64,000 nt of DNA from the NCBI RefSeq assembly GCF_041435215.1, contig NZ_CP108394.1, positions 5,766,001 to 5,830,000 of the forward strand, read 5' to 3'. Under the pieces are notes generated by a model, which searched no databases, had not been told where the DNA came from, and worked only from the letters and a program-made list of their open reading frames with translations. Shown here piece by piece: positions 1-64,000 of this stretch. The translations under genes and the position numbers were made by a program. Positions within the stretch are counted from its first letter, which is position 1. Every line of letters begins with the position of its first letter. The DNA comes from Streptomyces sp. NBC_01314 (GTDB lineage: Bacteria > Actinomycetota > Actinomycetes > Streptomycetales > Streptomycetaceae).

Positions 1-1730
1 GACCGGCGCAGACCCGTTCGGCCCGGATCGGCGTTCCGTATCCGCTTCTCACGCGTGCTCGCCACCGCCGCCTGCTGCCGGGCGAGCTGAGCGGCCCGCT
101 CGGAGCCCTCGCCGGTGACCTTCTCCGAACCACCGCCCGCGCCCCGCGCGGAGCCACCGGTGGCGTGCGCGGCCGCCGGCTCCTTCTCCACCGCGGTTTC
201 AGCATCCACCGCGGCTTCCGCCTTCGCCGGGGTTTCCGTTTCCACCGCGGCCGGTGCCTCCGCCAGTTGAGCGGTCCACCGGCGGGAGATCCATGCGATG
301 CCGACGAGTACGGCGACCAGGCCGACCTTCACCAGGAGCAGCTGCCCGTACGAGGTGCCGGTCAGCGCGGACCAGGTGCCGACCTGGCGCCACGACTGGT
401 AGATCCCGGTCGCGGTCAGTACGAGCACGCTGCCGAACGCGACCCGCGAGAACCGTCGTACGGCCTCGGTCTCGATCTGCGCGTCCACGGGCGCCCGGAA
501 CAGTGCCACGAGCAGGGTCGCCAGGCCGCCCAGCCAGGCGGCGACCGCCAGCAGGTGCAGGATGTCGAGGGGCATCGAGATGCCCGTCTGGATGCCGGTC
601 GAGGCGTGCTCGGCCATCGCCCAGCTCGCGGCGAGACCGGCGGAGACCACGCCCCCGCCGATGGCCAGCCCGAAGGTGAGGTCCCGCCGCAGGGACTCGT
701 CGTCGGCCTCCTCGGCCTCCTCGGCCTCCTCGGCCTCCTCGGCCTCCTCGGCCTCCTCGGCCTCCTCGGCCTCCTCGGCCTCCTCGGCTTCGGAGTCCGC
801 TGCCGGGTTCTCTACGGAGTCCGCTTCCGAGTCGCTCTCGGTGTCCCCGGAAGGGCGCGTACGACCCTGAGAACCCTCTTCGGCTTCAGCGGCCCCATCG
901 GCACCCTCGCCGATCGCCCCGCCGACCTTCTCGGACTCCCCGTCGTCCTCGACCTCCTCGTCCCGTCGCGCGTACGCCCCGAAGAGCACCGCGACGAACA
1001 GTGCCGCCGCGGCGAGCAGCAGCAGGCGGGAGACGAGGGCGGCGCCCGTCTTCGTCTGGAGGACCTGGCCCAGGAGGTCGAGGTCGAAGACGTCACCGAG
1101 CTTGCCGGAGCCGGTGTAGGAGCCGCGCAGGAGCAGCATCGCGAGCGTGGCGGTGGTCAGTGTGAGCCAGCCGGAGACCACCAGCCGCTGCACCGGCCGT
1201 ACCCCGGCACCGCGCTGCCAGCAGGCCAGCACGAAGGCCGCGCCGCCGACCAGCAGGATGAAACCGGCGTACGACAGGTAGCGCGCGAACCCGTAGAGCC
1301 CGCCGACGATCCCGCCGCCGACCTCCTGCTCGGGTACCGCGACGGTCGTTTTGGAGGGCGCCCCCACGGAGAAGACGAAGGCGCCGGAGACAGGGTGGCT
1401 GTCCGCCGACACGACCTGGTAGGTGACGGTGAACGTGCCGTCGGGCAGGCCCGAGTGCAGCTCGACCGCATAGCTGTTGCCGCCCAGGTCGGTGACCTCG
1501 CCGGTGTCGGCCTTCTTGCCCTTGGGGTCGTACACGCGCACCGCGCCGTCGGACATCGCGACCTTCTCGGAGAAGGTGAGCGACACCTGGCCCGGTGCCT
1601 CCTGGACCACCGACCCCTGCTGAGGGTCGCTGCCCGTCAGCGCGGCGTGCGCGGAGACGGGCACGGCACCGGCGAGCAGTGCTCCGAGGGTGGCGAACAA
1701 CAGCAACAGCAACGGCCTCAACCGGCTCAA
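1..1730 (-). CDS. CopC-CopD fusion copper transport protein (3' end outside window)
   Basis: Copper-binding periplasmic CopC domain fused to a multi-pass CopD membrane domain, as in YcnJ/PcoCD-type proteins that move copper across the membrane. The sequence shows a signal peptide of about 27 residues ending in VSA, after which the mature chain begins with His (HAALTGSDP), the usual CopC copper ligand. A second CopC signature is SADSHPVSG. Hydrophobic helices follow, then a long acidic insert made mostly of Glu-Glu-Ala repeats, then the remaining CopD helices and a charged tail. The start chosen is TTG at 1730, because a GGAGG lies 8 nt upstream and directly follows the stop of the PCu(A)C gene. 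The gene runs off the left edge, so the C-terminus is missing. It is the last visible gene of a copper cluster. Copper handling is strongly implied by family and context; direction of transport is not. Confidence 0.9.
   Translation of the reverse strand, partial: MSRLRPLLLLLFATLGALLAGAVPVSAHAALTGSDPQQGSVVQEAPGQVSLTFSEKVAMSDGAVRVYDPKGKKADTGEVTDLGGNSYAVELHSGLPDGTFTVTYQVVSADSHPVSGAFVFSVGAPSKTTVAVPEQEVGGGIVGGLYGFARYLSYAGFILLVGGAAFVLACWQRGAGVRPVQRLVVSGWLTLTTATLAMLLLRGSYTGSGKLGDVFDLDLLGQVLQTKTGAALVSRLLLLAAAALFVAVLFGAYARRDEEVEDDGESEKVGGAIGEGADGAAEAEEGSQGRTRPSGDTESDSEADSVENPAADSEAEEAEEAEEAEEAEEAEEAEEAEEAEEADDESLRRDLTFGLAIGGGVVSAGLAASWAMAEHASTGIQTGISMPLDILHLLAVAAWLGGLATLLVALFRAPVDAQIETEAVRRFSRVAFGSVLVLTATGIYQSWRQVGTWSALTGTSYGQLLLVKVGLVAVLVGIAWISRRWTAQLAEAPAAVETETPAKAEAAVDAETAVEKEPAAAHATGGSARGAGGGSEKVTGEGSERAAQLARQQAAVASTREKRIRNADPGRTGLRR
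703..789. repeat. 9-bp tandem repeat encoding (EEA)n inside the CopD part
   Basis: About ten consecutive copies of a 9-bp unit (ggcctcctc on the plus strand) encode Glu-Glu-Ala repeats in the cytosolic or periplasmic loop of the CopC-CopD protein. The copies are nearly perfect, so length variation by slippage is likely. The unit is a multiple of three, so changes stay in frame. Confidence 0.85.
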
Positions 1731-1744
1731 CGGTGCTACCTCCC

Positions 1745-2224
1745 TCAGTGCCCGCTGGTCGGCTGGTACGTCGCCGACTTCACTGGCATCTCGACCGTGA
1801 TGGCCTCGGACTTGGTGAAGTTCAACCGCAGGGACACCGTCTCGCCTTCCTTCGGCTTGCGCTTCAGGTTCTCGAACATCAGGTGGTTTCCGCCGCTCTT
1901 GAGCACGAGTTCGCCGTTGGCGGGGACCTTCAGGCCCGTGACCCCCTGCATCGACTGCCCGGTCGTCTCATGGACGGTGACGTCCCGGGCGACGTCGCTG
2001 GTGACGGAGGTCAGCTCGTCCGCCGTACCGCCCTCGTTCTCGATGACGAGGAAACCGGCGGCCAGGGAGTCCGTGACGGGCTGCGGCATGTATGCCGACT
2101 TCACGGACAGTTTCGCGGCGGAGGCGGAGGCGGAGGCGGAAGAAGAGGAGTCGGAGGACCCGCACCCGGCCAGGACGAGCGTGGCGGTGGAGACCAGGAC
2201 GGGACCGGCGAGTCGATGCCTCAC
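1745..2224 (-). CDS. PCu(A)C-type copper chaperone lipoprotein (DUF461)
   Basis: Periplasmic copper chaperone of the PCu(A)C family, which binds Cu(I) and hands it to cytochrome oxidase or other cuproproteins. The 159-residue product has a lipoprotein signal with lipobox LAGC, a Ser/Ala-rich linker, and a single beta domain. Metal-binding His and Met residues are seen in VTVHETTGQSM and in NHLMFENL, the H-M/M-H-M pattern of the family. The start is GTG at 2224; it overlaps the TGA of the upstream SCO1-like gene, so the two are translationally coupled. An earlier in-frame extension into the SCO1 gene is possible but runs through another gene. Neighbours (SCO1, CopC-CopD, YcnI) make a copper role very likely. 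Confidence 0.9.
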   Translation of the reverse strand: MRHRLAGPVLVSTATLVLAGCGSSDSSSSASASASAAKLSVKSAYMPQPVTDSLAAGFLVIENEGGTADELTSVTSDVARDVTVHETTGQSMQGVTGLKVPANGELVLKSGGNHLMFENLKRKPKEGETVSLRLNFTKSEAITVEMPVKSATYQPTSGH

Positions 2225-2898
2225 GGGTTCTCGCCCTTGAGCAGCTTCGGCAGGTCCTTCTCGTAGTCCTGCACGGTGGCGCCCTCGCCGTACAGCACAT
2301 AGCCCCCGTCGGTCTTCGGCGAGAACGCGATGACCTGGGTGCCGTGCTCGGAGATGGTCTTGCCGTTCTTGTCCTTGGTCGGCGGGCTGATGGAGATGCC
2401 GACGGTACGGGCGCCGGCCTGGATCTCGTCGAAGTCGCCGGTCAGGCCGACGATCTCGGCGTCGATGCCCTTGAGCCACTTGCCGAGCTCCGCCGGGGTG
2501 TCCCGCTCGGGGTCGGTGGTGACGAAGACGAGCCGGAGGTTCGCCAGTTCCGACTTGGACACCTTCTTCGCCACCTCCTTCTTCGCGACCGCGAGGTTGT
2601 TCATGGTCAGCGGGCAGACGTCGGGGCAGTTGGTGTAGCCGAAGTAGATCAGCGTCGGCTTGCCCTCGGTCTCCTTGCGGAGGTCGTACGACTTGCCGTT
2701 CGTGTCGGTGAGGACCAGGTCCGGCTTGGTGAACGGCTGGTCGAGGACCGTGGCGGCCTTCCGCGGGCCGGTGCCGGAGACCTCGGCGACCGATGTCGTC
2801 GAGGCGTCGCCCGTGCCGCAGGCCGAGAGGGTGAGGACGGCCGCGACCAGCAGGGCGCCGGCCGCGAACGTCTTCTTCTTCGTCGTGTTCGTGCGCAT
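2221..2898 (-). CDS. SCO1/SenC family copper chaperone lipoprotein
   Basis: Thioredoxin-fold SCO protein that delivers copper to the CuA centre of cytochrome c oxidase or acts as a thiol-disulfide partner. The 225-residue protein starts MRTNTTKKK, has a lipoprotein signal with lipobox LSAC, and contains the CPDVC motif whose two cysteines bind copper. The expected downstream His is not resolved with certainty by eye. The length is normal for actinobacterial SCO proteins. The start ATG at 2898 gives the positively charged signal-peptide N-terminus. The stop overlaps the start of the PCu(A)C gene by four bases. A gap of about 140 bp separates it from ycnI upstream. Confidence 0.92.
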   Translation of the reverse strand: MRTNTTKKKTFAAGALLVAAVLTLSACGTGDASTTSVAEVSGTGPRKAATVLDQPFTKPDLVLTDTNGKSYDLRKETEGKPTLIYFGYTNCPDVCPLTMNNLAVAKKEVAKKVSKSELANLRLVFVTTDPERDTPAELGKWLKGIDAEIVGLTGDFDEIQAGARTVGISISPPTKDKNGKTISEHGTQVIAFSPKTDGGYVLYGEGATVQDYEKDLPKLLKGENP

Positions 2899-3036
2899 AG
2901 AGAAATGTCCCAGTTGTTCGAGCCCCGGCGCGCACGGGGGCGTACGCCGTCGCGGACAGCCTGTGTACGGAGTTCGGTACGGAGTTCGTACGGGCCGCGT
3001 GCGCGCCGAGGGGGAAGGGGCCGAGAAGCCGGAGGC

Positions 3037-3783
3037 TCAGGCGTTCGTGCGCCGACGGCCGGCCAGGACGCCGTACGCCACGCCGGCGGCGCCGACGACG
3101 ATGCCCACGATGCCGAGGAGGCGGGCGGTGGTGTCGCTGGTGTCGGTGGGCGCGGCGGCGGTCTCCTTCGACGCGGCCTCGGCGTTCTTGGCGTCCTTCG
3201 ACTCGTCGGAGGCGGTGGAGGCGCCGGACGAGCCGTGGTGGTCCTCGGACGCGGCCGACAGCGCGAGCACGGGTGCCGGGTTCTCAGGCTCCTCCTCGCC
3301 GTCCTTCGGCACCTCGATCCAGCGGACGACCTCCTTGTTGGAGTACGTCTGGATGGCCTTGAAGACCAGTTCGTCGGTGTTCTCGGGTAGCTGGCCCATG
3401 GAGACCGGGAACTTCTGGAAGAAGCCCGCCGCGATGCCGTCGCCGGTGGCGGTCCAGGTGATCTTGGAGATGGCCTCGTCGATCTGCTCGCCGTGCAGCT
3501 CGACCGGCTTGTCGAGCTTGGCCTTGGTGACCTTGATCTTCCAGCCGGGGATGGCCTCCGGCTGCGCCGAGGCGAGCGGGTGGTCGGTCGGGAAGTTGAC
3601 CTCGAGCTTGGTGGTCGTGGCGTCGTCGCGCTCGTTGGGGACCTTGAAGTTGACGGTCGCGTACCCGCCCTTGGCCGCCGTGCCCTCCGCCGCGACGCTG
3701 ACGTGCGCGAACGCGGGGCCGGACAGGAGGAGGACGGCCGAACCGGCAAGGGCGCCGACGGCGGCGATACGAGAAGCCTTCAT
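3037..3783 (-). CDS. YcnI family copper-associated membrane-anchored protein (DUF1775)
   Basis: YcnI-like protein, in other bacteria encoded beside YcnJ and implicated in copper homeostasis; the mature N-terminal His is the copper-binding residue in that family. Here a signal peptide (residues about 1-25, ending GPAFA) is followed at once by HVSVAAEG, so the mature chain begins with His. A beta-rich DUF1775 domain follows, then an Ala/Ser/Thr/Glu-rich spacer, a C-terminal transmembrane helix (LLGIVGIVVGAAGVAYGVLA) and a short RRRTNA tail. The start is ATG at 3783, giving MKASRIAAVG; 248 residues. It is the first clear copper-module gene in the transcription direction, though the membrane protein upstream may belong to the same unit. 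Confidence 0.9.
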   Translation of the reverse strand: MKASRIAAVGALAGSAVLLLSGPAFAHVSVAAEGTAAKGGYATVNFKVPNERDDATTTKLEVNFPTDHPLASAQPEAIPGWKIKVTKAKLDKPVELHGEQIDEAISKITWTATGDGIAAGFFQKFPVSMGQLPENTDELVFKAIQTYSNKEVVRWIEVPKDGEEEPENPAPVLALSAASEDHHGSSGASTASDESKDAKNAEAASKETAAAPTDTSDTTARLLGIVGIVVGAAGVAYGVLAGRRRTNA

Positions 3784-3874
3784 GACTGGTGACACTCCAC
3801 AGTGGATGAGGGAGAAGAGCGGAAGAGGGGCGGCGCGCGCCGCGAGCCGACGGCCGGGCCGAGGGCCCGATCCC

Positions 3875-3938
3875 GAGGCCTGGGGCCGGGGCTGGGGCCC
3901 GAGGCCGAGGCCTGGGGCCGGGGCTGGGGCCCGAGGCC
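3875..3938. repeat. Two tandem copies of a 32-bp GC-rich unit
   Basis: Two direct copies of a 32-bp unit beginning gaggcctggggccggggc lie in the gap between the membrane-protein gene and ycnI, starting at 3875 and 3907. Nothing else is recognisable in the 256-bp gap 3784-4039 beyond the presumed ycnI upstream region. Confidence 0.7.
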
Positions 3939-4039
3939 GAAGGCCGGGAGCTCGAAGCCGGGAGCGGAAACTGATGCGCGCGTGTCTCGACGCCCTACGA
4001 CGGACTCCTCTCCCAGGTGCGGAGTGAGCGGGCGTCGTG

Positions 4040-4864
4040 TCAGGCGGCGAGGGCGAAGGCGGGCGCCGCCCTCGGCGGGCCGCGCCGGACGAGTGTGTGC
4101 TGGAGGGCGGTCGTCCGCGGGGGCGCGGGCGCCGCGTAGCCGGCGCGCGGGGCACTCGAAACGGCCTCCGGCGCACTCGGGAGGCCGGACCGCAGGACCC
4201 TCGCCAGCGCGAGTGCCCCACGCAGGGGCCGTACGGGCGGCTTCAGGGCCGACAGTCGTGCCAGGCGCAGTAGCGCCAGGTCGCCGTGACGGAGCATCCA
4301 CCCGGCGGCGACGGCCGCGAGTACATGGCCGAGCAGCATGGGCAGGGACGGCAGGAGAGCGGCTGAGGAGCCCGGCGCGGTCGTCATGGCGTCCGCCGGG
4401 TCGTGCGCGGCGTGGGTGCCGCCGACACCGGCATCGATGAGGATCCGCTGGGCCTGCGCGGGGCTCAGGGCCGCCGCGGTCGTGCCGCACACGAAGCGGG
4501 CGGCGCGCTCGATGAGCACCGCGTCCATGGCGTCCATGGCGTCTGTGGTCCGCGACGCGGCCGTCGGCCCGTGCTGGCCCAGCCCGAACAGAATGTGCAG
4601 CAAGGTCTGGCCCACCGCCAGCGTCGCCGCGATGCCCGGCAGCGAGCGTTCCCGTCCGGCCAGGGCGGCCGCGACGGAGAAGACGCCGACGAACCCGATG
4701 CCCAGGCTCCACAGCGGGATCGCCGCGCATGCGGCGAGCGCGTGCCCGGCCCCGGCCAGCACGACGCAGACCGCGGCGAACACCGCGGCCCGCAGAATCC
4801 GGGGTTCACCTCCGGCGCGCGCCCGGCGCGGGGCGCCTGGCCGGTGTGGGTGGGGGGCAGTCAT
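4040..4864 (-). CDS. Multi-pass membrane protein of unknown function beside ycnI
   Basis: Not a family I can name. The 274-residue protein begins MTAPHPHRPG and has a cluster of hydrophobic helices: two near residues 25-75, one near 80-100 (LPGIAATLAVGQTLLHILFG), and one around 165-190 (LLPSLPMLLGHVLAAVAAGW), then an Arg/Pro/Ala-rich cytosolic-looking tail. His residues sit in membrane or loop positions, including QTLLHILFGLGQHG, LLGHV and MLRHGD, which could suit metal binding, but this is only suggestive. The start ATG at 4864 precedes the first helix. It points the same way as the copper genes and could be the first gene of that unit, with 256 bp before ycnI. Function in copper handling is inference from position. 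Confidence 0.75.
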   Translation of the reverse strand: MTAPHPHRPGAPRRARAGGEPRILRAAVFAAVCVVLAGAGHALAACAAIPLWSLGIGFVGVFSVAAALAGRERSLPGIAATLAVGQTLLHILFGLGQHGPTAASRTTDAMDAMDAVLIERAARFVCGTTAAALSPAQAQRILIDAGVGGTHAAHDPADAMTTAPGSSAALLPSLPMLLGHVLAAVAAGWMLRHGDLALLRLARLSALKPPVRPLRGALALARVLRSGLPSAPEAVSSAPRAGYAAPAPPRTTALQHTLVRRGPPRAAPAFALAA

Positions 4865-5054
4865 GGCGGGCTCATCATCGCACCGGGGCGCTCCGCTGGG
4901 TTCGGCGGGTTCATGCGGTGAGGTACGGGGAGACGGGGGCCGGTGTTCACGTGGGGGTTCGGGTGCGGTCGAGGGGTTGGGCGATCGGGGGTGGGGCGCG
5001 ATTGGGGGTGGGGTGCGCGGTTGGTTGGCGGGTGCGGGTCGTGTGTGGCTTGTC

Positions 5055-5074
5055 GCGCAGTTCCCCGCGCCCCT
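5055..5074. repeat. Dispersed element, copy A (gcgcrgttccccgcgcccct)
   Basis: A 20-bp sequence gcgcagttccccgcgcccct. Near-identical copies occur at 17022-17041 and 61887-61906 in this window, always just outside genes. I know this motif as a common intergenic sequence in Streptomyces genomes. Here it sits at the edge of the 52-bp tandem array and its last bases run into the first unit. Confidence 0.7.
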
Positions 5075-5278
5075 AAAAGACCACCGGCCCTCGTGGCGTT
5101 GCACGAGCACCGGCCCTCGCGTCCCTAAAGACCACCGGTCCCTCGTGGCGTTGCACGAGCACCGGCCCTCGCGTCCCTAAAGACCACCGGTCCCTCGTGG
5201 CGTTGCACGAGCACCGGCCCTCGCGTCCCTAAAGACCACCGGCCCCTCGCGGCCTTGCACGAGCGCGCCGGCCGTGCG
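5071..5278. repeat. 52-bp tandem repeat array, four units
   Basis: Four head-to-tail copies of a 52-bp unit start at 5071, 5123, 5175 and 5227, each beginning ccctaaagaccaccgg and containing gcacgagcaccggccctcgc. The middle units are almost identical and the outer ones slightly diverged. There are no unique spacers, so this is not a CRISPR array. The reverse strand is open through the array (reading repeats such as GARATPRGTGGL), but this is a by-product of a repeat without stop codons; no start signal or family supports a protein. Confidence 0.9.
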
Positions 5279-5889
5279 GCCCAGAGGTACCGACCCTGCG
5301 GCCTGGTACGGCCACCTGCCCTGCGGCCCGGAACAAGCGCCGGCCCTCGCGGCCTTGCACGAGCACCCGCCCCCGCAGACCGGAACGAGCACCGGCCCCG
5401 CAGCCCAGAGAGATGGCCGGCCCCGTGCCTCAAAAGGATCGCTGGCCCCTGTCGCCTCGAAGGGTGTCGGCCCTACGGGCTTACAGCCGGGAACGCCGGC
5501 CCTGCGGTCCTGAAAGGTGCTGCCTTTTCTGTGACGCTGAAAGTGCGGGAGTCGCCGCCGCAGTTCCTTGCGGCCTGAAGGACCCGCTGCTCCCCCGCGG
5601 CCGTGCGAGACGCGCTGTTGCCGATGTTCGTGAAGGGCGCGTGACGGTCCTTGCTCCCTCAAGCTTCCCCTCGAACTGCCCCCTCGATCGCGAAGTCTTC
5701 CGGGTCTCTGAAAGCTGTGTGCTTGAGTGTCGAAAGGGGTGGGTGATTCGGAAGGGTTCGGTCCGCATACACCGATTGTGCGGGGGGCGCATCCGCCGTA
5801 TGGGCGGAGAGAGGGCTTCCGGGCGATTGCGCACCGCTCTCGGCGGCAATACGTAACGGTATGTCGAGCCGCGGCCTGGAGGCTGGAGC
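5279..5889. other. Decayed repeat tract and upstream region of the kinase gene
   Basis: From 5279 to about 5560 the sequence continues as diverged half-units related to the 52-bp array (variants of ccggccctcgcggccttgcacgag roughly every 25-30 bp), fading with distance. From about 5600 to 5889 the composition is less GC-rich and should hold the promoter of the RsbW-like gene at 5890. I see no supported gene here. Confidence 0.6.
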
Positions 5890-6336
5890 ATGAGCATCTG
5901 GTGGTCACTCCATTTGCGGCGCGAGGCTGCGAGCGTGCCGCTCGCGCGCCGGCTGCTGATCGGCACGATGGAGACGGCGGGCGTCGACCCGGACGTCTCC
6001 TACGACCTCTCCGTCGCCCTCAGCGAGGCCTGTGCCAACGCTGTCGAGCACGGCGGTGGGCTCTCGGCCGGCGCCACCACCGAGGCGTACCGGGTCACGG
6101 CCTACCTCGACGGCGAGAAGTGCCGTATCGAGGTCGCCGACTCGGGCCCCGGCTTCCCGCACCGTCATCCGGTCCGCCCGGCTCACACCGATGCCGAGAG
6201 CGGGCGCGGCCTCTGTCTCATCCGCGAACTCGCCGACCACGTTCACATCGGCAACAAACCGGACCACGGTGGCGCGATCGTCAGCTTCGACAAGATCCTG
6301 AAGTGGCGCGAGGACGCACCGCTGGTGGCGGTATAG
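5890..6336 (+). CDS. RsbW-like ATP-binding protein (anti-sigma factor kinase family)
   Basis: HATPase_c domain protein of the RsbW/SpoIIAB type, a family that phosphorylates anti-anti-sigma factors or binds sigma factors. The 148 residues form one domain: an N-box region in LSVALSEACANAVEHG (residues about 39-54), a G1 box VADSGPGFP, and a G2-like SGRGLCLIRELADHV. The start ATG at 5890 gives MSIWWSLHLRREA and follows a short purine stretch. It is monocistronic in appearance and converges with fxsT at 6425. Streptomyces genomes carry dozens of such small kinases, and the target cannot be told from sequence. Confidence 0.85.
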   Translation: MSIWWSLHLRREAASVPLARRLLIGTMETAGVDPDVSYDLSVALSEACANAVEHGGGLSAGATTEAYRVTAYLDGEKCRIEVADSGPGFPHRHPVRPAHTDAESGRGLCLIRELADHVHIGNKPDHGGAIVSFDKILKWREDAPLVAV

Positions 6337-6342
6337 CGCGCC

Positions 6343-6422
6343 CCTGCCCCTGGATCGGCCCTCTGCTCCTGGATCGGCCGCCTGCTCCTGGTTCCGGCCC
6401 CTCCTCCCGGATCCGGCCCCCG
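6343..6422. repeat. Degenerate ~20-bp direct repeats between convergent genes
   Basis: Three to four diverged copies of a unit like ctgctcctggatcggccgc fill the gap between the kinase gene and fxsT. I see no clean hairpin terminator. Confidence 0.6.
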
Positions 6423-6424
6423 CG

Positions 6425-9400
6425 TCAGATCTGGTGCGGCTCCAGATCCCGTCCGACGCGTCGCCAGGAACGGACCAGCGTGGTGACCGGGTGGGCTCTG
6501 CCCAGCAGTTGGGTCAGTCGGGTCACCGCCCTCTCCTGGAGCTGACCGGCCTCCTCACGACGGGTGTCCCGCAGAGTGATCGCCAGATTGCCCATGCCGA
6601 CCAGCACATCGGGGTGGTCCGCGCCGAACCGTCGCCGCAGTCCCTCCACGGCCCGGCGTTCCCAGTGCTCGGCCTGATCGTGCAGCCCGCGGTCCCCGTA
6701 GGCGTTGGCCAGGTTGAGACCGGCGGACAGGACGGACGGGTGGTCGTCCCCGAGGGTGGCGGCCAGACAGTCGCGGGCGTGGCGGCTCAGTTCCTCGGCC
6801 GTCTCCGTGTTGCCGAGGGCCCGGTGGTACATGGCGAGGTTGTTGAAGCAGTACATGGTGAACGGGTGTTCGGCGCCGAACGAGTCCCGGTAGCCGTCCA
6901 GCACCTCCTCGACCTGGCGGACCGCCCGTGCGGGACCGTCCTCGACATCCGTGGCGTAGTAGTCCGCGGCGAGGTTGAGCCCGCACGCCAGGACCTCGGG
7001 GATCGTGCTGCCGTAGCGGTCGTGGTAGCGGGCGTACGTCCTCCAGGTCTCCTCCGTGATCCGCAGCGCCTCGGCGGTACGGCCCGCCTTGCGCAGCGAG
7101 ACGGCGAGGCTCTTGTCGGCCTGGAGGACCTCGGGCACACCCGGGTTGAACACCTGCTCGAATCCCTCGCGCACCTCGCGCAGGAACTCGGCGGAGGTCC
7201 GGTAGTCGCCGAGATCGCGCAGATCGCGCGCGTGGAGCCCCTTGGTGGCGAGGGTGTACGGGTGTGTCGGGCCCAGCAGCGCGGTACGGCGGCGGACCGT
7301 GTCCTCGTCGAGCCGACGGGCGGCCTCGCTGTCACCGGCCAGCCGGAGGTCGATGGCGAGGTTGTTGGCGGCGGAGAGCGTACGCGGATGGTCCTCGCCG
7401 AAGACGTCCGCGAAGCCCTGGTGGATCCGCGTGTCCAGTTCCAGGGCCTCCTTGAAGCGACCCAGCGCCCGGTAGTCGGCGGCGACGCTGCCGGAGGCGA
7501 TGAGGATGCTCGGATGGTCCTCGCCGAACAGCCGGCGCCGGCCGTCCCGTGTGCTCTCGTCCATGGCGACCGCGGCCCGGTAGTCGCCCTGGGCTCGCAG
7601 CACGTTCGCCAGCTGGAAGCGCAGGTTGAGGATCTGCTCGTCGTCCCGGTCCCCGAACGCGTCCGTCCACAGCTCGTGCAGTTGGGTGGCCAGGGTCCGC
7701 GCGGCGTGCAGTTCGCCGCGCCTGGCCAGGTAGCGCACACGGTCCACCAGCAGCTGGCGCGGCTCATCCTTGGTGCACGAACGGATGTTCGATGGCGTGA
7801 GGTGCGGCCAGATCGCCTCCAGCCCGGGCCACTGCGCGGGATCGTCCACATCGCCCTCGCTGGGCCGCGCGGCGGCGAGGATGCCGTGCACTTCGTGCAT
7901 GGTCTCCAGATGCCGCTGGTCGTCCAGGCTGTCGCGCACCGCCGCCTGGACCAGGCGGTGCACCTGGATCGAGTTGTCGGCCGAGTCGACCTTGGCGAGC
8001 GCGAGGCGGTTCAGGGCCTGGGTGACGCGGCCGAGCATGTAGCGCGCCCGCAGGTCCCGGTCGTACGGGAGGAGCGCGTCGATCATCGCGTCGCTGCTGA
8101 TCAGGGACATCGAGATGGGCTCGGCGGCGAAGAAGGCGCACAGTTCGAGGAGCCGGGCGGCGGCCGGTGACTCCTCGCGCAGCCGGGCGATGGAGATGTT
8201 CCAGGTGGCGCCGACGGAGGACGGGTACTCGACTGCGTCCACGGCCTCCTGCACGGACAGCACCCGGGTGGACTGCTCCGTCAGCTGCTCGATGTACTCC
8301 TGCACCGGGGTGGCCGTCGTCTCCAGCCAGGCCGCCGCGACCTCCACGGCGAGCGGCAGGTCGCCCAGCGCGTCGGCGACCCGGTCCGCGTCGTTCTCGC
8401 GCAGTCCCGGCACCCGGCGGCACAGGTGCTCCACGCTCTCCTCGCGGGTGAAGACCTCCATCTCCAGCGACTGGACCGTGGTCGAGGCGGGCCGGGCCCG
8501 GGTGGTGGCCAGGATGTGGCCGTAGACCTGGTCGGGCAGGGACGCGGCGCGCTCCGGGAAGAGGTGCAACGCCTTGTCCAGGTCGGGGACGTTGTCGAAG
8601 ATCAGCAGCCAGCGCTCGCACGGGTCCCCGTGCCGGAGGGCCGCCATGGCCGCCTCCGCAGCCTCCGCGACGTCGTCGCCGACGGGCAGGTCCAGTTCCT
8701 GGGCGAGCGCGGCCACCTTCGGCAGGACCAGATCCGGTTGCTCGGCGTCGATCCACCACACCAGGTCGTAGTCCGCCTTGAACCGGTGCGCGTATTCGCG
8801 GGCCAGCTGCGACTTGCCCACCCCGCCCAGACCGTGCAGCACCTGCGGCAGCCGCTGTCCGGAGCGGCCGCTGACCAGGCGTTCGCGCAGCCGGTCCAGG
8901 ATCGGTGAGCGGCCGGTGAACCACGGGTAGCGGGGCTGGACGTTGGAGATCCGCGTACCGGTGTGGGGAAAGCGCGCGGCGACGCCGGGCGGCGCGGGCA
9001 GGATGTCCGGGTGGTCGAGGCCGGTCAGCAGCGTGGTGTACGCCCGCTCCTCGTCCAGCCGGGTCAGGTCGATGGCGCCCCGGCCGGAGTGCGGCAGGCT
9101 GAGCCGGACGTCGTCGACACGCACCGCCACCGGCCGGTTCCGGGGCTTGTGCCCACCGGCACGTACGGCGTCGTCCCAGGCCCGGCGGGCCCGCCGGGAG
9201 TTGAGGAAGGCGGGGGAGACCACGGCGAGCAGCCGTTCCGAGTCGTCGGCCGCGTCCTCGGCACCGGTCCCGGCCCGGTCGTCGTCCCTCTGCGTCCCGT
9301 CGACGTCCTGCGGCAGCTCCCGGACGTCCATGGGCGCCACTTCGAAGCCCGCGTCCCGCAGCACGGACTCCAGCCAGTCCACCCACATCCGGTCCTCGGA

Positions 9401-10420
9401 GACGTAGTACAGCACCAGCCGGGAGACGGGCAGTGGCCGCCGCCGGGTGTACGCGGCCTTGTACCGGGCCCGCTTCTCCTCGCCGATCAGGGGCAGCCTG
9501 GTGACCCGGCCCTCGGTGACGACGGAGGTGACCCGTTCGCAGGCGCTCAGCATGGAGTTGGCCGTTTTCGGCGGGTCGCCGAAGGCCGCCAGGATCTCCT
9601 CGTAGGCGTAGTACGGCTGGTAGAGGACTTCCATCGACGACCAGTAGTCGGTGAGCCGCTCGCCGTCGAGTCCGGCCGGCAGTCCGGCGAAGAGCTCCCG
9701 GGCCAGGGCGCGCCCCGCGTCGAGCTTGTCCTTCTCACCGAGGTCGATACGCATGGCGAGGGGCAGGACGCGGATGCCCTTGTGGCCGAACCGCTCCCTG
9801 ACGCTCTGCGCGACGGCGGCGGCGCCCTCGATGCTCTGGCCGCTGAGGGTGTAGCAGACGACCAGGGTGCTGGGCATCTGCACGGTGCAGACGTCGGCGA
9901 GATCGCTGAGGCCGGTGCGGCTGTCGATCAGGGTGTAGTCGTAGTGGCGCCGCATGTCCGCGCGCATCGCCTCGAAGAACCGGCCGCCGCCGTAACTGGC
10001 GTAGAAGAGCTCCCAGTCCATGTTGCCGATCATCGGGTAGTCGTCGTGCCGCCGCCCGGCGGACAGGAAGTCCAGGCTGCCGCCCTCGGGGAACGACCAG
10101 TCGAGGGTCAGTGCGTGCGGCCTGACCCGGGCGTACCGGCGGTGCCAGTCCGGGGCGCGGTCGGGCAGGTCGCGCAGCGCCTCCCGGCGGTAGTCGCCGA
10201 TGAGGTTGCTCAGCCCGGGTGTCGCCCGGAGCATCGCGGGGTTCAGGAACGGGTGGAAGAACTTGTGCAGGCCGGGTGCCTCCAGGTCCCAGTCGACGGT
10301 CAGGACGCGGTGCCCGTTGGCGGCCAGGATCCACGCCACGTTCGCGAGCGTCATGGTCCGCCCGGTGCCGCCCTTGTACGAGTAGAACGTGATCACCGTG
10401 CCGTTGCGGTTCTCCGTCAT
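6425..10420 (-). CDS. fxsT: FxSxx-COOH system protein FxsT: ParA-like ATPase, TIR-like, NB-ARC and TPR
   Basis: Large STAND-type protein of the FxSxx-COOH RiPP system. The 1331 residues carry in order: a MinD/ParA-like P-loop domain (about 1-315; deviant Walker A KGGTGRT at 16-22, DWDLEAPG, and IDSRTGLSDL at 165-174); a TIR-like domain (about 333-465; LVLYYVSEDRMWVDWLE); an NB-ARC NTPase (about 500-800; GLGGVGKS at 530-537, LLIFDN at 605-610); and a long C-terminal TPR array (about 940-1310) with repeated DHP...LN.A units. The start ATG at 10420 (MTENRNGTVI) begins the P-loop domain. It is the last gene of the fxsABCT operon, 155 bp after fxsC. The architecture suggests a signal-sensing switch like bacterial NLR proteins, but its activity is unknown. 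Confidence 0.92.
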   Translation of the reverse strand: MTENRNGTVITFYSYKGGTGRTMTLANVAWILAANGHRVLTVDWDLEAPGLHKFFHPFLNPAMLRATPGLSNLIGDYRREALRDLPDRAPDWHRRYARVRPHALTLDWSFPEGGSLDFLSAGRRHDDYPMIGNMDWELFYASYGGGRFFEAMRADMRRHYDYTLIDSRTGLSDLADVCTVQMPSTLVVCYTLSGQSIEGAAAVAQSVRERFGHKGIRVLPLAMRIDLGEKDKLDAGRALARELFAGLPAGLDGERLTDYWSSMEVLYQPYYAYEEILAAFGDPPKTANSMLSACERVTSVVTEGRVTRLPLIGEEKRARYKAAYTRRRPLPVSRLVLYYVSEDRMWVDWLESVLRDAGFEVAPMDVRELPQDVDGTQRDDDRAGTGAEDAADDSERLLAVVSPAFLNSRRARRAWDDAVRAGGHKPRNRPVAVRVDDVRLSLPHSGRGAIDLTRLDEERAYTTLLTGLDHPDILPAPPGVAARFPHTGTRISNVQPRYPWFTGRSPILDRLRERLVSGRSGQRLPQVLHGLGGVGKSQLAREYAHRFKADYDLVWWIDAEQPDLVLPKVAALAQELDLPVGDDVAEAAEAAMAALRHGDPCERWLLIFDNVPDLDKALHLFPERAASLPDQVYGHILATTRARPASTTVQSLEMEVFTREESVEHLCRRVPGLRENDADRVADALGDLPLAVEVAAAWLETTATPVQEYIEQLTEQSTRVLSVQEAVDAVEYPSSVGATWNISIARLREESPAAARLLELCAFFAAEPISMSLISSDAMIDALLPYDRDLRARYMLGRVTQALNRLALAKVDSADNSIQVHRLVQAAVRDSLDDQRHLETMHEVHGILAAARPSEGDVDDPAQWPGLEAIWPHLTPSNIRSCTKDEPRQLLVDRVRYLARRGELHAARTLATQLHELWTDAFGDRDDEQILNLRFQLANVLRAQGDYRAAVAMDESTRDGRRRLFGEDHPSILIASGSVAADYRALGRFKEALELDTRIHQGFADVFGEDHPRTLSAANNLAIDLRLAGDSEAARRLDEDTVRRRTALLGPTHPYTLATKGLHARDLRDLGDYRTSAEFLREVREGFEQVFNPGVPEVLQADKSLAVSLRKAGRTAEALRITEETWRTYARYHDRYGSTIPEVLACGLNLAADYYATDVEDGPARAVRQVEEVLDGYRDSFGAEHPFTMYCFNNLAMYHRALGNTETAEELSRHARDCLAATLGDDHPSVLSAGLNLANAYGDRGLHDQAEHWERRAVEGLRRRFGADHPDVLVGMGNLAITLRDTRREEAGQLQERAVTRLTQLLGRAHPVTTLVRSWRRVGRDLEPHQI

Positions 10421-10575
10421 GCGCCTGCCGTCCTCCGCCCTGTCCGACCCGCCTTGTTCGGCCGGCCCTGTTCGACCTGCCCAGCCCGACCGCCTGCCCA
10501 GTCCGACCCACCCTTGCCGTGCTCCCCGTACTCCCCGTGCTCCCGTACGTCCCGGTGACATCGGGTACTAGCCGC

Positions 10576-11826
10576 CTAGCCGCCCAGGTCCGCCGGACCC
10601 TTCAGCCGCGGGGGTGCGATGGGGGGTCCCGCCGGCGGGTAGGTCCGTGCGTGTGCCTCGTAGGAGGCGACGGCCTGCTTCACGGCCGTCTGCAGCTCGT
10701 TGCCGAAGGCGTCCAGGGTGTGGATGCCGCCGTTGAGGCTGCGGTGACCGCTGCCCTCCGTCATACGCGCGGCCAGGGCCTTCTCGGTGAGCGCCGCCAG
10801 CTTCTTCTCCCGAGCCGTGCCGGTGTCGTCCTCGCAACGGGGGAGCATCACGCTGATCCACGGCCGCTGTTCCTCGCACAGCCGTTCCATCAGCTCCCGG
10901 CCCCTGGCGGAGCCCAGCGCCCACCGGTCGAGCAGCAGCAGTCCGGGAGCCCGAGGCGGACCAGGACCGAGCAGACGGTCGGCGTCCTTCTCGAAGTCCC
11001 CGATGTTCACCTTGTAGTCCATGGTGCGCACCAGGTCGGCCGCGTGTTCGCCGAGCGGCCGGGCCGACGCCGGGTGGTACGGGTTCCAGTCGCGCGGCAG
11101 CCGGCCGTAGCAGTCGGGTTCACGGCCCGGCGGCAGGTCGGAGCGGGTGCACGCCAGGACCGTGATGTCGAACTCCGGGGGATGCCCCGAGGCGCCGAAC
11201 GCGCTGGGCAGCGACTCGTACTCGTCGTACGCCTGCCCCTCGTCCAGCTCGGTCACCTTGGCCACGTGAACGATCTGTTTGGCCAGCCGGTACAGGGCCC
11301 GCTCGTACTCGTCCCGGAGGTAGCGGAGTTTGGTCAGCCCGTAGAACCCCTCCTCCGCGTAGTCCTGGCCGAAGGAGACATGGTTGAACTGCAGATCCCT
11401 TGCCGTGTGCGGCAGTTGGACGGGCTCCACGGGCACCCATAACGCGGGGATGATCGCGTGCTCCCGCGCCGCCCCGCCGCGTGCCCGGTGGCTGATCTGC
11501 CGCTGGGAGAAGGCCCACCACTCCCGCCCGCACTGCTCGCTGATGAAGTAGCGCGGCGAGTACAGCGGCACGAAAACCTTGCAGCGCGCGAGGTTCTCCG
11601 ACAGCTCGTCCGTCCATCGGGTGCCGACCGCCATGCCCTGGTCCAGAAAGCCGGCCCGCGCGCCCCGCGGCAGATCGGTCATCTGCATGATGTGCGCGCA
11701 CAGCCCGTCGTACAGCTTCTTCACCCAGATGTTCGGATCGGTGTCACCGGCGTCATTGCGCGGGGTGTGCGCATAACTGAGGAAGAAATAAGGGCTTCCG
11801 CCGCCCCTGGCCGCATCTCCTCGCAC
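10576..11826 (-). CDS. fxsC: TIR-like protein FxsC
   Basis: Companion of the FxSxx-COOH RiPP system. The 416-residue protein opens with a TIR-like fold (about 10-150): a first strand PYFFLSYAH, then DELSENLARCKVFVPLYSPRYF and CGREWW, where the Glu sits where TIR NADases carry their catalytic Glu. A second alpha/beta region (about 225-370; FDITVLACTRSD, LLLLDRWALGS) follows, then a Pro-rich tail. The start is GTG at 11826; an overlapping ATG at 11830 is out of frame. It lies between fxsB (222 bp upstream) and fxsT, same strand. Whether it cleaves NAD or only binds partners cannot be decided from sequence. Confidence 0.9.
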   Translation of the reverse strand: MRGDAARGGGSPYFFLSYAHTPRNDAGDTDPNIWVKKLYDGLCAHIMQMTDLPRGARAGFLDQGMAVGTRWTDELSENLARCKVFVPLYSPRYFISEQCGREWWAFSQRQISHRARGGAAREHAIIPALWVPVEPVQLPHTARDLQFNHVSFGQDYAEEGFYGLTKLRYLRDEYERALYRLAKQIVHVAKVTELDEGQAYDEYESLPSAFGASGHPPEFDITVLACTRSDLPPGREPDCYGRLPRDWNPYHPASARPLGEHAADLVRTMDYKVNIGDFEKDADRLLGPGPPRAPGLLLLDRWALGSARGRELMERLCEEQRPWISVMLPRCEDDTGTAREKKLAALTEKALAARMTEGSGHRSLNGGIHTLDAFGNELQTAVKQAVASYEAHARTYPPAGPPIAPPRLKGPADLGG

Positions 11827-11978
11827 CCATGCCCCCCGATGCCCGGACTTTCCTCAGTGTAGGAAGGAGGCAGGGGCACGTGGAATATGACGAACGGGCC
11901 CAATGTCCCGGCTCCGGCCGAGGACGGCACGACCCTCGAACACGTAAGCGGAAGCACCAGGGCACTCCACACTCGTCC

Positions 11979-12012
11979 GGCACTCCGGCACTCCGGCACT
12001 CCGGCACTCCGG
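11979..12012. repeat. 8-bp tandem repeat (ggcactcc)4 in the fxsB-fxsC gap
   Basis: Four perfect copies of ggcactcc followed by gg lie in the 222-bp gap between fxsB and fxsC. The rest of the gap shows no gene. The repeat might form part of an attenuating structure or be neutral. Confidence 0.75.
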
Positions 12013-12048
12013 CTTTTCGGTCTCCGGCTCCTCGGCTCTCCAGTCCTC

Positions 12049-14562
12049 CTACGGCCGAACGGTCCGCCGGTGCTCCTCCGCCGCCCGCCGGGCCGTCCGC
12101 AGCGCATCCGCGCTCACCTCGTCCCCCGCCAACCCCGCCCGGAGCCCCGCGACGAACCGCTCCCCGGCCTCCGTAAGCGCCCCCGACCCCGCCAAGGTGC
12201 CCACCGCCTCCGCCGTCTGGTCCCGCCACCGGGAGAACTGCGCCTCGGCCTGGCGCCCGCCGCCGCTCCGCCAGCGGGCGAGCCAGAAGTCGACCACCGC
12301 GATATGGGCGTACGTCCCCTGCAACAGCCCCTCCAGAGGGCGCGGGTCGGGCCGCCAGGGTGCGTAGAACAGCTCGTCGCAGGTCGGGTCGTGCAGGTCG
12401 ACCAGATCCAGGACGGCGCCCAGCTTCACATGCTGGAACTCATGGACGAGGAGCAGCGCGAGTGTCTGAGGTGTGGCGGGGCGGGCGATGGCCACCGCGC
12501 CGAAGGCGTCGCGGGCCGCCGAGCTGATGTCGGCACCCTCGGGGGAGGGCAGGAGCGGAGTGATCACACGGAGCCCGGCGGCGATTCCCGGCGCGTACCG
12601 GGGCAGTTCGCGGCGGATCCAGGCCCAGGCCTCGGTCAGGTCGGCCCGCCACGCCTCGGCCTCCCCCTCGCTGAGCCGGGGGTGCGCCGGATGTCCGTGG
12701 CAGGCCCGCCAGGGGTCGGTGTCCTCCAGGGTCACGGACCAGCCGTCCAGTTCCAACCGCCGGCTCCCCCGCCAGGCGGGGTTCTCGGGGCCGTTCCGGG
12801 CCACGGTGTACGTCCGGTCGTCCGCGTGGACCGTGAAGCCGTCGGCATCCGTGCGTACGACGGCCCACTCGGAGCCTGCTCCCACCGTCAGCGTCCCGAG
12901 TGAGGGCAGTCGCAGCAACCCGCCGTGGACCGGCACGACGACCGCTGCCGGGCGCCCGGCACGCACCGCGGCGGCTGCGGCGATCTCCGCGATCCCGCGC
13001 GTGGCCGTCGCGGCGGACTCCGTGTCGCCCCCGGCCGGTCCCGCCTGCGGCGGACGAGACCCGAGGGCGCTGAGTGCCCAGGACCGTACGTAGGGGTGGG
13101 CCAGGACTCCGTCCACGGCCTCGGGGGCCTCGCCGTCGAGGACGGTCAGCGTGTTCCAGGCGTCTTCGACGCCTTGGAGGTCTTGGACGTCTTGGAGGTC
13201 TTGGACGTCTTGGACGTCTTGAACGTATTTGGCGTCTTCAGTGACTTTGGTGCCTTCGGCCCGCCCGCCCGCCGCGGTGGGCGTCGTCTCGTGCCGCACA
13301 TGGCCCAGCAGCTCGCGGACCAGGGCGAGTTGGTGGCCGGCCAGCAGGTCCACGGTGGTGTCCGTGCCGCGACCGGTGGCCAGCTCGTCCAAGTGGTGCT
13401 CGGCGAGCGCGGGTCGTACGGACTGGTCGGTCATGTGACGGTCCCGGAGATCGGTGATGAAGGACAGCAGATCGGAGCAGTACACGGACGGGTTGAGGAA
13501 TCCGCTGCCGTCGGACCGGTATCGATGGGCGTAGAGGCCACCCCCGCAGGAGCGGACGACCGGACAGGAACGGCACTGCGCTGCCAGCCCGTCGAGGCCC
13601 TGCTGACGGGCCACGATGCCCGGATGCGCGGCGACCTCGTCCAGGGAGTGGGTGAACACGTCCAGGCCGGTGGCGGGGGCTCCGTCGTGCGCGGTCTTCA
13701 GGGAGTCGGCCTGTTCGAAGGTCCCGTCGGTCTCGATCACGGCGAGGTCGGCCGGGGCCAGCCCCAGCGACTCGGTCAGGCTGCTCCCGCCGCGCAGGGT
13801 CCGCAGGACCGAGTCGAAGACACGGACGTCCATGGAGCGTCCGGTCTCGGCCCAGCGGTCGTGGACGGTCAGCAGCCAGCGCGCGTACGCCGTGCCGTTG
13901 ACGTCCTCGGCCGGGCGCGGCGGAGGCTCGTCCCAGGTGGCGTGCGGGAGGAGGAAGTCGACGCGGGGCGGGGCGAGTTCGGCGAGCGCGTCGTGGACGG
14001 CGACCGGGTCGCTGCGCAGGTCGATGGTGCAGAGGATGCCCGCGAAGAGGTGGCGGTAACGGGGCCGGCTGAGCAGGGCGACGGCTCTGAGGACCCGGTC
14101 GTGGCTGCTGCGCCCGTCGGCGTAGCGCCGGTGCAGGTCGTTCGCGGCCCTGTCGCCGTCCAGCGAGACGCCGACCTTGATGTCGAACTCGTCGAACAGG
14201 TCCAGGAACCGTTCGTCGAGCGTGACGGCGTTCGTGTGGATCCGCAGATCCAGCTCGCACACACCGTCGACGGCGGCCGTCAGTTCCATGGCCGCCCTGC
14301 GCAGCCGGGTCCGGCCCGCGAGGAGGGGCTCGCCGCCGTGCAGCACCACGTGGACGGCGGCGAGTTCATGGGTCTTCGCATGTTCGGCGATGCGTTCCGC
14401 CGTGGCGCGCAGGACCTTGTCCGACACCACCCGGGGCCGACCGCGCCAGCTCTGGTCCGCGTGCTCGTACACGTAGCAGTGGTCGCACGCGAGATCGCAG
14501 CGACTGTGCATCTTCAGCACGAACTGGCGTAACGGCAGGAGCGGTCGGCCCGTGACGGTCAT
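12049..14562 (-). CDS. fxsB: FxsB radical SAM/SPASM peptide maturase fused to a HEXXH domain
   Basis: Radical SAM maturase of the FxsB family, which installs three-residue cyclophane links on FxsA-type precursors. The 837-residue protein has CDLACDHCY (CxxxCxxC, Cys 22, 26, 29) for the SAM-binding Fe-S cluster, GGEP (VLHGGEPLL), a partial (beta/alpha)6 barrel, and a SPASM Cys cluster (CRSCPVVRSCGGG and a later SVYC). A linker at about residues 444-468 consists of VQD/LQD repeats. The C-terminal half (about 520-830) contains HEFQH at 707-711, the HEXXH signature of the fused domain named in FxsB-type proteins, of uncertain role. The start ATG at 14562 lies 27 bp after the fxsA stop, so precursor and maturase are co-transcribed. 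Confidence 0.95.
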   Translation of the reverse strand: MTVTGRPLLPLRQFVLKMHSRCDLACDHCYVYEHADQSWRGRPRVVSDKVLRATAERIAEHAKTHELAAVHVVLHGGEPLLAGRTRLRRAAMELTAAVDGVCELDLRIHTNAVTLDERFLDLFDEFDIKVGVSLDGDRAANDLHRRYADGRSSHDRVLRAVALLSRPRYRHLFAGILCTIDLRSDPVAVHDALAELAPPRVDFLLPHATWDEPPPRPAEDVNGTAYARWLLTVHDRWAETGRSMDVRVFDSVLRTLRGGSSLTESLGLAPADLAVIETDGTFEQADSLKTAHDGAPATGLDVFTHSLDEVAAHPGIVARQQGLDGLAAQCRSCPVVRSCGGGLYAHRYRSDGSGFLNPSVYCSDLLSFITDLRDRHMTDQSVRPALAEHHLDELATGRGTDTTVDLLAGHQLALVRELLGHVRHETTPTAAGGRAEGTKVTEDAKYVQDVQDVQDLQDVQDLQGVEDAWNTLTVLDGEAPEAVDGVLAHPYVRSWALSALGSRPPQAGPAGGDTESAATATRGIAEIAAAAAVRAGRPAAVVVPVHGGLLRLPSLGTLTVGAGSEWAVVRTDADGFTVHADDRTYTVARNGPENPAWRGSRRLELDGWSVTLEDTDPWRACHGHPAHPRLSEGEAEAWRADLTEAWAWIRRELPRYAPGIAAGLRVITPLLPSPEGADISSAARDAFGAVAIARPATPQTLALLLVHEFQHVKLGAVLDLVDLHDPTCDELFYAPWRPDPRPLEGLLQGTYAHIAVVDFWLARWRSGGGRQAEAQFSRWRDQTAEAVGTLAGSGALTEAGERFVAGLRAGLAGDEVSADALRTARRAAEEHRRTVRP

Positions 14563-14589
14563 AGGGATCTCGGCAGGTACGGACGGGTG

Positions 14590-14787
14590 TCAGACGGAGG
14601 ACTGGAAGGCCGCGACCGCGACCCTTCCCGGACCCGTCCGTTCGACGCCGTTCGACACGGCTCGGGTCAGAGCGGGCGACAGCGCGCCGCCGCCCCGCGC
14701 CGCCAACTGCACCAAGGACACCCGCTCCGGACCGACGGCGGCCGTAGTCCCTGACTCTTCGGCCGTGGGGTCGAGGGATGCGTTCAT
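14590..14787 (-). CDS. fxsA: FxsA precursor peptide of the FxSxx-COOH RiPP family
   Basis: The 65-residue precursor starts MNASLDPTAEE and ends VAVAAFQSSV, so its last five residues match F-x-S-x-x-COOH exactly (F-Q-S-S-V). In this family the maturase joins the Phe ring to the residue two positions on, here probably F61-Q62-S63; that is inference from known triceptides. The leader is Ala/Gly/Ser/Val-rich with a conserved-looking ERVSLVQLAARGGGALSPAL segment and no Cys. The start ATG at 14787 has a GAGG five bases upstream. It is the first gene of the fxsABCT operon. No obvious protease or exporter gene accompanies it. Confidence 0.93.
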   Translation of the reverse strand: MNASLDPTAEESGTTAAVGPERVSLVQLAARGGGALSPALTRAVSNGVERTGPGRVAVAAFQSSV

Positions 14788-15167
14788 GGAGACCTCATCA
14801 ATCTGTGCGTGGAAACTGACGGGGTTGCGGTCGTGCGGCTCGATGAAGCGGATGCCGACAAGAATTATTCACTCAAGCGTCGGCCGCAGAAGAAGTGAGC
14901 GGCCGACCGGGCTGACGGCGCCGATTCTTCGGTCAGCTGCTGGTCGCGACCAGAACATAGCCGACGCCGAGGAGTGCTCGGACGGCAACACAAGCCTCGT
15001 CCGTATTCGGGGCGGCAAACGTGAGAACCGTCTCATCGCCCCGGCGGGGTCCCGGCGGTTGGGCGGAATGCCCCGGGTTCCGGGCGTCTTCAGCGTTCTC
15101 AGCACTCTCAGCCCCCTCACAGCCGCACCTCAGCCGCCTGACGGACTGCGTCCCTAACTTCGCTGTC
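14788..15167. other. Divergent intergenic region between fxsA and the dioxygenase gene
   Basis: The 380 bp hold the promoters of two divergent units. An AT-rich spot at about 14859-14876 (caagaattattcactcaa) is the most likely fxsA promoter area. Next to the dioxygenase start, TAACTT at 15154-15159 is a TAnnnT -10 match only 8 bp before the ATG, suggesting a leaderless transcript. No gene is supported inside. Confidence 0.5.
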
Positions 15168-16127
15168 ATGACGGGAAACCACAAAAGCAAAACGATCACG
15201 CGGCGCCGCGCTCTCGCGGTGACCGGAGGGGCGGTCGCCGCCGGTGGGATCGCGGTCGCCGGGTACCAGTCGGCGTTCGCGGACGAGACGACGAGCGGCA
15301 CCGAGGCGACGGCCACGACTTCCACGACGGCCACGACGAGTACCGGCGACGCGTGCATGACGCTGATGTCCAACGTCACCGAAGGCCCGTACTACCTGGA
15401 CGGAGCCCTGGTCCGGAAGGACATCACCGAAGGCAAGAGCGGTGTTCCGCTGACGCTGCGCCTCACGGTCGTGGACGCCACCGACGGCTGCACCCCCGTC
15501 CCCGGCGCGGCCGTGGAGATCTGGCACTGCGATGCCTGGGGCTACTACTCCGGCTACACCACCGCGAATCCCGGCGGTTCTGCGCCCGCCGAGAGCGAGG
15601 ACGGCTCGACCGCCGACGACGCCACCTATCTCCGTGGCTACCAGATCGCGAACGCGAACGGGGTCGTCAAGTTCGAGACCGTCTTCCCCGGTTGGTACAC
15701 CCCCCGCACCTGCCACATCCATGTGAAGGTGCACACCGGCGGCGAGAAGGAGGACGGCACGTACGAGGGCGGCAAGGTCAACCACACCGGCCAGTTCTTC
15801 TTCGACGACACCGTCGCTCAAGAGGTCTTCACCCTGGAGCCCTACTCCCGGCACAGTGGCAGCTACACCACCCTCGACAACGACATGGTCTACGACGGCG
15901 GCGGCGCTTCCAGCGGCCTGCTCACCCTCAAGGCCGTGAAGAAGGCCAACCCGGCCCGCGGTTACAAGGGTTTCCTCACCCTCGGCGTCGACCCCGACGC
16001 CGAGAACACGGGCGCCGGCGGCGGTGGCGGCGAAGGCGGTACGCCCCCGTCGGGCGAGCCGCCGACGGGCGAGCCCCCGACGGACGCTCCGACCGACAGC
16101 GCCACCAGCTCCGAGTCGGCCTCGTAG
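15168..16127 (+). CDS. Tat-exported intradiol ring-cleavage dioxygenase
   Basis: Secreted member of the intradiol dioxygenase family (protocatechuate 3,4-/catechol 1,2-dioxygenase fold), non-heme Fe(III) enzymes that open catechol rings. The 319-residue protein has a twin-arginine signal (KTITRRRALAVTGG, then a hydrophobic stretch to about residue 40), a Thr/Ala linker, the TEGPYYLDG motif, and the metal ligand set in YLRGYQ and GWYTPRTCHIHVKVH (Tyr, Tyr, His, His). The tail is Gly/Pro/Thr/Ser-rich. The start ATG at 15168 has no clear Shine-Dalgarno, which fits the nearby TAnnnT motif and leaderless expression. Secreted relatives act on plant- or lignin-derived catechols; the substrate here is unknown. 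CitG-like gene follows 9 bp downstream. Confidence 0.9.
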   Translation: MTGNHKSKTITRRRALAVTGGAVAAGGIAVAGYQSAFADETTSGTEATATTSTTATTSTGDACMTLMSNVTEGPYYLDGALVRKDITEGKSGVPLTLRLTVVDATDGCTPVPGAAVEIWHCDAWGYYSGYTTANPGGSAPAESEDGSTADDATYLRGYQIANANGVVKFETVFPGWYTPRTCHIHVKVHTGGEKEDGTYEGGKVNHTGQFFFDDTVAQEVFTLEPYSRHSGSYTTLDNDMVYDGGGASSGLLTLKAVKKANPARGYKGFLTLGVDPDAENTGAGGGGGEGGTPPSGEPPTGEPPTDAPTDSATSSESAS

Positions 16128-16136
16128 GCTACGCCC

Positions 16137-16973
16137 ATGAGCAGCCGAGAGGACGAGACGCTGGCGCAGGCCGCGGTGGCCGCGCTCACCCGGCAGTTGG
16201 AAATGATGCCCAAGCCCGGCCTGCCCGACCCGCGCGACCTCGGCGCCCGGATCACCCGGCAGGACCACCGGGCCCTGCGCTGGTCGGCGAAGGCACTGGT
16301 GCCCGGCCTCGCGGCGATGGCTGCCTGCGCCCGCCGCAACGGCGCGGCGACCCCCGAACTCCGCGCCGAACTCGGCGCGATCGGGCGCTGCACCGAACAC
16401 TCCATGCGACTCGCCGGAGGCGGACACCGCGGTGCCACCTGGGTGCTGGGCCTTCTGGTCGCCGCGGCGGCCATGGAACCCGGCGCCCGGGGGCGCGAAC
16501 TCGCCGCCACCGCCAAGAAGATCGCCGCGCATCCCGACCGCCGGGCACCCAGGCGCCCTTCCCGGGGGTCGTCGGTCTCCGCCAAGTACGGGGCGGCCGG
16601 CGCCCGGGGCGAGGCCCGCGCGGGCTTTCCCCATGTACGGCGGGCGTTGGACGTCCTGGCCAAGGCGCGCACCGCCGGCACGCCCGAGCCGGACGCCCGC
16701 CTCGACGCGCTGCTCACGGTCATGTCGACGCTCCAGGACACCGAGTTGCTCTACACCGCCGGTCCCCACGGGCTGCGGCATGTGCAGGCGGGGGCGCGGG
16801 GCGTGATCGACGCGGGGGGTGTCATGAGTGAGGCAGGGCGTGAGGCTCTGACTGCCTTCGACATGGATCTGCAGGGACGGGGGTGGAGTCCTCGGGGGAG
16901 TGGGTCGTTGCTCGCGGGCGCCTTGTTCGTGGACTCCTTGCCCGTCACCTCGCGGGTACGGGCCGCCTCATAG
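16137..16973 (+). CDS. CitG/MdcB-like triphosphoribosyl-dephospho-CoA synthase
   Basis: Resembles triphosphoribosyl-dephospho-CoA synthase, which makes the prosthetic-group precursor for citrate lyase or malonate decarboxylase acyl carrier proteins. Motifs seen in the 278 residues: MPKPGLPDPRD near residue 25 (KPGLVD-like), GGGHRGATWVLGLL (the HKG/HRG region), GEARAGFPHV, and a C-terminal SPRGSGSLLAGALFV matching the P(S)PGGSADLLA end of MdcB. It lies 9 bp after the dioxygenase gene, same strand. No citrate lyase or malonate decarboxylase genes are in this window, so it is either an orphan supplying a distant operon or has a drifted role. Some substitutions (GVNTHKG to GGGHRG) make the exact reaction uncertain. 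Confidence 0.75.
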   Translation: MSSREDETLAQAAVAALTRQLEMMPKPGLPDPRDLGARITRQDHRALRWSAKALVPGLAAMAACARRNGAATPELRAELGAIGRCTEHSMRLAGGGHRGATWVLGLLVAAAAMEPGARGRELAATAKKIAAHPDRRAPRRPSRGSSVSAKYGAAGARGEARAGFPHVRRALDVLAKARTAGTPEPDARLDALLTVMSTLQDTELLYTAGPHGLRHVQAGARGVIDAGGVMSEAGREALTAFDMDLQGRGWSPRGSGSLLAGALFVDSLPVTSRVRAAS

Positions 16974-17021
16974 CTCGGGGACGACTGTGATCGGGCGGGT
17001 GCGGGTCCGTCGTGGTCGCTC

Positions 17022-17118
17022 GCGCGGTTCCCCGCGCCCCTGAGGGCCTACGGCCCTTTCGGGCCGACCAGGCACGGGGCGCGGCCCCTGCTTTCTCAGG
17101 GGGGCGGGGAACCGTGCG
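17022..17118. terminator. Dispersed element copy B in inverted form; likely bidirectional terminator
   Basis: The 20-bp motif gcgcggttccccgcgcccct at 17022-17041 is followed by gag and, about 55 bp on, by its near reverse complement (ctcaggggggcggggaaccg, from about 17095). The arms can fold into a long imperfect hairpin. It lies between the convergent citG-like and pepP genes, where a two-way terminator is expected. Confidence 0.65.
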
Positions 17119-17156
17119 GCCGGCCCCGCTCACCCGCGGCCGAACACGTACCCGCC

Positions 17157-18635
17157 CTACTCCCGGGCACCCTTCAACGCAGCCATCCACGCCTCGACCT
17201 CGTCGGAGCGGCGAGGCAGTCCGGCGCTCAGGTTCCGGTTGCCGTCGTCCGTCACCAGGATGTCGTCCTCGATCCGGACGCCGATGCCCCGGTACTCCTC
17301 GGGGACGGTGAGGTCGTCGGCCTGGAAGTAGAGGCCGGGCTCGACCGTCAGCACCATCCCCGGCTCCAACGTCCCGTCGACGTACGACTCGACGCGTGCG
17401 GCGGCGCAGTCGTGGACATCCATGCCGAGCATGTGGCCCGTGCCGTGCAGGGTCCAGCGGCGCTGGAGGCCCAGCTCCAGGACCCGCTCCACCGGGCCCT
17501 CGACGAGCCCCCACTCGACCAGCCGTTCGGCCAGTACGTGCTGCGCGGCGTCGTGGAAGTCGCGGTACTTGCCGCCGGGCCGCACGGCGCCGATACCGGC
17601 CTCCTGGGCGTCGTACACGGCGTCGTAGATCTTCTTCTGGATCTCGCTGAACGCGCCGTTGACCGGCAGGGTGCGGGTGACGTCGGCCGTGTAGTACGTG
17701 TGCGTCTCGACGCCCGCGTCCAGCAGGAGGAGGTCGCCGGAGCGGACCGGCCCGTCGTTGCGGACCCAGTGCAGCGTGGTGGCGTGCGGGCCGGCGGCGC
17801 AGATGGAGCCGTAGCCGACATCGTTGCCCTCGACCCGGGCGCGCAGGAAGAACGTTCCCTCGATGTAGCGCTCCGAGGTGGCCTCGGCCTTGTCCAGCAC
17901 CCGGACGACGTCCTCGAAGCCGCGCACGGTCGAGTCGACCGCCTTCTGCAGCTCGCCGATCTCGAACCCGTCCTTGACCAGCCGGGCCTCGGAGAGGAAG
18001 ACCCGCAGCTCGTCGTCGCGCTCGGCGGTGACCTTGTCGGTGAGCGCCGCCTCGACGCCGGCGTCGTACCCGCGTACGACCCGCACCGGGCCGGTGGCCT
18101 CGCGGAGCCTGTCGGCGAGTTCGCGCACGTCGCCGGCGGGGATGCCGTACAGCTTCGCCGACTCGGTCAGCGAGTGGCGCCGCCCGACCCACAGCTCGCC
18201 CTGGCCGGAGAGCCAGAACTCGCCGTTCTCCCGGTCGGAGCGCGGCAGGAGGTAGATCGTCGCCTCGTGGCCGTCGGCCACCGGCTCCAGGACCAGGACG
18301 CCGTCCTCCGTCTGGTTGCCGGTGAGGTACGCGTACTCGACCGACGCCCGGAAGGGGTACTCGGTGTCGTTCGAGCGGGTCTTCAGGTTGCCCGAGGGGA
18401 TCACCAGGCGGTCGCCCGGGAAGCGCGCCGAGAGCGCGGCGCGGCGGGCGGCGGTCTCGGCGGCCTGCGCGATCGGCTCCAGGCCGTGCAGCTCGGTGTC
18501 GGCCCAACCCGACTTCATGCTCTCGGCCAGCTCGTCGGACACGCCCGGGTACAGGCCGTTCTTGCGCTGCTTGATCGGCTCCTCGGCTTCGGTCGCCTCG
18601 GTCTCCGGGGTCGCCGGCTCGAGCTCGTCCGCCAC
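17157..18635 (-). CDS. pepP: Xaa-Pro aminopeptidase (aminopeptidase P family, M24)
   Basis: Cytosolic metallopeptidase removing N-terminal residues before proline. An N-terminal AMP_N domain (FPGDRLVIPSGNLKTRSNDTEY) precedes the pita-bread catalytic domain with the five metal ligands: Asp in LLLLDAGVETHTYYTADVTRT (two Asp), His in LHGTGHMLGMDVHD, Glu in LTVEPGLYF and Glu in GVRIEDDILV. Start choice: AGGAGG abuts an ATG at 18641 with zero spacing, whereas the in-frame GTG at 18635 lies six bases after it, so GTG is preferred; the difference is two residues. Length about 492 is normal. A TAnnnT motif (TACGAT, about 18674 on the minus strand) may be its -10. Confidence 0.93.
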   Translation of the reverse strand: MADELEPATPETEATEAEEPIKQRKNGLYPGVSDELAESMKSGWADTELHGLEPIAQAAETAARRAALSARFPGDRLVIPSGNLKTRSNDTEYPFRASVEYAYLTGNQTEDGVLVLEPVADGHEATIYLLPRSDRENGEFWLSGQGELWVGRRHSLTESAKLYGIPAGDVRELADRLREATGPVRVVRGYDAGVEAALTDKVTAERDDELRVFLSEARLVKDGFEIGELQKAVDSTVRGFEDVVRVLDKAEATSERYIEGTFFLRARVEGNDVGYGSICAAGPHATTLHWVRNDGPVRSGDLLLLDAGVETHTYYTADVTRTLPVNGAFSEIQKKIYDAVYDAQEAGIGAVRPGGKYRDFHDAAQHVLAERLVEWGLVEGPVERVLELGLQRRWTLHGTGHMLGMDVHDCAAARVESYVDGTLEPGMVLTVEPGLYFQADDLTVPEEYRGIGVRIEDDILVTDDGNRNLSAGLPRRSDEVEAWMAALKGARE

Positions 18636-18986
18636 GGTCATCCTCCTAGGTACGGCACTGGACCGCGTCCATCGTACGGTCGTACCGAAGGGGACACGGG
18701 GCCCCCGAAGCACCTCTCACGACGGGTCACCGAGCCCTCACGGGAAGCAGCCGAGACGACCCGGCCCCCCAGCCCTCGGCACGCGAGGAAACCACCACGC
18801 ACGCCTCGGCGTGCACAGGGCTGCCGACGCCGGGCGGGCCGACCCACGGTGGCCACGACACCCGGCTCAACGACGCACAGTTCAACGACGCACGGCACGG
18901 CGACGTACGGCAGGCGACGCAGGGCGGACGGTGTGCGGCGCTCGCGGCGCCGGGCTCGGGCGGTCCGCGGCGCTCGGCCACCGGCC
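18636..18986. other. Intergenic region upstream of pepP
   Basis: About 345 bp between the phosphatase stop and pepP. It contains the pepP ribosome-binding site, a likely promoter, and short inverted repeats such as gtacggtcgtac. I see no gene. Confidence 0.5.
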
Positions 18987-20447
18987 CTACTCGAACCGTA
19001 CCGCCAGCAGCACCACGTCCTCCGTGCCGTCGGCCTCGTCGATTCGGTCCGGCAGGACGGTGCGCAGGACGTGGTCGGCGACGGCGCCGGGGTCGGTGCG
19101 CAGGGGCCGGGGGACGCAGGCCGCGGCCGCGTGGAGGCGGGCGAAGGCGCGGTCGACGGGTTCGCCGGTGTGCTGGAGGAGGCCGTCGGTGTAGAGCAGG
19201 ACGGTTTCTCCTCGCTCGGCGGTCAGCTCGACGCTCGGTGCCTCCCAGCAGGCGAGCATGCCGAGCGGTGCCGACAGGGACGTCTCCACGAACTCGGTGC
19301 GCCGCTCGCCGATCACCAGCGGCGGGCTGTGCCCGGCCCCGGCCAGCGTGATCCTGCGCAGCGCGGGCTCGACGTAGGCGAAGAGCGCGGTGGCGGAGCG
19401 GGCGGGCTCGGTCAGGCGCAGCAACAGCTCCAGGTCGGAGAGGACGGCGACGGGGTCCTCGCCCTCCATCACGGCGTACGCCCGCAGTGAGGCCCGCAGC
19501 CGCCCCATCGCGGCGATCGCGCTGGGCCCCGACCCTGTGACCGAGCCGACCGAGAGGCCGAGCGCGGCGTCCGGGAGCGGCAGCGCGTCGTACCAGTCGC
19601 CGCCGCCGCGCGGTCCGGTGCGGTGCCGGGCGGCGAGCTGGACGCCGGCGACACGGGGCAGCCGGGAGGGGAGCAGTTCCTCGGCGATGGTCGCCATGCA
19701 CGTGCGCGTGCGCTCGACCTCGACGAGCCGGGCCAGATGCTCGGCCGCGTACCGCGTGTACAGCCCGGCGAGGTGCCGCTGCCGCTCGACCGGCTCCGCG
19801 GGCTCGTCGTACAGCCAGACGGCGGCGCCGATCGGCGCGGCTCCCTCGGCGGACAGGGGGAGCGCGTAGCTCGCCGCGTATCCGAGCCGGGCGGCGACCT
19901 CGCGGTGGCGGGGGTCGAGGCCGTCCTCGGCGAACAGGTCGGGCTGGGCGATCTCGCCGTCACCGCCCGGCAGCCCGTCGAGGATGCGGCCGTAGGGCAA
20001 GGAGCTGCGCGGCACGGTCTCGATGTGGCCGAGGTCGGCGCGGCCGAGGCCGAGGCCGATGGTGGTGTCCGGACCGAGGCCGTCGCCCGGTTCCAGGACG
20101 ACGAGACCGCGGCGGGCGCCGACCAGGGCGGCTCCGGCGTGCAGGGTTTCCTTCAGCGCGCTGTCGAGTGAGTCCGTGCGTGTCAGGCGTTCGGTGAGTT
20201 CGTGCAGCGTCGTGAGATCCGAGACCCAGCCCGCGAGTCTGTCCTGCAGAACGGCCTCGGGAGCGGTGCCCGGTCCTGCGGCTGGAGGGGCCGATGGGGT
20301 GCCCGGGGCGGCGGGCGCGGGCGCGACAGTGTGTGCGGGGGAGGGAACCGTTGAATCGATTCCAGCCACTTTCGGAGGGTGAGGGGCGTTCATGGTTTCC
20401 GGCTTTCCGACCGGTGCGTATTGCTCAAAAGCATCGCAAACCCCCAT
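18987..20447 (-). CDS. GAF-SpoIIE (PP2C-type) protein phosphatase
   Basis: Serine phosphatase of the SpoIIE/RsbU type, which dephosphorylates anti-anti-sigma factors in partner switching. An Ala/Pro-rich N-terminus is followed by a GAF-like sensor region (about residues 90-240) and the PP2C domain (GGDWYDALPL, TGSGPSAIAAMGRLR, AGAGHSPPLV, LLYTDGLLQ, EDVVLLAVRF). The start is ambiguous: ATG at 20447 has GGAG nine bases upstream and is chosen; ATG at 20393 would shorten the protein by 18 residues, and the frame is open to 20561. GC at third positions is unusually low through the first codons of any choice. The partner kinase could be either RsbW-like protein in this window or elsewhere. Confidence 0.85.
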   Translation of the reverse strand: MGVCDAFEQYAPVGKPETMNAPHPPKVAGIDSTVPSPAHTVAPAPAAPGTPSAPPAAGPGTAPEAVLQDRLAGWVSDLTTLHELTERLTRTDSLDSALKETLHAGAALVGARRGLVVLEPGDGLGPDTTIGLGLGRADLGHIETVPRSSLPYGRILDGLPGGDGEIAQPDLFAEDGLDPRHREVAARLGYAASYALPLSAEGAAPIGAAVWLYDEPAEPVERQRHLAGLYTRYAAEHLARLVEVERTRTCMATIAEELLPSRLPRVAGVQLAARHRTGPRGGGDWYDALPLPDAALGLSVGSVTGSGPSAIAAMGRLRASLRAYAVMEGEDPVAVLSDLELLLRLTEPARSATALFAYVEPALRRITLAGAGHSPPLVIGERRTEFVETSLSAPLGMLACWEAPSVELTAERGETVLLYTDGLLQHTGEPVDRAFARLHAAAACVPRPLRTDPGAVADHVLRTVLPDRIDEADGTEDVVLLAVRFE

Positions 20448-21023
20448 GTCATTCTGCTCCGCTAGCAGTCTCTCCACATGTACACGCACTCGTGATGAGA
20501 TGTCCAGTATTGTCCTGCTGGGATATCTGGTGTCCGTGCGGCGCTGTTGGACACCTGTCAACTTCTTGTCCAGTCCTTTGGAAACACCAAAGTTGACTTA
20601 AAACTGTTGTGGTGAACGGTGTATTGAGGTCGACTGGCCTTGTTCAACAGAGCGTCACAGCGGTCGTGATGGGTACGTACTCGGTGAAGACCAGGGGCGG
20701 CGGAGGCCTCCCGGAACCTGGCGACGGAACCGGGCGTCCTATCCACCGACGACCGAGCCCCATCCTCCCGTGGCGGAGGCGGCGAGCACATGCGGGACAG
20801 CAAAACGCCAGGCGCCGCCACCCCTACGCCATGCCCATGCTTTTGACAGACGCAAGTCGACGCAAGCGAGGGACGCGGACGTAACCGAGCTCGGCCCGCA
20901 GGGGTTCCCCTTGTCCGCGACAGGGGTGTGATGCGCCAGCAGGTACGCACAGTGCAGTGAACGACACATGTTGTGATGTGACCCACGGTGTTGCCATGCG
21001 TGCAACGGAAAGGACGAGCGCTC
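20448..21023. other. Divergent intergenic region
   Basis: Noticeably lower GC at 20448-20640, as expected for divergent promoters of the phosphatase and the prim-pol-like gene. A spaced inverted repeat (next entry) lies here. A weak hairpin cctcc-cgtgg-cggagg occurs near 20764. No gene is supported. Confidence 0.5.
20557..20597. promoter_or_regulatory. Spaced inverted repeat GTCAACTT...AAGTTGAC
   Basis: Perfect 8-bp arms GTCAACTT (20557-20564) and AAGTTGAC (20590-20597) separated by 25 bp, in the AT-richer upstream region of the phosphatase gene. It could be a two-half-site operator or an RNA hairpin. No regulator can be assigned. Confidence 0.35.
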
Positions 21024-21689
21024 ATGCGCGAGATCCCCGGAAAGCGACGCAGGCTCCTGTCCAGGCGCAACGGCGGGAGGCCCGAGCTTCTTGAGCAGGC
21101 CCTGACGTTCGCGACGGAATGGCAGTGGCCCGTACTCCCGGGGGTGGCGCCGGATCCGCAGGGGCGTGCCCGCTGCGGATGCCCGGACCCGGAGTGCGTG
21201 GTGCCCGGCGCTCACCCCTTCGACCCCGGCCTGCTGGCCGCCACCACCGACGAGCGCATGGTCCGCTGGTGGTGGGGCAACCGGCCGACGGCACCGATCG
21301 TGCTGGCCACCGGCGGCGCCGCCCCCTGCGCGGTGAGCCTGCCGGCCCTGGCCGCCTCCCGTGCCCTCGCCGCGCTCGACCGCACCGGCATGCGCCTCGG
21401 CCCCGTGGTCGCGGCCCCGCACCGCTGGGCGATCCTCGTCGCGCCGTACTCCATGGAGCAGTTGGGCGAGCTGCTCTACGCCAAGGACTTCGTCCCCGGC
21501 TCGCTCCGCTTCCACAGCGAGGGCGGCTATCTGGCCCTGCCCCCCTCCGAGACCGGCCACGGCATGATCCGCTGGGAGCGGGCACCGCTGCCCGGTTCGG
21601 CCGAGCCGTGGGTGCCCGACGTCGAGGCGGTCGTGGACGCGGTCGTCGACGCCCTCACTCGTACGGGTGTGAGCGCGCCCGAGTTCTGA
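21024..21689 (+). CDS. Bifunctional primase/polymerase N-terminal (prim-pol) domain-like protein
   Basis: Short protein with similarity to the prim-pol N-terminal domain family (221 residues). Recognisable features: ALTFATEWQWPVLPGVAP near residue 25 (the ALAYA..GWPVFPL opening of the family), CGCPDPECVVPGAHPFDPG with a Cys/His pattern, DERMVRWWWGNRPTAPIVLATG (W...P..N.G.A.G-like), and FVPGSLRFHSEGGYLALPPSETGHG (the GG.Y...PPS element). The usual catalytic acidic residues (DxD/DVD) are not evident; the matching position reads PCAVSL. It may therefore be an inactive or regulatory relative. Start ATG at 21024 follows ggaaaggacgag. It stands alone between a divergent promoter and a secreted protein gene. 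Confidence 0.7.
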   Translation: MREIPGKRRRLLSRRNGGRPELLEQALTFATEWQWPVLPGVAPDPQGRARCGCPDPECVVPGAHPFDPGLLAATTDERMVRWWWGNRPTAPIVLATGGAAPCAVSLPALAASRALAALDRTGMRLGPVVAAPHRWAILVAPYSMEQLGELLYAKDFVPGSLRFHSEGGYLALPPSETGHGMIRWERAPLPGSAEPWVPDVEAVVDAVVDALTRTGVSAPEF

Positions 21690-21744
21690 GCCCGCCCGGC
21701 GCGCGCGGAGCCGCGCGCCCCCGGTCGGTCGTTATCTTCCGCAC

Positions 21745-22566
21745 ATGCAGCGTTTTCCCGGGGGCCGCGGGGCCCCTCCGCGCGGCCGCCACAGCGCTCC
21801 CCCGCCCCCGAGCCGTAGAACACCCGAGCCGGCGCGCGGCGGGCCGGATCCACGCCGGCTCCGCCTCGCGGGGCTGACCGCCGCGGTCGCGGTCGCGCTG
21901 GGTCTCCCCCTCGCCGCCTCCGCCGGCCCGCTCGACGTACATACGTCCGAACGTGCCCCCACTTCCGAACATGCTCTCCCTGCCGAGCCGGACCGTGCCG
22001 TCGACCGCGCCGGTGAGGCCGTCGGACCCGGAGGCGGGCCCGACGAGCGGGCGGGCGGGGTCGGTGAGGCCGCCGAGAAGTCCTCCGGGCGCGTCGATCC
22101 GAAGGCGGGTGGGACGGGCGGACCGGACGGGCGGACGACGGGCGGCGCCGACGCGGAGGACGCCGCGGCGGACACCGCGGAGGATGATGCCGCGCGCTCC
22201 TCGCGTCCTCTGCTGGGCCTCGGACTCGCCACCGCCGCCCGCTGCGGCCCCGAACTCACCTCCCCCGACGGCATCGAGGCGCAGACGTGTGTCCTCACGC
22301 AGGGCGACCAGACCTGGGCCCGCACGTACTACCGCAACGCCACCGGGCGGGAACTCGTCGCGGTCCTCAGCATGATGGCGCCCGGCGGGCACACCGTACG
22401 GATGCACTGTGCCGTGGGCGCACACGACGAGCCTGGGGCGTGCGAGACGCCCAGGGGGCGTACGCGGGGCGTGGCGGGGGCGTACGCGGCCGTGGCGGAG
22501 TTCGCGGCACCGGACGGCGGTGGGCCGCTGTTGCTGCGCTCAGGGAGTAACTCAGGCCGCTCGTAA
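21745..22566 (+). CDS. Secreted hypothetical protein
   Basis: No family recognised. The 273-residue protein has a long Arg/Pro-rich N-terminus, a hydrophobic signal segment (about residues 40-58, LAGLTAAVAVALGLPLAASA) and a low-complexity Gly/Ala/Glu/Asp-rich middle. A compact C-terminal region (about 155-255) has four cysteines (AARCGPEL, AQTCVLT, MHCAVG, GACETP) that could form two disulfides. The start ATG at 21745 precedes the signal sequence. It follows the prim-pol-like gene by 55 bp and converges with the DUF5926 gene. Confidence 0.7.
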   Translation: MQRFPGGRGAPPRGRHSAPPPPSRRTPEPARGGPDPRRLRLAGLTAAVAVALGLPLAASAGPLDVHTSERAPTSEHALPAEPDRAVDRAGEAVGPGGGPDERAGGVGEAAEKSSGRVDPKAGGTGGPDGRTTGGADAEDAAADTAEDDAARSSRPLLGLGLATAARCGPELTSPDGIEAQTCVLTQGDQTWARTYYRNATGRELVAVLSMMAPGGHTVRMHCAVGAHDEPGACETPRGRTRGVAGAYAAVAEFAAPDGGGPLLLRSGSNSGRS

Positions 22567-22628
22567 GGGCGTTGACGCCGAGCGGGATCGGTACGGCGGA
22601 GGCGCTCCGGATCCCGGGCATGAAAAGA

Positions 22629-22666
22629 CCCGGTTGCTGGCGACGGGGGATGCACCAGCAACCGGG
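22629..22666. terminator. Perfect 12-bp stem hairpin between convergent genes
   Basis: cccggttgctgg (22629-22640) pairs perfectly with ccagcaaccggg (22655-22666) across a 14-nt loop. It lies between convergent genes, so it is probably a two-way terminator; there is no T-run, as is common in high-GC organisms. Confidence 0.75.
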
Positions 22667-22821
22667 CTAATGAAACCGTAACAAGAGATCGGCGCTTCGC
22701 AAATTCGATCTCGGCTATTCGGACACGAATTTGCCTGTTACGTAGGGGAGTTGTGACAGGAGTCACCACATCTCGAACGCACTTGATCAACTGACCGTCA
22801 GGTCAGCCCCGGCACGCACGG

Positions 22822-23811
22822 TCAGCTGAGCGTGACCTGCCGGTTGGTGAGCCCGCCGCGCGCCCGGCGCTCGTCGGGGGTGAGCGGGGACTCGTCGGCC
22901 AGGGCGGTGGCGAGCCGCTCGGCGAACTCGGCCGCCGGCTTCTCGATGTCGTCCGCGCCGATTCCGCTGGGGAGGTCCCAGACCGGCACGGTGAGGCCGT
23001 GAGCACGGAAGGAGCCGACCAGACGGGTGCCCTCGCCGAGGCTGGAGCGCCCCGCCGCGTGCAGCCGGGCGAGAGCGTCCAGAAGCCGCTCCTCGGCGTG
23101 CGGCATGACCCATCGCAAATGGTTCTTCTCGGGGGTCTCGCACCAGTACGCCGCGTCGACGCCCGCGAGCTTCACAGTCGGGATCGCCGCGGAGTTGGCC
23201 CGCTCCAGGGAGGCGGTCACCTCCGGGGTCGTGTTCTCCGTGTCCGGGACCCAGAACTCGAAGCCCGTGTGCACAACTGGCTCGAACTCACCTTCGGGGT
23301 CGAGCAGGTCCTGCAGGCGCGGACCGTCGGCCGGGGCGCGCCGGCCCTGAACCGGAGTGCCCGGCTCGGCGACGAGGGCACGCCGGAGGGTGTCGGCGAG
23401 GTCGCGGCTGATGTCGCCGGACGCCGTGTCGTTCTGCAGGCCCAGCAGGACCGTCCCGTCGTCGCGGCGCAGCGCGGGCCACGCCATGGGCAGGACGGTG
23501 GCGAGCGTCACCGACGGGACGCCCTCGGGGAGCGCGTCCTTCAGCTTCAGCTCGACGGTGGCGGCGGGCACCAGCTCGCGCAGCGCGATCCAGTCGCCCT
23601 CGCCCGGCAGGCCCTCGAAGGGGCGCTGCACCAGCTCGGTCACCGCATGGGCGGCGGCCCGGCCGTGACAGGCCTTGTAGCGGCGGCCGCTGCCACAGGG
23701 GCATTGCTCGCGCGCGCCGACAACCGGAACCTGCCCATCGGCGCCTGCGGCACCGACTCCGCCGGTGCCCTGCGGGCGCTTGGCCTTCGTTTGGGGTCGC
23801 TTCTTGGCCAT
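22822..23811 (-). CDS. DUF5926 family protein with SEC-C zinc motif
   Basis: Conserved actinobacterial protein of unknown function. The 329 residues begin with a basic stretch MAKKRPQTKAKRPQ, then a SEC-C type zinc-binding motif (REQCPCGSGRRYKACHG, about residues 38-54), the same small domain that lets SecA bind SecB and ribosomes. A long alpha/beta region follows without recognisable catalytic motifs. The start ATG at 23811 is preceded by purines and gives the conserved MAKKR N-terminus; an upstream ATG at 23895 is less likely. It is probably monocistronic. Confidence 0.85.
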   Translation of the reverse strand: MAKKRPQTKAKRPQGTGGVGAAGADGQVPVVGAREQCPCGSGRRYKACHGRAAAHAVTELVQRPFEGLPGEGDWIALRELVPAATVELKLKDALPEGVPSVTLATVLPMAWPALRRDDGTVLLGLQNDTASGDISRDLADTLRRALVAEPGTPVQGRRAPADGPRLQDLLDPEGEFEPVVHTGFEFWVPDTENTTPEVTASLERANSAAIPTVKLAGVDAAYWCETPEKNHLRWVMPHAEERLLDALARLHAAGRSSLGEGTRLVGSFRAHGLTVPVWDLPSGIGADDIEKPAAEFAERLATALADESPLTPDERRARGGLTNRQVTLS

Positions 23812-23962
23812 CGTGGGTGTCTCCCGATCACGGCTCGTCTCGTACTCGCGCGAGCCTAGCCGCTCGTACGACGCCCGACGGGACCCTGTGGACAACGCAC
23901 CGAGTCGTCCGGGAACCGGTGGTTCAGGCCAGGTTGTACCCGCCTGGCCGCCGCCCGGTGGG

Positions 23963-24505
23963 TCAGTCCATGTCCTCGAACGCGTCCGCGAAGTCCAGGT
24001 CGGGAACGGTGGAGACCGAGGGAGCGACGACGCGGCCGGCGAAGTCCTCCCTGCGGTGGGCGCGGTAGAAGTCGTCCTGGACGACGACCCACACCGTGAC
24101 CTCGCCGCGGGCGTCGTTGCGCACGCCCCAGTCGTCGGCCAGTGCCGTGACGATGTTCAGCCCGCGGCCGCCGTGTGCGGTGACCGAGGGCGTGGACGGA
24201 AGCGGGCGGGTCGGACCACCGCCGTCCGTCACCTCGACCGTGAGCCGCCCGGTGGGATCCATGCGCCAGGCGCAGCGCACATCACCGTCACCCGCGAGTG
24301 CGTCACCCAGCGGCCTGCCGTGTTTGCAGGCATTGCTGAGCAGTTCGGAAAGGATCAGTAGGGCGTCGTCGATGACCGCTTCCGCCACTCCACCGTCGCG
24401 CAACTGATCGCGTACCCGGTGCCTCGCTTCACCCACGCCCGCAGGGCCATGGGGTACGGCCATGCTCGACGACGTGGGCACCTCCTGTGCCACCACCAAC
24501 GCCAC
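23963..24505 (-). CDS. RsbW-like ATP-binding regulatory protein
   Basis: HATPase_c_2 family protein of about 180 residues, comparable to the one at 5890. Motifs: LLILSELLSNACKHG (N-box), VEVTDGGGPTRPLP (G1-like), HGGRGLNIVTALADDWG (G2-like), ending in an acidic tail FADAFEDMD. Start GTG at 24505 is chosen because AAGGAGG lies seven bases upstream; an ATG further in (SSSMAVPH) would lose that site. Its role as an anti-sigma factor or anti-anti-sigma kinase is from family knowledge; no partner gene is adjacent. Confidence 0.85.
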   Translation of the reverse strand: MALVVAQEVPTSSSMAVPHGPAGVGEARHRVRDQLRDGGVAEAVIDDALLILSELLSNACKHGRPLGDALAGDGDVRCAWRMDPTGRLTVEVTDGGGPTRPLPSTPSVTAHGGRGLNIVTALADDWGVRNDARGEVTVWVVVQDDFYRAHRREDFAGRVVAPSVSTVPDLDFADAFEDMD

Positions 24506-24927
24506 CCCCGAGACCTCCTTCGCCCCACGCCACGGTGTGAATGCCCCATTGGACTGGACTGGAAACCGGCCGGAACACGTGCTCTGACGCACTCACAACA
24601 ATCGAATACGGACCGAACGCGCCGGTGTACCCCCCGTAGTCGACTGGCTGAATTTCGTCCCCGAAATGCCGACTTGTCCTCAGGTGTGGTCCGGCCGTCT
24701 TGGCGGAATTATTACCTCCGTCAAGGGTGGTGCGACGGCGTCGACGGGTGGCGGCGTGGTGGTCGCAGGTGTGAACAGAGGCGTGTTCGGAGCTGTCGCG
24801 GAGGACGTGTTGGAAGCTGTCGGATCGGTGTGTTCGAAGGTGTCGGAGACTGTGGGCCCGGTGGTGCTCGATGGCACCGGAGAGGGCGCCGGAGAGGGTG
24901 CCGGAGGGGGCCCTGGAGAGGGGGTCG
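24506..24927. other. Intergenic region with short GC-rich direct repeats
   Basis: The half near 24506-24660 has lower GC and should contain the kinase promoter. At about 24873-24920 there are imperfect copies of ccggagagggtg next to the GDPD stop. A 90-codon plus-strand frame at 24666 has no ribosome-binding site or family match and is not annotated. Confidence 0.45.
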
Positions 24928-25737
24928 TCAGCGACTGAGTTGGTCGAGTACCGCGCGTGGGCGGTTGGTGATGATGGCGTCGATGCCCAACTCGACGCAG
25001 AGGTCGACGTCCTGGGGCTCGTTCACGGTCCACACGTGCACCTGGTGGCCCGCGTTCTTCAGGCGCTCGATGTACGCGGGGTGGTTGCGCACGATCCGGA
25101 TCGAAGGGCCCGCGATCCGGACACCGTTCGGCAGCCGCCCGTCGCGCAGCCGGGGTGAGACGAACTGCATCAGATAGACCGTCGGCAGCGTCGGGGACGC
25201 GGTGCGGACGCGGTGCAACGAGCGCGCCGAGAAGCTCATGATCCGCACCGGCGAGTCGGCGGCCGTGTCCGGAGCGTCCAGGCCGAACCGCTTCAGCAGG
25301 ACCAGCAGCCGCTCCTCGACCTGGCCCGCCCAGCGCGTGGGGTGCTTGGTCTCGATGGCCAGCTCCACCCGGCGCCCCGCGTCGGCCACGAGTTCCAGCA
25401 GGCGCTCGAGGGTGAGGACGGAGGTGTCCGCCCGGTCCTCGGGGGTGACCTCCCAGTCGGGGGCCTCGTCGCCGTTCTTCCAGGAGCCGAAGTCCAGGGC
25501 GGCCAGGTCGGCGAGCTCCAGCGCGGAGACCGCGCCCCGGCCGTTCGACGTACGGTTGACGCGTCGGTCGTGGACACAGACGAGGTGGCCGTCCGCCGTC
25601 AGCCGGATATCGCATTCGAGGGCGTCCGCACCGTCCTCGATCGCCTTCTTGTACGCGGTCAGGGTGTGCTCGGGGGCCGCCTCGGAGGCCCCTCGGTGGG
25701 CGACGACCTGAATCGGGAGCTGTCGTACGTGGGTCAC
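24928..25737 (-). CDS. Glycerophosphodiester phosphodiesterase
   Basis: GDPD-family enzyme hydrolysing glycerophosphodiesters to glycerol 3-phosphate and an alcohol. The 269-residue TIM-barrel protein has VVAHRGASEAAPEHT (catalytic His and Arg), LECDIRLTADGHLVCVHD (metal-binding Glu/Asp and second catalytic His), VELAIETKH and VHVWTVNEP near the end. No signal peptide is seen, so it is probably cytosolic. Start GTG at 25737 gives MTHVRQLPIQVVAHRG. It is divergent from the HtrA-like gene. Confidence 0.93.
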   Translation of the reverse strand: MTHVRQLPIQVVAHRGASEAAPEHTLTAYKKAIEDGADALECDIRLTADGHLVCVHDRRVNRTSNGRGAVSALELADLAALDFGSWKNGDEAPDWEVTPEDRADTSVLTLERLLELVADAGRRVELAIETKHPTRWAGQVEERLLVLLKRFGLDAPDTAADSPVRIMSFSARSLHRVRTASPTLPTVYLMQFVSPRLRDGRLPNGVRIAGPSIRIVRNHPAYIERLKNAGHQVHVWTVNEPQDVDLCVELGIDAIITNRPRAVLDQLSR

Positions 25738-25990
25738 CGCGTCATGGTGCCACCGTGACGGGGTACGCGTGGGGGCGGTGACCGTGGACGACCGGGTTCG
25801 TACGCACAGTACGCGCCATTAGTCCAATAGATCCTATATAAGGGATGGTCCTGGACCCACAGGCACCGCTTATGGTGCCCTGACGGCTCGTGGGAAAAGC
25901 TGACCTCATACAAAACTTGCGCACAGTCCGATGTGCGATCAAGAAGAGTCGACCGCCACAAGGTGAAGCCGTGGATCGAGGAGAAAAGCT
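25738..25990. promoter_or_regulatory. Divergent promoter region of GDPD and the HtrA-like protease
   Basis: AT-rich for this genome around 25818-25845 (ctatataagg). Two inverted repeats lie toward the protease: GGCACC...GGTGCC (25862-25879) and CGCACA-GTCCGA-TGTGCG (25920-25937). Envelope-stress control of the protease is plausible, but no known box was matched. Confidence 0.45.
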
Positions 25991-27772
25991 GTGAGCACCG
26001 AGAACGAGGGCACTGCGGTACCACCGGCCCCGTCCGCACCTCCCGTGCCGGTGGAAACTCCCGCTGCCTCCGCGCAGGCCCCGGCGCACGAGCCGAGCGC
26101 GGCCCCGGCGGAGCCGACCGCCCCGGCGCCCCCGGCCGGAACGACCGCCGACAACGCACCGACGACCCAGCTCCCGCCGGTCCCGCCGACGGCCCCGAAG
26201 CCGGACGCGACCGCGGTGCAGCCGCAGGTGCCACAGGCGGAGCAGCCGACGGCACAGCAGCCGGTGGCTCATCAGCCCGTGGCTGATCAGCAGCACCCGG
26301 AGCTGGTGTCCGCCGGGGCGCCCGGTTACGCGGCGGCGGGCCAGGCCCAGGGCTATGGCATGGGCCAGGCGCCCGGCGGGGGATACGGCCAGGCGCCCGG
26401 CGGGGGGTACGGACAGGCCCCCGGTGGGGCCGGGAGCTCCGCGCCCGACGCCGCCTGGCCGCCTCCGGCACCGCCGGCCGTCCCGTCGTACGCGGACAAC
26501 GGCGGTGGCGCGTACGCGGACGGCAGCGGCGCGTACGGCGACGTGGGCGCGGCCGGAGGAGCCGGCGGCACCGGCGGTCCCGGCGGGCCCGGTGACGGCG
26601 GCTGGGGCTCCTCGTGGCAGCAGACGCAGCAGCCGGCCCCCAAGCCGGCGGGCAACAAGCGGGGTGGTCTGATCGCCGCGATCCTCGTGGCCGCGCTGGT
26701 CGCGGGCGGGGTCGGCGGCGGCATCGGCTACACGCTGGCCGACCGCAACGACAACTCCAGCGGTTCCACCACCGTCGCGGCCTCCCAGAACGGCGGAGAC
26801 GTCAAGCGCGCGGCCGGCACGGTCGCCGCCGTGGCCTCCTCCGCGCTGCCGAGCACGGTCACCATCGAGGCGTCGAACAGCGACGGCGACGGCGGTACGG
26901 GTACCGGCTTCGTGTTCGACAAGGAAGGCCACATCGTCACCAACAACCACGTGGTGGCTGAGGCTGTCGACGGCGGCAAGGTGACGGCCTCCTTCCCGGA
27001 CGGCAAGAAGTACGACGCGGAGGTCGTCGGCCACGCGCAGGGGTACGACGTGGCGGTCATCAAGCTGAAGAACGCCCCGTCTAACCTGCAGCCGCTGACG
27101 CTCGGCGACTCCGACAAGATCGCGGTGGGCGACTCGACGATCGCGATCGGCGCGCCCTTCGGCCTCTCCAACACGGTCACCACGGGCATCATCAGCGCCA
27201 AGAACCGCCCGGTGGCCTCCAGCGACGGCTCCTCCGGCAGCAAGGCCTCCTACATGAGCGCCCTGCAGACCGACGCGTCGATCAACCCGGGCAACTCCGG
27301 CGGCCCCCTCCTCGACGCCCGCGGCAACGTCATCGGCATCAACTCGGCCATCCAGTCCGCCAGCAACGACAGCTTCGGCTCCGGCCAGGCGGGCTCCATC
27401 GGCCTCGGCTTCGCCATCCCGATCAACCAGGCCAAGAACGTGGCCCAGCAGCTGATCAGGACGGGCAAGCCGGTGTACCCCGTGATCGGTGCCTCGGTCT
27501 CCCTGGAGGAGGGCACGGGCGGAGCGAAGATCACGGATTCCGGTGACGGTGGCGCGGACTCCATCACCGCGGACGGGCCCGCCGCCAAGGCCGGCCTCAA
27601 GCCCGGTGACGTCATCACCAAGCTCGACGACCATGTCATCGACAGCGGCCCCACCCTCATCGGCGAGATCTGGACCCACCTCCCCGGCGACAAGGTCACC
27701 CTCACGTACACCCGTGACGGCAAGACCCGCACGGCGGACGTCACCCTCGGCGAACGCGAGGGCGACAGCTGA
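25991..27772 (+). CDS. Membrane-anchored HtrA/DegP-like serine protease with PDZ domain
   Basis: Trypsin-like protease for envelope protein quality control. The 593 residues comprise a Pro/Ala/Gln-rich disordered cytosolic N-terminus (about 1-220, with GQAPGGGY repeats), one transmembrane helix (about 224-248, GLIAAILVAALVAGGVGGGIGY), the protease domain with triad His320 (TNNHVV), Asp353 (GYDVAVIKL) and Ser436 (NPGNSGGPLL), and a C-terminal PDZ domain (about 490-590, AAKAGLKPGDVITKLDD). Start GTG at 25991 has AGGAG eight bases upstream. The catalytic domain faces outside. Single-gene unit with its own promoter region. Confidence 0.95.
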   Translation: MSTENEGTAVPPAPSAPPVPVETPAASAQAPAHEPSAAPAEPTAPAPPAGTTADNAPTTQLPPVPPTAPKPDATAVQPQVPQAEQPTAQQPVAHQPVADQQHPELVSAGAPGYAAAGQAQGYGMGQAPGGGYGQAPGGGYGQAPGGAGSSAPDAAWPPPAPPAVPSYADNGGGAYADGSGAYGDVGAAGGAGGTGGPGGPGDGGWGSSWQQTQQPAPKPAGNKRGGLIAAILVAALVAGGVGGGIGYTLADRNDNSSGSTTVAASQNGGDVKRAAGTVAAVASSALPSTVTIEASNSDGDGGTGTGFVFDKEGHIVTNNHVVAEAVDGGKVTASFPDGKKYDAEVVGHAQGYDVAVIKLKNAPSNLQPLTLGDSDKIAVGDSTIAIGAPFGLSNTVTTGIISAKNRPVASSDGSSGSKASYMSALQTDASINPGNSGGPLLDARGNVIGINSAIQSASNDSFGSGQAGSIGLGFAIPINQAKNVAQQLIRTGKPVYPVIGASVSLEEGTGGAKITDSGDGGADSITADGPAAKAGLKPGDVITKLDDHVIDSGPTLIGEIWTHLPGDKVTLTYTRDGKTRTADVTLGEREGDS

Positions 27773-27869
27773 CCCTCGTCGCACGCCCCCTCCGTCGTCC
27801 CCACGCCCCGGCCATCGGCTGTCGGGCGCGGGGACCGGGGGCGGGGACGACGGGCGGGGCGGGTCGGCG

Positions 27870-28097
27870 TCAGGCCGGAGGCTCCCACGGTGGGATCGGT
27901 ACGGCCCTGAAGTTCTCGCCGCCGTCCATCGACTCGTAGAAGATCTCGACCGTCAGGTGCTCACTGACGAGCGTCCAGAACCACGCGTGCTCAACCTGGT
28001 CGAAGTCGTCGAGAAACAGCAGGTGGCACGGAGGCTGGCCGCCTCACCAGGGCGGGTGGCCGGGTAGTAGCTCGCGACCTGCTGCCAACCGCGAGCA
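27870..28097 (-). pseudogene. Remnant of an unrecognised gene, frame broken
   Basis: The minus strand shows protein-like sequence split between frames: GWQQVASYYPATRPGEAA upstream, then after an in-frame TGA and frame change FLDDFDQVEHAWFWTLVSEH and FYESMDGGENFRAVPIPPW before a TGA at 27870-27872. No start or family is recognised. It directly follows the gene ending at 28102 on the same strand, so it may be the decayed second gene of that pair. Confidence 0.4.
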
Positions 28098-28101
28098 TGA
28101 C

Positions 28102-28605
28102 CTAGCGAAATCCGTTCTGCGGGACTCGTTCAATCGCGACAGGCGGAGCGGAGTCCAGCTCGATTGTGTCCCCTTCGCCTTCGGTGGTCCCTTCGGCGCT
28201 GGGGCGATCGAGGGGAAGCACGATCAGCAAGGTGTGTGGCCGCGGGAGCCGACCGGTGTCCATGGGCGGGTCGTAGTGCCCGACATCGATGACGCGCACC
28301 AGTGTCTCTGGGATTCCGACGAGGCATGTGTCGTCCGGCTTCAGGGTCCGTGGGTCCTGTTCCGTTCGGAAGAGTGACCACTCCCAGCCGTCGGGTTCGA
28401 CAGGCAGGGCGAACCGGCCGTTCCAGCCATACTGCGAGTCAGGATCGACTCCTCCCCACGGCCACTCGATCGCCACATAAAACCGCGATACCTCAGTAAC
28501 CCGTGCCAGGGCCGGCGCACACGACACCCGGAGTATGTCGCCCACTTGATAGTCCGGGTTGCTGCCCTGCGTCACTTGCTGCCCCTCACCTGTGGTGACC
28601 GGCAT
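28102..28605 (-). CDS. Hypothetical protein
   Basis: The 167-residue product is not recognised. It has a beta-rich look (YQVGDILRVSCAPALARVTE, FYVAIEWPWGG, DDTCLVGIPETLVRVIDVGH) and may form a small barrel resembling ribosome- or nucleic-acid-associated folds, but this is speculative. Start ATG at 28605 lacks a strong Shine-Dalgarno. Codon choice is less GC-biased than in neighbours, in keeping with an accessory patch that also holds the remnant downstream and an IS remnant. Confidence 0.55.
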   Translation of the reverse strand: MPVTTGEGQQVTQGSNPDYQVGDILRVSCAPALARVTEVSRFYVAIEWPWGGVDPDSQYGWNGRFALPVEPDGWEWSLFRTEQDPRTLKPDDTCLVGIPETLVRVIDVGHYDPPMDTGRLPRPHTLLIVLPLDRPSAEGTTEGEGDTIELDSAPPVAIERVPQNGFR

Positions 28606-28684
28606 CGAAGGTTACCGGCGGAGCTGCGTTTCCAACCGGCGGTAGAGCGCGGCGGGGCGGTGGCGACTGCCGTGCGCCACTACT

Positions 28685-28930
28685 TCATGCACCTTCGGTG
28701 TCCAGCCGCTCCGCTGACTGGAGCAGGTACTTGGGCAGTTTTGAGCCGGCCGCCAACACCTCGATGCCGATGAGGCGGCCCAGCTCGTCGAAGTCGAGGT
28801 TGATCATGCCGTCGACGTCCACCGGATCGCAGGGATACGTGTGGGCGGAGTACACGTGGACCTGTGGATCGGTGAAGTACACGTACGCTGCATTCGCGGT
28901 CTTGTCGTAGGTGACCCTGACGTCTGCCAC
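28685..28930 (-). CDS. DUF2283 family small protein
   Basis: An 81-residue protein matching DUF2283: DVRVTYDKTANAAYVYF at the start, then INLDFDELGRLIGIEVLAA, the two beta-strand motifs of the family. Function is unknown; relatives are often near mobile elements or toxin-antitoxin genes. Start GTG at 28930 gives MADVRVTYDK. It sits between a hypothetical gene and a transposase remnant. Confidence 0.75.
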   Translation of the reverse strand: MADVRVTYDKTANAAYVYFTDPQVHVYSAHTYPCDPVDVDGMINLDFDELGRLIGIEVLAAGSKLPKYLLQSAERLDTEGA

Positions 28931-28999
28931 GGTGAACTGGCTCCCTCGTTGTCGTTGACGGCGGCACTGTTTTTCGTCCGTGTCGGTACTTCGCCGACC

Positions 29000-29430
29000 T
29001 CATGCGGACGCGGCGAGCTGCAAGACCAGGACAGCCTTGACGATGTCCGTGATGCGGGTGGTGCTGCAAGGGAGTTTGCGTAGGTGGCGCCAGGACTTGA
29101 GGGTGGCGCTGGCCTGTTCGCCGACGGCGCGGATCTTGGCGTGTGAGGAGTTCACCGCGCGCTTTCCAGCCGGGAGCGTGCTCCAGAGGCCCCGGCAGGG
29201 CGGGTGAGGCCCAGGGCAGGCGTCCCAAGGGAGCAGCGATGACCTGGACGTTCATGCCGTGGCGCTTGTCCTTGCCGGAGTAGTGGGGGCGGTCGGCGGC
29301 GATACGGTCGATCGACAGCTGGGTGCCGTCCAGGATGACGAATGCCGCAGCAGGGGCCAGATTGCTGGGGCGCGTCTGGACGATCGCGGGCGGCGGCACT
29401 GGCAGCCGGAAACAGGGCCAGTGGACCCCG
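29000..29430 (-). pseudogene. IS5-family (DDE_Tnp_4 type) transposase remnant
   Basis: Two pieces of a DDE transposase in different frames with the middle deleted. The upstream piece reads FVILDGTQLSIDRIAADRP then YSGKDKRHGMNVQVIA (first catalytic Asp in LDGT). The downstream piece reads HAKIRAVGEQASATLKSWR and ends with KAVLVLQLAASA before the TGA at 29000-29002. The 5' part and the segment with the second Asp are missing, and no terminal inverted repeats were identified. Confidence 0.8.
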
Positions 29431-29505
29431 TGTGGACCACGCCCTCCGAGCAGTGCCCGCGCCCGGTACGCTGTACCCGCTCCGTCCCTGGTGGGCCGGG
29501 GCGTA

Positions 29506-29590
29506 GGTGGGTTGCCCGAGCGGCCTAAGGGAACGGTCTTGAAAACCGTCGTGGCGCGAGTCACCGTGGGTTCAAATCCCACACCCACCG
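29506..29590 (+). tRNA. tRNA-Ser (anticodon UGA)
   Basis: An 85-nt gene. Acceptor ggtgggt (29506-29512) pairs with acccacc (29583-29589) and G is the discriminator. The anticodon loop cttgaaa gives UGA. The long variable arm is typical of tRNA-Ser and the T-loop reads ggttcaaatcc. CCA is not encoded. Confidence 0.96.
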
Positions 29591-29599
29591 CAGGTGAAC

Positions 29600-29630
29600 G
29601 GCCCCTGACCAGCTAGATCGGTCGGGGGCC
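29600..29630 (+). terminator. Hairpin terminator after tRNA-Ser(UGA)
   Basis: ggcccctgacc (29600-29610) pairs with ggtcgggggcc (29620-29630) with one mismatch, ten bases after the tRNA. Confidence 0.8.
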
Positions 29631-30119
29631 TTCGGCTTGGTCGGTGTCCGAGGGCTCCCGCTGTTCCCTGTGGTTTCCCGGTCTACCGGGCACGCAAGGG
29701 GCACGGCAACTGTTGTTCCTGGTGGAGGTCGCTCCCGGGTTCCCGCGAGCGTCATCCTCGTCGAGCCGAACGCCCGGACACGGGCGAGAACATCCGCTTC
29801 TCCCGTGCCTTGCTCGAAGAGCGGCGCACCCCCGTGTCATCCGGCCTGCTCGTCAGCAAGGAGGTGAAGACACGGCTTCTGGACGGCTTCGAGGACCTTT
29901 GCATGGCGAGCTCAGCCCCGCCTAGTCGGAGATTGACGCGCCGGTGATCGCGCAGTTCCGCGGTGAGTACGGAACCAAGAGAATGTCGGTCCAGCGGTTT
30001 TCCACGATTCGACTCGGCTCGACGACCCCTCTGCACACCTCACGGCATTCCCAGCGGCGAGTCTGCGGACGTGATCGCTGCCCTGTAACGGTGGTGGTCC
30101 GGCGCGCCGTCGATCCCGC
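29631..30119. other. Gene-poor stretch downstream of tRNA-Ser
   Basis: About 490 bp without a supported gene. At about 29785-29925 the plus strand reads protein-like sequence (ENIRFSRALLEERRTP, then KEVKTRLLDGFEDL) without a start or known family; it may be a decayed fragment of an element once integrated at the tRNA. Confidence 0.4.
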
Positions 30120-31622
30120 TCAGTTTGCGAGGGGGGTCCAGCCGTCGCGCGCGTACCAGTAGGAGGGCAGGCCCTTGGTGCCGCTGGTGCGGAACGGGCT
30201 GCCGTGGTCGTCGATGCGCTCGGTGCCGGTACGGCCCTGCGAGGACCAGTCGAGCTCCAGATACCAGCGGCAGTCGCAGTCGACGGTCCGGGCGTCGATC
30301 ATCAGCACCTCGGGATCCTTCGAGGACACCTGGTAGGGCATGCGTATCGCCGCGGAGTTCGTGCCGTCCTCAACGCCCTGGACCGAGCGGGCGATCGGCC
30401 GGTCCATGTCCAGATCCACGGCGAACGAGCGAGGGTCGAGGTCGGCGCCGCAGCCCTGGCCCGTGAAATAGACGGTGCCCTTCACCGGGGCGGCCCGTCC
30501 CACGACGCGGACCCGCAGCGCATCCAGGACGACGGCCGTGTCCGTCCGCCCCTGCACGGAGACGTCCACGAGTGTCTGGCCGCCGTGTACCGCGCCCTGT
30601 GTACGCGCCCACGGGGTGGCGTCCTGCGGGGCCGGGGGAGGCGGCACCTGCTGGGGTGCCTTGTCGATGATGTAGTTGTGATTGCAACCGGACGCCCAGA
30701 GCTGGGAGTTCACGGTCCAGGTGAGGGGCGGGACGGCGGCATCGGGCTTGGCGGAGGGGCTCTTGGACGGGCTCTTGGACGCGTCCATGGACGGGCTCGA
30801 CGAGTGGTCGTCCGCGTCGGGTGCCTTCGGCGAGGGCGTGCCCGATGGCCGGCCGCGCTTGGAGGAGGTGGGGGCGGACAGTGGCGGGGAGCCGTGCCGT
30901 GCGCCCACGTTCGTCGTGCCGGCCGCCTGGTCGTCGCTGGTGGCCGAGGAGTGCCCGGACGACAGGGCGGACAGGCCGCCCAGGGTGGCGATCAGCGCGG
31001 TCACGAGAGCCGCGGTGACCGCGACGCGGTGTCTGTACCAGGGCTTTCGCGATACGGGGCGCGACGCCGCGTCGTGCTCGCGCGCCGAGCCGGGGAGGCT
31101 TTCCGCGGAGGTCTTCCGGGGGCCGGGCAAGGGGCCGGGCGCGGCTTCGGGCACGGAGCCGGCGGCAGTCGCGGCAGTCGTGGGCACGGAGCCGGCGGCA
31201 GTCGCGGCAGTCGTGGGCACGGAGCCGGCGGCAGTCGCGGCAGTCGTGGAGACGGAGTCGGCGGCCACCTCGGCCTCGAGTTCAGCCGCGCCATCGGTCA
31301 TGGGGCCCTCGCTGCCTGCCGAGCGGGCTCCGGCGACTCCCGGTACGGACCCGGCCGCCGTCCGGGACCGTTGTCGTGCCGCCACTGCCAGGACCCACCG
31401 CCGGTGCAGCTCGATCCGTTCGGCCGGACTGGCCTTGCACATCGCGGCGAACCGTTCCAGGGGTGCGAAGCCGAGCGGCACGGCGTCCCCCGCGCAGTAC
31501 CGGTGCAGCGTCGAGGCGTTCATGTTCAGGCGCCGCGCGAGTGCCGCGTAGCTGTGGTCCGTGCGGGACTTCAGACGCCGTAGAAGCGCCGCGAACTCCT
31601 CCACATCGTCCTGGTCCGACAC
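30120..31622 (-). CDS. Membrane-anchored XRE/HTH-domain protein with extracytoplasmic C-terminal domain
   Basis: The 500-residue protein has an N-terminal helix-turn-helix (about 5-70; EEFAALLRRLKSRTDHSYAA, LNMNASTLHRYCAGDA), a repeat-rich linker with three copies of TTAATAAGSVP, one transmembrane helix (about 195-215, VAVTAALVTALIATLGGLSAL), a Ser/Pro/Lys-rich spacer, and an extracytoplasmic domain with paired cysteines (GCNHNYIIDK, GQGCGADL, DCDCRWYLELDW). This topology suggests a one-component transmembrane sensor or a DNA-tethering protein. Start GTG at 31622 is preferred because GGGGAG lies about six bases upstream; an ATG at 31643 is in frame but would include that site. It is divergent from a small secreted-protein gene. 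Confidence 0.8.
   Translation of the reverse strand: MSDQDDVEEFAALLRRLKSRTDHSYAALARRLNMNASTLHRYCAGDAVPLGFAPLERFAAMCKASPAERIELHRRWVLAVAARQRSRTAAGSVPGVAGARSAGSEGPMTDGAAELEAEVAADSVSTTAATAAGSVPTTAATAAGSVPTTAATAAGSVPEAAPGPLPGPRKTSAESLPGSAREHDAASRPVSRKPWYRHRVAVTAALVTALIATLGGLSALSSGHSSATSDDQAAGTTNVGARHGSPPLSAPTSSKRGRPSGTPSPKAPDADDHSSSPSMDASKSPSKSPSAKPDAAVPPLTWTVNSQLWASGCNHNYIIDKAPQQVPPPPAPQDATPWARTQGAVHGGQTLVDVSVQGRTDTAVVLDALRVRVVGRAAPVKGTVYFTGQGCGADLDPRSFAVDLDMDRPIARSVQGVEDGTNSAAIRMPYQVSSKDPEVLMIDARTVDCDCRWYLELDWSSQGRTGTERIDDHGSPFRTSGTKGLPSYWYARDGWTPLAN
31155..31260. repeat. 33-bp tandem repeat, three units, in the HTH-TM gene
   Basis: Three near-perfect 33-bp units built around cggagccggcggcagtcgcg encode an 11-residue repeat (TTAATAAGSVP) just before the transmembrane segment. 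The unit is a multiple of three, so copy-number change would alter linker length in frame. Confidence 0.85.
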
Positions 31623-31857
31623 CGGTTCTCCCCTGCCTCGCATCCCAGGACGGTATCCCAGGCACCCCTCATAAGGAGAGCTCAGATGGCCTGGGACGGT
31701 TCCACCGTTGCGGGTGGGTCGCCGTCCGTTGTGGCCGGACCGAGGGGCCGCCGATGCTCTTGGTGTCGCCGGAGCCGCCTCCACGCCACAGGGTCGAGAG
31801 GCCGCCCCGTACACAGCGACGCACTTCCGGACCCATCGAAATCGGGGAAGCACACTG

Positions 31858-32358
31858 ATGAACAGCAACACGACCACCCGCAAGCACGGCCGCCGCACCG
31901 CCCTGATCGCGGGCCTCGTCGCCGCAGTGGTCCTGCCGCTGGGGCTTACCGCGACGGCTCAGGCGACCACGGGAGGGACTACGGCGAGCGCCGTCGCGCA
32001 GCGGACGATCAGCGGCAAGTCGTCGGACGACGTGACCCATGTCGCGGACTTCTACGGCGCCTACATCGACGCCCAGCTCGAAGCGGACAACGGCAGGCTG
32101 ACCACCGAACTCCGCGAGTTCTACGTCCGGGCCGACTACCTGCGTGAGCTGGCGAAGTGGGAGGACCGCAACGGAATGGACGGCATCCTGCACGCTCAGA
32201 ACGTCCCGGGGAAGTGGACGGTCAAGGGCACCGGCACCGCCGGCCAGGTCGACGTCACCCTCACCTGGGGGCAGGGGGCCACCACCAAGCTCGTCGTCAA
32301 GCTGGACCGCAACCACAAGATCACCCGCATCGGCACCCCGCGCGCCGGCGGCAAGTGA
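31858..32358 (+). CDS. Small secreted protein of unknown function
   Basis: The 166-residue protein has an n-region with Lys/Arg (NTTTRKHGRR), a hydrophobic core (TALIAGLVAAVVLPLGL) and a likely AxA cleavage site near residue 36 (ATAQA). The mature part (VADFYGAYIDAQLEADNG, LTTELREFYVR, KLVVKLDRNHKI) looks like one compact alpha/beta domain with no cysteines. No family is recognised. Start ATG at 31858. The gene is divergent from the membrane-anchored HTH protein at 31622, a plausible but unproven regulatory pairing. Confidence 0.75.
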   Translation: MNSNTTTRKHGRRTALIAGLVAAVVLPLGLTATAQATTGGTTASAVAQRTISGKSSDDVTHVADFYGAYIDAQLEADNGRLTTELREFYVRADYLRELAKWEDRNGMDGILHAQNVPGKWTVKGTGTAGQVDVTLTWGQGATTKLVVKLDRNHKITRIGTPRAGGK

Positions 32359-32486
32359 CCGCATCCGTCCTCCGGAGCCGGGCACGCACACCGCATGCCG
32401 GCCCTGTGCGGCGGGGCTACGAGATGCGGTCTGTGGGAGGGGCGCTGATTCTGGTGGGGATGGCGCAAACAGCGGAAGGAGCCGCC

Positions 32487-32696
32487 ATGTCTGTGATGGA
32501 CAAGCTCAAGCAGATGCTGAAGGGCCATGAGGACCAGGCCGGGCAGGGCGTCGACAAGGCCGGCGACCTCGTCGACGACAGGACGCAGGGGAAGTACAGC
32601 GGCCAGGTCGACTCCGCGCAGGAGAGGCTCAGGCAGCAGCTGGGCTCGGAGCAGACAGGGCAGAGGGAGACCGGCCGCGAGGACCCGCCCCGGTAG
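32487..32696 (+). CDS. Rv0909-like antitoxin family small protein
   Basis: A 69-residue, highly charged helical protein: MSVMDKLKQMLKGHEDQ then VDKAGDLVDDRTQGKYSGQ, the pattern of the Rv0909/MT0933-like antitoxin family in actinobacteria. The family name comes from mycobacterial toxin-antitoxin surveys; many Streptomyces copies, this one included, have no toxin gene beside them, so an antitoxin role is doubtful. Start ATG at 32487 has gaagga about seven bases upstream. A strong terminator follows. Confidence 0.8.
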   Translation: MSVMDKLKQMLKGHEDQAGQGVDKAGDLVDDRTQGKYSGQVDSAQERLRQQLGSEQTGQRETGREDPPR

Positions 32697-32750
32697 GGGT
32701 GCCGTGGTGACGCCGCGGCCCGCGAGGGCCGTCAGTCCCAACTCGTCCAC

Positions 32751-32781
32751 GCGAGAGGCGGCCGCCGCGGCCGCCTCTCGC
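32751..32781. terminator. 14-bp perfect stem terminator
   Basis: gcgagaggcggccg (32751-32764) and cggccgcctctcgc (32768-32781) form a perfect stem with a 3-nt loop, 55 bp after the small antitoxin-like gene. Confidence 0.85.
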
Positions 32782-33103
32782 GTCGCGGTTCGGGTAGGGC
32801 ACGAGATCGGGTTCCGAGGCGTGACGCGTACTCGTCCGCGTTGCCCTCCGCTACTGACCCACGATGGCTCCACGACTGACCCAATGCCTGGCCCACTACT
32901 GGCCCCTGACTGACCCACGACCGGCCAACAGGCCCACCACCGATCCGCCAAGCCCGGTCCACGTCCGGCCCGGCACCAACCGGCCAAGCCGGTCCACGAC
33001 CAGCTCCGACGACTGATGACTGATGACTCACGACCGGCGACGGGCGACCGACGTCCGGAAACGCGGGCGCCGGTCGTTCGTCCGGTGGGCCGGAGTCTCG
33101 CGC
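32782..33103. repeat. Degenerate ctgacccac / ggtccacgac repeat tract between convergent genes
   Basis: Irregular short direct repeats (variants of actgacccac, ggcccactac, ggtccacgacc, and gactgatgactgatgactca near 33012) fill about 320 bp between convergent genes. No gene is supported. Confidence 0.5.
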
Positions 33104-33976
33104 TCACATCCCCCGCCCCGACATCCGTGCCGCCGAGGCCACCGTCGACCGGGCCTCCCGTTCCGTGAGGCCCGTGTGTACGGCCGCCTCGACCAGCGCG
33201 TTCGTGAGGTCGGGGTCGAGGCCGTTCTCGTACGCGCGGCAAGCGGCCCAGAAGAGGCGGGTGTTGCGTTGGCCCTCCTGGGCGGTCAGGACGAAGTGGA
33301 TCAGCCCGTGGCCGTGTCCGGGGCCGTGGCCGCCGGCCGAGCCGGAGGGGTTCGTGCGCGCCGGTGGCAGCAGGAGGCGGAGCAGAGCCGGTGGGCAGGG
33401 GGCCGGGGGGAGGTGGGAGGTGCCAGGGGCCGTGCCGTAGACACCGTGGTCGGTGCGGGAGCCGGGGCCGACGAGGTAGCCGCCGGCGCCGCGGATGTCG
33501 ATGCCGGGGGCCAGCCGGCTCGCGGAGTTGGGGACGACGACGTCGGGCGGGCCGGTGAGCCAGAGGTGGCGTCCGCCGCTGGGGGTCAGCACGACGACCG
33601 TCTCGGGGATCGTGAAGAGGTGGCGCAGGGCCAGTTCGCGGAGGGCCGCCGAGGAGTCCGTACCGGATTTCGTGTCGAGGTCGACGCCGATCAGATGGTG
33701 GGGGCGCAGGCCGCAGGCGATGCCGTAACCGGTGGCCCAGGGGGCGGCGGAGAAGAGTTCGCGGACGCGGCGGGGGTCGGTGGAGGCGTCGTGGACGCCA
33801 TGGCCGAAGCGGCCGCACTCGCCGTGACAGGGGCGGGGCGCGGGGTCGTCCCGGTGGGGGGAGCGCAAGGCCGGGAGTTTCGAACGGGAGAGGGGGATCA
33901 CCGCCAGTCCGCGTTCGGCGGCGGAGAGGGCGTGTGCCAGGGCCAGGGTGCCGGCCTGCCGGTCTGTGGTGGCCAT
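33104..33976 (-). CDS. Bifunctional DNA primase/polymerase N-terminal domain protein
   Basis: Stand-alone prim-pol domain protein of 290 residues. Family features: ALSAAERGLAVIPLSRSKLP near residue 15, CGRFGHGVHDASTDP (Cys/His pattern), WATGYGIACG, LIGVDLDTKSG (the DxD catalytic motif), VVVLTPSGGRHLWLTGP (the SGG.H element) and GIDIRGAGGYLVGPGSRT. A C-terminal helical region (TLFWAACRAYENGLD-like and TEREARSTVASA) follows. Start ATG at 33976 is accepted although GGAGGT is only one base upstream; the in-frame alternative at 34126 adds 50 unrelated residues. Unlike the protein at 21024, the catalytic motif is intact. No replicon or helicase gene is adjacent, so it may be a relic of an integrated plasmid or a repair factor. 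Confidence 0.85.
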   Translation of the reverse strand: MATTDRQAGTLALAHALSAAERGLAVIPLSRSKLPALRSPHRDDPAPRPCHGECGRFGHGVHDASTDPRRVRELFSAAPWATGYGIACGLRPHHLIGVDLDTKSGTDSSAALRELALRHLFTIPETVVVLTPSGGRHLWLTGPPDVVVPNSASRLAPGIDIRGAGGYLVGPGSRTDHGVYGTAPGTSHLPPAPCPPALLRLLLPPARTNPSGSAGGHGPGHGHGLIHFVLTAQEGQRNTRLFWAACRAYENGLDPDLTNALVEAAVHTGLTEREARSTVASAARMSGRGM

Positions 33977-34329
33977 ACCTCCATGTTCGTACGGGTGTTC
34001 GATAAAGGGAAGGGGGTCCGGGGTGTCCTTTCGGTCGTCGAGGGTCTGTTCGCGGGTTGGCCGGAAAGCCGCCGGAACGCTTCGCCCCTTGTCCCGCTTG
34101 ATCTTGCTGTCGTTCGCCGGGCTCATCCCTGCTGAGCTGGGAGTTCCTTGATCGAAGGGGGTTTATCGACTTGTCATCACACTTCGGAGGGAATGGGAGC
34201 TTCCGGGGTGGTTCGCCGGGGATTCGGTGGGCAGCTCTTGGATCGCGACCTCGAAGGCCGGCATCGAGGCGGTCGGCCAACCGCCTCGGGACAGCCCGTA
34301 CCTGTGCGAAAGCCCTGGAGGGAATGCGC
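33977..34329. other. Divergent intergenic region
   Basis: About 350 bp between the prim-pol gene and the frameshifted secreted-protein gene. The lower-GC part near 34125-34185 (ttccttgatcgaagggggtttatcgacttgtcatcac) probably contains a promoter. No gene is seen. Confidence 0.45.
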
Positions 34330-34636
34330 ATGGCAAGCATCCGTACCGCCCGCGTTCTCGCCGCAGTCTCGGCGCTCCCGCTCGCCGCCGCCCTCTTCGC
34401 AGGCGTCGCCACGGCCGACAACGGCTCCTTCGCGGACGACGGATCGAACGCCCGGCGTGGCGAACATCGTCGGCAGCGGTGTCGGCCACGACAACAAGGG
34501 CAACTCGTCGACCTCGCAGCAGCAGGCGAACGGCTCGGGTGCCTCGAACCAGAACAACACCGCCCAGGTCAACGGCTCCGGCCTCACGGCCATCGATCAG
34601 AAGCACGCCGTCGTCAGCTTCACCGACCTCTGGTGA
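34330..34636 (+). pseudogene. Small secreted Gly/Asn/Gln-rich protein gene with a frameshift
   Basis: A signal peptide (MASIRTARVLAAVSALPLAA then ALFAGVATADNG) is in one frame. The rest of a typical Streptomyces small secreted protein (GVANIVGSGVGHDNKGN, then QQQANGSGASNQNNTAQVNG and FTDLW-stop) is in another. The frame changes near 34450-34460, inside the aacgcccggcgtggcg stretch, so one base appears gained or lost. Start ATG at 34330 is eight bases after GGAGG. Either a true pseudogene or a sequencing indel; I cannot tell which. Confidence 0.75.
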
Positions 34637-34752
34637 GCCGATCGAGGGCGGGCCGGGGGGCGAGGGCGGGCGGATGAGGTCGCCACGGCCCTGAGGCCTC
34701 GGGGTCCGACCCTCGGGTGCAGGACGCGTGGGACATGTCTGTGGGGTGTGAC

Positions 34753-34792
34753 ACGCCTGTGCGGCGCTGCTTCGGCACCGCCGCACAGGCGT
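34753..34792. terminator. 14-bp perfect stem terminator
   Basis: acgcctgtgcggcg (34753-34766) pairs with cgccgcacaggcgt (34779-34792) over a 12-nt loop, followed by a short ttt. It insulates the downstream hotdog-thiolase operon. Confidence 0.85.
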
Positions 34793-34864
34793 TTCCGGTG
34801 ATCTCGTGAGTGTTCGCACGAGGTGCCTCGGCGACCTTGACAGTTCCGGCGCCAGTTCCTTCAA

Positions 34865-34881
34865 TCTGACGGACAGTCAGA
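34865..34881. promoter_or_regulatory. TetR-type palindromic operator TCTGAC-N5-GTCAGA
   Basis: Perfect 6-5-6 palindrome tctgac-ggaca-gtcaga ending 19 bases before the start of the first hotdog gene, in promoter position. The size and spacing suit a TetR-family repressor. No regulator gene is adjacent. Confidence 0.6.
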
Positions 34882-34900
34882 AAACTTCGGAGGGGGAACG

Positions 34901-35946
34901 GTGGCGGTGACCGAGGACCTGTCCGTACGGCTCAAGGCCTACGAAGGGCGCGCGGCCGTCATCGGCGGCCGTGGCAAGGATCCCGTCAACTCGCCCATGA
35001 TCCGGCACTGGTGCGAGGCCATGGGGGACACCAACCCCGCGTACACCGGACCGGACGCCATCGCTCCGCCCACCATGCTCCAGGTGTGGACGATGGGCGG
35101 GCTGAGCGGGCACGAGACCCGCTCGGCGCCGTACGGCGAACTCCTCGCGCTGCTCGACGGCGCCGGGTACACCTCCGTCGTCGCCACCGACTGCGAGCAG
35201 GAGTATCTGCGGGCGCTGCGGCCGGGGGACGAGATCGTGTTCGACTCGGTCATCGAGTCGGTGTCGGAGCGGAAGACCACCAGGCTCGGCACGGGGTACT
35301 TCGTCACGACCCGTATGGATGTGCGAGTCGGCGAGGGAGGCGACGAACTCGTCGGCACCCATCGCTTCCGAATCCTCAAGTACGCGCCGGCCAACGCCCC
35401 CGGCGAACGCGCCCAGGCCGACGATCAGGGCGAGCGCGGGCCCCGGCTCCGGGAGCAACAGCCCCAGGAAGTACAGGAGCGACAGCCCCAAGAAGCGCAG
35501 AAACAACAGCCCCAGGAAGTAAAGGCCCAGGAAGAAAAGCCCCGGCGCCCCCGCCCCGTCGTCAACCGCGACAACGCCGGTTTCTGGGAAGGCGTCCAGC
35601 GCCACCGCCTCCTCATCCAACGCTGTTCCGACTGCGCCACGCTTCGTCTCCCCTGGCTTCCGGGCTGCAACGCGTGCGGTTCGCCCGAGTGGGACACGGT
35701 CGAGGCGAGCGGCGACGGCACGGTCCACTCGTACGTCGTCATGCACCACCCGCCCTTCCCGGCCTTCGATCCGCCGTACGCCGTGGGGCTGATCGAGCTG
35801 GCGGAAGGGGTGCGGATCGTCAGCAACGTCATCGGGGTGCCGTACGACAAGGTGCGGATCGGGATGTCCGTTCGGCTCGAATTCGCGCGTTACGACGAGG
35901 AGTTGGAGTTGCCGGTGTTCCGCGTGGAAGAGGAGGCGACGCGCGT

Positions 35947-35950
<4 letters not shown>
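34901..35950 (+). CDS. ChsH2-like protein: N-terminal hotdog dehydratase fused to DUF35 OB-fold
   Basis: The 349-residue protein combines a MaoC/FAS1_DH-type hotdog domain (about 1-165; INS-like VNSPMIRHWCEAMGDTNPAY, PPTMLQVWTMGG) with a C-terminal DUF35 domain (about 225-345) whose zinc ribbon has four cysteines (QRCSDCATLRLPWLPGCNAC). The same layout is found in ChsH2 of mycobacterial steroid side-chain degradation, where the hotdog part pairs with ChsH1 and DUF35 recruits the Ltp2 aldolase; both partner types follow here. The linker (about 170-215) is unusual, with repeated QQPQEVQ/QQPQEVK units. Start GTG at 34901 is preceded by GGAGGGGG. Its stop overlaps the next start (ATGA). Confidence 0.85.
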
Positions 35951-36509
<559 letters not shown>

Positions 36510-36513
<4 letters not shown>

Positions 36514-37676
36514 GCGTACGAACCAAGGATCGGCTCGGCGGTCGTGCCGCGATCGTCGGGATCGGCGCGACCGACTTCTCCAAGGATTCGGGGCGCAGTG
36601 AGCTGCGGCTGGCCGTGGAGGCGGTGCGGGCGGCGCTGGACGACGCGGGGCTGGCGCCGGCGGACGTGGACGGGATGGTGACGTTCACGATGGACACGAG
36701 CCCGGAGATCACGGTCGCGCAGGCGGCCGGCATCGGCGAGCTGTCCTTCTTCTCCCGCGTCCACTACGGCGGCGGCGCCGCGTGCGCGACCGTGCAGCAG
36801 GCGGCGCTCGCGGTCGCGACGGGCGTGGCGGAGGTCGTGGTCTGTTACCGGGCCTTCAACGAACGCTCGGGACGGCGGTTCGGGTCGGGCGTACGGCATC
36901 GGGAGCCGTCGGCGGAGGGCGTGGCGCTGGGCTGGACGCTGCCGTTCGGGCTGCTCACGCCCGCCTCGTGGGTGGCGATGGCGGCGCAGCGCTACCTGCA
37001 CGCGTACGGGCTGACCCCCGAGGCGTTCGGGCACGTGGCCGTGGTCGACCGGAAGTACGCGGCGACGAACCCGGCGGCGTACTTCCACGGCCGTCCCATC
37101 ACCCTCGACGACCACGCGGCCTCGCGCTGGATCGTCGAACCGTTGCGGTTGCTGGACTGCTGCCAGGAGACGGACGGAGGCCAGGCGCTCGTCGTGACCT
37201 CGCTGGAGCGCGCGCGGGATCTGCCGAAGCCGCCCGCCGTGGTCGTGGCGGCCGCCCAGGGCGCGGGCCGGGCACAGCAGCAGATGACCGGCTTCTACGA
37301 GGGTGATCTCACCGGGCTGCCGGAGATGGGCGTCGTCGCCCGGCAGCTGCGGCGGACCTCCGGGCTCGGCCCGGACGACATCGACGTGGGCATCCTGTAC
37401 GACCACTTCACGCCGTTCGTGCTGATGCAGCTGGAGGAGTTCGGGTTCTGCGGGCCGGGGGAGGCGGCGGACTTCGTGGCCGAGGAGCGGCTGCCGCTCA
37501 ACACCCATGGCGGCCAGCTCGGCGAGGCGTATCTGCACGGGATGAACGGCATCGCGGAGGCGGTACGGCAGCTGCGGGGCACCTCCGTGAACCAGGTACC
37601 CGGCGCCGAGCGGGTGCTGGTCACCGCGGGTACCGGGGTGCCGACCTCGGGGTTGGTGCTGGGGACGGACGGGTGA
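36510..37676 (+). CDS. Ltp2-like lipid-transfer/thiolase-fold protein (retro-aldolase type)
   Basis: Thiolase-superfamily protein of 388 residues, of the lipid-transfer protein group. Seen: RAAIVGIGATDFSKDSGRSE at the start, VHYGGGAACATVQQAALAVA, VVCYRAFNERSGRRFG, YDHFTPFVLMQLEEFGFCG and LPLNTHGGQLGEAYLHGMNG (conserved His/Gly of thiolase folds). In steroid degradation Ltp2 cleaves the side-chain adduct as propionyl-CoA with DUF35 help. The substrate here could be a sterol, another branched acyl-CoA or a polyketide. Start ATG at 36510 overlaps the preceding stop. No ring-degradation genes occur in the window. Confidence 0.85.
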
Positions 37677-37871
37677 GCGGTCCGGGTGTGGCGGCTGAAG
37701 GGGGGTTTCGGGCACCCCGGGGTCCGGAGCCGTACAACCTGGGCAGGTCCTTCTCAGAGGTCGTTCTCTCAGGGGTGCACCCTCAGTACCTGGGGGCTGT
37801 TCATCCACCTTCAGTAGGTGGGGTCTGCCCTACTCCTACAACCTGAGGGGGATTCGTCTTCGGGACCTGCG

Positions 37872-37910
37872 GCCGATTTGCCGGGCGGGGCCCGCTCCTA
37901 GCGTGGACCC
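37872..37910 (+). promoter_or_regulatory. Possible leaderless promoter of the SigE-family gene
   Basis: TAGCGT (TAnnnT -10 type) lies about seven bases before the ATG at 37911, with TTGCCG upstream at a slightly short spacing. No Shine-Dalgarno is visible, in keeping with a leaderless transcript. Confidence 0.4.
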
Positions 37911-38627
37911 ATGACCACACCCGTCTGCACCAGCGCTGCGAAGGCCGCTGCACCAGTGACGCGGGCCCTGTCGGCCTCGGCCCGATCGACCCCCGTCCGA
38001 TCGACCCCGGTCCGATCGGCCCCGGCCCGTTCGACCCCGGTCCGATCGGCCCCGGCCCGTTCGACCCCGGTCCGATCGGCCCCGGCCCGTTCGGCCTCGA
38101 CCCGGCCGGCCCTGTCGGGGCTGACGAACCTGTCGTACCCGTCGTTCTCGGCGTACGTGAAGGCCCGCCAGCCGGTGTTGCTGCGGACCGCCCGGTCACT
38201 CACCGCGAACCCGTGCGACGCCGAAGACCTGCTGCAGACCGCGCTGGCCAAGACGTATGTCGCCTGGGAACGCATCGAGGACCACCGGGCCCTCGACGGC
38301 TATGTACGCCGGGCGCTGCTCAACACCCGCACGTCCCAGTGGCGCAAGCGCAAGGTGGACGAGTTCGCGTGCGAAGAACTGCCGGAGCCCGAGGGGGTCC
38401 AGGCCGCCGACCCGGCCGAGCAGCAGTCGCTGCACGACGCGATGTGGCGCGCGATCATGAAGTTGCCGGCGCGGCAGCGGGCCATGGTCGTCCTCAGGTA
38501 CTACGAGGACCTGAGCGAGGTCCAGACGGCCGAGGTCCTCAACGTCTCGGTCGGCACGGTGAAGTCGGCGGTGTCGCGCGCGCTGGGCAAGCTGCGCGAG
38601 GACCCCGAACTGGAACCCGTGCGCTGA
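37911..38627 (+). CDS. SigE-family (ECF-type) RNA polymerase sigma factor with repeat N-terminus
   Basis: Sigma factor of the actinobacterial SigE family, 238 residues. The sigma core starts near residue 75: SFSAYVKARQPVLLRTARSL and CDAEDLLQTALAKTYVAWER (region 2), GYVRRALLNTRTSQWRKRK, then region 4 with LPARQRAMVVLRYYEDLSE and LNVSVGTVKSAVSRALGKLR. The first 65 residues are odd: a Ser/Arg/Pro tract with repeated RSTPVRSAPA encoded by 30-bp DNA repeats (about 37980-38095). The true start could be downstream if this tract is untranslated, but no other good start is near. No anti-sigma gene is adjacent. Transcription is followed by a gene under TetR-type control. Confidence 0.87.
   Translation: MTTPVCTSAAKAAAPVTRALSASARSTPVRSTPVRSAPARSTPVRSAPARSTPVRSAPARSASTRPALSGLTNLSYPSFSAYVKARQPVLLRTARSLTANPCDAEDLLQTALAKTYVAWERIEDHRALDGYVRRALLNTRTSQWRKRKVDEFACEELPEPEGVQAADPAEQQSLHDAMWRAIMKLPARQRAMVVLRYYEDLSEVQTAEVLNVSVGTVKSAVSRALGKLREDPELEPVR
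37980..38095. repeat. 30-bp tandem repeat in the sigma factor N-terminus
   Basis: About three and a half units of a 30-bp repeat around ccggtccgatcggccccgg encode RSTPVRSAPA. The copies are close to identical. Confidence 0.8.
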
Positions 38628-38752
38628 GTCGTTCGTTGGCCTGTCAGGTGGTTCCCGCCTGCTCGGAATCTGACCCGGACCCGGACTGGGGACGGCTCGG
38701 ACTCGGACTCCGCGGGCGACTCTGTCTGATCGATCATCTTGTCCCCTAGTGA

Positions 38753-38768
38753 CATACCGATCGGTATG
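38753..38768. promoter_or_regulatory. TetR-type operator CATACCGATCGGTATG
   Basis: Perfect 16-bp palindrome 60 bases before the acyl-CoA ligase start. The core ATACCGATCGGTAT resembles operators of TetR-family fatty-acid or acyl-CoA regulators in actinobacteria. It differs from the palindrome at 34865, so a different repressor is implied. Confidence 0.7.
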
Positions 38769-38827
38769 CGAGCAGAATCGGCGCGACCGTTACCACCGCG
38801 TAGGCAGAGCCGCCCCGGGAGGACGCC

Positions 38828-40486
<1,659 letters not shown>

Positions 40487-40503
40487 GAAGCGTCGTAGTC
40501 AGG

Positions 40504-40547
40504 TGAGGGTGGGGCGGTGTTTCACGTGAAACACCGCCCCACCCTCA
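40504..40547. terminator. 44-bp perfect palindrome, bidirectional terminator carrying parS
   Basis: A flawless palindrome centred between 40525 and 40526 reads tgagggtggggcggtg up to the parS core and its complement after it. It lies 18 bp after the ligase stop and 13 bp before the end of the convergent PAS gene, so it should terminate both transcripts. Confidence 0.88.
40519..40532. promoter_or_regulatory. parS centromere site (ParB-binding) GTTTCACGTGAAAC
   Basis: Exact match to the Streptomyces parS 14-mer GTTTCACGTGAAAC, bound by ParB during chromosome segregation. It forms the centre of the larger palindromic terminator between convergent genes. Only one copy is present in the window. 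Family knowledge: parS sites cluster around oriC with some outliers. Confidence 0.85.
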
Positions 40548-40559
40548 TGCGTTGCGGGA

Positions 40560-43500
40560 TCAGTTCGTGCCGACTCGTGCCAACAGGTCCACGATCCGGG
40601 TCTGTACGTCGGTGCTCGTCGAGCGTTCCGCGAGGAAGAGGACCGTCTCCCCCGAGGCCAGGCGCGGAAGTTCGGACGGGTCGACGGCGGCGGTGTAGAC
40701 GACGAGCGGGGTGCGGTTCAACTGGCCGTTCGTACGCAGCCAGTCGATGATTCCGGCCTGGCGGCGGTGCACCTGAAGCAGGTCCATCACCACGAGGTTG
40801 GGCCGCATCTGCGCGGCCAGCGTGACCGCGTCCGTGTCCGACGCGGCGCGCGCGACCTGCATGCCACGCCGTTCCAGCGTCGCGGTCAGGGCGAGCGCGA
40901 TCTCCGCGTGCTCCTCGATGAGCAGCACGCGCGGTGGGTGCTGCTCGGAGTCACGCGGCGCGAGCGCCTTCAGCAGGATGGCCGGGTCGGCACCGTACGC
41001 CGCCTCCCGCGTCGCCTGGCCGAGCCCCGCCGTCACGAGGACGGGGACCTCGGCGGCCACGGCGGCCTGGCGCAGCGACTGGAGTGCCGTGCGGGTGATG
41101 GGCCCGGTCAGCGGGTCGACGAACAGGGCGGCCGGGTAGGCGGAGATCTGGGCGTCCACGTCCTCACGGGAGTTCACGATGACGGGCCGGTAGCCGCGGT
41201 CGCTCAGCGCCTGGTGGGTCGTCGCGTCCGGCGCGGGCCACACCAGCAGCCGGCGGGGGTTGTCCAGCGGCTCCGGCGGCAACTCGTCGTCCATCGGCTG
41301 TGGATGCGGCCGGTCAGGGACCTCCACCGCACCGCCGGGCCCGTCGAGCGGCTCGGGACCTTCGTCCGCGTTCACATCGGGCGCCCCTATGGCATACGAC
41401 CGCCCGGCACCCTCGGTACGGCCCGTCAGCCGGGCCTGCCCGGCGAGGGACGGCTGCGGCGGGAGCGGAACCTGCCCGGCGAGGGACGGCTGCGCGGGCA
41501 ACGGGGCCTGGCCGGCGAGCGAGGGCTGCGACACCTGCGCGGCTGCCTGGGCCTGAGGCGGGGTCTGGCCGGCGCCGATGCGGAGGCCGGTGCCGTTGGT
41601 CGGGGTGGACTGCGGGTGGGGGCGCGCGCCGGTCTCGGGGCGGTCGCCGGTCGGCTGGGGCGGTGTCCCGAGCTTCCGGCGCCTGCCGGAACCGCCGGGT
41701 TGGTTCGGGGCGGGCGTGGCTCCGGCCTGGGGCTGCGCCTGCGCGCCTGCCTGGACCTGCGCTTGCGCCTGGGGGCCGCCCTGGCGGGAGAACGGGACGC
41801 CCTGGCCGAGCGTCCGCACACTGATCGCCCGTTCGTGGGTGGAGCTGGGGTCGACGGGGGCGGGAGCGGGGGCCGGGTTCGTCGGCGTGGCCTGCGCCTG
41901 CGCCTGCGCCTGCGCCTGCGCCTGGGCCTGGGCCTGGGCGGCCGGGGCCGTGGCCTCGGCGGGCAACGGCTGCGCGGCGCGCGGCTGCTGCTGGACGGCG
42001 ACCTCCGGCGGCAGCGGGGTTCCCGAGGAGGGGGTCGACTGAGGGGGCAGCGGCACCTGCGGAGGAGCTACGGGGATGCCGGCGCCGAAGGTCGCGTGGC
42101 GGGGGTCGGGCCAGGACTGGGCCTGGGGCGCGCCGGGGGCCGCACCCTGAGCGGGGACGGGCTGCTGGGTGCCGGGCACACCTTGGGCGGGTACGGGTTG
42201 GGCGGTGCCCTGGACCGGCTGTGCGCTCTGCACGGCCTGAACCCCTTGTACGCCCTGTACCCCCTGAACTCCCGGTACGAGGACGGACTGGCCGAGGGCG
42301 CCGACCTGCGCGGGCACCTGCTGCGGGCCACCGGGGGCCCCGTGCGGCGGGACGGCGCCCTGTGCGGCGACGTGTTGTCCGACCGCGGGCTGTCCGACGG
42401 CGGGCTGTCCGGGGCCGGCCTGGGCGGCAGCGGCCTGTGCGGCGAGAGCTTGCCCGGTGGCCGCCTGCCCGGGGAGGGCCTGCCCGACGGCTGCCTGGGT
42501 GGCGCCCCCGGGAACCCCCTGCGGAGCGACGGGCTGACCGGGAGCAGCGGCAACGGCGGCCTGGGAGGGTGGCACCTGCTGCGGGCCGCCTTGCACACCC
42601 TGGGCGGCAAGGGGCCGCGGGCCGCCCAGGACAGCCTGGGCGGACACGGGCTGCGCGGAGGCCATCGCTGCGCCCTGCGCGAGCACGGGCTGCCCCGGTC
42701 CTCCCTGAGCGAGTCCCGGCTGTCCCGGTACCTCCTGCGCGGGAGCACCCTGGGCGGACACCCCTTGCGCGGGCGCCATCATGGCTACGCCGTCACCCTG
42801 CCCGGGAGCGGGCTGTCGTACCGCCCGGCGGCGACCTGTCGGGGTGGGCACCGGGTGCGGCTGCGGCGGTGTGTGGTCGTCGGCCGGGCTGTGCGGCGCG
42901 GCGTCATGCCGACCGTCGTCGACACCACCGGCCGGGACCCCCGACACCTGTGCCGCGGCGGCCACTTGACCCACGCCGGGGACCTGCCCGGCACCGGCGG
43001 CCTGACCCCGACCCACGCCCGGGGCCTGCCCCGCAGCAGTGCCTTGAACGGCGCCGACGGCCTGGCCCGCGCCGACTACCTGACCCGCACCCGGGCCGAC
43101 GACGCCACCCGGCGCCACCGCGCCGACCTGCGGGATCTGCTGCCCGATGTCACCGACCTGCTGTCCGATGCCGGCGGCGGGCACCGGCCCTCCGGCGAGC
43201 GCGGGTCCTCCGGTGGGGGGCACAACTCCCCCTGGCGGCACGGGTCCCGCAGCCTGCGCAGGCCCCCCGGCGGGAACCGGCTGTCCAGTGGGAAGCGGCT
43301 GCCCCGCAGCGGCAGGGACCAAGCCCCCGCCCGCGCCGACCGCACCCTGGCCGCCCTCACTGCCGTACCCCTCCACGCCCTGTACGGGCACGGCGGTTCC
43401 GGCAGGCAGAGGCAGAGGCAGAGGCAGAGGCAGAGGCAGAGGCAGAGGCATGGGCATGGGCATCGGCATGGGAGCGCCGGGCGCACCTGGCCCCGCGGCC

Positions 43501-45938
43501 AGGGGTACCGGACCGAGTCCGGCCGCCTGCGCGTACTCGGGCCCACGGTCGGCCTCGGCCGGCGGCAGCGCGAAGACGGCTCGCGCGCCCGGCTCGGGCG
43601 TGGCGGCGCGCTCCTCCGCGCTGGCGAGGGCGCGACGACGGCGTCCGGTGGGCTGCTGGGCGCCGGACGCCTCGCCGGAGCCGGCGTCGGCCGCGGTCTC
43701 CTCGGTGACCGGGCTCGGCGCTGCGGGCAGCGCCGGTGGCAGAGCGTTCTGCGCGGCGGGTTCCCGGCGGGCGCGCCGCCCGCCGGGTGCGGGCACACCC
43801 TGCGGCGGCACTGTCCCGCCCAGTCCGTTGGCGGCGGCAGCGGCACCCGCCGCGTGCTCGGCCGCCATGACGACCGCGCCCTCGGCGGCCACGGCCTCAC
43901 CGCCGGCTTCGGCGGAGGTACCACGCCCACGCCGCCGCCCGGTACCCCCAGCGCCCTCGGCCTCGGCGCCCTGCGCGGGCACGGGGCCCTCCCCGGCACC
44001 GGCGGCCGAAACACCGTCCGCCGCACCAGCCGCGACCGCCGCCTCCTCCGCCCTGCGCCTGCGCCGCCCGGTCGGGGCGACAGCGCCCTCGGGGGCCTGG
44101 CTCTCGGGAGCGTCCTCGCTCTCCAGGAACGCGTCCACCGACGACCGCCGCGCACGCCTGCGTCCACCACCGACGGGGGCCTGCTCCGACAGGGCGACCT
44201 CGGCACCGGTGGCCATGGGTCCGGAGTCGGCCTCGGCGCCCGTCGCAACGGGCAGCGCCGCGGCGGGCATGGCCCCGGCACCGCCACCCAGCGGTACCTC
44301 CAGCACATACGCGCTGCCGCTCATCCCCGGCACCTCGACCGTCTGGAGCACACCACCGTGCGCCCGCACGATCCCCTGGACGATCGGCTGGTGCACCGGG
44401 TCTCCCCCGGCGTACGGTCCGCGCACCTCGATCCGGACGACCTCACCGCGCTGCGCGGCCGCCACGACGACCGTGTTGTCCATGTAGCCACCGGCGGACA
44501 GGGGCGCGTTGCCCGTCGCGTCGACACCGGCGACATCCGCGACGAGATGCGCGAGCGCGGTCGCGAGCCGCACCTGGTCCACCTCGGCCTCGATGGGCGG
44601 CGCGTGCACGGCGAACTGCACCCGACCCGGCCCGACCAGCTCCACGGCCCCGTCGACACCGGCCGCGACGACCGCGTCGAGCATGACGGCCGTACGCACG
44701 AGACCGTCCTCGCCCGTGTCGATCCGCTGGTAGCCGAGCACGTTGTCGATGAGCGTCGTGATCCGCGAGTACCCGGCGGTCAGGTGATGCAGCACCTGGT
44801 TGGCCTCGGGCCACAGCTGCCCGGCGTCGTCGGCGGCGAGCGTGCCCAGTTCACCGCGGAGTTGGTCGAGCGGGCCGCGCAGCGAGGTGCCCAGCACGGC
44901 GAGCAGCTGCTCGTGCCGTGCGGCCAGCGCCTCGTACCGGTCCTTCTCGCGCTCCCCGAGCGCCGCGTACCGCTCGTCGCCGGCGGCGAGCTCCTCGGCG
45001 TGCTGCTCGCTCAGCTCGGCCAGCTCGGCGGTGTGCTCCTCCCGGACGTTCGCGAGTTCCTCGGCGTGCTCCTTGGCGAGCCGCTCCAGCTCCTCCGCGT
45101 GCGTCTCGGCCTCGGAGTCCTTCTCCTCGGCGAGCTTGTCGTACGGCCGCCGGTCGGTGAACGTCATCACGGCACCGACGAGCTGATCCCCGTCACGCAC
45201 CGGCGCGGTCGTCAGGTCGACCGACACCTTCTCGCCGTTCTTCGACCACAGCACCTGCCCGCGCACCCGGTGCTTGCGCCCGGACCGCAGGGTGTCCGCG
45301 AGCGGCGACTCGCCGTACGGGAAGGGAGCGCCGTCCTCGCGCGAGTGCAGCACGAGCGTGTGCAGCTCGCGTCCGCCGAGGTCGCTGGCCCGATAACCCA
45401 GTATCTGGGAGGCGGCCGGATTGACGAGGACGATCCGCCCGTCCGTGTCCGTCCCGACCACACCCTCGGACGCCGCCCGCAAAATCATCTCGGTCTGCCG
45501 TTGCGAACGTGCGAGTTCGGCCTCGGTGTCGACGGTGCCCGAAAGATCCCGTACGACCAGCATGAGCAGCTCGTCATTGGCAGAGCCGTAACCGTCGTAC
45601 GCCTGCTGCCCGTTCTCCAGATTCGCGCTTGTGACCTCGACCGGGAACTCGCTGCCGTCGGTCCGGCGGGCGGTCATACGGGTCGGCTTGGTCCGTCCCG
45701 TCGGGTCCATGGTGTCGGGCCGCCGCATGGAGCCCGGGATGAGCCGGGAGTCGAACTCGGGCAGCAGGTCCAGCAACCCGCGCCCGACCAACGCGGTCCC
45801 GGGAGTCTCGAAGGCCTCCAGCGCGATCGTGTTGGCGTTGACGACGGTCCCATTGGCGTTGACCAGCACCAACGCGTCGGGAAGTGCGTCCAGTATGGCT
45901 GCGAGGCGAGCAGCGCCTCGGGATGGCCTGCTGCTCAC
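40560..45938 (-). CDS. Giant PAS-PAS / degenerate histidine-kinase / receiver protein with low-complexity core
   Basis: A 1792-residue signalling protein. Order: two PAS domains (about 10-110, LAAILDALPDALVLVN; about 130-260, EMILRAASEGVVGTDTDGRI); a coiled coil rich in HAEEL repeats (about 265-340); a kinase-like region (about 340-550); about 1000 residues of Ala/Gln/Pro/Gly-rich sequence; and two receiver-like domains (about 1565-1790; DPLTGP and VVMDLLQ, the latter with the candidate phosphoacceptor Asp). The H-box reads LGTSLRGPLDQL, with Thr where the phosphoacceptor His of SHELRTPL should be, and the N-box Asn is not evident (LAHLVADVAG), so autophosphorylation is unlikely. Start GTG at 45938 has GGGAGG nine bases upstream. 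The low-complexity part includes PMPMPM/PLPLPL and AQAQAQ runs encoded by hexamer repeats. It looks like a scaffold or sensor hub. Confidence 0.88.
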   Translation of the reverse strand: MSSRPSRGAARLAAILDALPDALVLVNANGTVVNANTIALEAFETPGTALVGRGLLDLLPEFDSRLIPGSMRRPDTMDPTGRTKPTRMTARRTDGSEFPVEVTSANLENGQQAYDGYGSANDELLMLVVRDLSGTVDTEAELARSQRQTEMILRAASEGVVGTDTDGRIVLVNPAASQILGYRASDLGGRELHTLVLHSREDGAPFPYGESPLADTLRSGRKHRVRGQVLWSKNGEKVSVDLTTAPVRDGDQLVGAVMTFTDRRPYDKLAEEKDSEAETHAEELERLAKEHAEELANVREEHTAELAELSEQHAEELAAGDERYAALGEREKDRYEALAARHEQLLAVLGTSLRGPLDQLRGELGTLAADDAGQLWPEANQVLHHLTAGYSRITTLIDNVLGYQRIDTGEDGLVRTAVMLDAVVAAGVDGAVELVGPGRVQFAVHAPPIEAEVDQVRLATALAHLVADVAGVDATGNAPLSAGGYMDNTVVVAAAQRGEVVRIEVRGPYAGGDPVHQPIVQGIVRAHGGVLQTVEVPGMSGSAYVLEVPLGGGAGAMPAAALPVATGAEADSGPMATGAEVALSEQAPVGGGRRRARRSSVDAFLESEDAPESQAPEGAVAPTGRRRRRAEEAAVAAGAADGVSAAGAGEGPVPAQGAEAEGAGGTGRRRGRGTSAEAGGEAVAAEGAVVMAAEHAAGAAAAANGLGGTVPPQGVPAPGGRRARREPAAQNALPPALPAAPSPVTEETAADAGSGEASGAQQPTGRRRRALASAEERAATPEPGARAVFALPPAEADRGPEYAQAAGLGPVPLAAGPGAPGAPMPMPMPMPLPLPLPLPLPLPLPAGTAVPVQGVEGYGSEGGQGAVGAGGGLVPAAAGQPLPTGQPVPAGGPAQAAGPVPPGGVVPPTGGPALAGGPVPAAGIGQQVGDIGQQIPQVGAVAPGGVVGPGAGQVVGAGQAVGAVQGTAAGQAPGVGRGQAAGAGQVPGVGQVAAAAQVSGVPAGGVDDGRHDAAPHSPADDHTPPQPHPVPTPTGRRRAVRQPAPGQGDGVAMMAPAQGVSAQGAPAQEVPGQPGLAQGGPGQPVLAQGAAMASAQPVSAQAVLGGPRPLAAQGVQGGPQQVPPSQAAVAAAPGQPVAPQGVPGGATQAAVGQALPGQAATGQALAAQAAAAQAGPGQPAVGQPAVGQHVAAQGAVPPHGAPGGPQQVPAQVGALGQSVLVPGVQGVQGVQGVQAVQSAQPVQGTAQPVPAQGVPGTQQPVPAQGAAPGAPQAQSWPDPRHATFGAGIPVAPPQVPLPPQSTPSSGTPLPPEVAVQQQPRAAQPLPAEATAPAAQAQAQAQAQAQAQAQATPTNPAPAPAPVDPSSTHERAISVRTLGQGVPFSRQGGPQAQAQVQAGAQAQPQAGATPAPNQPGGSGRRRKLGTPPQPTGDRPETGARPHPQSTPTNGTGLRIGAGQTPPQAQAAAQVSQPSLAGQAPLPAQPSLAGQVPLPPQPSLAGQARLTGRTEGAGRSYAIGAPDVNADEGPEPLDGPGGAVEVPDRPHPQPMDDELPPEPLDNPRRLLVWPAPDATTHQALSDRGYRPVIVNSREDVDAQISAYPAALFVDPLTGPITRTALQSLRQAAVAAEVPVLVTAGLGQATREAAYGADPAILLKALAPRDSEQHPPRVLLIEEHAEIALALTATLERRGMQVARAASDTDAVTLAAQMRPNLVVMDLLQVHRRQAGIIDWLRTNGQLNRTPLVVYTAAVDPSELPRLASGETVLFLAERSTSTDVQTRIVDLLARVGTN
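41890..41940. repeat. 6-bp repeat encoding (AQ)n
   Basis: Consecutive cctgcg/cctggg hexamers encode an Ala-Gln run in the low-complexity core of the PAS protein. Confidence 0.8.
43401..43470. repeat. 6-bp repeat encoding (PL)n(PM)n
   Basis: About seven ggcaga hexamers followed by ggcatg/ggcatc hexamers encode alternating Pro-Leu then Pro-Met in the PAS protein. Confidence 0.85.
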
Positions 45939-46292
45939 GAGACGCTTCCTCCCTGTTACCGCACCTTGCCGACCACTGGGCCCGTGGCCATCTTGCCAAC
46001 CGGCCCGCAACGTGTCACGCGAGGGAGTCTACGGGCAGAGGTTGCGCTCGCGACGCCGGATGAGAGGGAGGTCGCACACCGAACATACGGAGATGCCGTG
46101 ACTGTACGAACGCGGATGCCGTGACCGTGCGTTTTGCCGGGCGGCCCCGGCGGCGGGACATATGTACGGGCTGTACACGGTCGCCGAGGGGACTGTCCGC
46201 GCCCCTCATCGGATGGCCGATTTCACCTGTTCCCTTCTTGCGCGACCTTCTTGCGCTCCCTTAGTACGCGCGATGTTCCCTTCTCACGCGTC
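45939..46292. other. Intergenic region upstream of the PAS gene
   Basis: About 350 bp containing the PAS gene ribosome-binding site and, at about 46215-46285, a pyrimidine-rich, lower-GC tract. No gene or clear terminator was seen. Confidence 0.45.
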
Positions 46293-46868
46293 TCAGGCGT
46301 CTTGCGCGCGGAGATCCGGCAGTACGGGCACCAGGGCGTCCCAGCGGGCGATCTCGCAGCCGTTCCCGCGGTCGAAGCGGGCGTCGACGCGACGCCCGGC
46401 CCAGGTCCCGGTGACGTGGGCGGTGGCCGGTCCGCCGTACTGCATCGTGCACACGGTCCCGGACCCGACCGGCGCGAACGGATCCTTCCCCCAGGTGGTT
46501 TTCCGGTCTAGCCGTCCGCACGCGTCACGCGCGTCCGGGTGGCTGCCTCCCTCGGGATGGCACCGCAGCTCGAACGTTCCGTCCGCCGTCCCGCGGGCAT
46601 CCCGCACGGTGACGGTCAACCGGTCCCCGGGGCCGACGGTCGGGGCGGGCATGGGCAGCGCCGCCCGCGACACCGCCTCGGCGGCGTACGCGTCCGGCGC
46701 CACCGGCCCGAGCGTGCCGGCGGTGGCCGCGGCGAGCGAGGCGGCGGCGCCGAGGATCAGTCGGCCCAGGACGGCGGGGCGGCTGGGGGGCGCGGCGAGA
46801 GGGAGCGGGCGCGCGGCGGGAGTGTGGGCGGGAGACTGCGGGCGCGCGGTGGGAAGACTCTGCGACAT
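46293..46868 (-). CDS. SSI-family subtilisin inhibitor-like protein
   Basis: Secreted serine-protease inhibitor of the Streptomyces subtilisin inhibitor family. The 191-residue precursor has an unusually long Pro/Ala-rich N-region, a signal core (about 32-60, LGRLILGAAASLAAATAG) and a mature domain with four cysteines (FELRCHPEGG, RDACGRLD, GTVCTMQYGG, GNGCEIARWD), matching the two disulfides of SSI. The reactive loop reads C-T-M-Q-Y, so Met is the probable P1 residue, as in classical SSI. Start ATG at 46868. Single gene; its targets would be extracellular subtilisin-like proteases. Confidence 0.9.
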   Translation of the reverse strand: MSQSLPTARPQSPAHTPAARPLPLAAPPSRPAVLGRLILGAAASLAAATAGTLGPVAPDAYAAEAVSRAALPMPAPTVGPGDRLTVTVRDARGTADGTFELRCHPEGGSHPDARDACGRLDRKTTWGKDPFAPVGSGTVCTMQYGGPATAHVTGTWAGRRVDARFDRGNGCEIARWDALVPVLPDLRAQDA

Positions 46869-47079
46869 GACCTGACTAACGCCACGTCCGGCCCGCGGTT
46901 GCGGCGCCGCGGGCCTCGTCCCAACACCGCCCCGTCCGCCCGTCGCACCGCTCCCGACGTGCCATACGGCTTTGCCCTGCGGCCTCTCCGCCTAGTACCG
47001 TGGGAGGCGATTGGTGACAGCCCACTCGGCTGTGTCATCATCTGCACGCACCATTCGCGCTCGCGCGGGCGGTTGTGCT

Positions 47080-47170
47080 GGAGGCGTCGCCTAGTCCGGT
47101 CTATGGCGCCGCACTGCTAATGCGGTTTGGGACTTCAATCCCATCGAGGGTTCAAATCCCTCCGCCTCCG
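47080..47170 (+). tRNA. tRNA-Ser (anticodon GCU)
   Basis: A 91-nt gene. Acceptor ggaggcg (47080-47086) pairs with cgcctcc (47163-47169), discriminator G. The anticodon loop ctgctaa gives GCU. The variable arm is long, as in serine tRNAs, and the T-arm reads gagggttcaaatccctc. CCA is not encoded. Confidence 0.96.
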
Positions 47171-47181
47171 CGCTTGATCAC

Positions 47182-47212
47182 CGAAGCCCCGGTCCATCCG
47201 ACCGGGGCTTCG
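47182..47212 (+). terminator. 13-bp perfect stem terminator after tRNA-Ser(GCU)
   Basis: cgaagccccggtc (47182-47194) pairs with gaccggggcttcg (47200-47212) over a 5-nt loop. Confidence 0.9.
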
Positions 47213-47370
47213 TCGTTCCCGCCCTCGCTCCAAGAGCGCCCTCAGAAGGTGTTTTCCCAGGTCACAAGGGCTATGGATAACGGATTTCACATGGCGACGG
47301 CAGTCATGTAATGTTCTTCCTGTCGCCGCGAGCGGGCCGAAAGGGCCGGGGCCGGCAGAAAATAAAACAA

Positions 47371-47443
47371 GCACTCGTAGCTTAACGGATAGAGCATCTG
47401 ACTACGGATCAGAAGGTTGCAGGTTCGAATCCTGCCGAGTGCA
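47371..47443 (+). tRNA. tRNA-Arg (anticodon ACG)
   Basis: A 73-nt gene. Acceptor gcactcg (47371-47377) pairs with cgagtgc (47436-47442), discriminator A. The anticodon loop ctacgga gives ACG, read as ICG. Its 3' half is repeated at 49923-49966 and, degenerately, at 51455-51474, marking it as an integration site. Confidence 0.96.
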
Positions 47444-47445
47444 CA
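47402..47445. repeat. Attachment-site copy 1 (tRNA-Arg 3' half)
   Basis: These 44 bp, from ctacggatca to gagtgcaca, are identical to 49923-49966. The copy lies inside the intact tRNA-Arg gene, as for tyrosine-integrase elements that use a tRNA 3' end as attB. Confidence 0.9.
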
Positions 47446-47448
47446 GCA

Positions 47449-47488
47449 AGTCAGAGGCCCTGTGGATCATTCCACGGGGCCTCTGACT
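47449..47488 (+). terminator. Strong hairpin terminator after tRNA-Arg
   Basis: A stem of about 17 bp (agtcagaggccc-t-gtgg with ccac-g-gggcctctgact) has a 6-nt loop and is followed by ttttg. It is different from the terminator after attachment copy 2, so it was probably brought by the element. Confidence 0.9.
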
Positions 47489-47548
47489 TTTGCCTTGCCA
47501 GCAGTGTTGACGGTTGTCGGAAGCCACCCTCGGGGGCGGGGTAGAGGA

Positions 47549-47930
47549 CTATGGGGACGCCGTCCAGGCCGTCGTCATCGTTCGGCTTCTTGCCGTCACC
47601 TGTGTCTTCCTGAGCGTGTCCCCGACGCAGTCGAAGGCCGAACGCTGAGAGTCGAGCCGGACTAAGGCGTAAATGTCCATGGTTACCCGGATCGAACTGT
47701 AGCCGAGGACTTCCATGATCATGCGGGCGTCGGCTCCCTGCTCGTGGATGAGTGACGCGCAGGTGTGCCGCAGATCGTGAACCCGGACCTGCGCACGTCG
47801 GCCGGATGTTCAGGGCCTCGAAAGAGTGGTTCAGGTTGCGCGGCTCGTTAGGCGCCCCGTTCTTCGTGGTGAAAATCAGGTTGTGTCTGTGCTCTTCCAC
47901 AGATGGGGCAGTCCGCACGGCCGCGGTGTC
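47549..47930 (-). pseudogene. Tyrosine-recombinase integrase C-terminal remnant, frameshifted
   Basis: Two frames hold adjacent pieces of a phage-type integrase. The upstream piece reads HNLIFTTKNGAPNEPRNLNH. Downstream, VRVHDLRHTCASLIHEQGAD supplies the His-x-x-Arg motif and EVLGYSSIRVTMDIYALVRL the catalytic Tyr, ending at TAG 47549-47551. The frame changes near 47790-47800. The N-terminal half is absent. Confidence 0.85.
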
Positions 47931-48014
47931 GCGCGGACCCGTCATCCGCTTCGCGTCCACTCCCCGCAAGCGCACCGAGCCGGCTTGTGACGGCCGTGAC
48001 GGGAACGGATGCCT

Positions 48015-48050
48015 CGGTACTGGCCCGTGGTCGGTACTGGCCCGTGGTCG
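48015..48050. repeat. 17-bp direct duplication
   Basis: cggtactggcccgtggt is present twice in tandem (period 17) between the integrase remnant and the cargo gene. Confidence 0.8.
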
Positions 48051-48086
48051 GCCGCGATGAGGAGCTCGCGTCCGACCGTCCGTGGG

Positions 48087-49346
48087 TCAGGAGCGCTCTC
48101 GGGCGGCTGGGGGGTTCAGGCAGAGCGCGATGTTCCGGACCGCGGCGGTGAGTTCCTCGATCACCCGGGCTGCCTGCTCCGCGTTGTGGAAGCCCGGGCG
48201 CACGGCCTGGGACAGGTCCAGTTTCTCCACCGTCTGGAGAGCCAGCCCGGCGCCCACGGCGGAGGGGGGCGCGGCATCGGGCGCGGGCGCCTCGGCCACG
48301 GGAAGGGACACGGGTACGGCGGGCCGGGCCGGCACGGCCGGGTCCGCCGTGGGTGCGCCGTAAGCAGAGGGTGCCATCCGGCGCGTCGGCTCGGAGAAGG
48401 CCGATGCCGGTCGGTCGGCTGGTCTCTCGCCGTTCTCCGGTTCCCCGCGGTACTCGTCGAACGGGGGGTGGAAGGTGCCGGAGCCGTCGGTCGCGCGGGC
48501 GCGTTCCTTCACGGCTGGTCGCATCGGCGCGAGCTGTGGGGCGGGCGGGCTCTGGGAGGTCTGCTGGACGGGCGGGACCAGCTCCGGCGCGTGACGAGTC
48601 CGGGGCACGAAGTGCTCGAAGTCCGGGAATGTCAGGGGCGTGGAGTGCGTGGAGGAGCGCGGGTTGTACTCGGTCTGCCACTGCATGCGGTAGCAGTCGA
48701 CCTGGTCGGCGCAGGCGGTGCGGGCGTGGAAGACCGCGGTGTCCTCCTCCAGGTCCGGGTACCAGAGGTTAGGGCCGGGGAAGCGCACGGTCCGCACCCG
48801 GGGCTTGATCGGCTCGGCGCAGCCCATGCAGCAGTCCTCCGGCACAATGAGCGGGATGCCACCGCTCTGCTCGGGCCGGCGTGGACCGCCCTCCCAGCGG
48901 TACTCCCCGTGGTGGCAGGGCGGCAGCTCGCCGCAGGCGCGGCAGACGGCGTAATGTTCCGGGAGGACCTGCCAGTCGTGGCTGGCAGGGGCGCACCAGT
49001 GCTTGGGCGTGGACCGGGGGAGGTTCTCGTTGCGCAGTACCAGGACCACCGGGCGCTTGTAGAACTCGGAGCGCTCCGGTGCCGGCTTGACCACCTGGTT
49101 GTTGGCTCGCCACAGTTCGTTGGCGTGCCACCACAGCTCCACGTGGTCGCGCCAAGCCTTCTCGTAGGACTTCGGCCACGAGTCGCCCGTATAGCTGTTG
49201 ATCTCCAGGATCCGCCAGGCCTGCCGGTCGAGTACCACGATGGAGCCGACCCGCAGTCGCAGATGTGTTCCGTTGTCATCCTCGTCCGGCCAGTCGTGCC
49301 GGCCGATACGGGTGGGCTGGTCTGGGAGCCACCTGCGAACCTGCAT
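48087..49346 (-). CDS. Unknown element-borne protein with Cys-rich centre
   Basis: Not recognised. The 419-residue protein starts MQVRRWLPDQPTRIGRHDWP; residues 30-100 look like a small beta domain (HLRLRVGSIVVLDRQAWRIL) followed by Trp-rich helices (WRDHVELWWHANELWRANNQ). The middle has Cys/His pairs (HYAVCRACGELPPCHHGEYR and EDCCMGCAEPIK) resembling zinc ribbons. A Pro/Ala-rich linker leads to a C-terminal helix (NAEQAARVIEELTAAVRNIA). The zinc-binding look suits a nucleic-acid or protein-binding role. It is the only intact gene in element 1, so it is likely cargo or a leftover regulatory gene. Start ATG at 49346. Confidence 0.65.
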   Translation of the reverse strand: MQVRRWLPDQPTRIGRHDWPDEDDNGTHLRLRVGSIVVLDRQAWRILEINSYTGDSWPKSYEKAWRDHVELWWHANELWRANNQVVKPAPERSEFYKRPVVLVLRNENLPRSTPKHWCAPASHDWQVLPEHYAVCRACGELPPCHHGEYRWEGGPRRPEQSGGIPLIVPEDCCMGCAEPIKPRVRTVRFPGPNLWYPDLEEDTAVFHARTACADQVDCYRMQWQTEYNPRSSTHSTPLTFPDFEHFVPRTRHAPELVPPVQQTSQSPPAPQLAPMRPAVKERARATDGSGTFHPPFDEYRGEPENGERPADRPASAFSEPTRRMAPSAYGAPTADPAVPARPAVPVSLPVAEAPAPDAAPPSAVGAGLALQTVEKLDLSQAVRPGFHNAEQAARVIEELTAAVRNIALCLNPPAARERS

Positions 49347-49747
49347 GTCACGCTCCTCGGCAACGAAACTTCATAGTTTCAACTGGGGCAGTGGCAACAT
49401 TCTGAACATCCGGTCGTTCGCTTCGGTGTAGACACGCGCACGATGTTGACCGATGGCGACCGGAAACACTTTTCGTGCCACCGCTTCCTCCAGAAACGCC
49501 TTTCACCGGGCGTTTTCGCCACCATGGCCGTCACCGGATCCCGCCCTTCGGCGGACCTCGGGATAGCGGACCCATGCACGGGCGTCCGGCCTCGACGCAT
49601 ACCTGCACGTGTTGTGTGATGGCACTTCGGTCGCCGTCATCTGTACGTGTGCATCGCCCCCTCCCCTCCCACACCCGCCATCGAACCACCGTGCACCGCG
49701 CGTCGGGACCCCGTGGGGTGTACCCGCTCCGCCCCTGGTGGAGGCGG
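49347..49747. other. Gene-free stretch in element 1
   Basis: About 400 bp without a supported gene; lower GC at 49360-49500 suggests the cargo-gene promoter. From 49719 the sequence matches the region just upstream of the intact tRNA-Ser(UGA) (tacccgctccgcccctggtg against tacccgctccgtccctggtg), so the broken tRNA-Ser kept its own upstream region. Confidence 0.55.
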
Positions 49748-49814
49748 GGTGGGTTGCCCGAGCGGCCTGAGGAAACGGTCTCGAGAACCGTCGTATGGCG
49801 ACGCGCCGTTCGAA
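49748..49814 (+). pseudogene. Truncated tRNA-Ser (anticodon CGA)
   Basis: Starts as a normal serine tRNA closely similar to tRNA-Ser(UGA): ggtgggttgcccgagcggcc, anticodon loop ctcgaga (CGA), and a variable arm. It departs at the T-arm, where gttcgaa is followed by gttgacggc instead of the T-stem and acceptor strand. The acceptor stem cannot form, so it is non-functional unless the 3' half lies elsewhere. Confidence 0.85.
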
Positions 49815-49922
49815 GTTGACGGCAGCTCTGACGGCAACGACGGCATACAGACGCGCATGATCGCTAACCCGAGCGATCAGAACAGGAGGCCGTCGGCCCT
49901 CCTCATGGTGTGGTGCCCGATC

Positions 49923-49966
49923 CTACGGATCAGAAGGTTGCAGGTTCGAATCCTGCCGAGTGCACA
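49923..49966. repeat. Attachment-site copy 2 (tRNA-Arg 3' half)
   Basis: Identical over 44 bp to 47402-47445. It is followed at 49977 by a hairpin terminator, probably the original terminator of tRNA-Arg before integration. Confidence 0.9.
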
Positions 49967-49976
49967 CAGGTGAGAG

Positions 49977-49996
49977 GCCCCGGAGAGATCCGGGGC
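49977..49996 (+). terminator. Hairpin terminator after attachment copy 2
   Basis: gccccgga-gaga-tccggggc is a perfect 8-bp stem followed by ttctt. A diverged copy follows attachment copy 3. Confidence 0.8.
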
Positions 49997-50130
49997 TTCT
50001 TGCGTTTCAGGGGCGTACGGCAGCGAAGTACGGCAACCGTGACCCAAGGGGCGCGGCCGGCCCGCGGATAGGGTGTCCGCGCACGGCGACCGGGGGGTCG
50101 TGGCACTTGTGCGGCACGGGAGGGGCACAT

Positions 50131-50766
50131 ATGAAGATCAAGACCGGCGGAGCGGGACTCATGACCATGGTCCTGGCGGCACTGGTGGGATGCGGGGGCA
50201 GCCCAGCCGGGGGATCAGAGGACTCGACAGCTCCGGTTTCAGGTGCGCCGTCGTCGGCGCAAGCCCGTCTCTCTCCTGAGGATCTGCAGAGCCGATGGTG
50301 GACATGGGCGATGTCGGAACCCGAACGCACCAACCCGGTCGCTGACGAGGATGGCAGCGAGTGCGAGCGCAACCAGCCGCAGGACATGTGGTTCCTGGCG
50401 GGCACATTCGGCACTCAGGCCGAGCGCACCTGCAGCATCCCAGACGGGGTCCCTGTCGCGTTTCCCCTGGTGAACCAGATGGGCACCCCGGTGGACTGCG
50501 CAGCCTTCATGAGCACAGCCAAGGGGTCCGCAGTCCTGGACGGCAAGAAGGTCGACTCGGAAACCATCCGAGGAGAGACGATCTCTGTGCAGGGCGTCGC
50601 CGACAACCCCGTCACAGGCACGGGCGAGCGCTTCACGGCTACCGGGTGCGGCCTCTGGGTCCAGTTGCCCCCGCTGAAATCCGGGAAGCACACACTGACG
50701 ATTCGCGGTCAGGCACAGGACTTCTCCGTTGGTGTGGACTACTCCCTGACCGTGGATGCGGCGTAG
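50131..50766 (+). CDS. Lipoprotein of unknown function
   Basis: The 211-residue protein has a lipoprotein signal (MKIKTGGAGLMTMVLAALVG then the lipobox Cys), a Ser/Gly/Pro spacer, and one globular domain. That domain has five cysteines (GSECERNQPQDMWFLAGTFG, ERTCSIPDG, PVDCAAFM, TGCGLWV) and a C-terminal beta-rich half (SGKHTLTIRGQAQDFSVGVD). No family is recognised. Start ATG at 50131 follows GGGAGGGG at good spacing. It lies between attachment copies 2 and 3, so it may be cargo of a second decayed element, and its own terminator follows at 50780. Confidence 0.7.
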   Translation: MKIKTGGAGLMTMVLAALVGCGGSPAGGSEDSTAPVSGAPSSAQARLSPEDLQSRWWTWAMSEPERTNPVADEDGSECERNQPQDMWFLAGTFGTQAERTCSIPDGVPVAFPLVNQMGTPVDCAAFMSTAKGSAVLDGKKVDSETIRGETISVQGVADNPVTGTGERFTATGCGLWVQLPPLKSGKHTLTIRGQAQDFSVGVDYSLTVDAA

Positions 50767-50779
50767 GCGAAAGGCGCGC

Positions 50780-50805
50780 GGGAGACCCTGAGTTCGGGGT
50801 CTCCC
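50780..50805 (+). terminator. 9-bp perfect stem terminator
   Basis: gggagaccc (50780-50788) pairs with gggtctccc (50797-50805), 13 bp after the lipoprotein gene stop. Confidence 0.85.
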
Positions 50806-50965
50806 GGGAGAGCGGGTCTCGGCTACGGGATGCCCAGCCGGCGCCGACCATGGCTTCGGACAGCTTGCCCAGCGCCGGCCCGAACCTCGTCCTCGCTCGC
50901 TTCGGCGGAGACCTCCATCGTCGCTACTACCCGGGTGACAAGGGTGGTTGCCCGCCTGGCGATTG

Positions 50966-51405
50966 CTACAACCCTTGTCCGTCCGGAGGTTGCCGGTAGG
51001 GCGCAAGAGCCCCCGCGCCGGTGTCGAGTCGTACGAAAGTGCCGATGTTCGTGGTCATCGGGATCGAGTTGTGACCAAGGATCTCCTTGATCGTGCGGGC
51101 GTCGGCAGGGCGTTCCTTTCTTCGGTGCGGCGATCAACAGCTCACCGCGTCGCAGGCCGACGCGGACCGCCGGCTCGTACGCGGCCCACAGCCGGTCGTC
51201 CCGAGGAGTTGCGAGGAGCTGACCTCCTTCCTTCGCTGTGAGCGGTTCGATCTCGCGTTTCGTGCCCATGCCCAGCTCCAAGTTCCGGGTCACGTTCCGG
51301 GTCACGTTGCGGGGGAGCTTGCCGCGGGGTGGATCGACCTCACGCACGGCGTGCTGGAAGGCGGCACGAAGGATCGCCGGCCGGAAGCGCACGGTCCGGT
51401 CGGGC
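50966..51405 (-). pseudogene. Second tyrosine-integrase remnant with internal deletion
   Basis: The upstream piece reads ILRAAFQHAVREVDPP then LELGMGTKREIEPLTAKEG and DRLWAAYEPAVRVGLRRGEL (the box I Arg region). After a deletion and frame change the box II end reads ADARTIKEILGHNSIPMTTN then IGTFVRLDTG to TAG 50966-50968. The catalytic Tyr position (normally TDIYTHV) reads NIGTFV, so it would be dead even without the deletion. Confidence 0.82.
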
Positions 51406-51454
51406 GTGCCCACAGGGCTCCGACGTGCGCGTTTCACAGCACGGTGCCGGTGTG

Positions 51455-51474
51455 TCGAATCCTGCCGCGTGCAC
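51455..51474. repeat. Attachment-site copy 3 (degenerate tRNA-Arg 3' end)
   Basis: tcgaatcctgccgcgtgcac differs by one base from the tRNA-Arg 3' end. It is followed at 51484-51507 by a hairpin (gggtcccgga-aaga-tccggggccc) homologous to the terminator after copy 2. It marks the right end of a second tandem element (49923-51474). Confidence 0.75.
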
Positions 51475-51619
51475 ATCGACCGGGGGTCCCGGAAAGATCC
51501 GGGGCCCTCGGCGGTGGTGCTGACCGCCGGTCGGCGGGAGGGCTTGGAGGCGGTCGGCGGAGTGGCTGGGGTCGGCACGCGGCGGACGGCCGGATACGAG
51601 TGGGCGCATACTGGTCGAG

Positions 51620-51841
51620 ATGACAAAGCCAGGTGCACCGAAGCGCTATTTGCCCACCAGTCCCTTCAAGGCCCCGGTCGCCCCGCCTCCCAAGCACTTC
51701 GCGGTGGGCGACCAGGTCACGCACGACATGTACGGCCTCGGCCGGGTGATCGGCATCGAGGACGGGATCGCCGCTCTCGTCGATTTCGGATCGGCGCGAC
51801 AGCGGATCTTGAGCCCGTACACCAAGATGAGCAAGCTGTAG
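51620..51841 (+). CDS. Small conserved protein with a KOW/Tudor-like fold
   Basis: The 73-residue protein reads MTKPGAPKRYLPTSPFK, then FAVGDQVTHDMYGLGRVIGI and GIAALVDFGSARQRIL. The V.H..YG.G.V pattern followed by V.F....R.I resembles the small barrel at the C-terminus of UvrD/PcrA helicases and CarD-type RNAP-interacting domains. It is conserved in Streptomyces as far as I recall; function unknown. Start ATG at 51620 is the first gene after the tRNA-Arg accretion zone. Confidence 0.75.
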   Translation: MTKPGAPKRYLPTSPFKAPVAPPPKHFAVGDQVTHDMYGLGRVIGIEDGIAALVDFGSARQRILSPYTKMSKL

Positions 51842-51842
51842 G

Positions 51843-51925
51843 ACCAGGACAAAGACCAGGACCAGAGCCAGGACCGAACCCGGGTCAGGGCCGAACCCGG
51901 GTCAGGGCCAGGACCGACGGCAGGT
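51843..51925. repeat. Short direct repeats after the small conserved gene
   Basis: Repeated aggaccagga and two copies of gaacccgggtcagggcc (period 23) lie in the 253-bp gap before the DUF2797 gene. Confidence 0.65.
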
Positions 51926-52094
51926 TTCGCTCCCGAGGGGGCGCGTCCTGTCATGCCGTTCTGCCACACCACGTCACGCCCCCGTCCCGCCTTGCCGACG
52001 CGGCATCGCCGCCTCCGACGACGACGAACCTCGTTCAGATCCCGGGACAGCCGGGCGGAGGCGTTGTCAGTGGTGCCCTCTAATGTCGTGAGGG

Positions 52095-52991
52095 ATGGCA
52101 CGCGTGTGGAGATGTACGGGGCTGCGGTGGGGTGCGGACGGGCCGCTGTTGCAGTGGGCGGGCGGGCGCGCGAGCCCGTTGTCGCGGGGGAAGCCGGTGG
52201 CCTTCGGGGTCGTGGGCGAGGGGCGGCGGACGTGCGTCGGGGCTCGGGGGAACCCCTGTCCGGTGCGTGCCGGGGTGCCGGGGCGGAGTACCGGCGCTCG
52301 GTGTGAGGAGTGCGCGCGGCTCGACCGGGCCCATTCCGTGGCTGCCGACACGATCGCCGATGATCCGCGGCCGTATCACGTGTACCTCGCGTGGTTCGGG
52401 CCCGGAATGGTGAAGGTGGGAATCACGGCGGTCGAGCGGGGGTCGGCGCGGCTGCTGGAGCAGGGGGCGGTCTCCTTCGGGTGGCTCGGGCGGGGGCCAC
52501 TGATGGCCGCGCGGCGGGCGGAGGAGGTGCTGCGGACCGCGCTCAAGGTGCCCGATCGGATTCCGTACGCCGAGAAGCGGCTCGTGCGGGCCTGCCTGCC
52601 GGTCGAGGAGGAGCGGGTCGGCGAGCTGGCGGTGCTGCACGGGCGGGCCCTGGGGCTCGCGGGGTGGCCCGAGTCGTTGGAGCCCGTGCCTTTCCGAGCG
52701 GTCGATCACTTCGAGGTGTTCGGCCTGGACGGGTTGCCGGCCGCGGACGGGGTGGTGAGCGAGCTGGTCGTGGGTGGGGCTGTGGGCGGTCAGGTCCTCG
52801 CCGTCGCCGGGCCCGATGTGCATCTGGTCACCGGTCGAGGGGTCGTCGTTCTCGATACGCGCCTCATGACCGGCTGGGAGCTGACCGCTCCCGTCGGCGA
52901 GGGTGCCCGTGACGCCCTCACCGTGCCCGTACGGGAGGTGAAAAGCCCACGGGGCGCAGGGGACGGGAGCGTGCAGGACGGGCTGTTCTGA
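52095..52991 (+). CDS. DUF2797 family protein
   Basis: Actinobacterial DUF2797 protein, 298 residues, of unknown function. A Cys cluster near the N-terminus (RRTCVGARGNPCP, RCEECARLD) may bind zinc. The central segment RPYHVYLAWFGPGMVKVGIT resembles the two-strand GIY-YIG core (Y.VY and KVGIT), but the catalytic Arg/Glu set was not traced, so nuclease activity is not claimed. The C-terminal third is beta-rich. Start ATG at 52095 gives MARVWRCTGLRW. Confidence 0.8.
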   Translation: MARVWRCTGLRWGADGPLLQWAGGRASPLSRGKPVAFGVVGEGRRTCVGARGNPCPVRAGVPGRSTGARCEECARLDRAHSVAADTIADDPRPYHVYLAWFGPGMVKVGITAVERGSARLLEQGAVSFGWLGRGPLMAARRAEEVLRTALKVPDRIPYAEKRLVRACLPVEEERVGELAVLHGRALGLAGWPESLEPVPFRAVDHFEVFGLDGLPAADGVVSELVVGGAVGGQVLAVAGPDVHLVTGRGVVVLDTRLMTGWELTAPVGEGARDALTVPVREVKSPRGAGDGSVQDGLF

Positions 52992-53128
52992 GGCGCCTTG
53001 GCGGTGGTGCGCGGTGGTGCGCGGTGGGGCGCGGTGCACAGGCACGGCGGGTAAAGACTTCGATCCCTTTTGCTTCCCGTCCGGAAAGGGTGTGGACGTC
53101 GGTCGCGGACTGGCCCGAGAGTGATGCC

Positions 53129-53581
53129 ATGAGTGATCAGCGGATAGCACCTGACGGAGCACTTGACGGAGCGCCTGGTGGAGCACGTGACGCCGCACGT
53201 GGCGAGGCGAGTGGCCACGCGCCGGACAACGCGGCCGTCGTCGCGCCCGTCCCCGCCCATGAGCCCCCGTACTACGCCGTCGTCTTCACCTCCACACGCA
53301 CCGACGACCAGAGCGGGTACGGGGAGACCGCCGAGCGGATGGAGGAGCTGGTGAAGGGTGTGCCCGGGTTCCTCGGGATGGATCAAGCTCATACGCCCGG
53401 CGGGCCGGCCATCACCGTGGGGTACTTCCGGGATGCCGAAGCCGTCGCGGAGTGGCGGGCCGATGTCGAGCACCGTGCGGCGCAGGCCCGGGGGCGGGCC
53501 GAGTGGTACGAGAGCTACACACTGCACATCGCCAAGGTCGAGCGGAGTCACAGCTTCGTGAGAGGGGGAGGCGAAGCATGA
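53129..53581 (+). CDS. Antibiotic biosynthesis monooxygenase (ABM)-like protein
   Basis: Dimeric alpha+beta barrel protein of 150 residues. After an Ala/Gly-rich start (about 1-43), the ABM domain reads PYYAVVFTSTRTDD, ERMEELVKGVPGFLGMDQAH, AITVGYFRDAEAVAEWRADV, EWYESYTLHIAKVERS. Such proteins range from quinol monooxygenases to heme-binding or structural factors; no catalytic residues are diagnostic. Start ATG at 53129; an overlapping ATG a few bases earlier is out of frame. It lies 137 bp after the DUF2797 gene. Confidence 0.85.
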   Translation: MSDQRIAPDGALDGAPGGARDAARGEASGHAPDNAAVVAPVPAHEPPYYAVVFTSTRTDDQSGYGETAERMEELVKGVPGFLGMDQAHTPGGPAITVGYFRDAEAVAEWRADVEHRAAQARGRAEWYESYTLHIAKVERSHSFVRGGGEA

Positions 53582-53833
53582 CGGCGCTTGCGTAAAGGCA
53601 GGGTCAGAGCAGGGGCGCGGGGAGGGTTTCCCGTGGCCGCGAAGCTGTGGGCTCGCGGTGGGGCAGCCTGGGAAACGCCGTGCGAACGATGAGGAACGTG
53701 CTGGTCGGCGAGGGTGCTGTCCGAGAAGTCGGGGATCTACCCAGGGGTTGCCTGAGAGGCTCCTGTGTGTTTCTCAGAAAAATCACAGGTTCCGGAAAGG
53801 GTGTTCTCAGGAGTCCCCGACAAGGTGTCCAGC

Positions 53834-54574
53834 ATGACCACGACCTCGCCCCAGGGGCGCACCGAACTGCTGAGGCCGGACGGGAGCCCCGTCCGAGTGC
53901 TTGTGGTGGACGACGAGCTGTCGATCACCGAACTGCTGTCCATGGCCCTGCGCTATGAGGGATGGCAGATCCGGAGTGCGGGGGACGGCACGGGTGCCCT
54001 CCAGACCGCCCGGGACTTCCGGCCCGACGCCGTCGTCCTCGACATGATGCTGCCCGACATGGACGGGCTGACCGTCCTCGGGCGGCTGCGGCGCGAGCTG
54101 CCCGAGGTGCCTGTGCTCTTTCTCACCGCGAAGGACGCGGTCGAGGACCGGATCGCCGGGCTCACCGCCGGCGGTGACGACTACGTCACCAAGCCGTTCA
54201 GTCTCGAAGAGGTCGTCGCCCGGCTGCGCGGGCTCATCCGCCGCTCCGGTGCCGCCGACCGCCGCTCCGACTCCGTGCTCGTCGTCGGGGACCTCATGCT
54301 CGACGAGGACAGCCACGAGGTGTCGCGCGGCGGGGCGAACATCCACCTCACCGCCACCGAGTTCGAACTGCTGCGGTTCCTCATGCGGAACCCGCGGCGG
54401 GTGCTCAGCAAGGCGCAGATACTCGACCGTGTCTGGTCGTACGACTTCGGTGGCCAGGCCAACGTGGTCGAGCTGTACATCTCGTATCTGCGGCGGAAGA
54501 TCGACGCCGGGCGCGAGCCGATGATCCACACCCGTCGTGGGGCCGGTTACCTGATCAAGCCCGCCGCGTCATGA
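53834..54574 (+). CDS. OmpR/PhoB-family response regulator
   Basis: DNA-binding response regulator of 246 residues. The receiver (about 20-135) has acidic pair Asp26-Asp27, phosphoacceptor Asp70 (AVVLDMMLPDMDG), Thr98 and the KPF motif (DYVTKPFSLEE). The winged-helix output domain (about 145-240) shows LTATEFELLRFLMRNPRRVL and RRGAGYLIKP. Start ATG at 53834 has AAGG eight bases upstream; GTG at 53825 (adding three residues) is possible. Its stop overlaps the start of the sensor kinase gene (ATGA), and two glycosyltransferase genes follow. Confidence 0.95.
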   Translation: MTTTSPQGRTELLRPDGSPVRVLVVDDELSITELLSMALRYEGWQIRSAGDGTGALQTARDFRPDAVVLDMMLPDMDGLTVLGRLRRELPEVPVLFLTAKDAVEDRIAGLTAGGDDYVTKPFSLEEVVARLRGLIRRSGAADRRSDSVLVVGDLMLDEDSHEVSRGGANIHLTATEFELLRFLMRNPRRVLSKAQILDRVWSYDFGGQANVVELYISYLRRKIDAGREPMIHTRRGAGYLIKPAAS

Positions 54575-56286
54575 GCGGGCGACGACGGACGCGTACGCAG
54601 AGGCAGCCGAAGCTGGGGCGAGGGCGTGGACGACAGCCGCGCACGCTGCGTACGCGGCTCGTCGTCTCCGCGGTGGCGTTGATCGCGGTGGTGTGTGCGG
54701 TCATCGGAACGGTGACGACGGTCGCGCTGAGCGAGCACCTGTACGACCAACTGGCGACCAATGTCGAAGAGATCGCCAAGCGCACCGATGGGCCCAAGGG
54801 GCCGGGCGGCGGGCTGCCCGGGGCGCCGGGCAGCACCAGGACCGTCACCCTGACGACGGATCAGAAACTCCAGTTCGTCACGAAGGGCGGTTCGCCGGAG
54901 TACACGATCGGTGCCCTCGTGGAGAACGGGACCATCGCCAAGGGCGTCGTCGGCGAGCTGGCGACCTCCGACACCACCGGGCAGCCGGACATGACGGCCG
55001 TCACGCTGAGCGAGGCGGACCTCGCCGCGCTCGCCGAGGTCTCGCACGACGGCAACGCACACAGGGTCAGCCTTCCCGACCAGGGCGATTACCTGGTTCA
55101 GTACAAGTCCAACCATGACGGCGACACGTTCTACGTGGGCCTGCCCACCGACTCCGTCACCAAGACCCTCAGTACCCTCATCGTCGTCGAACTCAGCGTC
55201 ACCGGCGCCGGTCTCGTCGCCGCGGGCATCGCCGGTTCCGTGCTCGTCGGGGTCGCCCTGCGGCCGTTGCGCAAGGTCGCCTCCACCGCGACTCGCGTGT
55301 CCGAGCTGCCTCTGCACACCGGTGAAGTGACCCTCAACGAGCGGGTTCCGGCCTCCGAGACCGACCCGCACACCGAGGTCGGCCAGGTCGGAGCCGCGCT
55401 CAACCGGATGCTCAATCACATCCACGGCGCCCTGCACTCGCGGCAGGAGAGCGAGACGCGCGTACGGCAGTTCGTCGCGGACGCCAGTCATGAGCTGCGG
55501 ACGCCCCTCGCGTCCATTCGTGGTTACGCCGAACTGACCAGGCGCGGCAGGGAGGAGATCGGGCCCGACACCCGGCACGCGCTCGGGCGGATCGAGTCCG
55601 AGTCCGCGCGGATGACCATGCTCGTCGAGGATCTGCTGCTGCTCGCGCGGCTCGACGCCGGACGGCCGCTGCAGTTCGAGCAGACCGACCTCATCCCCCT
55701 CGTCGTGGACACCGTCAGCGACGCGCGTGTCGCCGGGCGGAGCCACAACTGGCGGCTCGACCTGCCGGACATCCCCGCGCTCGTCTCGGCCGACGCGGCA
55801 CGGCTTCAGCAGGTGCTCGTCAACCTGCTGGCGAACGCCCGTACGCATACGCCCCCCGGTACGACCGTCACCGCGCGTGTCCAGCGGCGTGGGCCGTGGA
55901 TGTGCGTCGATGTCGAGGACGACGGGCAGGGCATCCCGGAGGAGTTGCTGCCGCACGTGTTCGAGCGGTTCGCGCGAGGCGACTCGTCGCGGTCCAGGGC
56001 GTCCGGGTCGACCGGGCTCGGGCTCGCCATCGTGCAGGCCGTGGCCGACGCGCACGGCGGTGCCGTGACCGTCGACAGCGTGCCCGGCAGGACGGTCTTC
56101 ACGGTGCATCTGCCGGCCATCGGACGGGACGTGCCGCCGCTCGACGACGCCGCGAACTGGCAGCTCGACGACGCGCACTACGACGGCGAGCACGACGGCG
56201 AGTTCGACGGAAACGACTTGGTGACCGGCGCAACAAGCTGGCAATCGGACTCACAGGCACAGCACAGTGTGAGCACACGGGCATAA
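54571..56286 (+). CDS. Sensor histidine kinase
   Basis: Membrane sensor kinase of 571 residues. An Arg-rich N-terminus precedes TM1 (about 31-53, VVSAVALIAVVCAVIGTVTT), an extracytoplasmic sensor of about 150 residues, TM2 (about 206-228, LIVVELSVTGAGLVAAGIAG), a HAMP-like segment, the HisKA box DASHELRTPLASIRGYAELT with phosphoacceptor His307, and a complete HATPase (NLLANARTH, VEDDGQGIPEE, GSTGLGLAIV). The C-terminal 50 residues are Asp/His/Glu-rich. Translationally coupled to the response regulator. The signal is unknown; the downstream glycosyltransferases suggest an envelope cue. Confidence 0.95.
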   Translation: MSGRRRTRTQRQPKLGRGRGRQPRTLRTRLVVSAVALIAVVCAVIGTVTTVALSEHLYDQLATNVEEIAKRTDGPKGPGGGLPGAPGSTRTVTLTTDQKLQFVTKGGSPEYTIGALVENGTIAKGVVGELATSDTTGQPDMTAVTLSEADLAALAEVSHDGNAHRVSLPDQGDYLVQYKSNHDGDTFYVGLPTDSVTKTLSTLIVVELSVTGAGLVAAGIAGSVLVGVALRPLRKVASTATRVSELPLHTGEVTLNERVPASETDPHTEVGQVGAALNRMLNHIHGALHSRQESETRVRQFVADASHELRTPLASIRGYAELTRRGREEIGPDTRHALGRIESESARMTMLVEDLLLLARLDAGRPLQFEQTDLIPLVVDTVSDARVAGRSHNWRLDLPDIPALVSADAARLQQVLVNLLANARTHTPPGTTVTARVQRRGPWMCVDVEDDGQGIPEELLPHVFERFARGDSSRSRASGSTGLGLAIVQAVADAHGGAVTVDSVPGRTVFTVHLPAIGRDVPPLDDAANWQLDDAHYDGEHDGEFDGNDLVTGATSWQSDSQAQHSVSTRA

Positions 56287-56312
56287 CAGAGCGGCTCGCG
56301 AATGTGGTTGTC

Positions 56313-57923
56313 ATGCGAACCGACTCTTCTCCCGGCACCCTGCCGGCGCGGGAGCACCTCCCGGCCGGAAACGCCGGTACGCCTGTCCTGGACGTAGTGA
56401 TCCCCGTCTACAACGAGGAGAAGGACCTCCAGCCGTGCGTGCTCAGACTGCACGAGCACCTCGCGCGCACGTTCCCGTACGCCTTCCGCATCACGATCGC
56501 GGACAACGCGTCCACGGACACCACCCCGCAGGTGGCCGCGCGGCTGGAGACGGAACTCCCGGAGGTCAGGTCCTTCCGGCTGGAGCAGAAGGGGCGCGGG
56601 CGGGCCCTGCGGACCGTGTGGTCCGCGTCCGACGCGCCGGTCCTCGCCTACATGGACGTGGACCTGTCCACCGACCTGAACGCCCTGCTGCCGCTGGTGG
56701 CCCCGCTGATCTCCGGTCACTCGGACCTCGCGATCGGCTCCCGGCTCGCCCGCTCCTCACGGGTGGTGCGCGGCACCAAACGGGAGTTCATCAGCCGGGC
56801 GTACAACCTGATCCTGCGCGGCTCGCTCCAGGCCCGCTTCTCGGACGCGCAGTGCGGGTTCAAGGCGATACGCCGGGACGTCGCCCAGGTGCTGCTGCCC
56901 CTGGTCGAGGACACCGGGTGGTTCTTCGACACCGAGATGCTGGTGCTCGCGGAGCGGGCGGGGCTGCGGATCCACGAGGTGCCCGTCGACTGGGTCGACG
57001 ACCCGAACTCGACCGTCCACATCGTGAAGACGGCGACCGACGACCTCAAGGGTGTGTGGCGGGTCGGCAAGGCCCTCGCCTCCGGATCGGTCGCGCTGGA
57101 CCGGCTCGCCCGGCCGTTCGGGGACGACCCCCGGGACCGTGAGATCCAGGACGTGCCGCGCGGCCTCGCCCGCCAACTCCTCGGCTTCTGCGTCGTCGGC
57201 GGCCTCTCCACCCTCTTCTACCTGCTCCTCTACAGCGGCTTCCGGACCTTCTCGGGGTCGCAGACCGCCAACGCGCTCGCCCTGCTGGTCTCGGCGGTCG
57301 CCAACACGGCGGCCAACCGGCGCCTGACCTTCGGCGTGCGCGGCCGCAGCGGTGCGGTCAAGCACCAGGCGCAGGGGCTGGTGGTGTTCGGTATCGGCCT
57401 GGCCCTCACCAGCGGTTCGCTGGCCGCCCTGAACGCGGCGACCTCCGACCCCGCGCACTCCACGGAACTGGCGGTCCTCGTCGCCGCCAACCTCGCGGCG
57501 ACGGTGCTGCGGTTCCTGCTCTTCCGGGCGTGGGTGTTCCCGGACCGCACCTCCGAGTCGCACGACTTCGGATCGCCCGACGCAGGGTCACCCACTCCGT
57601 CTTCCGCTCCGGGCTCAACGGTCGTCGCCTCGCACCAGCCCGCCCACGCGGCGTCGCCCGCGTACACGACGTCGATGGGGGTGCGTCCCGGTCAGCCCGG
57701 CCCTTACGGCCACCAGGACCGGTTCCACCCGATGTCGCAGCGCCCTACGGCGCCCCAGACCCCATATGCCCACGCCCCGTACGAGAACGCCCCGTACGAG
57801 AACACCCCGTACACCACGACCCAGTTCCGCGCCGGTGAAGCCGCGGACCGCACCTGGGGGGACGCGACCATGCAGATGCGGCCGGTGCGCCCGCACGATC
57901 AGGATTCGAGGAACGCACGATGA
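56313..57923 (+). CDS. GT2 glycosyltransferase fused to GtrA-like flippase domain
   Basis: Two-domain protein of 536 residues. The N-terminal DPM1-type GT2 domain (about 20-260; VLDVVIPVYNEEKDL, DNASTDTTPQVA, YMDVDLSTDLNALLPLV with DxD, QCGFKAIRRDV) should move a sugar from a nucleotide donor to a polyprenyl phosphate. The GtrA part (about 300-420) has four hydrophobic helices (LLGFCVVGGLSTLFYLLLYS onward) and is expected to flip the lipid-linked sugar. A Pro/Tyr/Ser-rich tail with AYENAPYEN-type repeats follows. Start ATG at 56313 is 26 bp after the kinase stop. The stop overlaps the next gene (ATGA), whose product would use the lipid-linked sugar. Confidence 0.92.
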   Translation: MRTDSSPGTLPAREHLPAGNAGTPVLDVVIPVYNEEKDLQPCVLRLHEHLARTFPYAFRITIADNASTDTTPQVAARLETELPEVRSFRLEQKGRGRALRTVWSASDAPVLAYMDVDLSTDLNALLPLVAPLISGHSDLAIGSRLARSSRVVRGTKREFISRAYNLILRGSLQARFSDAQCGFKAIRRDVAQVLLPLVEDTGWFFDTEMLVLAERAGLRIHEVPVDWVDDPNSTVHIVKTATDDLKGVWRVGKALASGSVALDRLARPFGDDPRDREIQDVPRGLARQLLGFCVVGGLSTLFYLLLYSGFRTFSGSQTANALALLVSAVANTAANRRLTFGVRGRSGAVKHQAQGLVVFGIGLALTSGSLAALNAATSDPAHSTELAVLVAANLAATVLRFLLFRAWVFPDRTSESHDFGSPDAGSPTPSSAPGSTVVASHQPAHAASPAYTTSMGVRPGQPGPYGHQDRFHPMSQRPTAPQTPYAHAPYENAPYENTPYTTTQFRAGEAADRTWGDATMQMRPVRPHDQDSRNAR

Positions 57924-60190
57924 CCACGCAGTTCGAGACGACGAGCCGGCCGGGGGGTCCGGGCCCCGGGTGGGATCCGTCGACGACGGCCCACCAGGGA
58001 CCGGTGGTCCCGGAGGCGCCCGCCGAGCCCCCGGCCCCCGGAGCCGGTGAACCCGGGCAGCCCTTCGCGAAGCGGCTGTGGAGAGGCAGGCCCGAGGACA
58101 ACAGCTGGATTCGCCCCGGCTTCCTCCTCACCCTGCTGCTCATCGGTGGCCTCTACACCTGGAACCTCACGGCCTCCGGCTACGCCAACTCCTTCTACTC
58201 GGCGGCCGTGCAGGCGGGCAGCCAGTCCTGGAAGGCCTTCTTCTTCGGCTCGCTGGACTCCGCCAACGCCATCACCGTCGACAAGCCCCCGGCCTCGCTG
58301 TGGCCGATGGCGTTGTCGGTGCGGCTCTTCGGCCTCAACTCCTTCGCGATCCTGTTCCCGCAGGTCCTGATGGCCGTGGCCACCGCCGGGGTGCTGTGGG
58401 CGGCCGTACGCCGTCGCTTCAACGCCACGGCCGGCTTCATCACCATGGCGGTGTTCGCGCTCACGCCCGTCGCCGCGCTGATGTTCCGCTTCAACAACCC
58501 GGACGCGGCCCTCGCGCTGCTGATGGCCGCCGCGGTCTACTGCACACAGCGCGCCATGGAGAAGGCGCAGACGAAGTGGCTGGTCTGGGCGGGTGTCGCC
58601 ATCGGCGTCGCCTTCCTGGTCAAGACCCTGCAGGCCTTCCTGATCCTGCCGCCCCTGGCGATCGTGTACGCCGTCCTCGCGCCGGCCTCGGTGAAGAGGC
58701 GGATCAGCCAGGTGCTGCTCGCGGGGCTCGCGATGGTCGTCGCCGGTGGCTGGTGGGTGGCGATCGTGGAGCTGTGGCCCGCGTCCTCCCGCCCGTACAT
58801 CGGCGGCTCGCAGAACAACTCCTTCCTTGAACTGACCTTCGGCTACAACGGTCTCGGCCGTATCAACGGCGAGGAGACCGGCAGCGTCGGCGGTGGCGGA
58901 GGCGGCGGTGGCGGCAACTGGGGCGAGACCGGCTGGGACCGGATGTTCAGCTCCTCCATCGGCGGCCAGATCTCCTGGCTGATCCCGGCCGCGCTGATCC
59001 TGCTGGGCGCCGCGATCTGGGCCACCCGGAAGCTGAAGCGCACGGACACCACCCGTGCGGACTTCCTCCTCTGGGGCGGCGCGCTGCTGATCACCATGGT
59101 GGTCTTCAGCTTCATGCAGGGCATCTTCCACGAGTACTACACCGTGGCCCTGGCCCCCTACATCGCGCCGCTGATCGGTATGGGCGCGGCTCTGCTCCGG
59201 GACCGGCGGACCGAGCTCTGGGCGTCGATCACCATGGCGGCCGCCATGACGGCCACGGCCGTCTGGGGTTACGTCCTCCTCAACCGTTCCTCCGACTACC
59301 TGCCCTGGCTCAAGTGGGTCGTCCTCGTCGGCGGCCTGGTCGCCGCGCTCGGCCTGGTCTTCGTGGCCAGGCTCGGCCGGCAGCTGGCCCTGGCGGTCGT
59401 GGGCCTGAGCTTCGTCACCGCGGTGGCGGGCCCGACGGCGTACACGCTCACCACGCTGGGCGAGGGCCACACCGGCTCGATCGTCACGGCCGGTCCGTCC
59501 GTCCAGGGCGGCCGGGGCGGTGGTCCCGGCGGCGGTGGCGGCATGGGCGGCGGTCCTGGTGGCGGCGGTGGCGGTATGCCGGGCCAGAACAACCAGCAGG
59601 GCAACGGCCAGAACCAGCAGGGCGGCCAGAACGGCCAGAACGGCAACGGTCGGACGGGCCAGCCCCCGACCGGCGGCTTCGGCGGCGGCCAGAACAACCA
59701 GCAGGGCCAGAACAGTCAGCAGGGCCAGGGCCAGGGCCAGAACAGTCAGGGTCAGCAGAACGGCAACGGCCAGACCCGGAACGGTGACGGCGGTGGCATG
59801 GGTGGCGGCGGCGGTGGCGGAATGGGTGGCCTGATCAGCGGCACCTCCGTCAGCGACGAGGCCAAGGAACTGCTGGAGAAGAACGCCGGGGACTACACCT
59901 GGGCCGGCGCCGCCATCGGCGCCCAGAACGCGGCGAGCTACCAGCTCTCCACCGGCGACCCGGTCATGGCGATCGGTGGCTTCAACGGCACCGACCCGTC
60001 CCCGACCCTCGCGGAGTTCAAGAAGTACGTGGAGGCCGGCAAGATCCACTACTTCATCGCCGGCGGAGGCGGCGGCATGGGCGGCAGCAGCGACGGCACC
60101 TCCTCGCAGATCACCTCCTGGGTCCAGGAGAACTTCGAGTCGGTGACGGTCGACGGCACGACGTTCTACGACCTCACGCAGGCCAAGTAG
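57920..60190 (+). CDS. ArnT/PMT-like membrane glycosyltransferase (GT39/GT83 type)
   Basis: Polytopic glycosyltransferase of 756 residues using a polyprenyl-phosphate sugar donor. After a Pro/Gly-rich N-terminus, the first luminal loop after TM1 contains NSFYSAAVQAGSQSWKAFFF and ITVDKPPASLWPMALSVRLF (the acidic D/KPP motif of the family). About ten or more membrane helices follow. The sequence LTFGYNGLGRINGEETG lies in an outer loop. A Gly/Gln/Asn-rich low-complexity stretch (about 520-640, GQNNQQGQ repeats) precedes a C-terminal extracytoplasmic domain of about 130 residues. Together with the preceding GT2-GtrA protein it makes a complete donor-synthesis and transfer pair, probably for cell-wall glycans or glycoproteins. 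Confidence 0.92.
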   Translation: MTTQFETTSRPGGPGPGWDPSTTAHQGPVVPEAPAEPPAPGAGEPGQPFAKRLWRGRPEDNSWIRPGFLLTLLLIGGLYTWNLTASGYANSFYSAAVQAGSQSWKAFFFGSLDSANAITVDKPPASLWPMALSVRLFGLNSFAILFPQVLMAVATAGVLWAAVRRRFNATAGFITMAVFALTPVAALMFRFNNPDAALALLMAAAVYCTQRAMEKAQTKWLVWAGVAIGVAFLVKTLQAFLILPPLAIVYAVLAPASVKRRISQVLLAGLAMVVAGGWWVAIVELWPASSRPYIGGSQNNSFLELTFGYNGLGRINGEETGSVGGGGGGGGGNWGETGWDRMFSSSIGGQISWLIPAALILLGAAIWATRKLKRTDTTRADFLLWGGALLITMVVFSFMQGIFHEYYTVALAPYIAPLIGMGAALLRDRRTELWASITMAAAMTATAVWGYVLLNRSSDYLPWLKWVVLVGGLVAALGLVFVARLGRQLALAVVGLSFVTAVAGPTAYTLTTLGEGHTGSIVTAGPSVQGGRGGGPGGGGGMGGGPGGGGGGMPGQNNQQGNGQNQQGGQNGQNGNGRTGQPPTGGFGGGQNNQQGQNSQQGQGQGQNSQGQQNGNGQTRNGDGGGMGGGGGGGMGGLISGTSVSDEAKELLEKNAGDYTWAGAAIGAQNAASYQLSTGDPVMAIGGFNGTDPSPTLAEFKKYVEAGKIHYFIAGGGGGMGGSSDGTSSQITSWVQENFESVTVDGTTFYDLTQAK

Positions 60191-60210
60191 CCAAGGCCGC
60201 GGTGTGAGCG

Positions 60211-60251
60211 GGGCGGTGGCCCGGGGTGCGACGAACCCCGGGCCACCGCCC
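60211..60251 (+). terminator. 17-bp perfect stem terminator with T-tract
   Basis: gggcggtggcccggggt (60211-60227) pairs perfectly with accccgggccaccgccc (60235-60251) over a 7-nt loop, followed by tttt. It closes the two-component/glycosyltransferase operon. Confidence 0.95.
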
Positions 60252-60279
60252 TTTTCGCAGGTCGGCGATATTGTCGTTG

Positions 60280-60309
60280 TACGGTGTATGAGAACTGTTC
60301 TACGGTGTA
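60280..60309. promoter_or_regulatory. Operator-like repeats upstream of the MFS exporter gene
   Basis: Two direct copies of TACGGTGTA (60280-60288 and 60301-60309) are 21 bp apart, two helical turns. Between them lies the inverted repeat AGAAC-T-GTTCT (60291-60301). The second copy ends five bases before the exporter ATG. The TetR-family protein at 61969 is the obvious candidate binder. Confidence 0.6.
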
Positions 60310-60313
60310 GAGC

Positions 60314-61816
60314 ATGTCCGCCTCCACAACCCTCACCCCGCCCTCCCCCCAAGGCCACCCCCAGCGCTGGCTGATCCTCGGCGTCATCTGTCTCGCCCAG
60401 CTCACCGTCCTGCTGGACAACACCGTGCTGAACGTGGCGATCCCCTCCCTCACCGAGGAGCTGGGGGCGGCCACGTCGGACATCCAGTGGATGATCAACG
60501 CGTACTCGCTGGTCCAGTCGGGCCTGCTGCTCACCGCGGGCAGCGCGGCCGACCGCTACGGCCGCAAGAAGATGCTGATCGCGGGTTTGGTGCTGTTCGG
60601 TATCGGCTCACTGATGGCCGGACTCGCCCAGTCCACCGGGCAGCTGATCGCCGCGCGGGCCGGGATGGGAGTCGGCGGGGCGCTGCTGCTCACCACGACG
60701 CTCGCCGTCGCCATGCAGATCTTCGCGCCCGCGGAGCAGCCGAAGGCGATCGGCATCTGGGCCGCGGTCAACGCGCTCGGCTTCGCGGCCGGCCCTCTCC
60801 TCGGCGGCTTCGTGCTCGGCCACTTCTGGTGGGGGGCCATCTTCCTGATCAACCTGCCGGTCGCCGCGCTGGGTGTGGTGGCCGTGATCGCCCTGGTCCC
60901 CGAGTCCAGGAACCCGCAGGGAGACCGGCCGGACCTGCTGGGCGCGCTGCTGTCGACCATCGGTATGACCGCCCTCGTCTACGCGATCATCTCGGGCCCC
61001 GACCACGGCTGGACGTCCGGCCACGTGCTCGCCACGGCCGCCGTCGCCGTGGTCGTCCTCACGGCCTTCGGGTACTGGGAGAGCCGCATTCCGTACCCCA
61101 TGCTCGACCCGCACTTCTTCCGCGACCGCCGCTTCACGGGCGCGGTCGCCGGCGTGGTCCTGATCACCTTCGGCATGGGCGGCGCGCTCTTCCTCCTCAC
61201 CCAGCATCTGCAGTTCGTGCTCGGCTACGGCGCGTTGGAGGCGGGACTGCGGACCGCGCCCCTCGCCCTGGTCGTCGTCGCGCTCAACTTCTCCGGGCTG
61301 TCGGCGAAGTGGACGGCGGAGCTGGGGATGCCGGTGTCGATCACGCTGGGCATGGTGCTGACGTCCGGCGGGCTGGTCTCCATCGCGACGATGGCGTCCG
61401 GCGGTTACGCCGGGACCCTGCTCGGGCTGGTGCTGATCGGGGTGGGCTGCGCGATCGCCAACCCCGCGATGGCGCACGCGATCATGAGCGCGATCCCGCC
61501 GGCCAAGGCGGGGGTGGGGGCCGGGATCAACGGCACGCTCGCGGAGTTCGGGACGGGGTTGGGGGTGGCCGTGCTGGGGGCGGTGCTCAACTCCCGTTTC
61601 GCGGCGCTGATCCCGGTGGCGGCGGCGTCGTTGCCCGCGGCGCTGGGGGCGGCGGACACGGCTGCGGAGAGGGCCGAGGTGATGTCGGCGTTCTCGTCCG
61701 GGCTGGAGACGAGTCTGCTGGTGGGGGCGGTGGCTGTACTGCTCGGGGGGTTGGTGGCGGCGGGGCTGCTGCGCAGGGCGGAGAAGGGGGATGCGGAGTT
61801 GGTGGGCGCCTCGTAG
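60314..61816 (+). CDS. MFS drug exporter of the DHA2 (EmrB/QacA) family
   Basis: Proton-driven multidrug efflux protein of 500 residues with about 14 membrane helices. Seen: LAQLTVLLDNTVLNVAIPSL (motif D1 of the 14-TM family), GSAADRYGRKKMLIAGLVLF (motif A) and GVGAGINGTLAEFGTGLGVA. Start ATG at 60314 sits just after the operator-like repeats. A TetR-family regulator is encoded 152 bp downstream on the same strand, the usual pairing for inducible efflux. Confidence 0.95.
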   Translation: MSASTTLTPPSPQGHPQRWLILGVICLAQLTVLLDNTVLNVAIPSLTEELGAATSDIQWMINAYSLVQSGLLLTAGSAADRYGRKKMLIAGLVLFGIGSLMAGLAQSTGQLIAARAGMGVGGALLLTTTLAVAMQIFAPAEQPKAIGIWAAVNALGFAAGPLLGGFVLGHFWWGAIFLINLPVAALGVVAVIALVPESRNPQGDRPDLLGALLSTIGMTALVYAIISGPDHGWTSGHVLATAAVAVVVLTAFGYWESRIPYPMLDPHFFRDRRFTGAVAGVVLITFGMGGALFLLTQHLQFVLGYGALEAGLRTAPLALVVVALNFSGLSAKWTAELGMPVSITLGMVLTSGGLVSIATMASGGYAGTLLGLVLIGVGCAIANPAMAHAIMSAIPPAKAGVGAGINGTLAEFGTGLGVAVLGAVLNSRFAALIPVAAASLPAALGAADTAAERAEVMSAFSSGLETSLLVGAVAVLLGGLVAAGLLRRAEKGDAELVGAS

Positions 61817-61886
61817 CGCGGCGGGTTCCGCTGTCGGGCGGCTGCGGTTCGACTGCCGGGGCGGCTCGGTTCGGCCGTGGCCGACC

Positions 61887-61906
61887 GCGCGGTTCCCCGC
61901 GCCCCT
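61887..61906. repeat. Dispersed element, copy C
   Basis: gcgcggttccccgcgcccct is identical to copy B at 17022 and one base different from copy A at 5055. It lies in the gap between exporter and regulator genes and is followed by gaaggacgcgccgcgcgcc. Confidence 0.75.
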
Positions 61907-61968
61907 GAAGGACGCGCCGCGCGCCTAGCATCGTCATCGGCGGAGAAACGTGTCTCGGAAGGTGCGTC

Positions 61969-62730
61969 ATGGTGCGGGGAGCCGGTCGGAGTGGTGGGTC
62001 CGGGCGGGCCAGTGTCTGGCTGGAACAGAAGGCGCGGGCCGGGCGGGGCGGGCAGCCGTCGGGGCTCGACCGGGAGCGGATCACCCGGACGGCCGTGCGA
62101 CTGCTGGACGCGGAGGGGCTGGCCAGGTTCTCGATGCGCCGACTGGCGGCCGAGCTGAACGTGACGGCGATGTCGGTCTACTGGTACGTGGACACCAAGG
62201 ACGACCTGCTGGAACTGGCGCTGGACCAGACGTTCGACGAGATGCGGCTGCCCGCGGCGGACTCCGGCGAGGACTGGCGGGACCAACTGCGCACGCTGGC
62301 CGGGGAGTACCGGGCGGTCCTGGTCCGCCACCCGTGGGTGTCGCCCCTCGCCGGTACGTTCCTCAACATCGGCCCGCACGCGCTCGACTTCTCGCTCGCC
62401 GTGCAGCGCGTCGTCCGCCGCACCGGGCTGCCCGCGCGCGGCCAGGCCGGTGCCATCGCGGCGGTCTTCCAGTTCGTGTACGGCTTCGGCACCATCGAGG
62501 GCCACTTCGTGCAGCGCTGCGCCACCGCCGGGGTGACCCAGGAGGAGTACTTCCGCCAGGCCATGAGCGCGGTGGCCGAAAGCCCGGAACCCCACGAGGT
62601 CATCCAGCACTCCGCGGACCTCATGGAGGCCCGCGGCGGCGACACGGTCGAGGAGATGCGCGAACGGGACTTCACCTACGCCCTGGAAACCCTCGTCGCG
62701 GGCATCGAGGTGATGGCACAGCGGGGCTGA
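61969..62730 (+). CDS. TetR/AcrR-family transcriptional regulator
   Basis: Ligand-responsive repressor of 253 residues. The N-terminal HTH (about 34-80) reads ITRTAVRLLDAEGLARFSMR then LAAELNVTAMSVYWYVDTKD, the classical TetR recognition helix with YWYV. The C-terminal ligand domain is of the TetR_C type (HPWVSPLAGTFLNIGPHALD). Start ATG at 61969 has GAAGG seven bases upstream. It probably controls the exporter gene just upstream. It ends at 62730, directly against the stop of the convergent PPOX gene. Confidence 0.92.
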   Translation: MVRGAGRSGGSGRASVWLEQKARAGRGGQPSGLDRERITRTAVRLLDAEGLARFSMRRLAAELNVTAMSVYWYVDTKDDLLELALDQTFDEMRLPAADSGEDWRDQLRTLAGEYRAVLVRHPWVSPLAGTFLNIGPHALDFSLAVQRVVRRTGLPARGQAGAIAAVFQFVYGFGTIEGHFVQRCATAGVTQEEYFRQAMSAVAESPEPHEVIQHSADLMEARGGDTVEEMRERDFTYALETLVAGIEVMAQRG

Positions 62731-63201
62731 CTACTCCCCGGACACCAGCCGCGCCGGGAACCCGCCCGTGGCCACCGGCCCCCACTTCACCGGCGTGACC
62801 CGGATGATCGACTTGCCCTGCTCGACCATGGCCGCCCGGTACTCGTCCCAGTCCGGGTGTTCCCCGGAGATGTTCCGGAAGTACTCCACCAGGGGCTCGA
62901 CCGAGTCCGGTGAGTCGAGGACCTCCGCCATGCCGTCGATCTGGACCCAGGGGCCGTCCCAGTCGTCGCTCAGCACGACGAGGCTGACGCGCTCGTCCCG
63001 CTTGGCGTTCCGTGTCTTGGCGCGCTCGGGATACGTGGAGACCACGATCCGGCCCGAGTCGTCGACCCCGCAGGTCAGCGGGGAGGCCTGCGGGCTGCCG
63101 TCGGCTCGTCGGGTGAGGAGGAGCGCCCGGTGCCGGGGGCGTACGAAGCCGAGCAGTTCTTCGAGGGAGACCGAGGTGTTGGTCGCGATGTTCCGTGCCA
63201 T
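62731..63201 (-). CDS. PPOX-class F420-dependent oxidoreductase
   Basis: Split-barrel flavin/F420-binding protein of the pyridoxamine-phosphate-oxidase-like superfamily, 156 residues. Seen: RPRHRALLLTRRADGSPQAS, GRIVVSTYPERAKTRNAKRD (strand and basic residues contacting the cofactor phosphate), RVSLVVLSDDWDGPWVQIDG and RVTPVKWGPV near the C-terminus. F420 rather than FMN is assumed from the actinobacterial subfamily. Start ATG at 63201. Convergent with the TetR gene with no gap. Confidence 0.9.
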   Translation of the reverse strand: MARNIATNTSVSLEELLGFVRPRHRALLLTRRADGSPQASPLTCGVDDSGRIVVSTYPERAKTRNAKRDERVSLVVLSDDWDGPWVQIDGMAEVLDSPDSVEPLVEYFRNISGEHPDWDEYRAAMVEQGKSIIRVTPVKWGPVATGGFPARLVSGE

Positions 63202-63275
63202 GGCGGCCAGGGTAGGCCCTCACCCGGCCCGTGAGCCTGACCCTGCCATGCGTACCCACGCGCCCACGCCGACGT

Positions 63276-64000
63276 TCACACCTGCGGCAGCGTCTCGCCC
63301 CGCACCGCCTGCACGTCCAGCTCCACCTTCAGCGTCGTACCGATTGCCGCGATCCCCGCCCGCACCACCTGGTTGTAGTGCATGGCGAAGTCCTCGCGGC
63401 GGAGTTCGGCGGTGGCCCGGAAGGCGGCGCGCGTGCCGCCCCACGGGTCCGCGCCGGTGCCGAGGTACGCCAGGTCCAGGTCGACCGGCCGTACGACCCC
63501 GTGCATGCCCAGCTCGCCGTGGACCGTCCAGCGGTCCGGGCCGGCGGGGGTCAGGCCCGTCGAGACGTAGGTGATCTCGGGGTGCCGTTCGGCGTCCAGG
63601 AAGTCCGGGGACCGCAGATGCTGGTCCCGCGTCGCGTTCCCCGTGTCGATCGAGGCGGCCCGGATCACCGCCTCCACCCGGGACTTGGTCCCCTCGTCCG
63701 GGGCCGGGGCGATCTCGATCGTGCCCGAGAACTCGGTGAAGCGGCCGTGGACGCTGGACATGCCGAGGTGCTGGGCCATGGCGGCGACGGAGGAGTGGGC
63801 GGGGTCGACGGTCCAGGGGCCGGGCGGCGGCAGTTCCGTGCCGCCGAGCCGGGAGAGGGTGACCGTGCCGACCGCCGCCCGGCCTCCCCCACTCCTGGCT
63901 TCGCCCGAGTGGGAGGTACCCCCATCGGTCACCAGCGCACCGACGGCGAACGGCGCGTAGCCGACCGCCGTGACGATCACCGTGTACGCGCCGGGCGCGA
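63276..64000 (-). CDS. YceI family protein with N-terminal carboxypeptidase-regulatory-like domain (5' end outside window)
   Basis: The C-terminal 180 residues form a YceI lipid-binding beta-barrel (PGPWTVDPAHSSVAAMAQHL, VHGRFTEFSGTIEI, RDQHLRSPDFLDAERHPEIT, WTVHGELGMHGVVRPVDLDL). Upstream, the frame stays open to the window edge and reads APGAYTVIVTAVGYAPFAVG, the end of a carboxypeptidase-regulatory (Ig-like) domain, so the true start is beyond 64000. YceI proteins bind isoprenoid lipids; the extra domain is seen in actinobacterial members. An internal start near 63980 is possible but would cut that domain. Confidence 0.9.
   Translation of the reverse strand, partial: APGAYTVIVTAVGYAPFAVGALVTDGGTSHSGEARSGGGRAAVGTVTLSRLGGTELPPPGPWTVDPAHSSVAAMAQHLGMSSVHGRFTEFSGTIEIAPAPDEGTKSRVEAVIRAASIDTGNATRDQHLRSPDFLDAERHPEITYVSTGLTPAGPDRWTVHGELGMHGVVRPVDLDLAYLGTGADPWGGTRAAFRATAELRREDFAMHYNQVVRAGIAAIGTTLKVELDVQAVRGETLPQV

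Follow-up and report, generated by a model that had tools for sequence, protein, structure and literature searches.

The fxs operon of Streptomyces sp. NBC_01314 raises the question of whether a ring-forming peptide serves an internal switch or is made for export. The operon lies within a 64,000-nucleotide stretch of the genome, here called the window, in which fxsA, fxsB, fxsC and fxsT are complete and adjacent in the order A-B-C-T, all on the minus strand (positions of operon features below refer to that strand). All four products exceed the curated NCBIfam cut-offs, which bears out the original prediction of a complete fxsABCT operon on one strand. Its account of a 65-residue peptide ending in FQSSV and encoded 27 bp before the maturase gene also agrees with the sequence, the 27 bp being the gap from the fxsA stop codon to fxsB.

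The available text of Kaur et al. 2020 (PMC7159879) describes actinobacterial systems that process FxSxx peptides, stand alone and include an AP-ATPase, and it suggests a conflict role for them. Their common parts are given there as a small FxSxx precursor, a radical SAM/SPASM enzyme, an HExxH component and an AP-ATPase that also bears TPRs and a MinD/ParA-like domain predicted to be inactive; in the window, by comparison, the radical SAM enzyme and the HExxH domain form a single fused protein. Section 24, within the same available text, treats the HExxH component as a (metallo)peptidase, leaves FxsC unnamed and does not contrast the two TIR domains. The window operon is one more example of a system type already in print, and the residue-level detail is new.

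An RsbW-like ATPase gene (5890-6336) adjoins the operon, and a dioxygenase gene (15168-16127) and a CitG-like gene (16137-16973) are further neighbours. A domain scan of the near neighbours found no exporter. The earlier statement that neither exporter nor protease is present holds for these neighbours, apart from an aminopeptidase-P-type M24 gene (17157-18713) that is retained within the flank some 2.4 kb past fxsA. In other families, cyclophane RiPPs act as bioactive peptides after export, a precedent for reading the product as an exported antibiotic or quorum peptide encoded with a self-protection module. Since the scan of near neighbours revealed no exporter and the constant partner is an NB-ARC protein, that reading is most improbable. 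Upstream of the flanking ATPase gene, window positions 5066-5405 hold a 52-base tandem repeat of up to 6.5 copies.

The precursor peptide and its fused maturase

FxsA (14590..14787) is an FxSxx-COOH precursor that matches TIGR04268 at 41.3 bits (cut-off 28) and has VAVAAFQSSV as its C-terminal end. FQSSV (14593..14607) is the predicted cyclophane core, and immediately N-terminal to the ring Phe is a Val-Ala-Ala stretch (14608..14616) that covaries with the HExxH domain. In FxSxx family chemistry, a ring is expected to join the F and S of F-Q-S, and family membership makes it very likely that FxsA would be matured by FxsB.

FxsB, or FxsBH (12049..14562), is an 837-residue fusion of a radical SAM/SPASM maturase with an HExxH hydroxylase domain. 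Its earlier identification as a radical SAM/SPASM maturase is correct for that half but overlooked the C-terminal aKG-HExxH-type peptide beta-hydroxylase domain. The radical SAM/SPASM domain (residues 11-375; 13438..14532) scores 608.8 bits against TIGR04269 (cut-off 370) and carries the CxxxCxxC motif as CDLACDHC. The cysteines of this motif are invariant in an eight-row FxsB alignment, as are Cys 330, 333, 339 and 362, which are the putative SPASM ligands. The aKG-HExxH domain (residues 643-807; 12142..12636) scores 189.6 bits against TIGR04267 (cut-off 40) and includes an intact HEFQH metal-binding motif (12430..12444). From the domain match and the intact motif, this part is predicted to be a peptide hydroxylase; against NF040587, the family with a lost HExxH, the window's FxsB scores 178.3, under the cut-off of 225. 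Among solved relatives, 22nu/22ob spans FxsB residues 466-811 (304.9 bits) and ChlB 9gm3 matches the radical SAM half (272.2 bits). The same domain pair as in FxsB is found in fused radical SAM/aKG-HExxH enzymes (ChlBH; solved relatives 9gm3, 8s5f and 22nu). ChlBH was reportedly described by Morishita et al. in 2024 (as cited in PMC12636437), and the chemistry of a fused enzyme is said to be known from it. The linker between the two enzyme parts differs in length among relatives and in the window contains a V-Q-D-like run encoded by a 9-base tandem repeat (13161-13238).

Five FxsB genes over the cut-off are present in the 11.3-Mb genome. At L016, close to C1:2.04 Mb, a pair of fxsB genes is spaced about 7 kb apart, and one FxsA candidate there runs six residues past FESAL, ending in DYEAPK, which would violate the C-terminal FxSxx rule. 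Of 99 long FxsB-fusion loci, 53 carry an AAC(3)-family acetyltransferase gene, irrespective of HExxH status; the window operon lacks it. When shorter loci are counted too, 55 have the gene, and in 40 of these it separates fxsB from fxsC. The family assignment comes from one gene scanned (L055:8195-8914; PF02522, 225 bits), and the enzyme perhaps tailors the peptide.

The peptide sequence was compared with HExxH status by pairing fused FxsB with FxsA across the loci gathered and the window. After three duplicate FxsB rows were removed, 169 fused FxsB were kept, 106 with an intact HExxH, and FxsA was located for 162. Seven loci had no FxsA by pattern, and in two (L187 and L201) the second candidate was used, the nearest being a spurious frame. 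Ala-Ala at positions -2 and -1 of the ring Phe accompanies 81 of 104 fused enzymes whose HExxH is intact, but none of the 58 that have lost the motif. Ala at -2 gives 97/104 against 3/58, and a C-terminal Ile or Val of FxsA 89/104 against 7/58. The tree of the radical SAM half provides four independent pairs only, in which Ala-Ala follows the same direction in up to four and never the opposite (median p 0.125; 4/4 pairs in 107 of 200 pairings). Ala at -2 follows it in up to three independent pairs (median p 0.25), and the C-terminal Ile/Val in three with one opposite. With four pairs, the independent-loss test for HExxH and Ala-Ala is not significant, and the covariation is suggestive.

Several loci delimit the rule. 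One at the window's own site (L102) has lost HExxH (RGFQY) and its FxsA ends in EGSFQSCL; relative to the window, its HExxH domain is 53% identical and its radical SAM domain 77%. The strict Ala-Ala rule is weaker in genera added later. In another locus type, HExxH genes are separate and intact in the nine seen, and the three FxsA found by pattern in loci of this type (L080, L089 and L091) are all without Ala-Ala; the rule is therefore limited to fused enzymes. No statement of the Ala-Ala covariation was found in the accessible text of the open-access literature searched. As far as the available text of PMC12636437 goes, two HExxH enzymes, PosC and PflC, carry out both Gln hydroxylation and backbone cleavage at a C-terminal motif; for PosC, the motif Ala is decisive, and Gly leads to partial cleavage. 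A figure legend of the same paper has ChlH hydroxylating His and Asp on a peptide whose ring is already formed, whereas the covarying site of the window is the Ala-Ala before Phe. One could picture FxsB as a protease-free release machine whose HExxH part cuts at Ala to yield a short, keto-capped ring peptide, a second messenger sensed by FxsT, which in turn assembles and fires FxsC, with HExxH-less lineages having lost the Ala-Ala site and using the ring uncut; such a scheme is quite unlikely.

The TIR domains of FxsC and FxsT

FxsC (10576..11826) scores 240.5 against NF040588 (cut-off 130) and 230.4 bits against TIGR04276 (cut-off 55). From these matches and models it consists of a TIR domain (residues 12-190; 11257..11793) and a second, flavodoxin-like alpha/beta domain at the C-terminus (residues 219-409; 10600..11172). 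The TIR fold matches NAD-cleaving TIRs, and Glu102 (11521..11523), within C-G-x-E-W, is the counterpart of the TIR catalytic Glu. Glu occupies this column in 68 of 68 rows of alignment A2, which holds 68 of 101 FxsC stretches (incomplete stretches were left out, as was the second of the two in L017), and it is found in 112 of 114 FxsC stretches. The two without the pattern are one of a tandem pair in the window's genome, which has Gln, and one FxsC fused to a vWA protein (L076). The tandem pair (L017:6725-8978, near C1:2.68 Mb), one with the catalytic Glu and the other with Gln, is possibly an active and an inactive partner.

FxsT (6425..10420) is a ParA-like/TIR/NB-ARC/TPR protein matching NF040586 at 983.9 bits (cut-off 300) along with NF047398, TIR_2, NB-ARC and TPR. 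Its open frame covers 6425-10561, and the ATG at 10420 (MTENRNGTVITFYSYKGGTGRT) is the more likely start because the ParA-like match begins just downstream of it. The NB-ARC domain (8252..8899; PF00931, 32.8 bits, cut-off 23.5), a STAND ATPase, has an intact P-loop, with the Lys of GGVGK in 103 of 103 FxsT rows. The TPR superstructure (6428..7861; PF13424, 179.4 bits; PF13374, 158.2 bits) is the presumed sensor. A TIR domain in FxsT had been pointed out earlier and is indeed present (9029..9406), but its lack of the catalytic Glu had been overlooked: no row of the 103-row alignment has Glu in that column (one is a gap), with a Glu one residue earlier in 26.

A Glu kept in the TIR of FxsC and absent from that of FxsT suggests an effector and an adaptor, respectively. 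No statement of this split between a dead and a live TIR was found in the accessible text of the open-access literature searched. FxsC is likely to be the effector, although its TIR may be a scaffold even with the Glu. An output through the ParA-like domain of FxsT, on division or chromosome partition, would instead make both TIRs mere assembly domains. The motif KGGTGRTM has Arg in 103 of 103 FxsT rows, so this domain is constrained. However, the Arg stands in place of the P-loop Lys, ParA-like domains of this kind are predicted inactive in the available text of Kaur et al. (PMC7159879), and the catalytic Glu of FxsC would be kept for no reason; an output of this type is highly improbable. 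Among PADLOC defence models, FxsT matches the candidate family PDC-M28B (69.1 and 29.1 bits, E 9e-20), best over residues 52-101 at the ParA-like start, FxsB matches viperin models weakly (29.5 and 16.1 bits), and FxsA and FxsC match nothing.

Distribution, partners and genomic site

Across 61 genomes of the genus, the FxsT family is found in at least 60 (at least 58 over the cut-off), HExxH in 49, FxsB in 41, FxsA in 36 at E 0.01 (21 over the cut-off; small peptides are easily missed) and FxsC in 23 (protein query, E 1e-10). In a phylum-wide sample of 296 genomes, the FxsC C-terminal family occurs in three, the window's own included, all of the window's genus. FxsC has a relative in four of 72,556 plasmid records, and none was confirmed in the viral contigs searched. 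Apart from a few MAGs, the sources of the best 80 FxsB-fusion loci are mycelial genera, among them Streptomyces, Kitasatospora, Streptacidiphilus and Planobispora.

Linkage was measured within 8 kb in the genus genomes. Leaving two second-piece rows out of 34 gives 32 FxsC matches, 24 of which have both FxsB and FxsT nearby; two of these lie in tandem within a single operon, and G014 has a different gene order. The other eight comprise six fused into vWA proteins, one on a 4.3-kb contig ending before FxsT and one without FxsB. From the side of FxsB, 25 of 62 matches have FxsC within reach and 48 have FxsT. FxsT linkage was drawn from 99 of the matches listed, including all 83 at 721 bits or more. 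Of these 83 strong matches, 44 are near FxsB, 31 more near an HExxH gene only, one near FxsC only and seven near none. For HExxH, all strong rows were used, but weak ones only where they fell at FxsB genes, with other weak stand-alone rows omitted, which may give an undercount. FxsT is thus the most constant partner of the tailoring enzymes, with FxsB or an HExxH gene nearby in 75 of 83. The anticipated co-occurrence of fxsAB with FxsC and FxsT holds for FxsC, which is not routinely apart, but only partly for the FxsT family, which is often found without fxsB.

The six orphan FxsC (L020, L072-L076) are the C-terminal parts of long vWA-type proteins whose genes directly follow a MoxR-type AAA gene, and five, all but L076, retain the catalytic Glu. 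In three of three vWA-FxsC loci scanned with Pfam there is a VMAP-M2 neighbour, and in two the AAA gene was named; in three loci scanned with NCBIfam, a SAV_2336 domain starts the fusion protein. Near C1:7.90 Mb of the window's genome, L020:1491-7904 is a locus of the VMAP ternary type, and its vWA protein has an FxsC module at the C-terminal end. A vWA-TPR-FxsC fusion gene on a 134,670-base contig (L072) is probably on a Streptomyces plasmid. Where FxsB and FxsT occur without FxsC, AAA and vWA matches are present in eight of nine fetched loci (L080-L083, L088-L091), and in L085, of the same type, the AAA and vWA queries found nothing. These queries matched 0 of the 80 best FxsB-fusion loci, some of them short, and a weak vWA match in L067 is the sole one among other FxsC loci. 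Unlike the MoxR-vWA-VMAP ternary conflict systems, the window operon has no match to these components, and AAA, vWA and VMAP-M2 queries gave no phmmer match (E 1e-8) in the frames of the window. Effector domains associated with vWA are mentioned in the available text of Kaur et al. (PMC7159879). It looks as if FxsT and the tailoring enzyme form a constant pair and FxsC is one of two exchangeable outputs, because vWA-FxsC fusions exist and AAA and vWA replace FxsC elsewhere.

Such partnerships bear on whether the peptide might be an intracellular toxin that FxsT and FxsC control or detoxify. The available text of Kaur et al. 2020 (PMC7159879) leaves "peptide toxin or signal" open, the co-occurrence fits a toxin equally well, and the AAC(3)-family gene carried by 53 of the 99 long loci with an FxsB fusion encodes a possible tailoring or masking enzyme. 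That gene is missing from the window operon, however, and vWA-FxsC proteins occur without FxsA or FxsB within reach; a toxin is very unlikely.

The operon is an accessory unit whose site is retained by one clade, because relatives show empty sites and the flanks are common to one clade. Its flank genes are shared by 12 of 101 fxs loci, all Streptomyces records (e.g. S. europaeiscabiei, S. stelliscabiei and S. canus), and are absent from the other 89 save for one 34% match. The CitG-like gene is found in 14 other genomes of the genus, in 11 of which the ATPase gene is on the same contig within 5 kb. By distances measured by hand, 0.15-3.5 kb separates the two genes in these 11, against 9.8 kb in the window, so the operon would not fit between them; the remaining three genomes have them far apart or on different contigs.

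Within the site, the parts have changed unevenly. Compared with three loci at the same site (L095, L154 and L094), flank genes are 85-94% identical where mostly aligned, with short partial matches down to 66%. The radical SAM and HExxH domains of FxsB are 85-86% and 83-84% identical, and FxsA is 66-82% identical. For FxsT, the values are 80-82% for the ParA part, 76-78% for NB-ARC, 70-71% for TPR and 56-59% for TIR; for FxsC, they are 70-78% for TIR and 58-64% for the C-terminal domain, with the two L095 values taken from partial matches. Every computed pair has dN/dS below 1, which gives no indication of positive selection; what the comparison shows is fast change. The fastest parts, the FxsT TIR and the FxsC C-terminal domain, could form a partner interface.

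The retention of one site over 12 loci of a Streptomyces clade also fits a developmental or stress switch of mycelial actinomycetes, in which the peptide would report internal state and FxsT and FxsC would restructure hyphal compartments or kill them, phage playing no part. In support of this role, FxsC was found in three of the 296 phylum genomes, all in the window's genus, and the best FxsB-fusion loci come from mycelial genera. The patchiness of FxsC (23/61 genomes), the empty sites in relatives and the five FxsB genes of the window's genome argue against it, and a developmental or stress switch of this kind is unlikely.

A possible peptide-linked switch and its role

With these alternatives weighed, an intracellular, peptide-linked STAND/TIR switch is the type of mechanism tentatively favored. 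It is favored because of family membership, the linkage of FxsB, FxsT and FxsC, the Glu contrast, the TIR fold match and the covariation of HExxH with Ala-Ala, and also because the locus is accessory, patchy and fast-changing. In such a switch, the radical SAM half of FxsB would close the three-residue Phe-Ser ring in F-Q-S at the FxsA C-terminus, as family membership implies. The HExxH domain would oxidize Val-Ala-Ala before the ring, by hydroxylation or an oxidative cut at Ala, at a position that the covariation supports. FxsT would then read the modified peptide, most likely through its TPR part, and the NB-ARC ATPase switch would be set; FxsT as the reader is about an even guess. Having lost the catalytic Glu, the FxsT TIR may act as a docking platform for FxsC. 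As the effector with its Glu kept, FxsC would most likely cleave NAD+ or make a nucleotide signal, and a hyphal compartment would be arrested or killed. Candidate triggers are phage or, alternatively, internal stress or development. We infer the peptide as ligand, the NADase activity and the trigger.

The NLR plan combines a TIR, an NB-ARC switch and a repeat sensor. These parts, including a TIR with the catalytic Glu and a matching TIR fold, are shared by the window operon with plant TIR-NLRs and with bacterial SPARTA/TIR NADases. Unlike in those systems, the catalytic TIR and the NB-ARC lie on separate proteins, and the NB-ARC protein's own TIR is without the Glu. The original prediction preferred an NLR-like switch inside the cell to an exported antibiotic; it is partly supported as the better reading, and a conflict role had been published before (Kaur et al. 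2020). A role of this operon in defence is possible, if doubtful.

Two residue-level results give the family a way forward. The Ala-Ala covariation leads to a directly testable prediction for fused radical SAM/HExxH enzymes, and the dead TIR of FxsT beside the live TIR of FxsC indicates the first Glu to mutate. If the favored switch is right, a genetically encoded ring peptide would drive an immune-receptor-like switch, thereby tying RiPP chemistry to NLR-type signalling.
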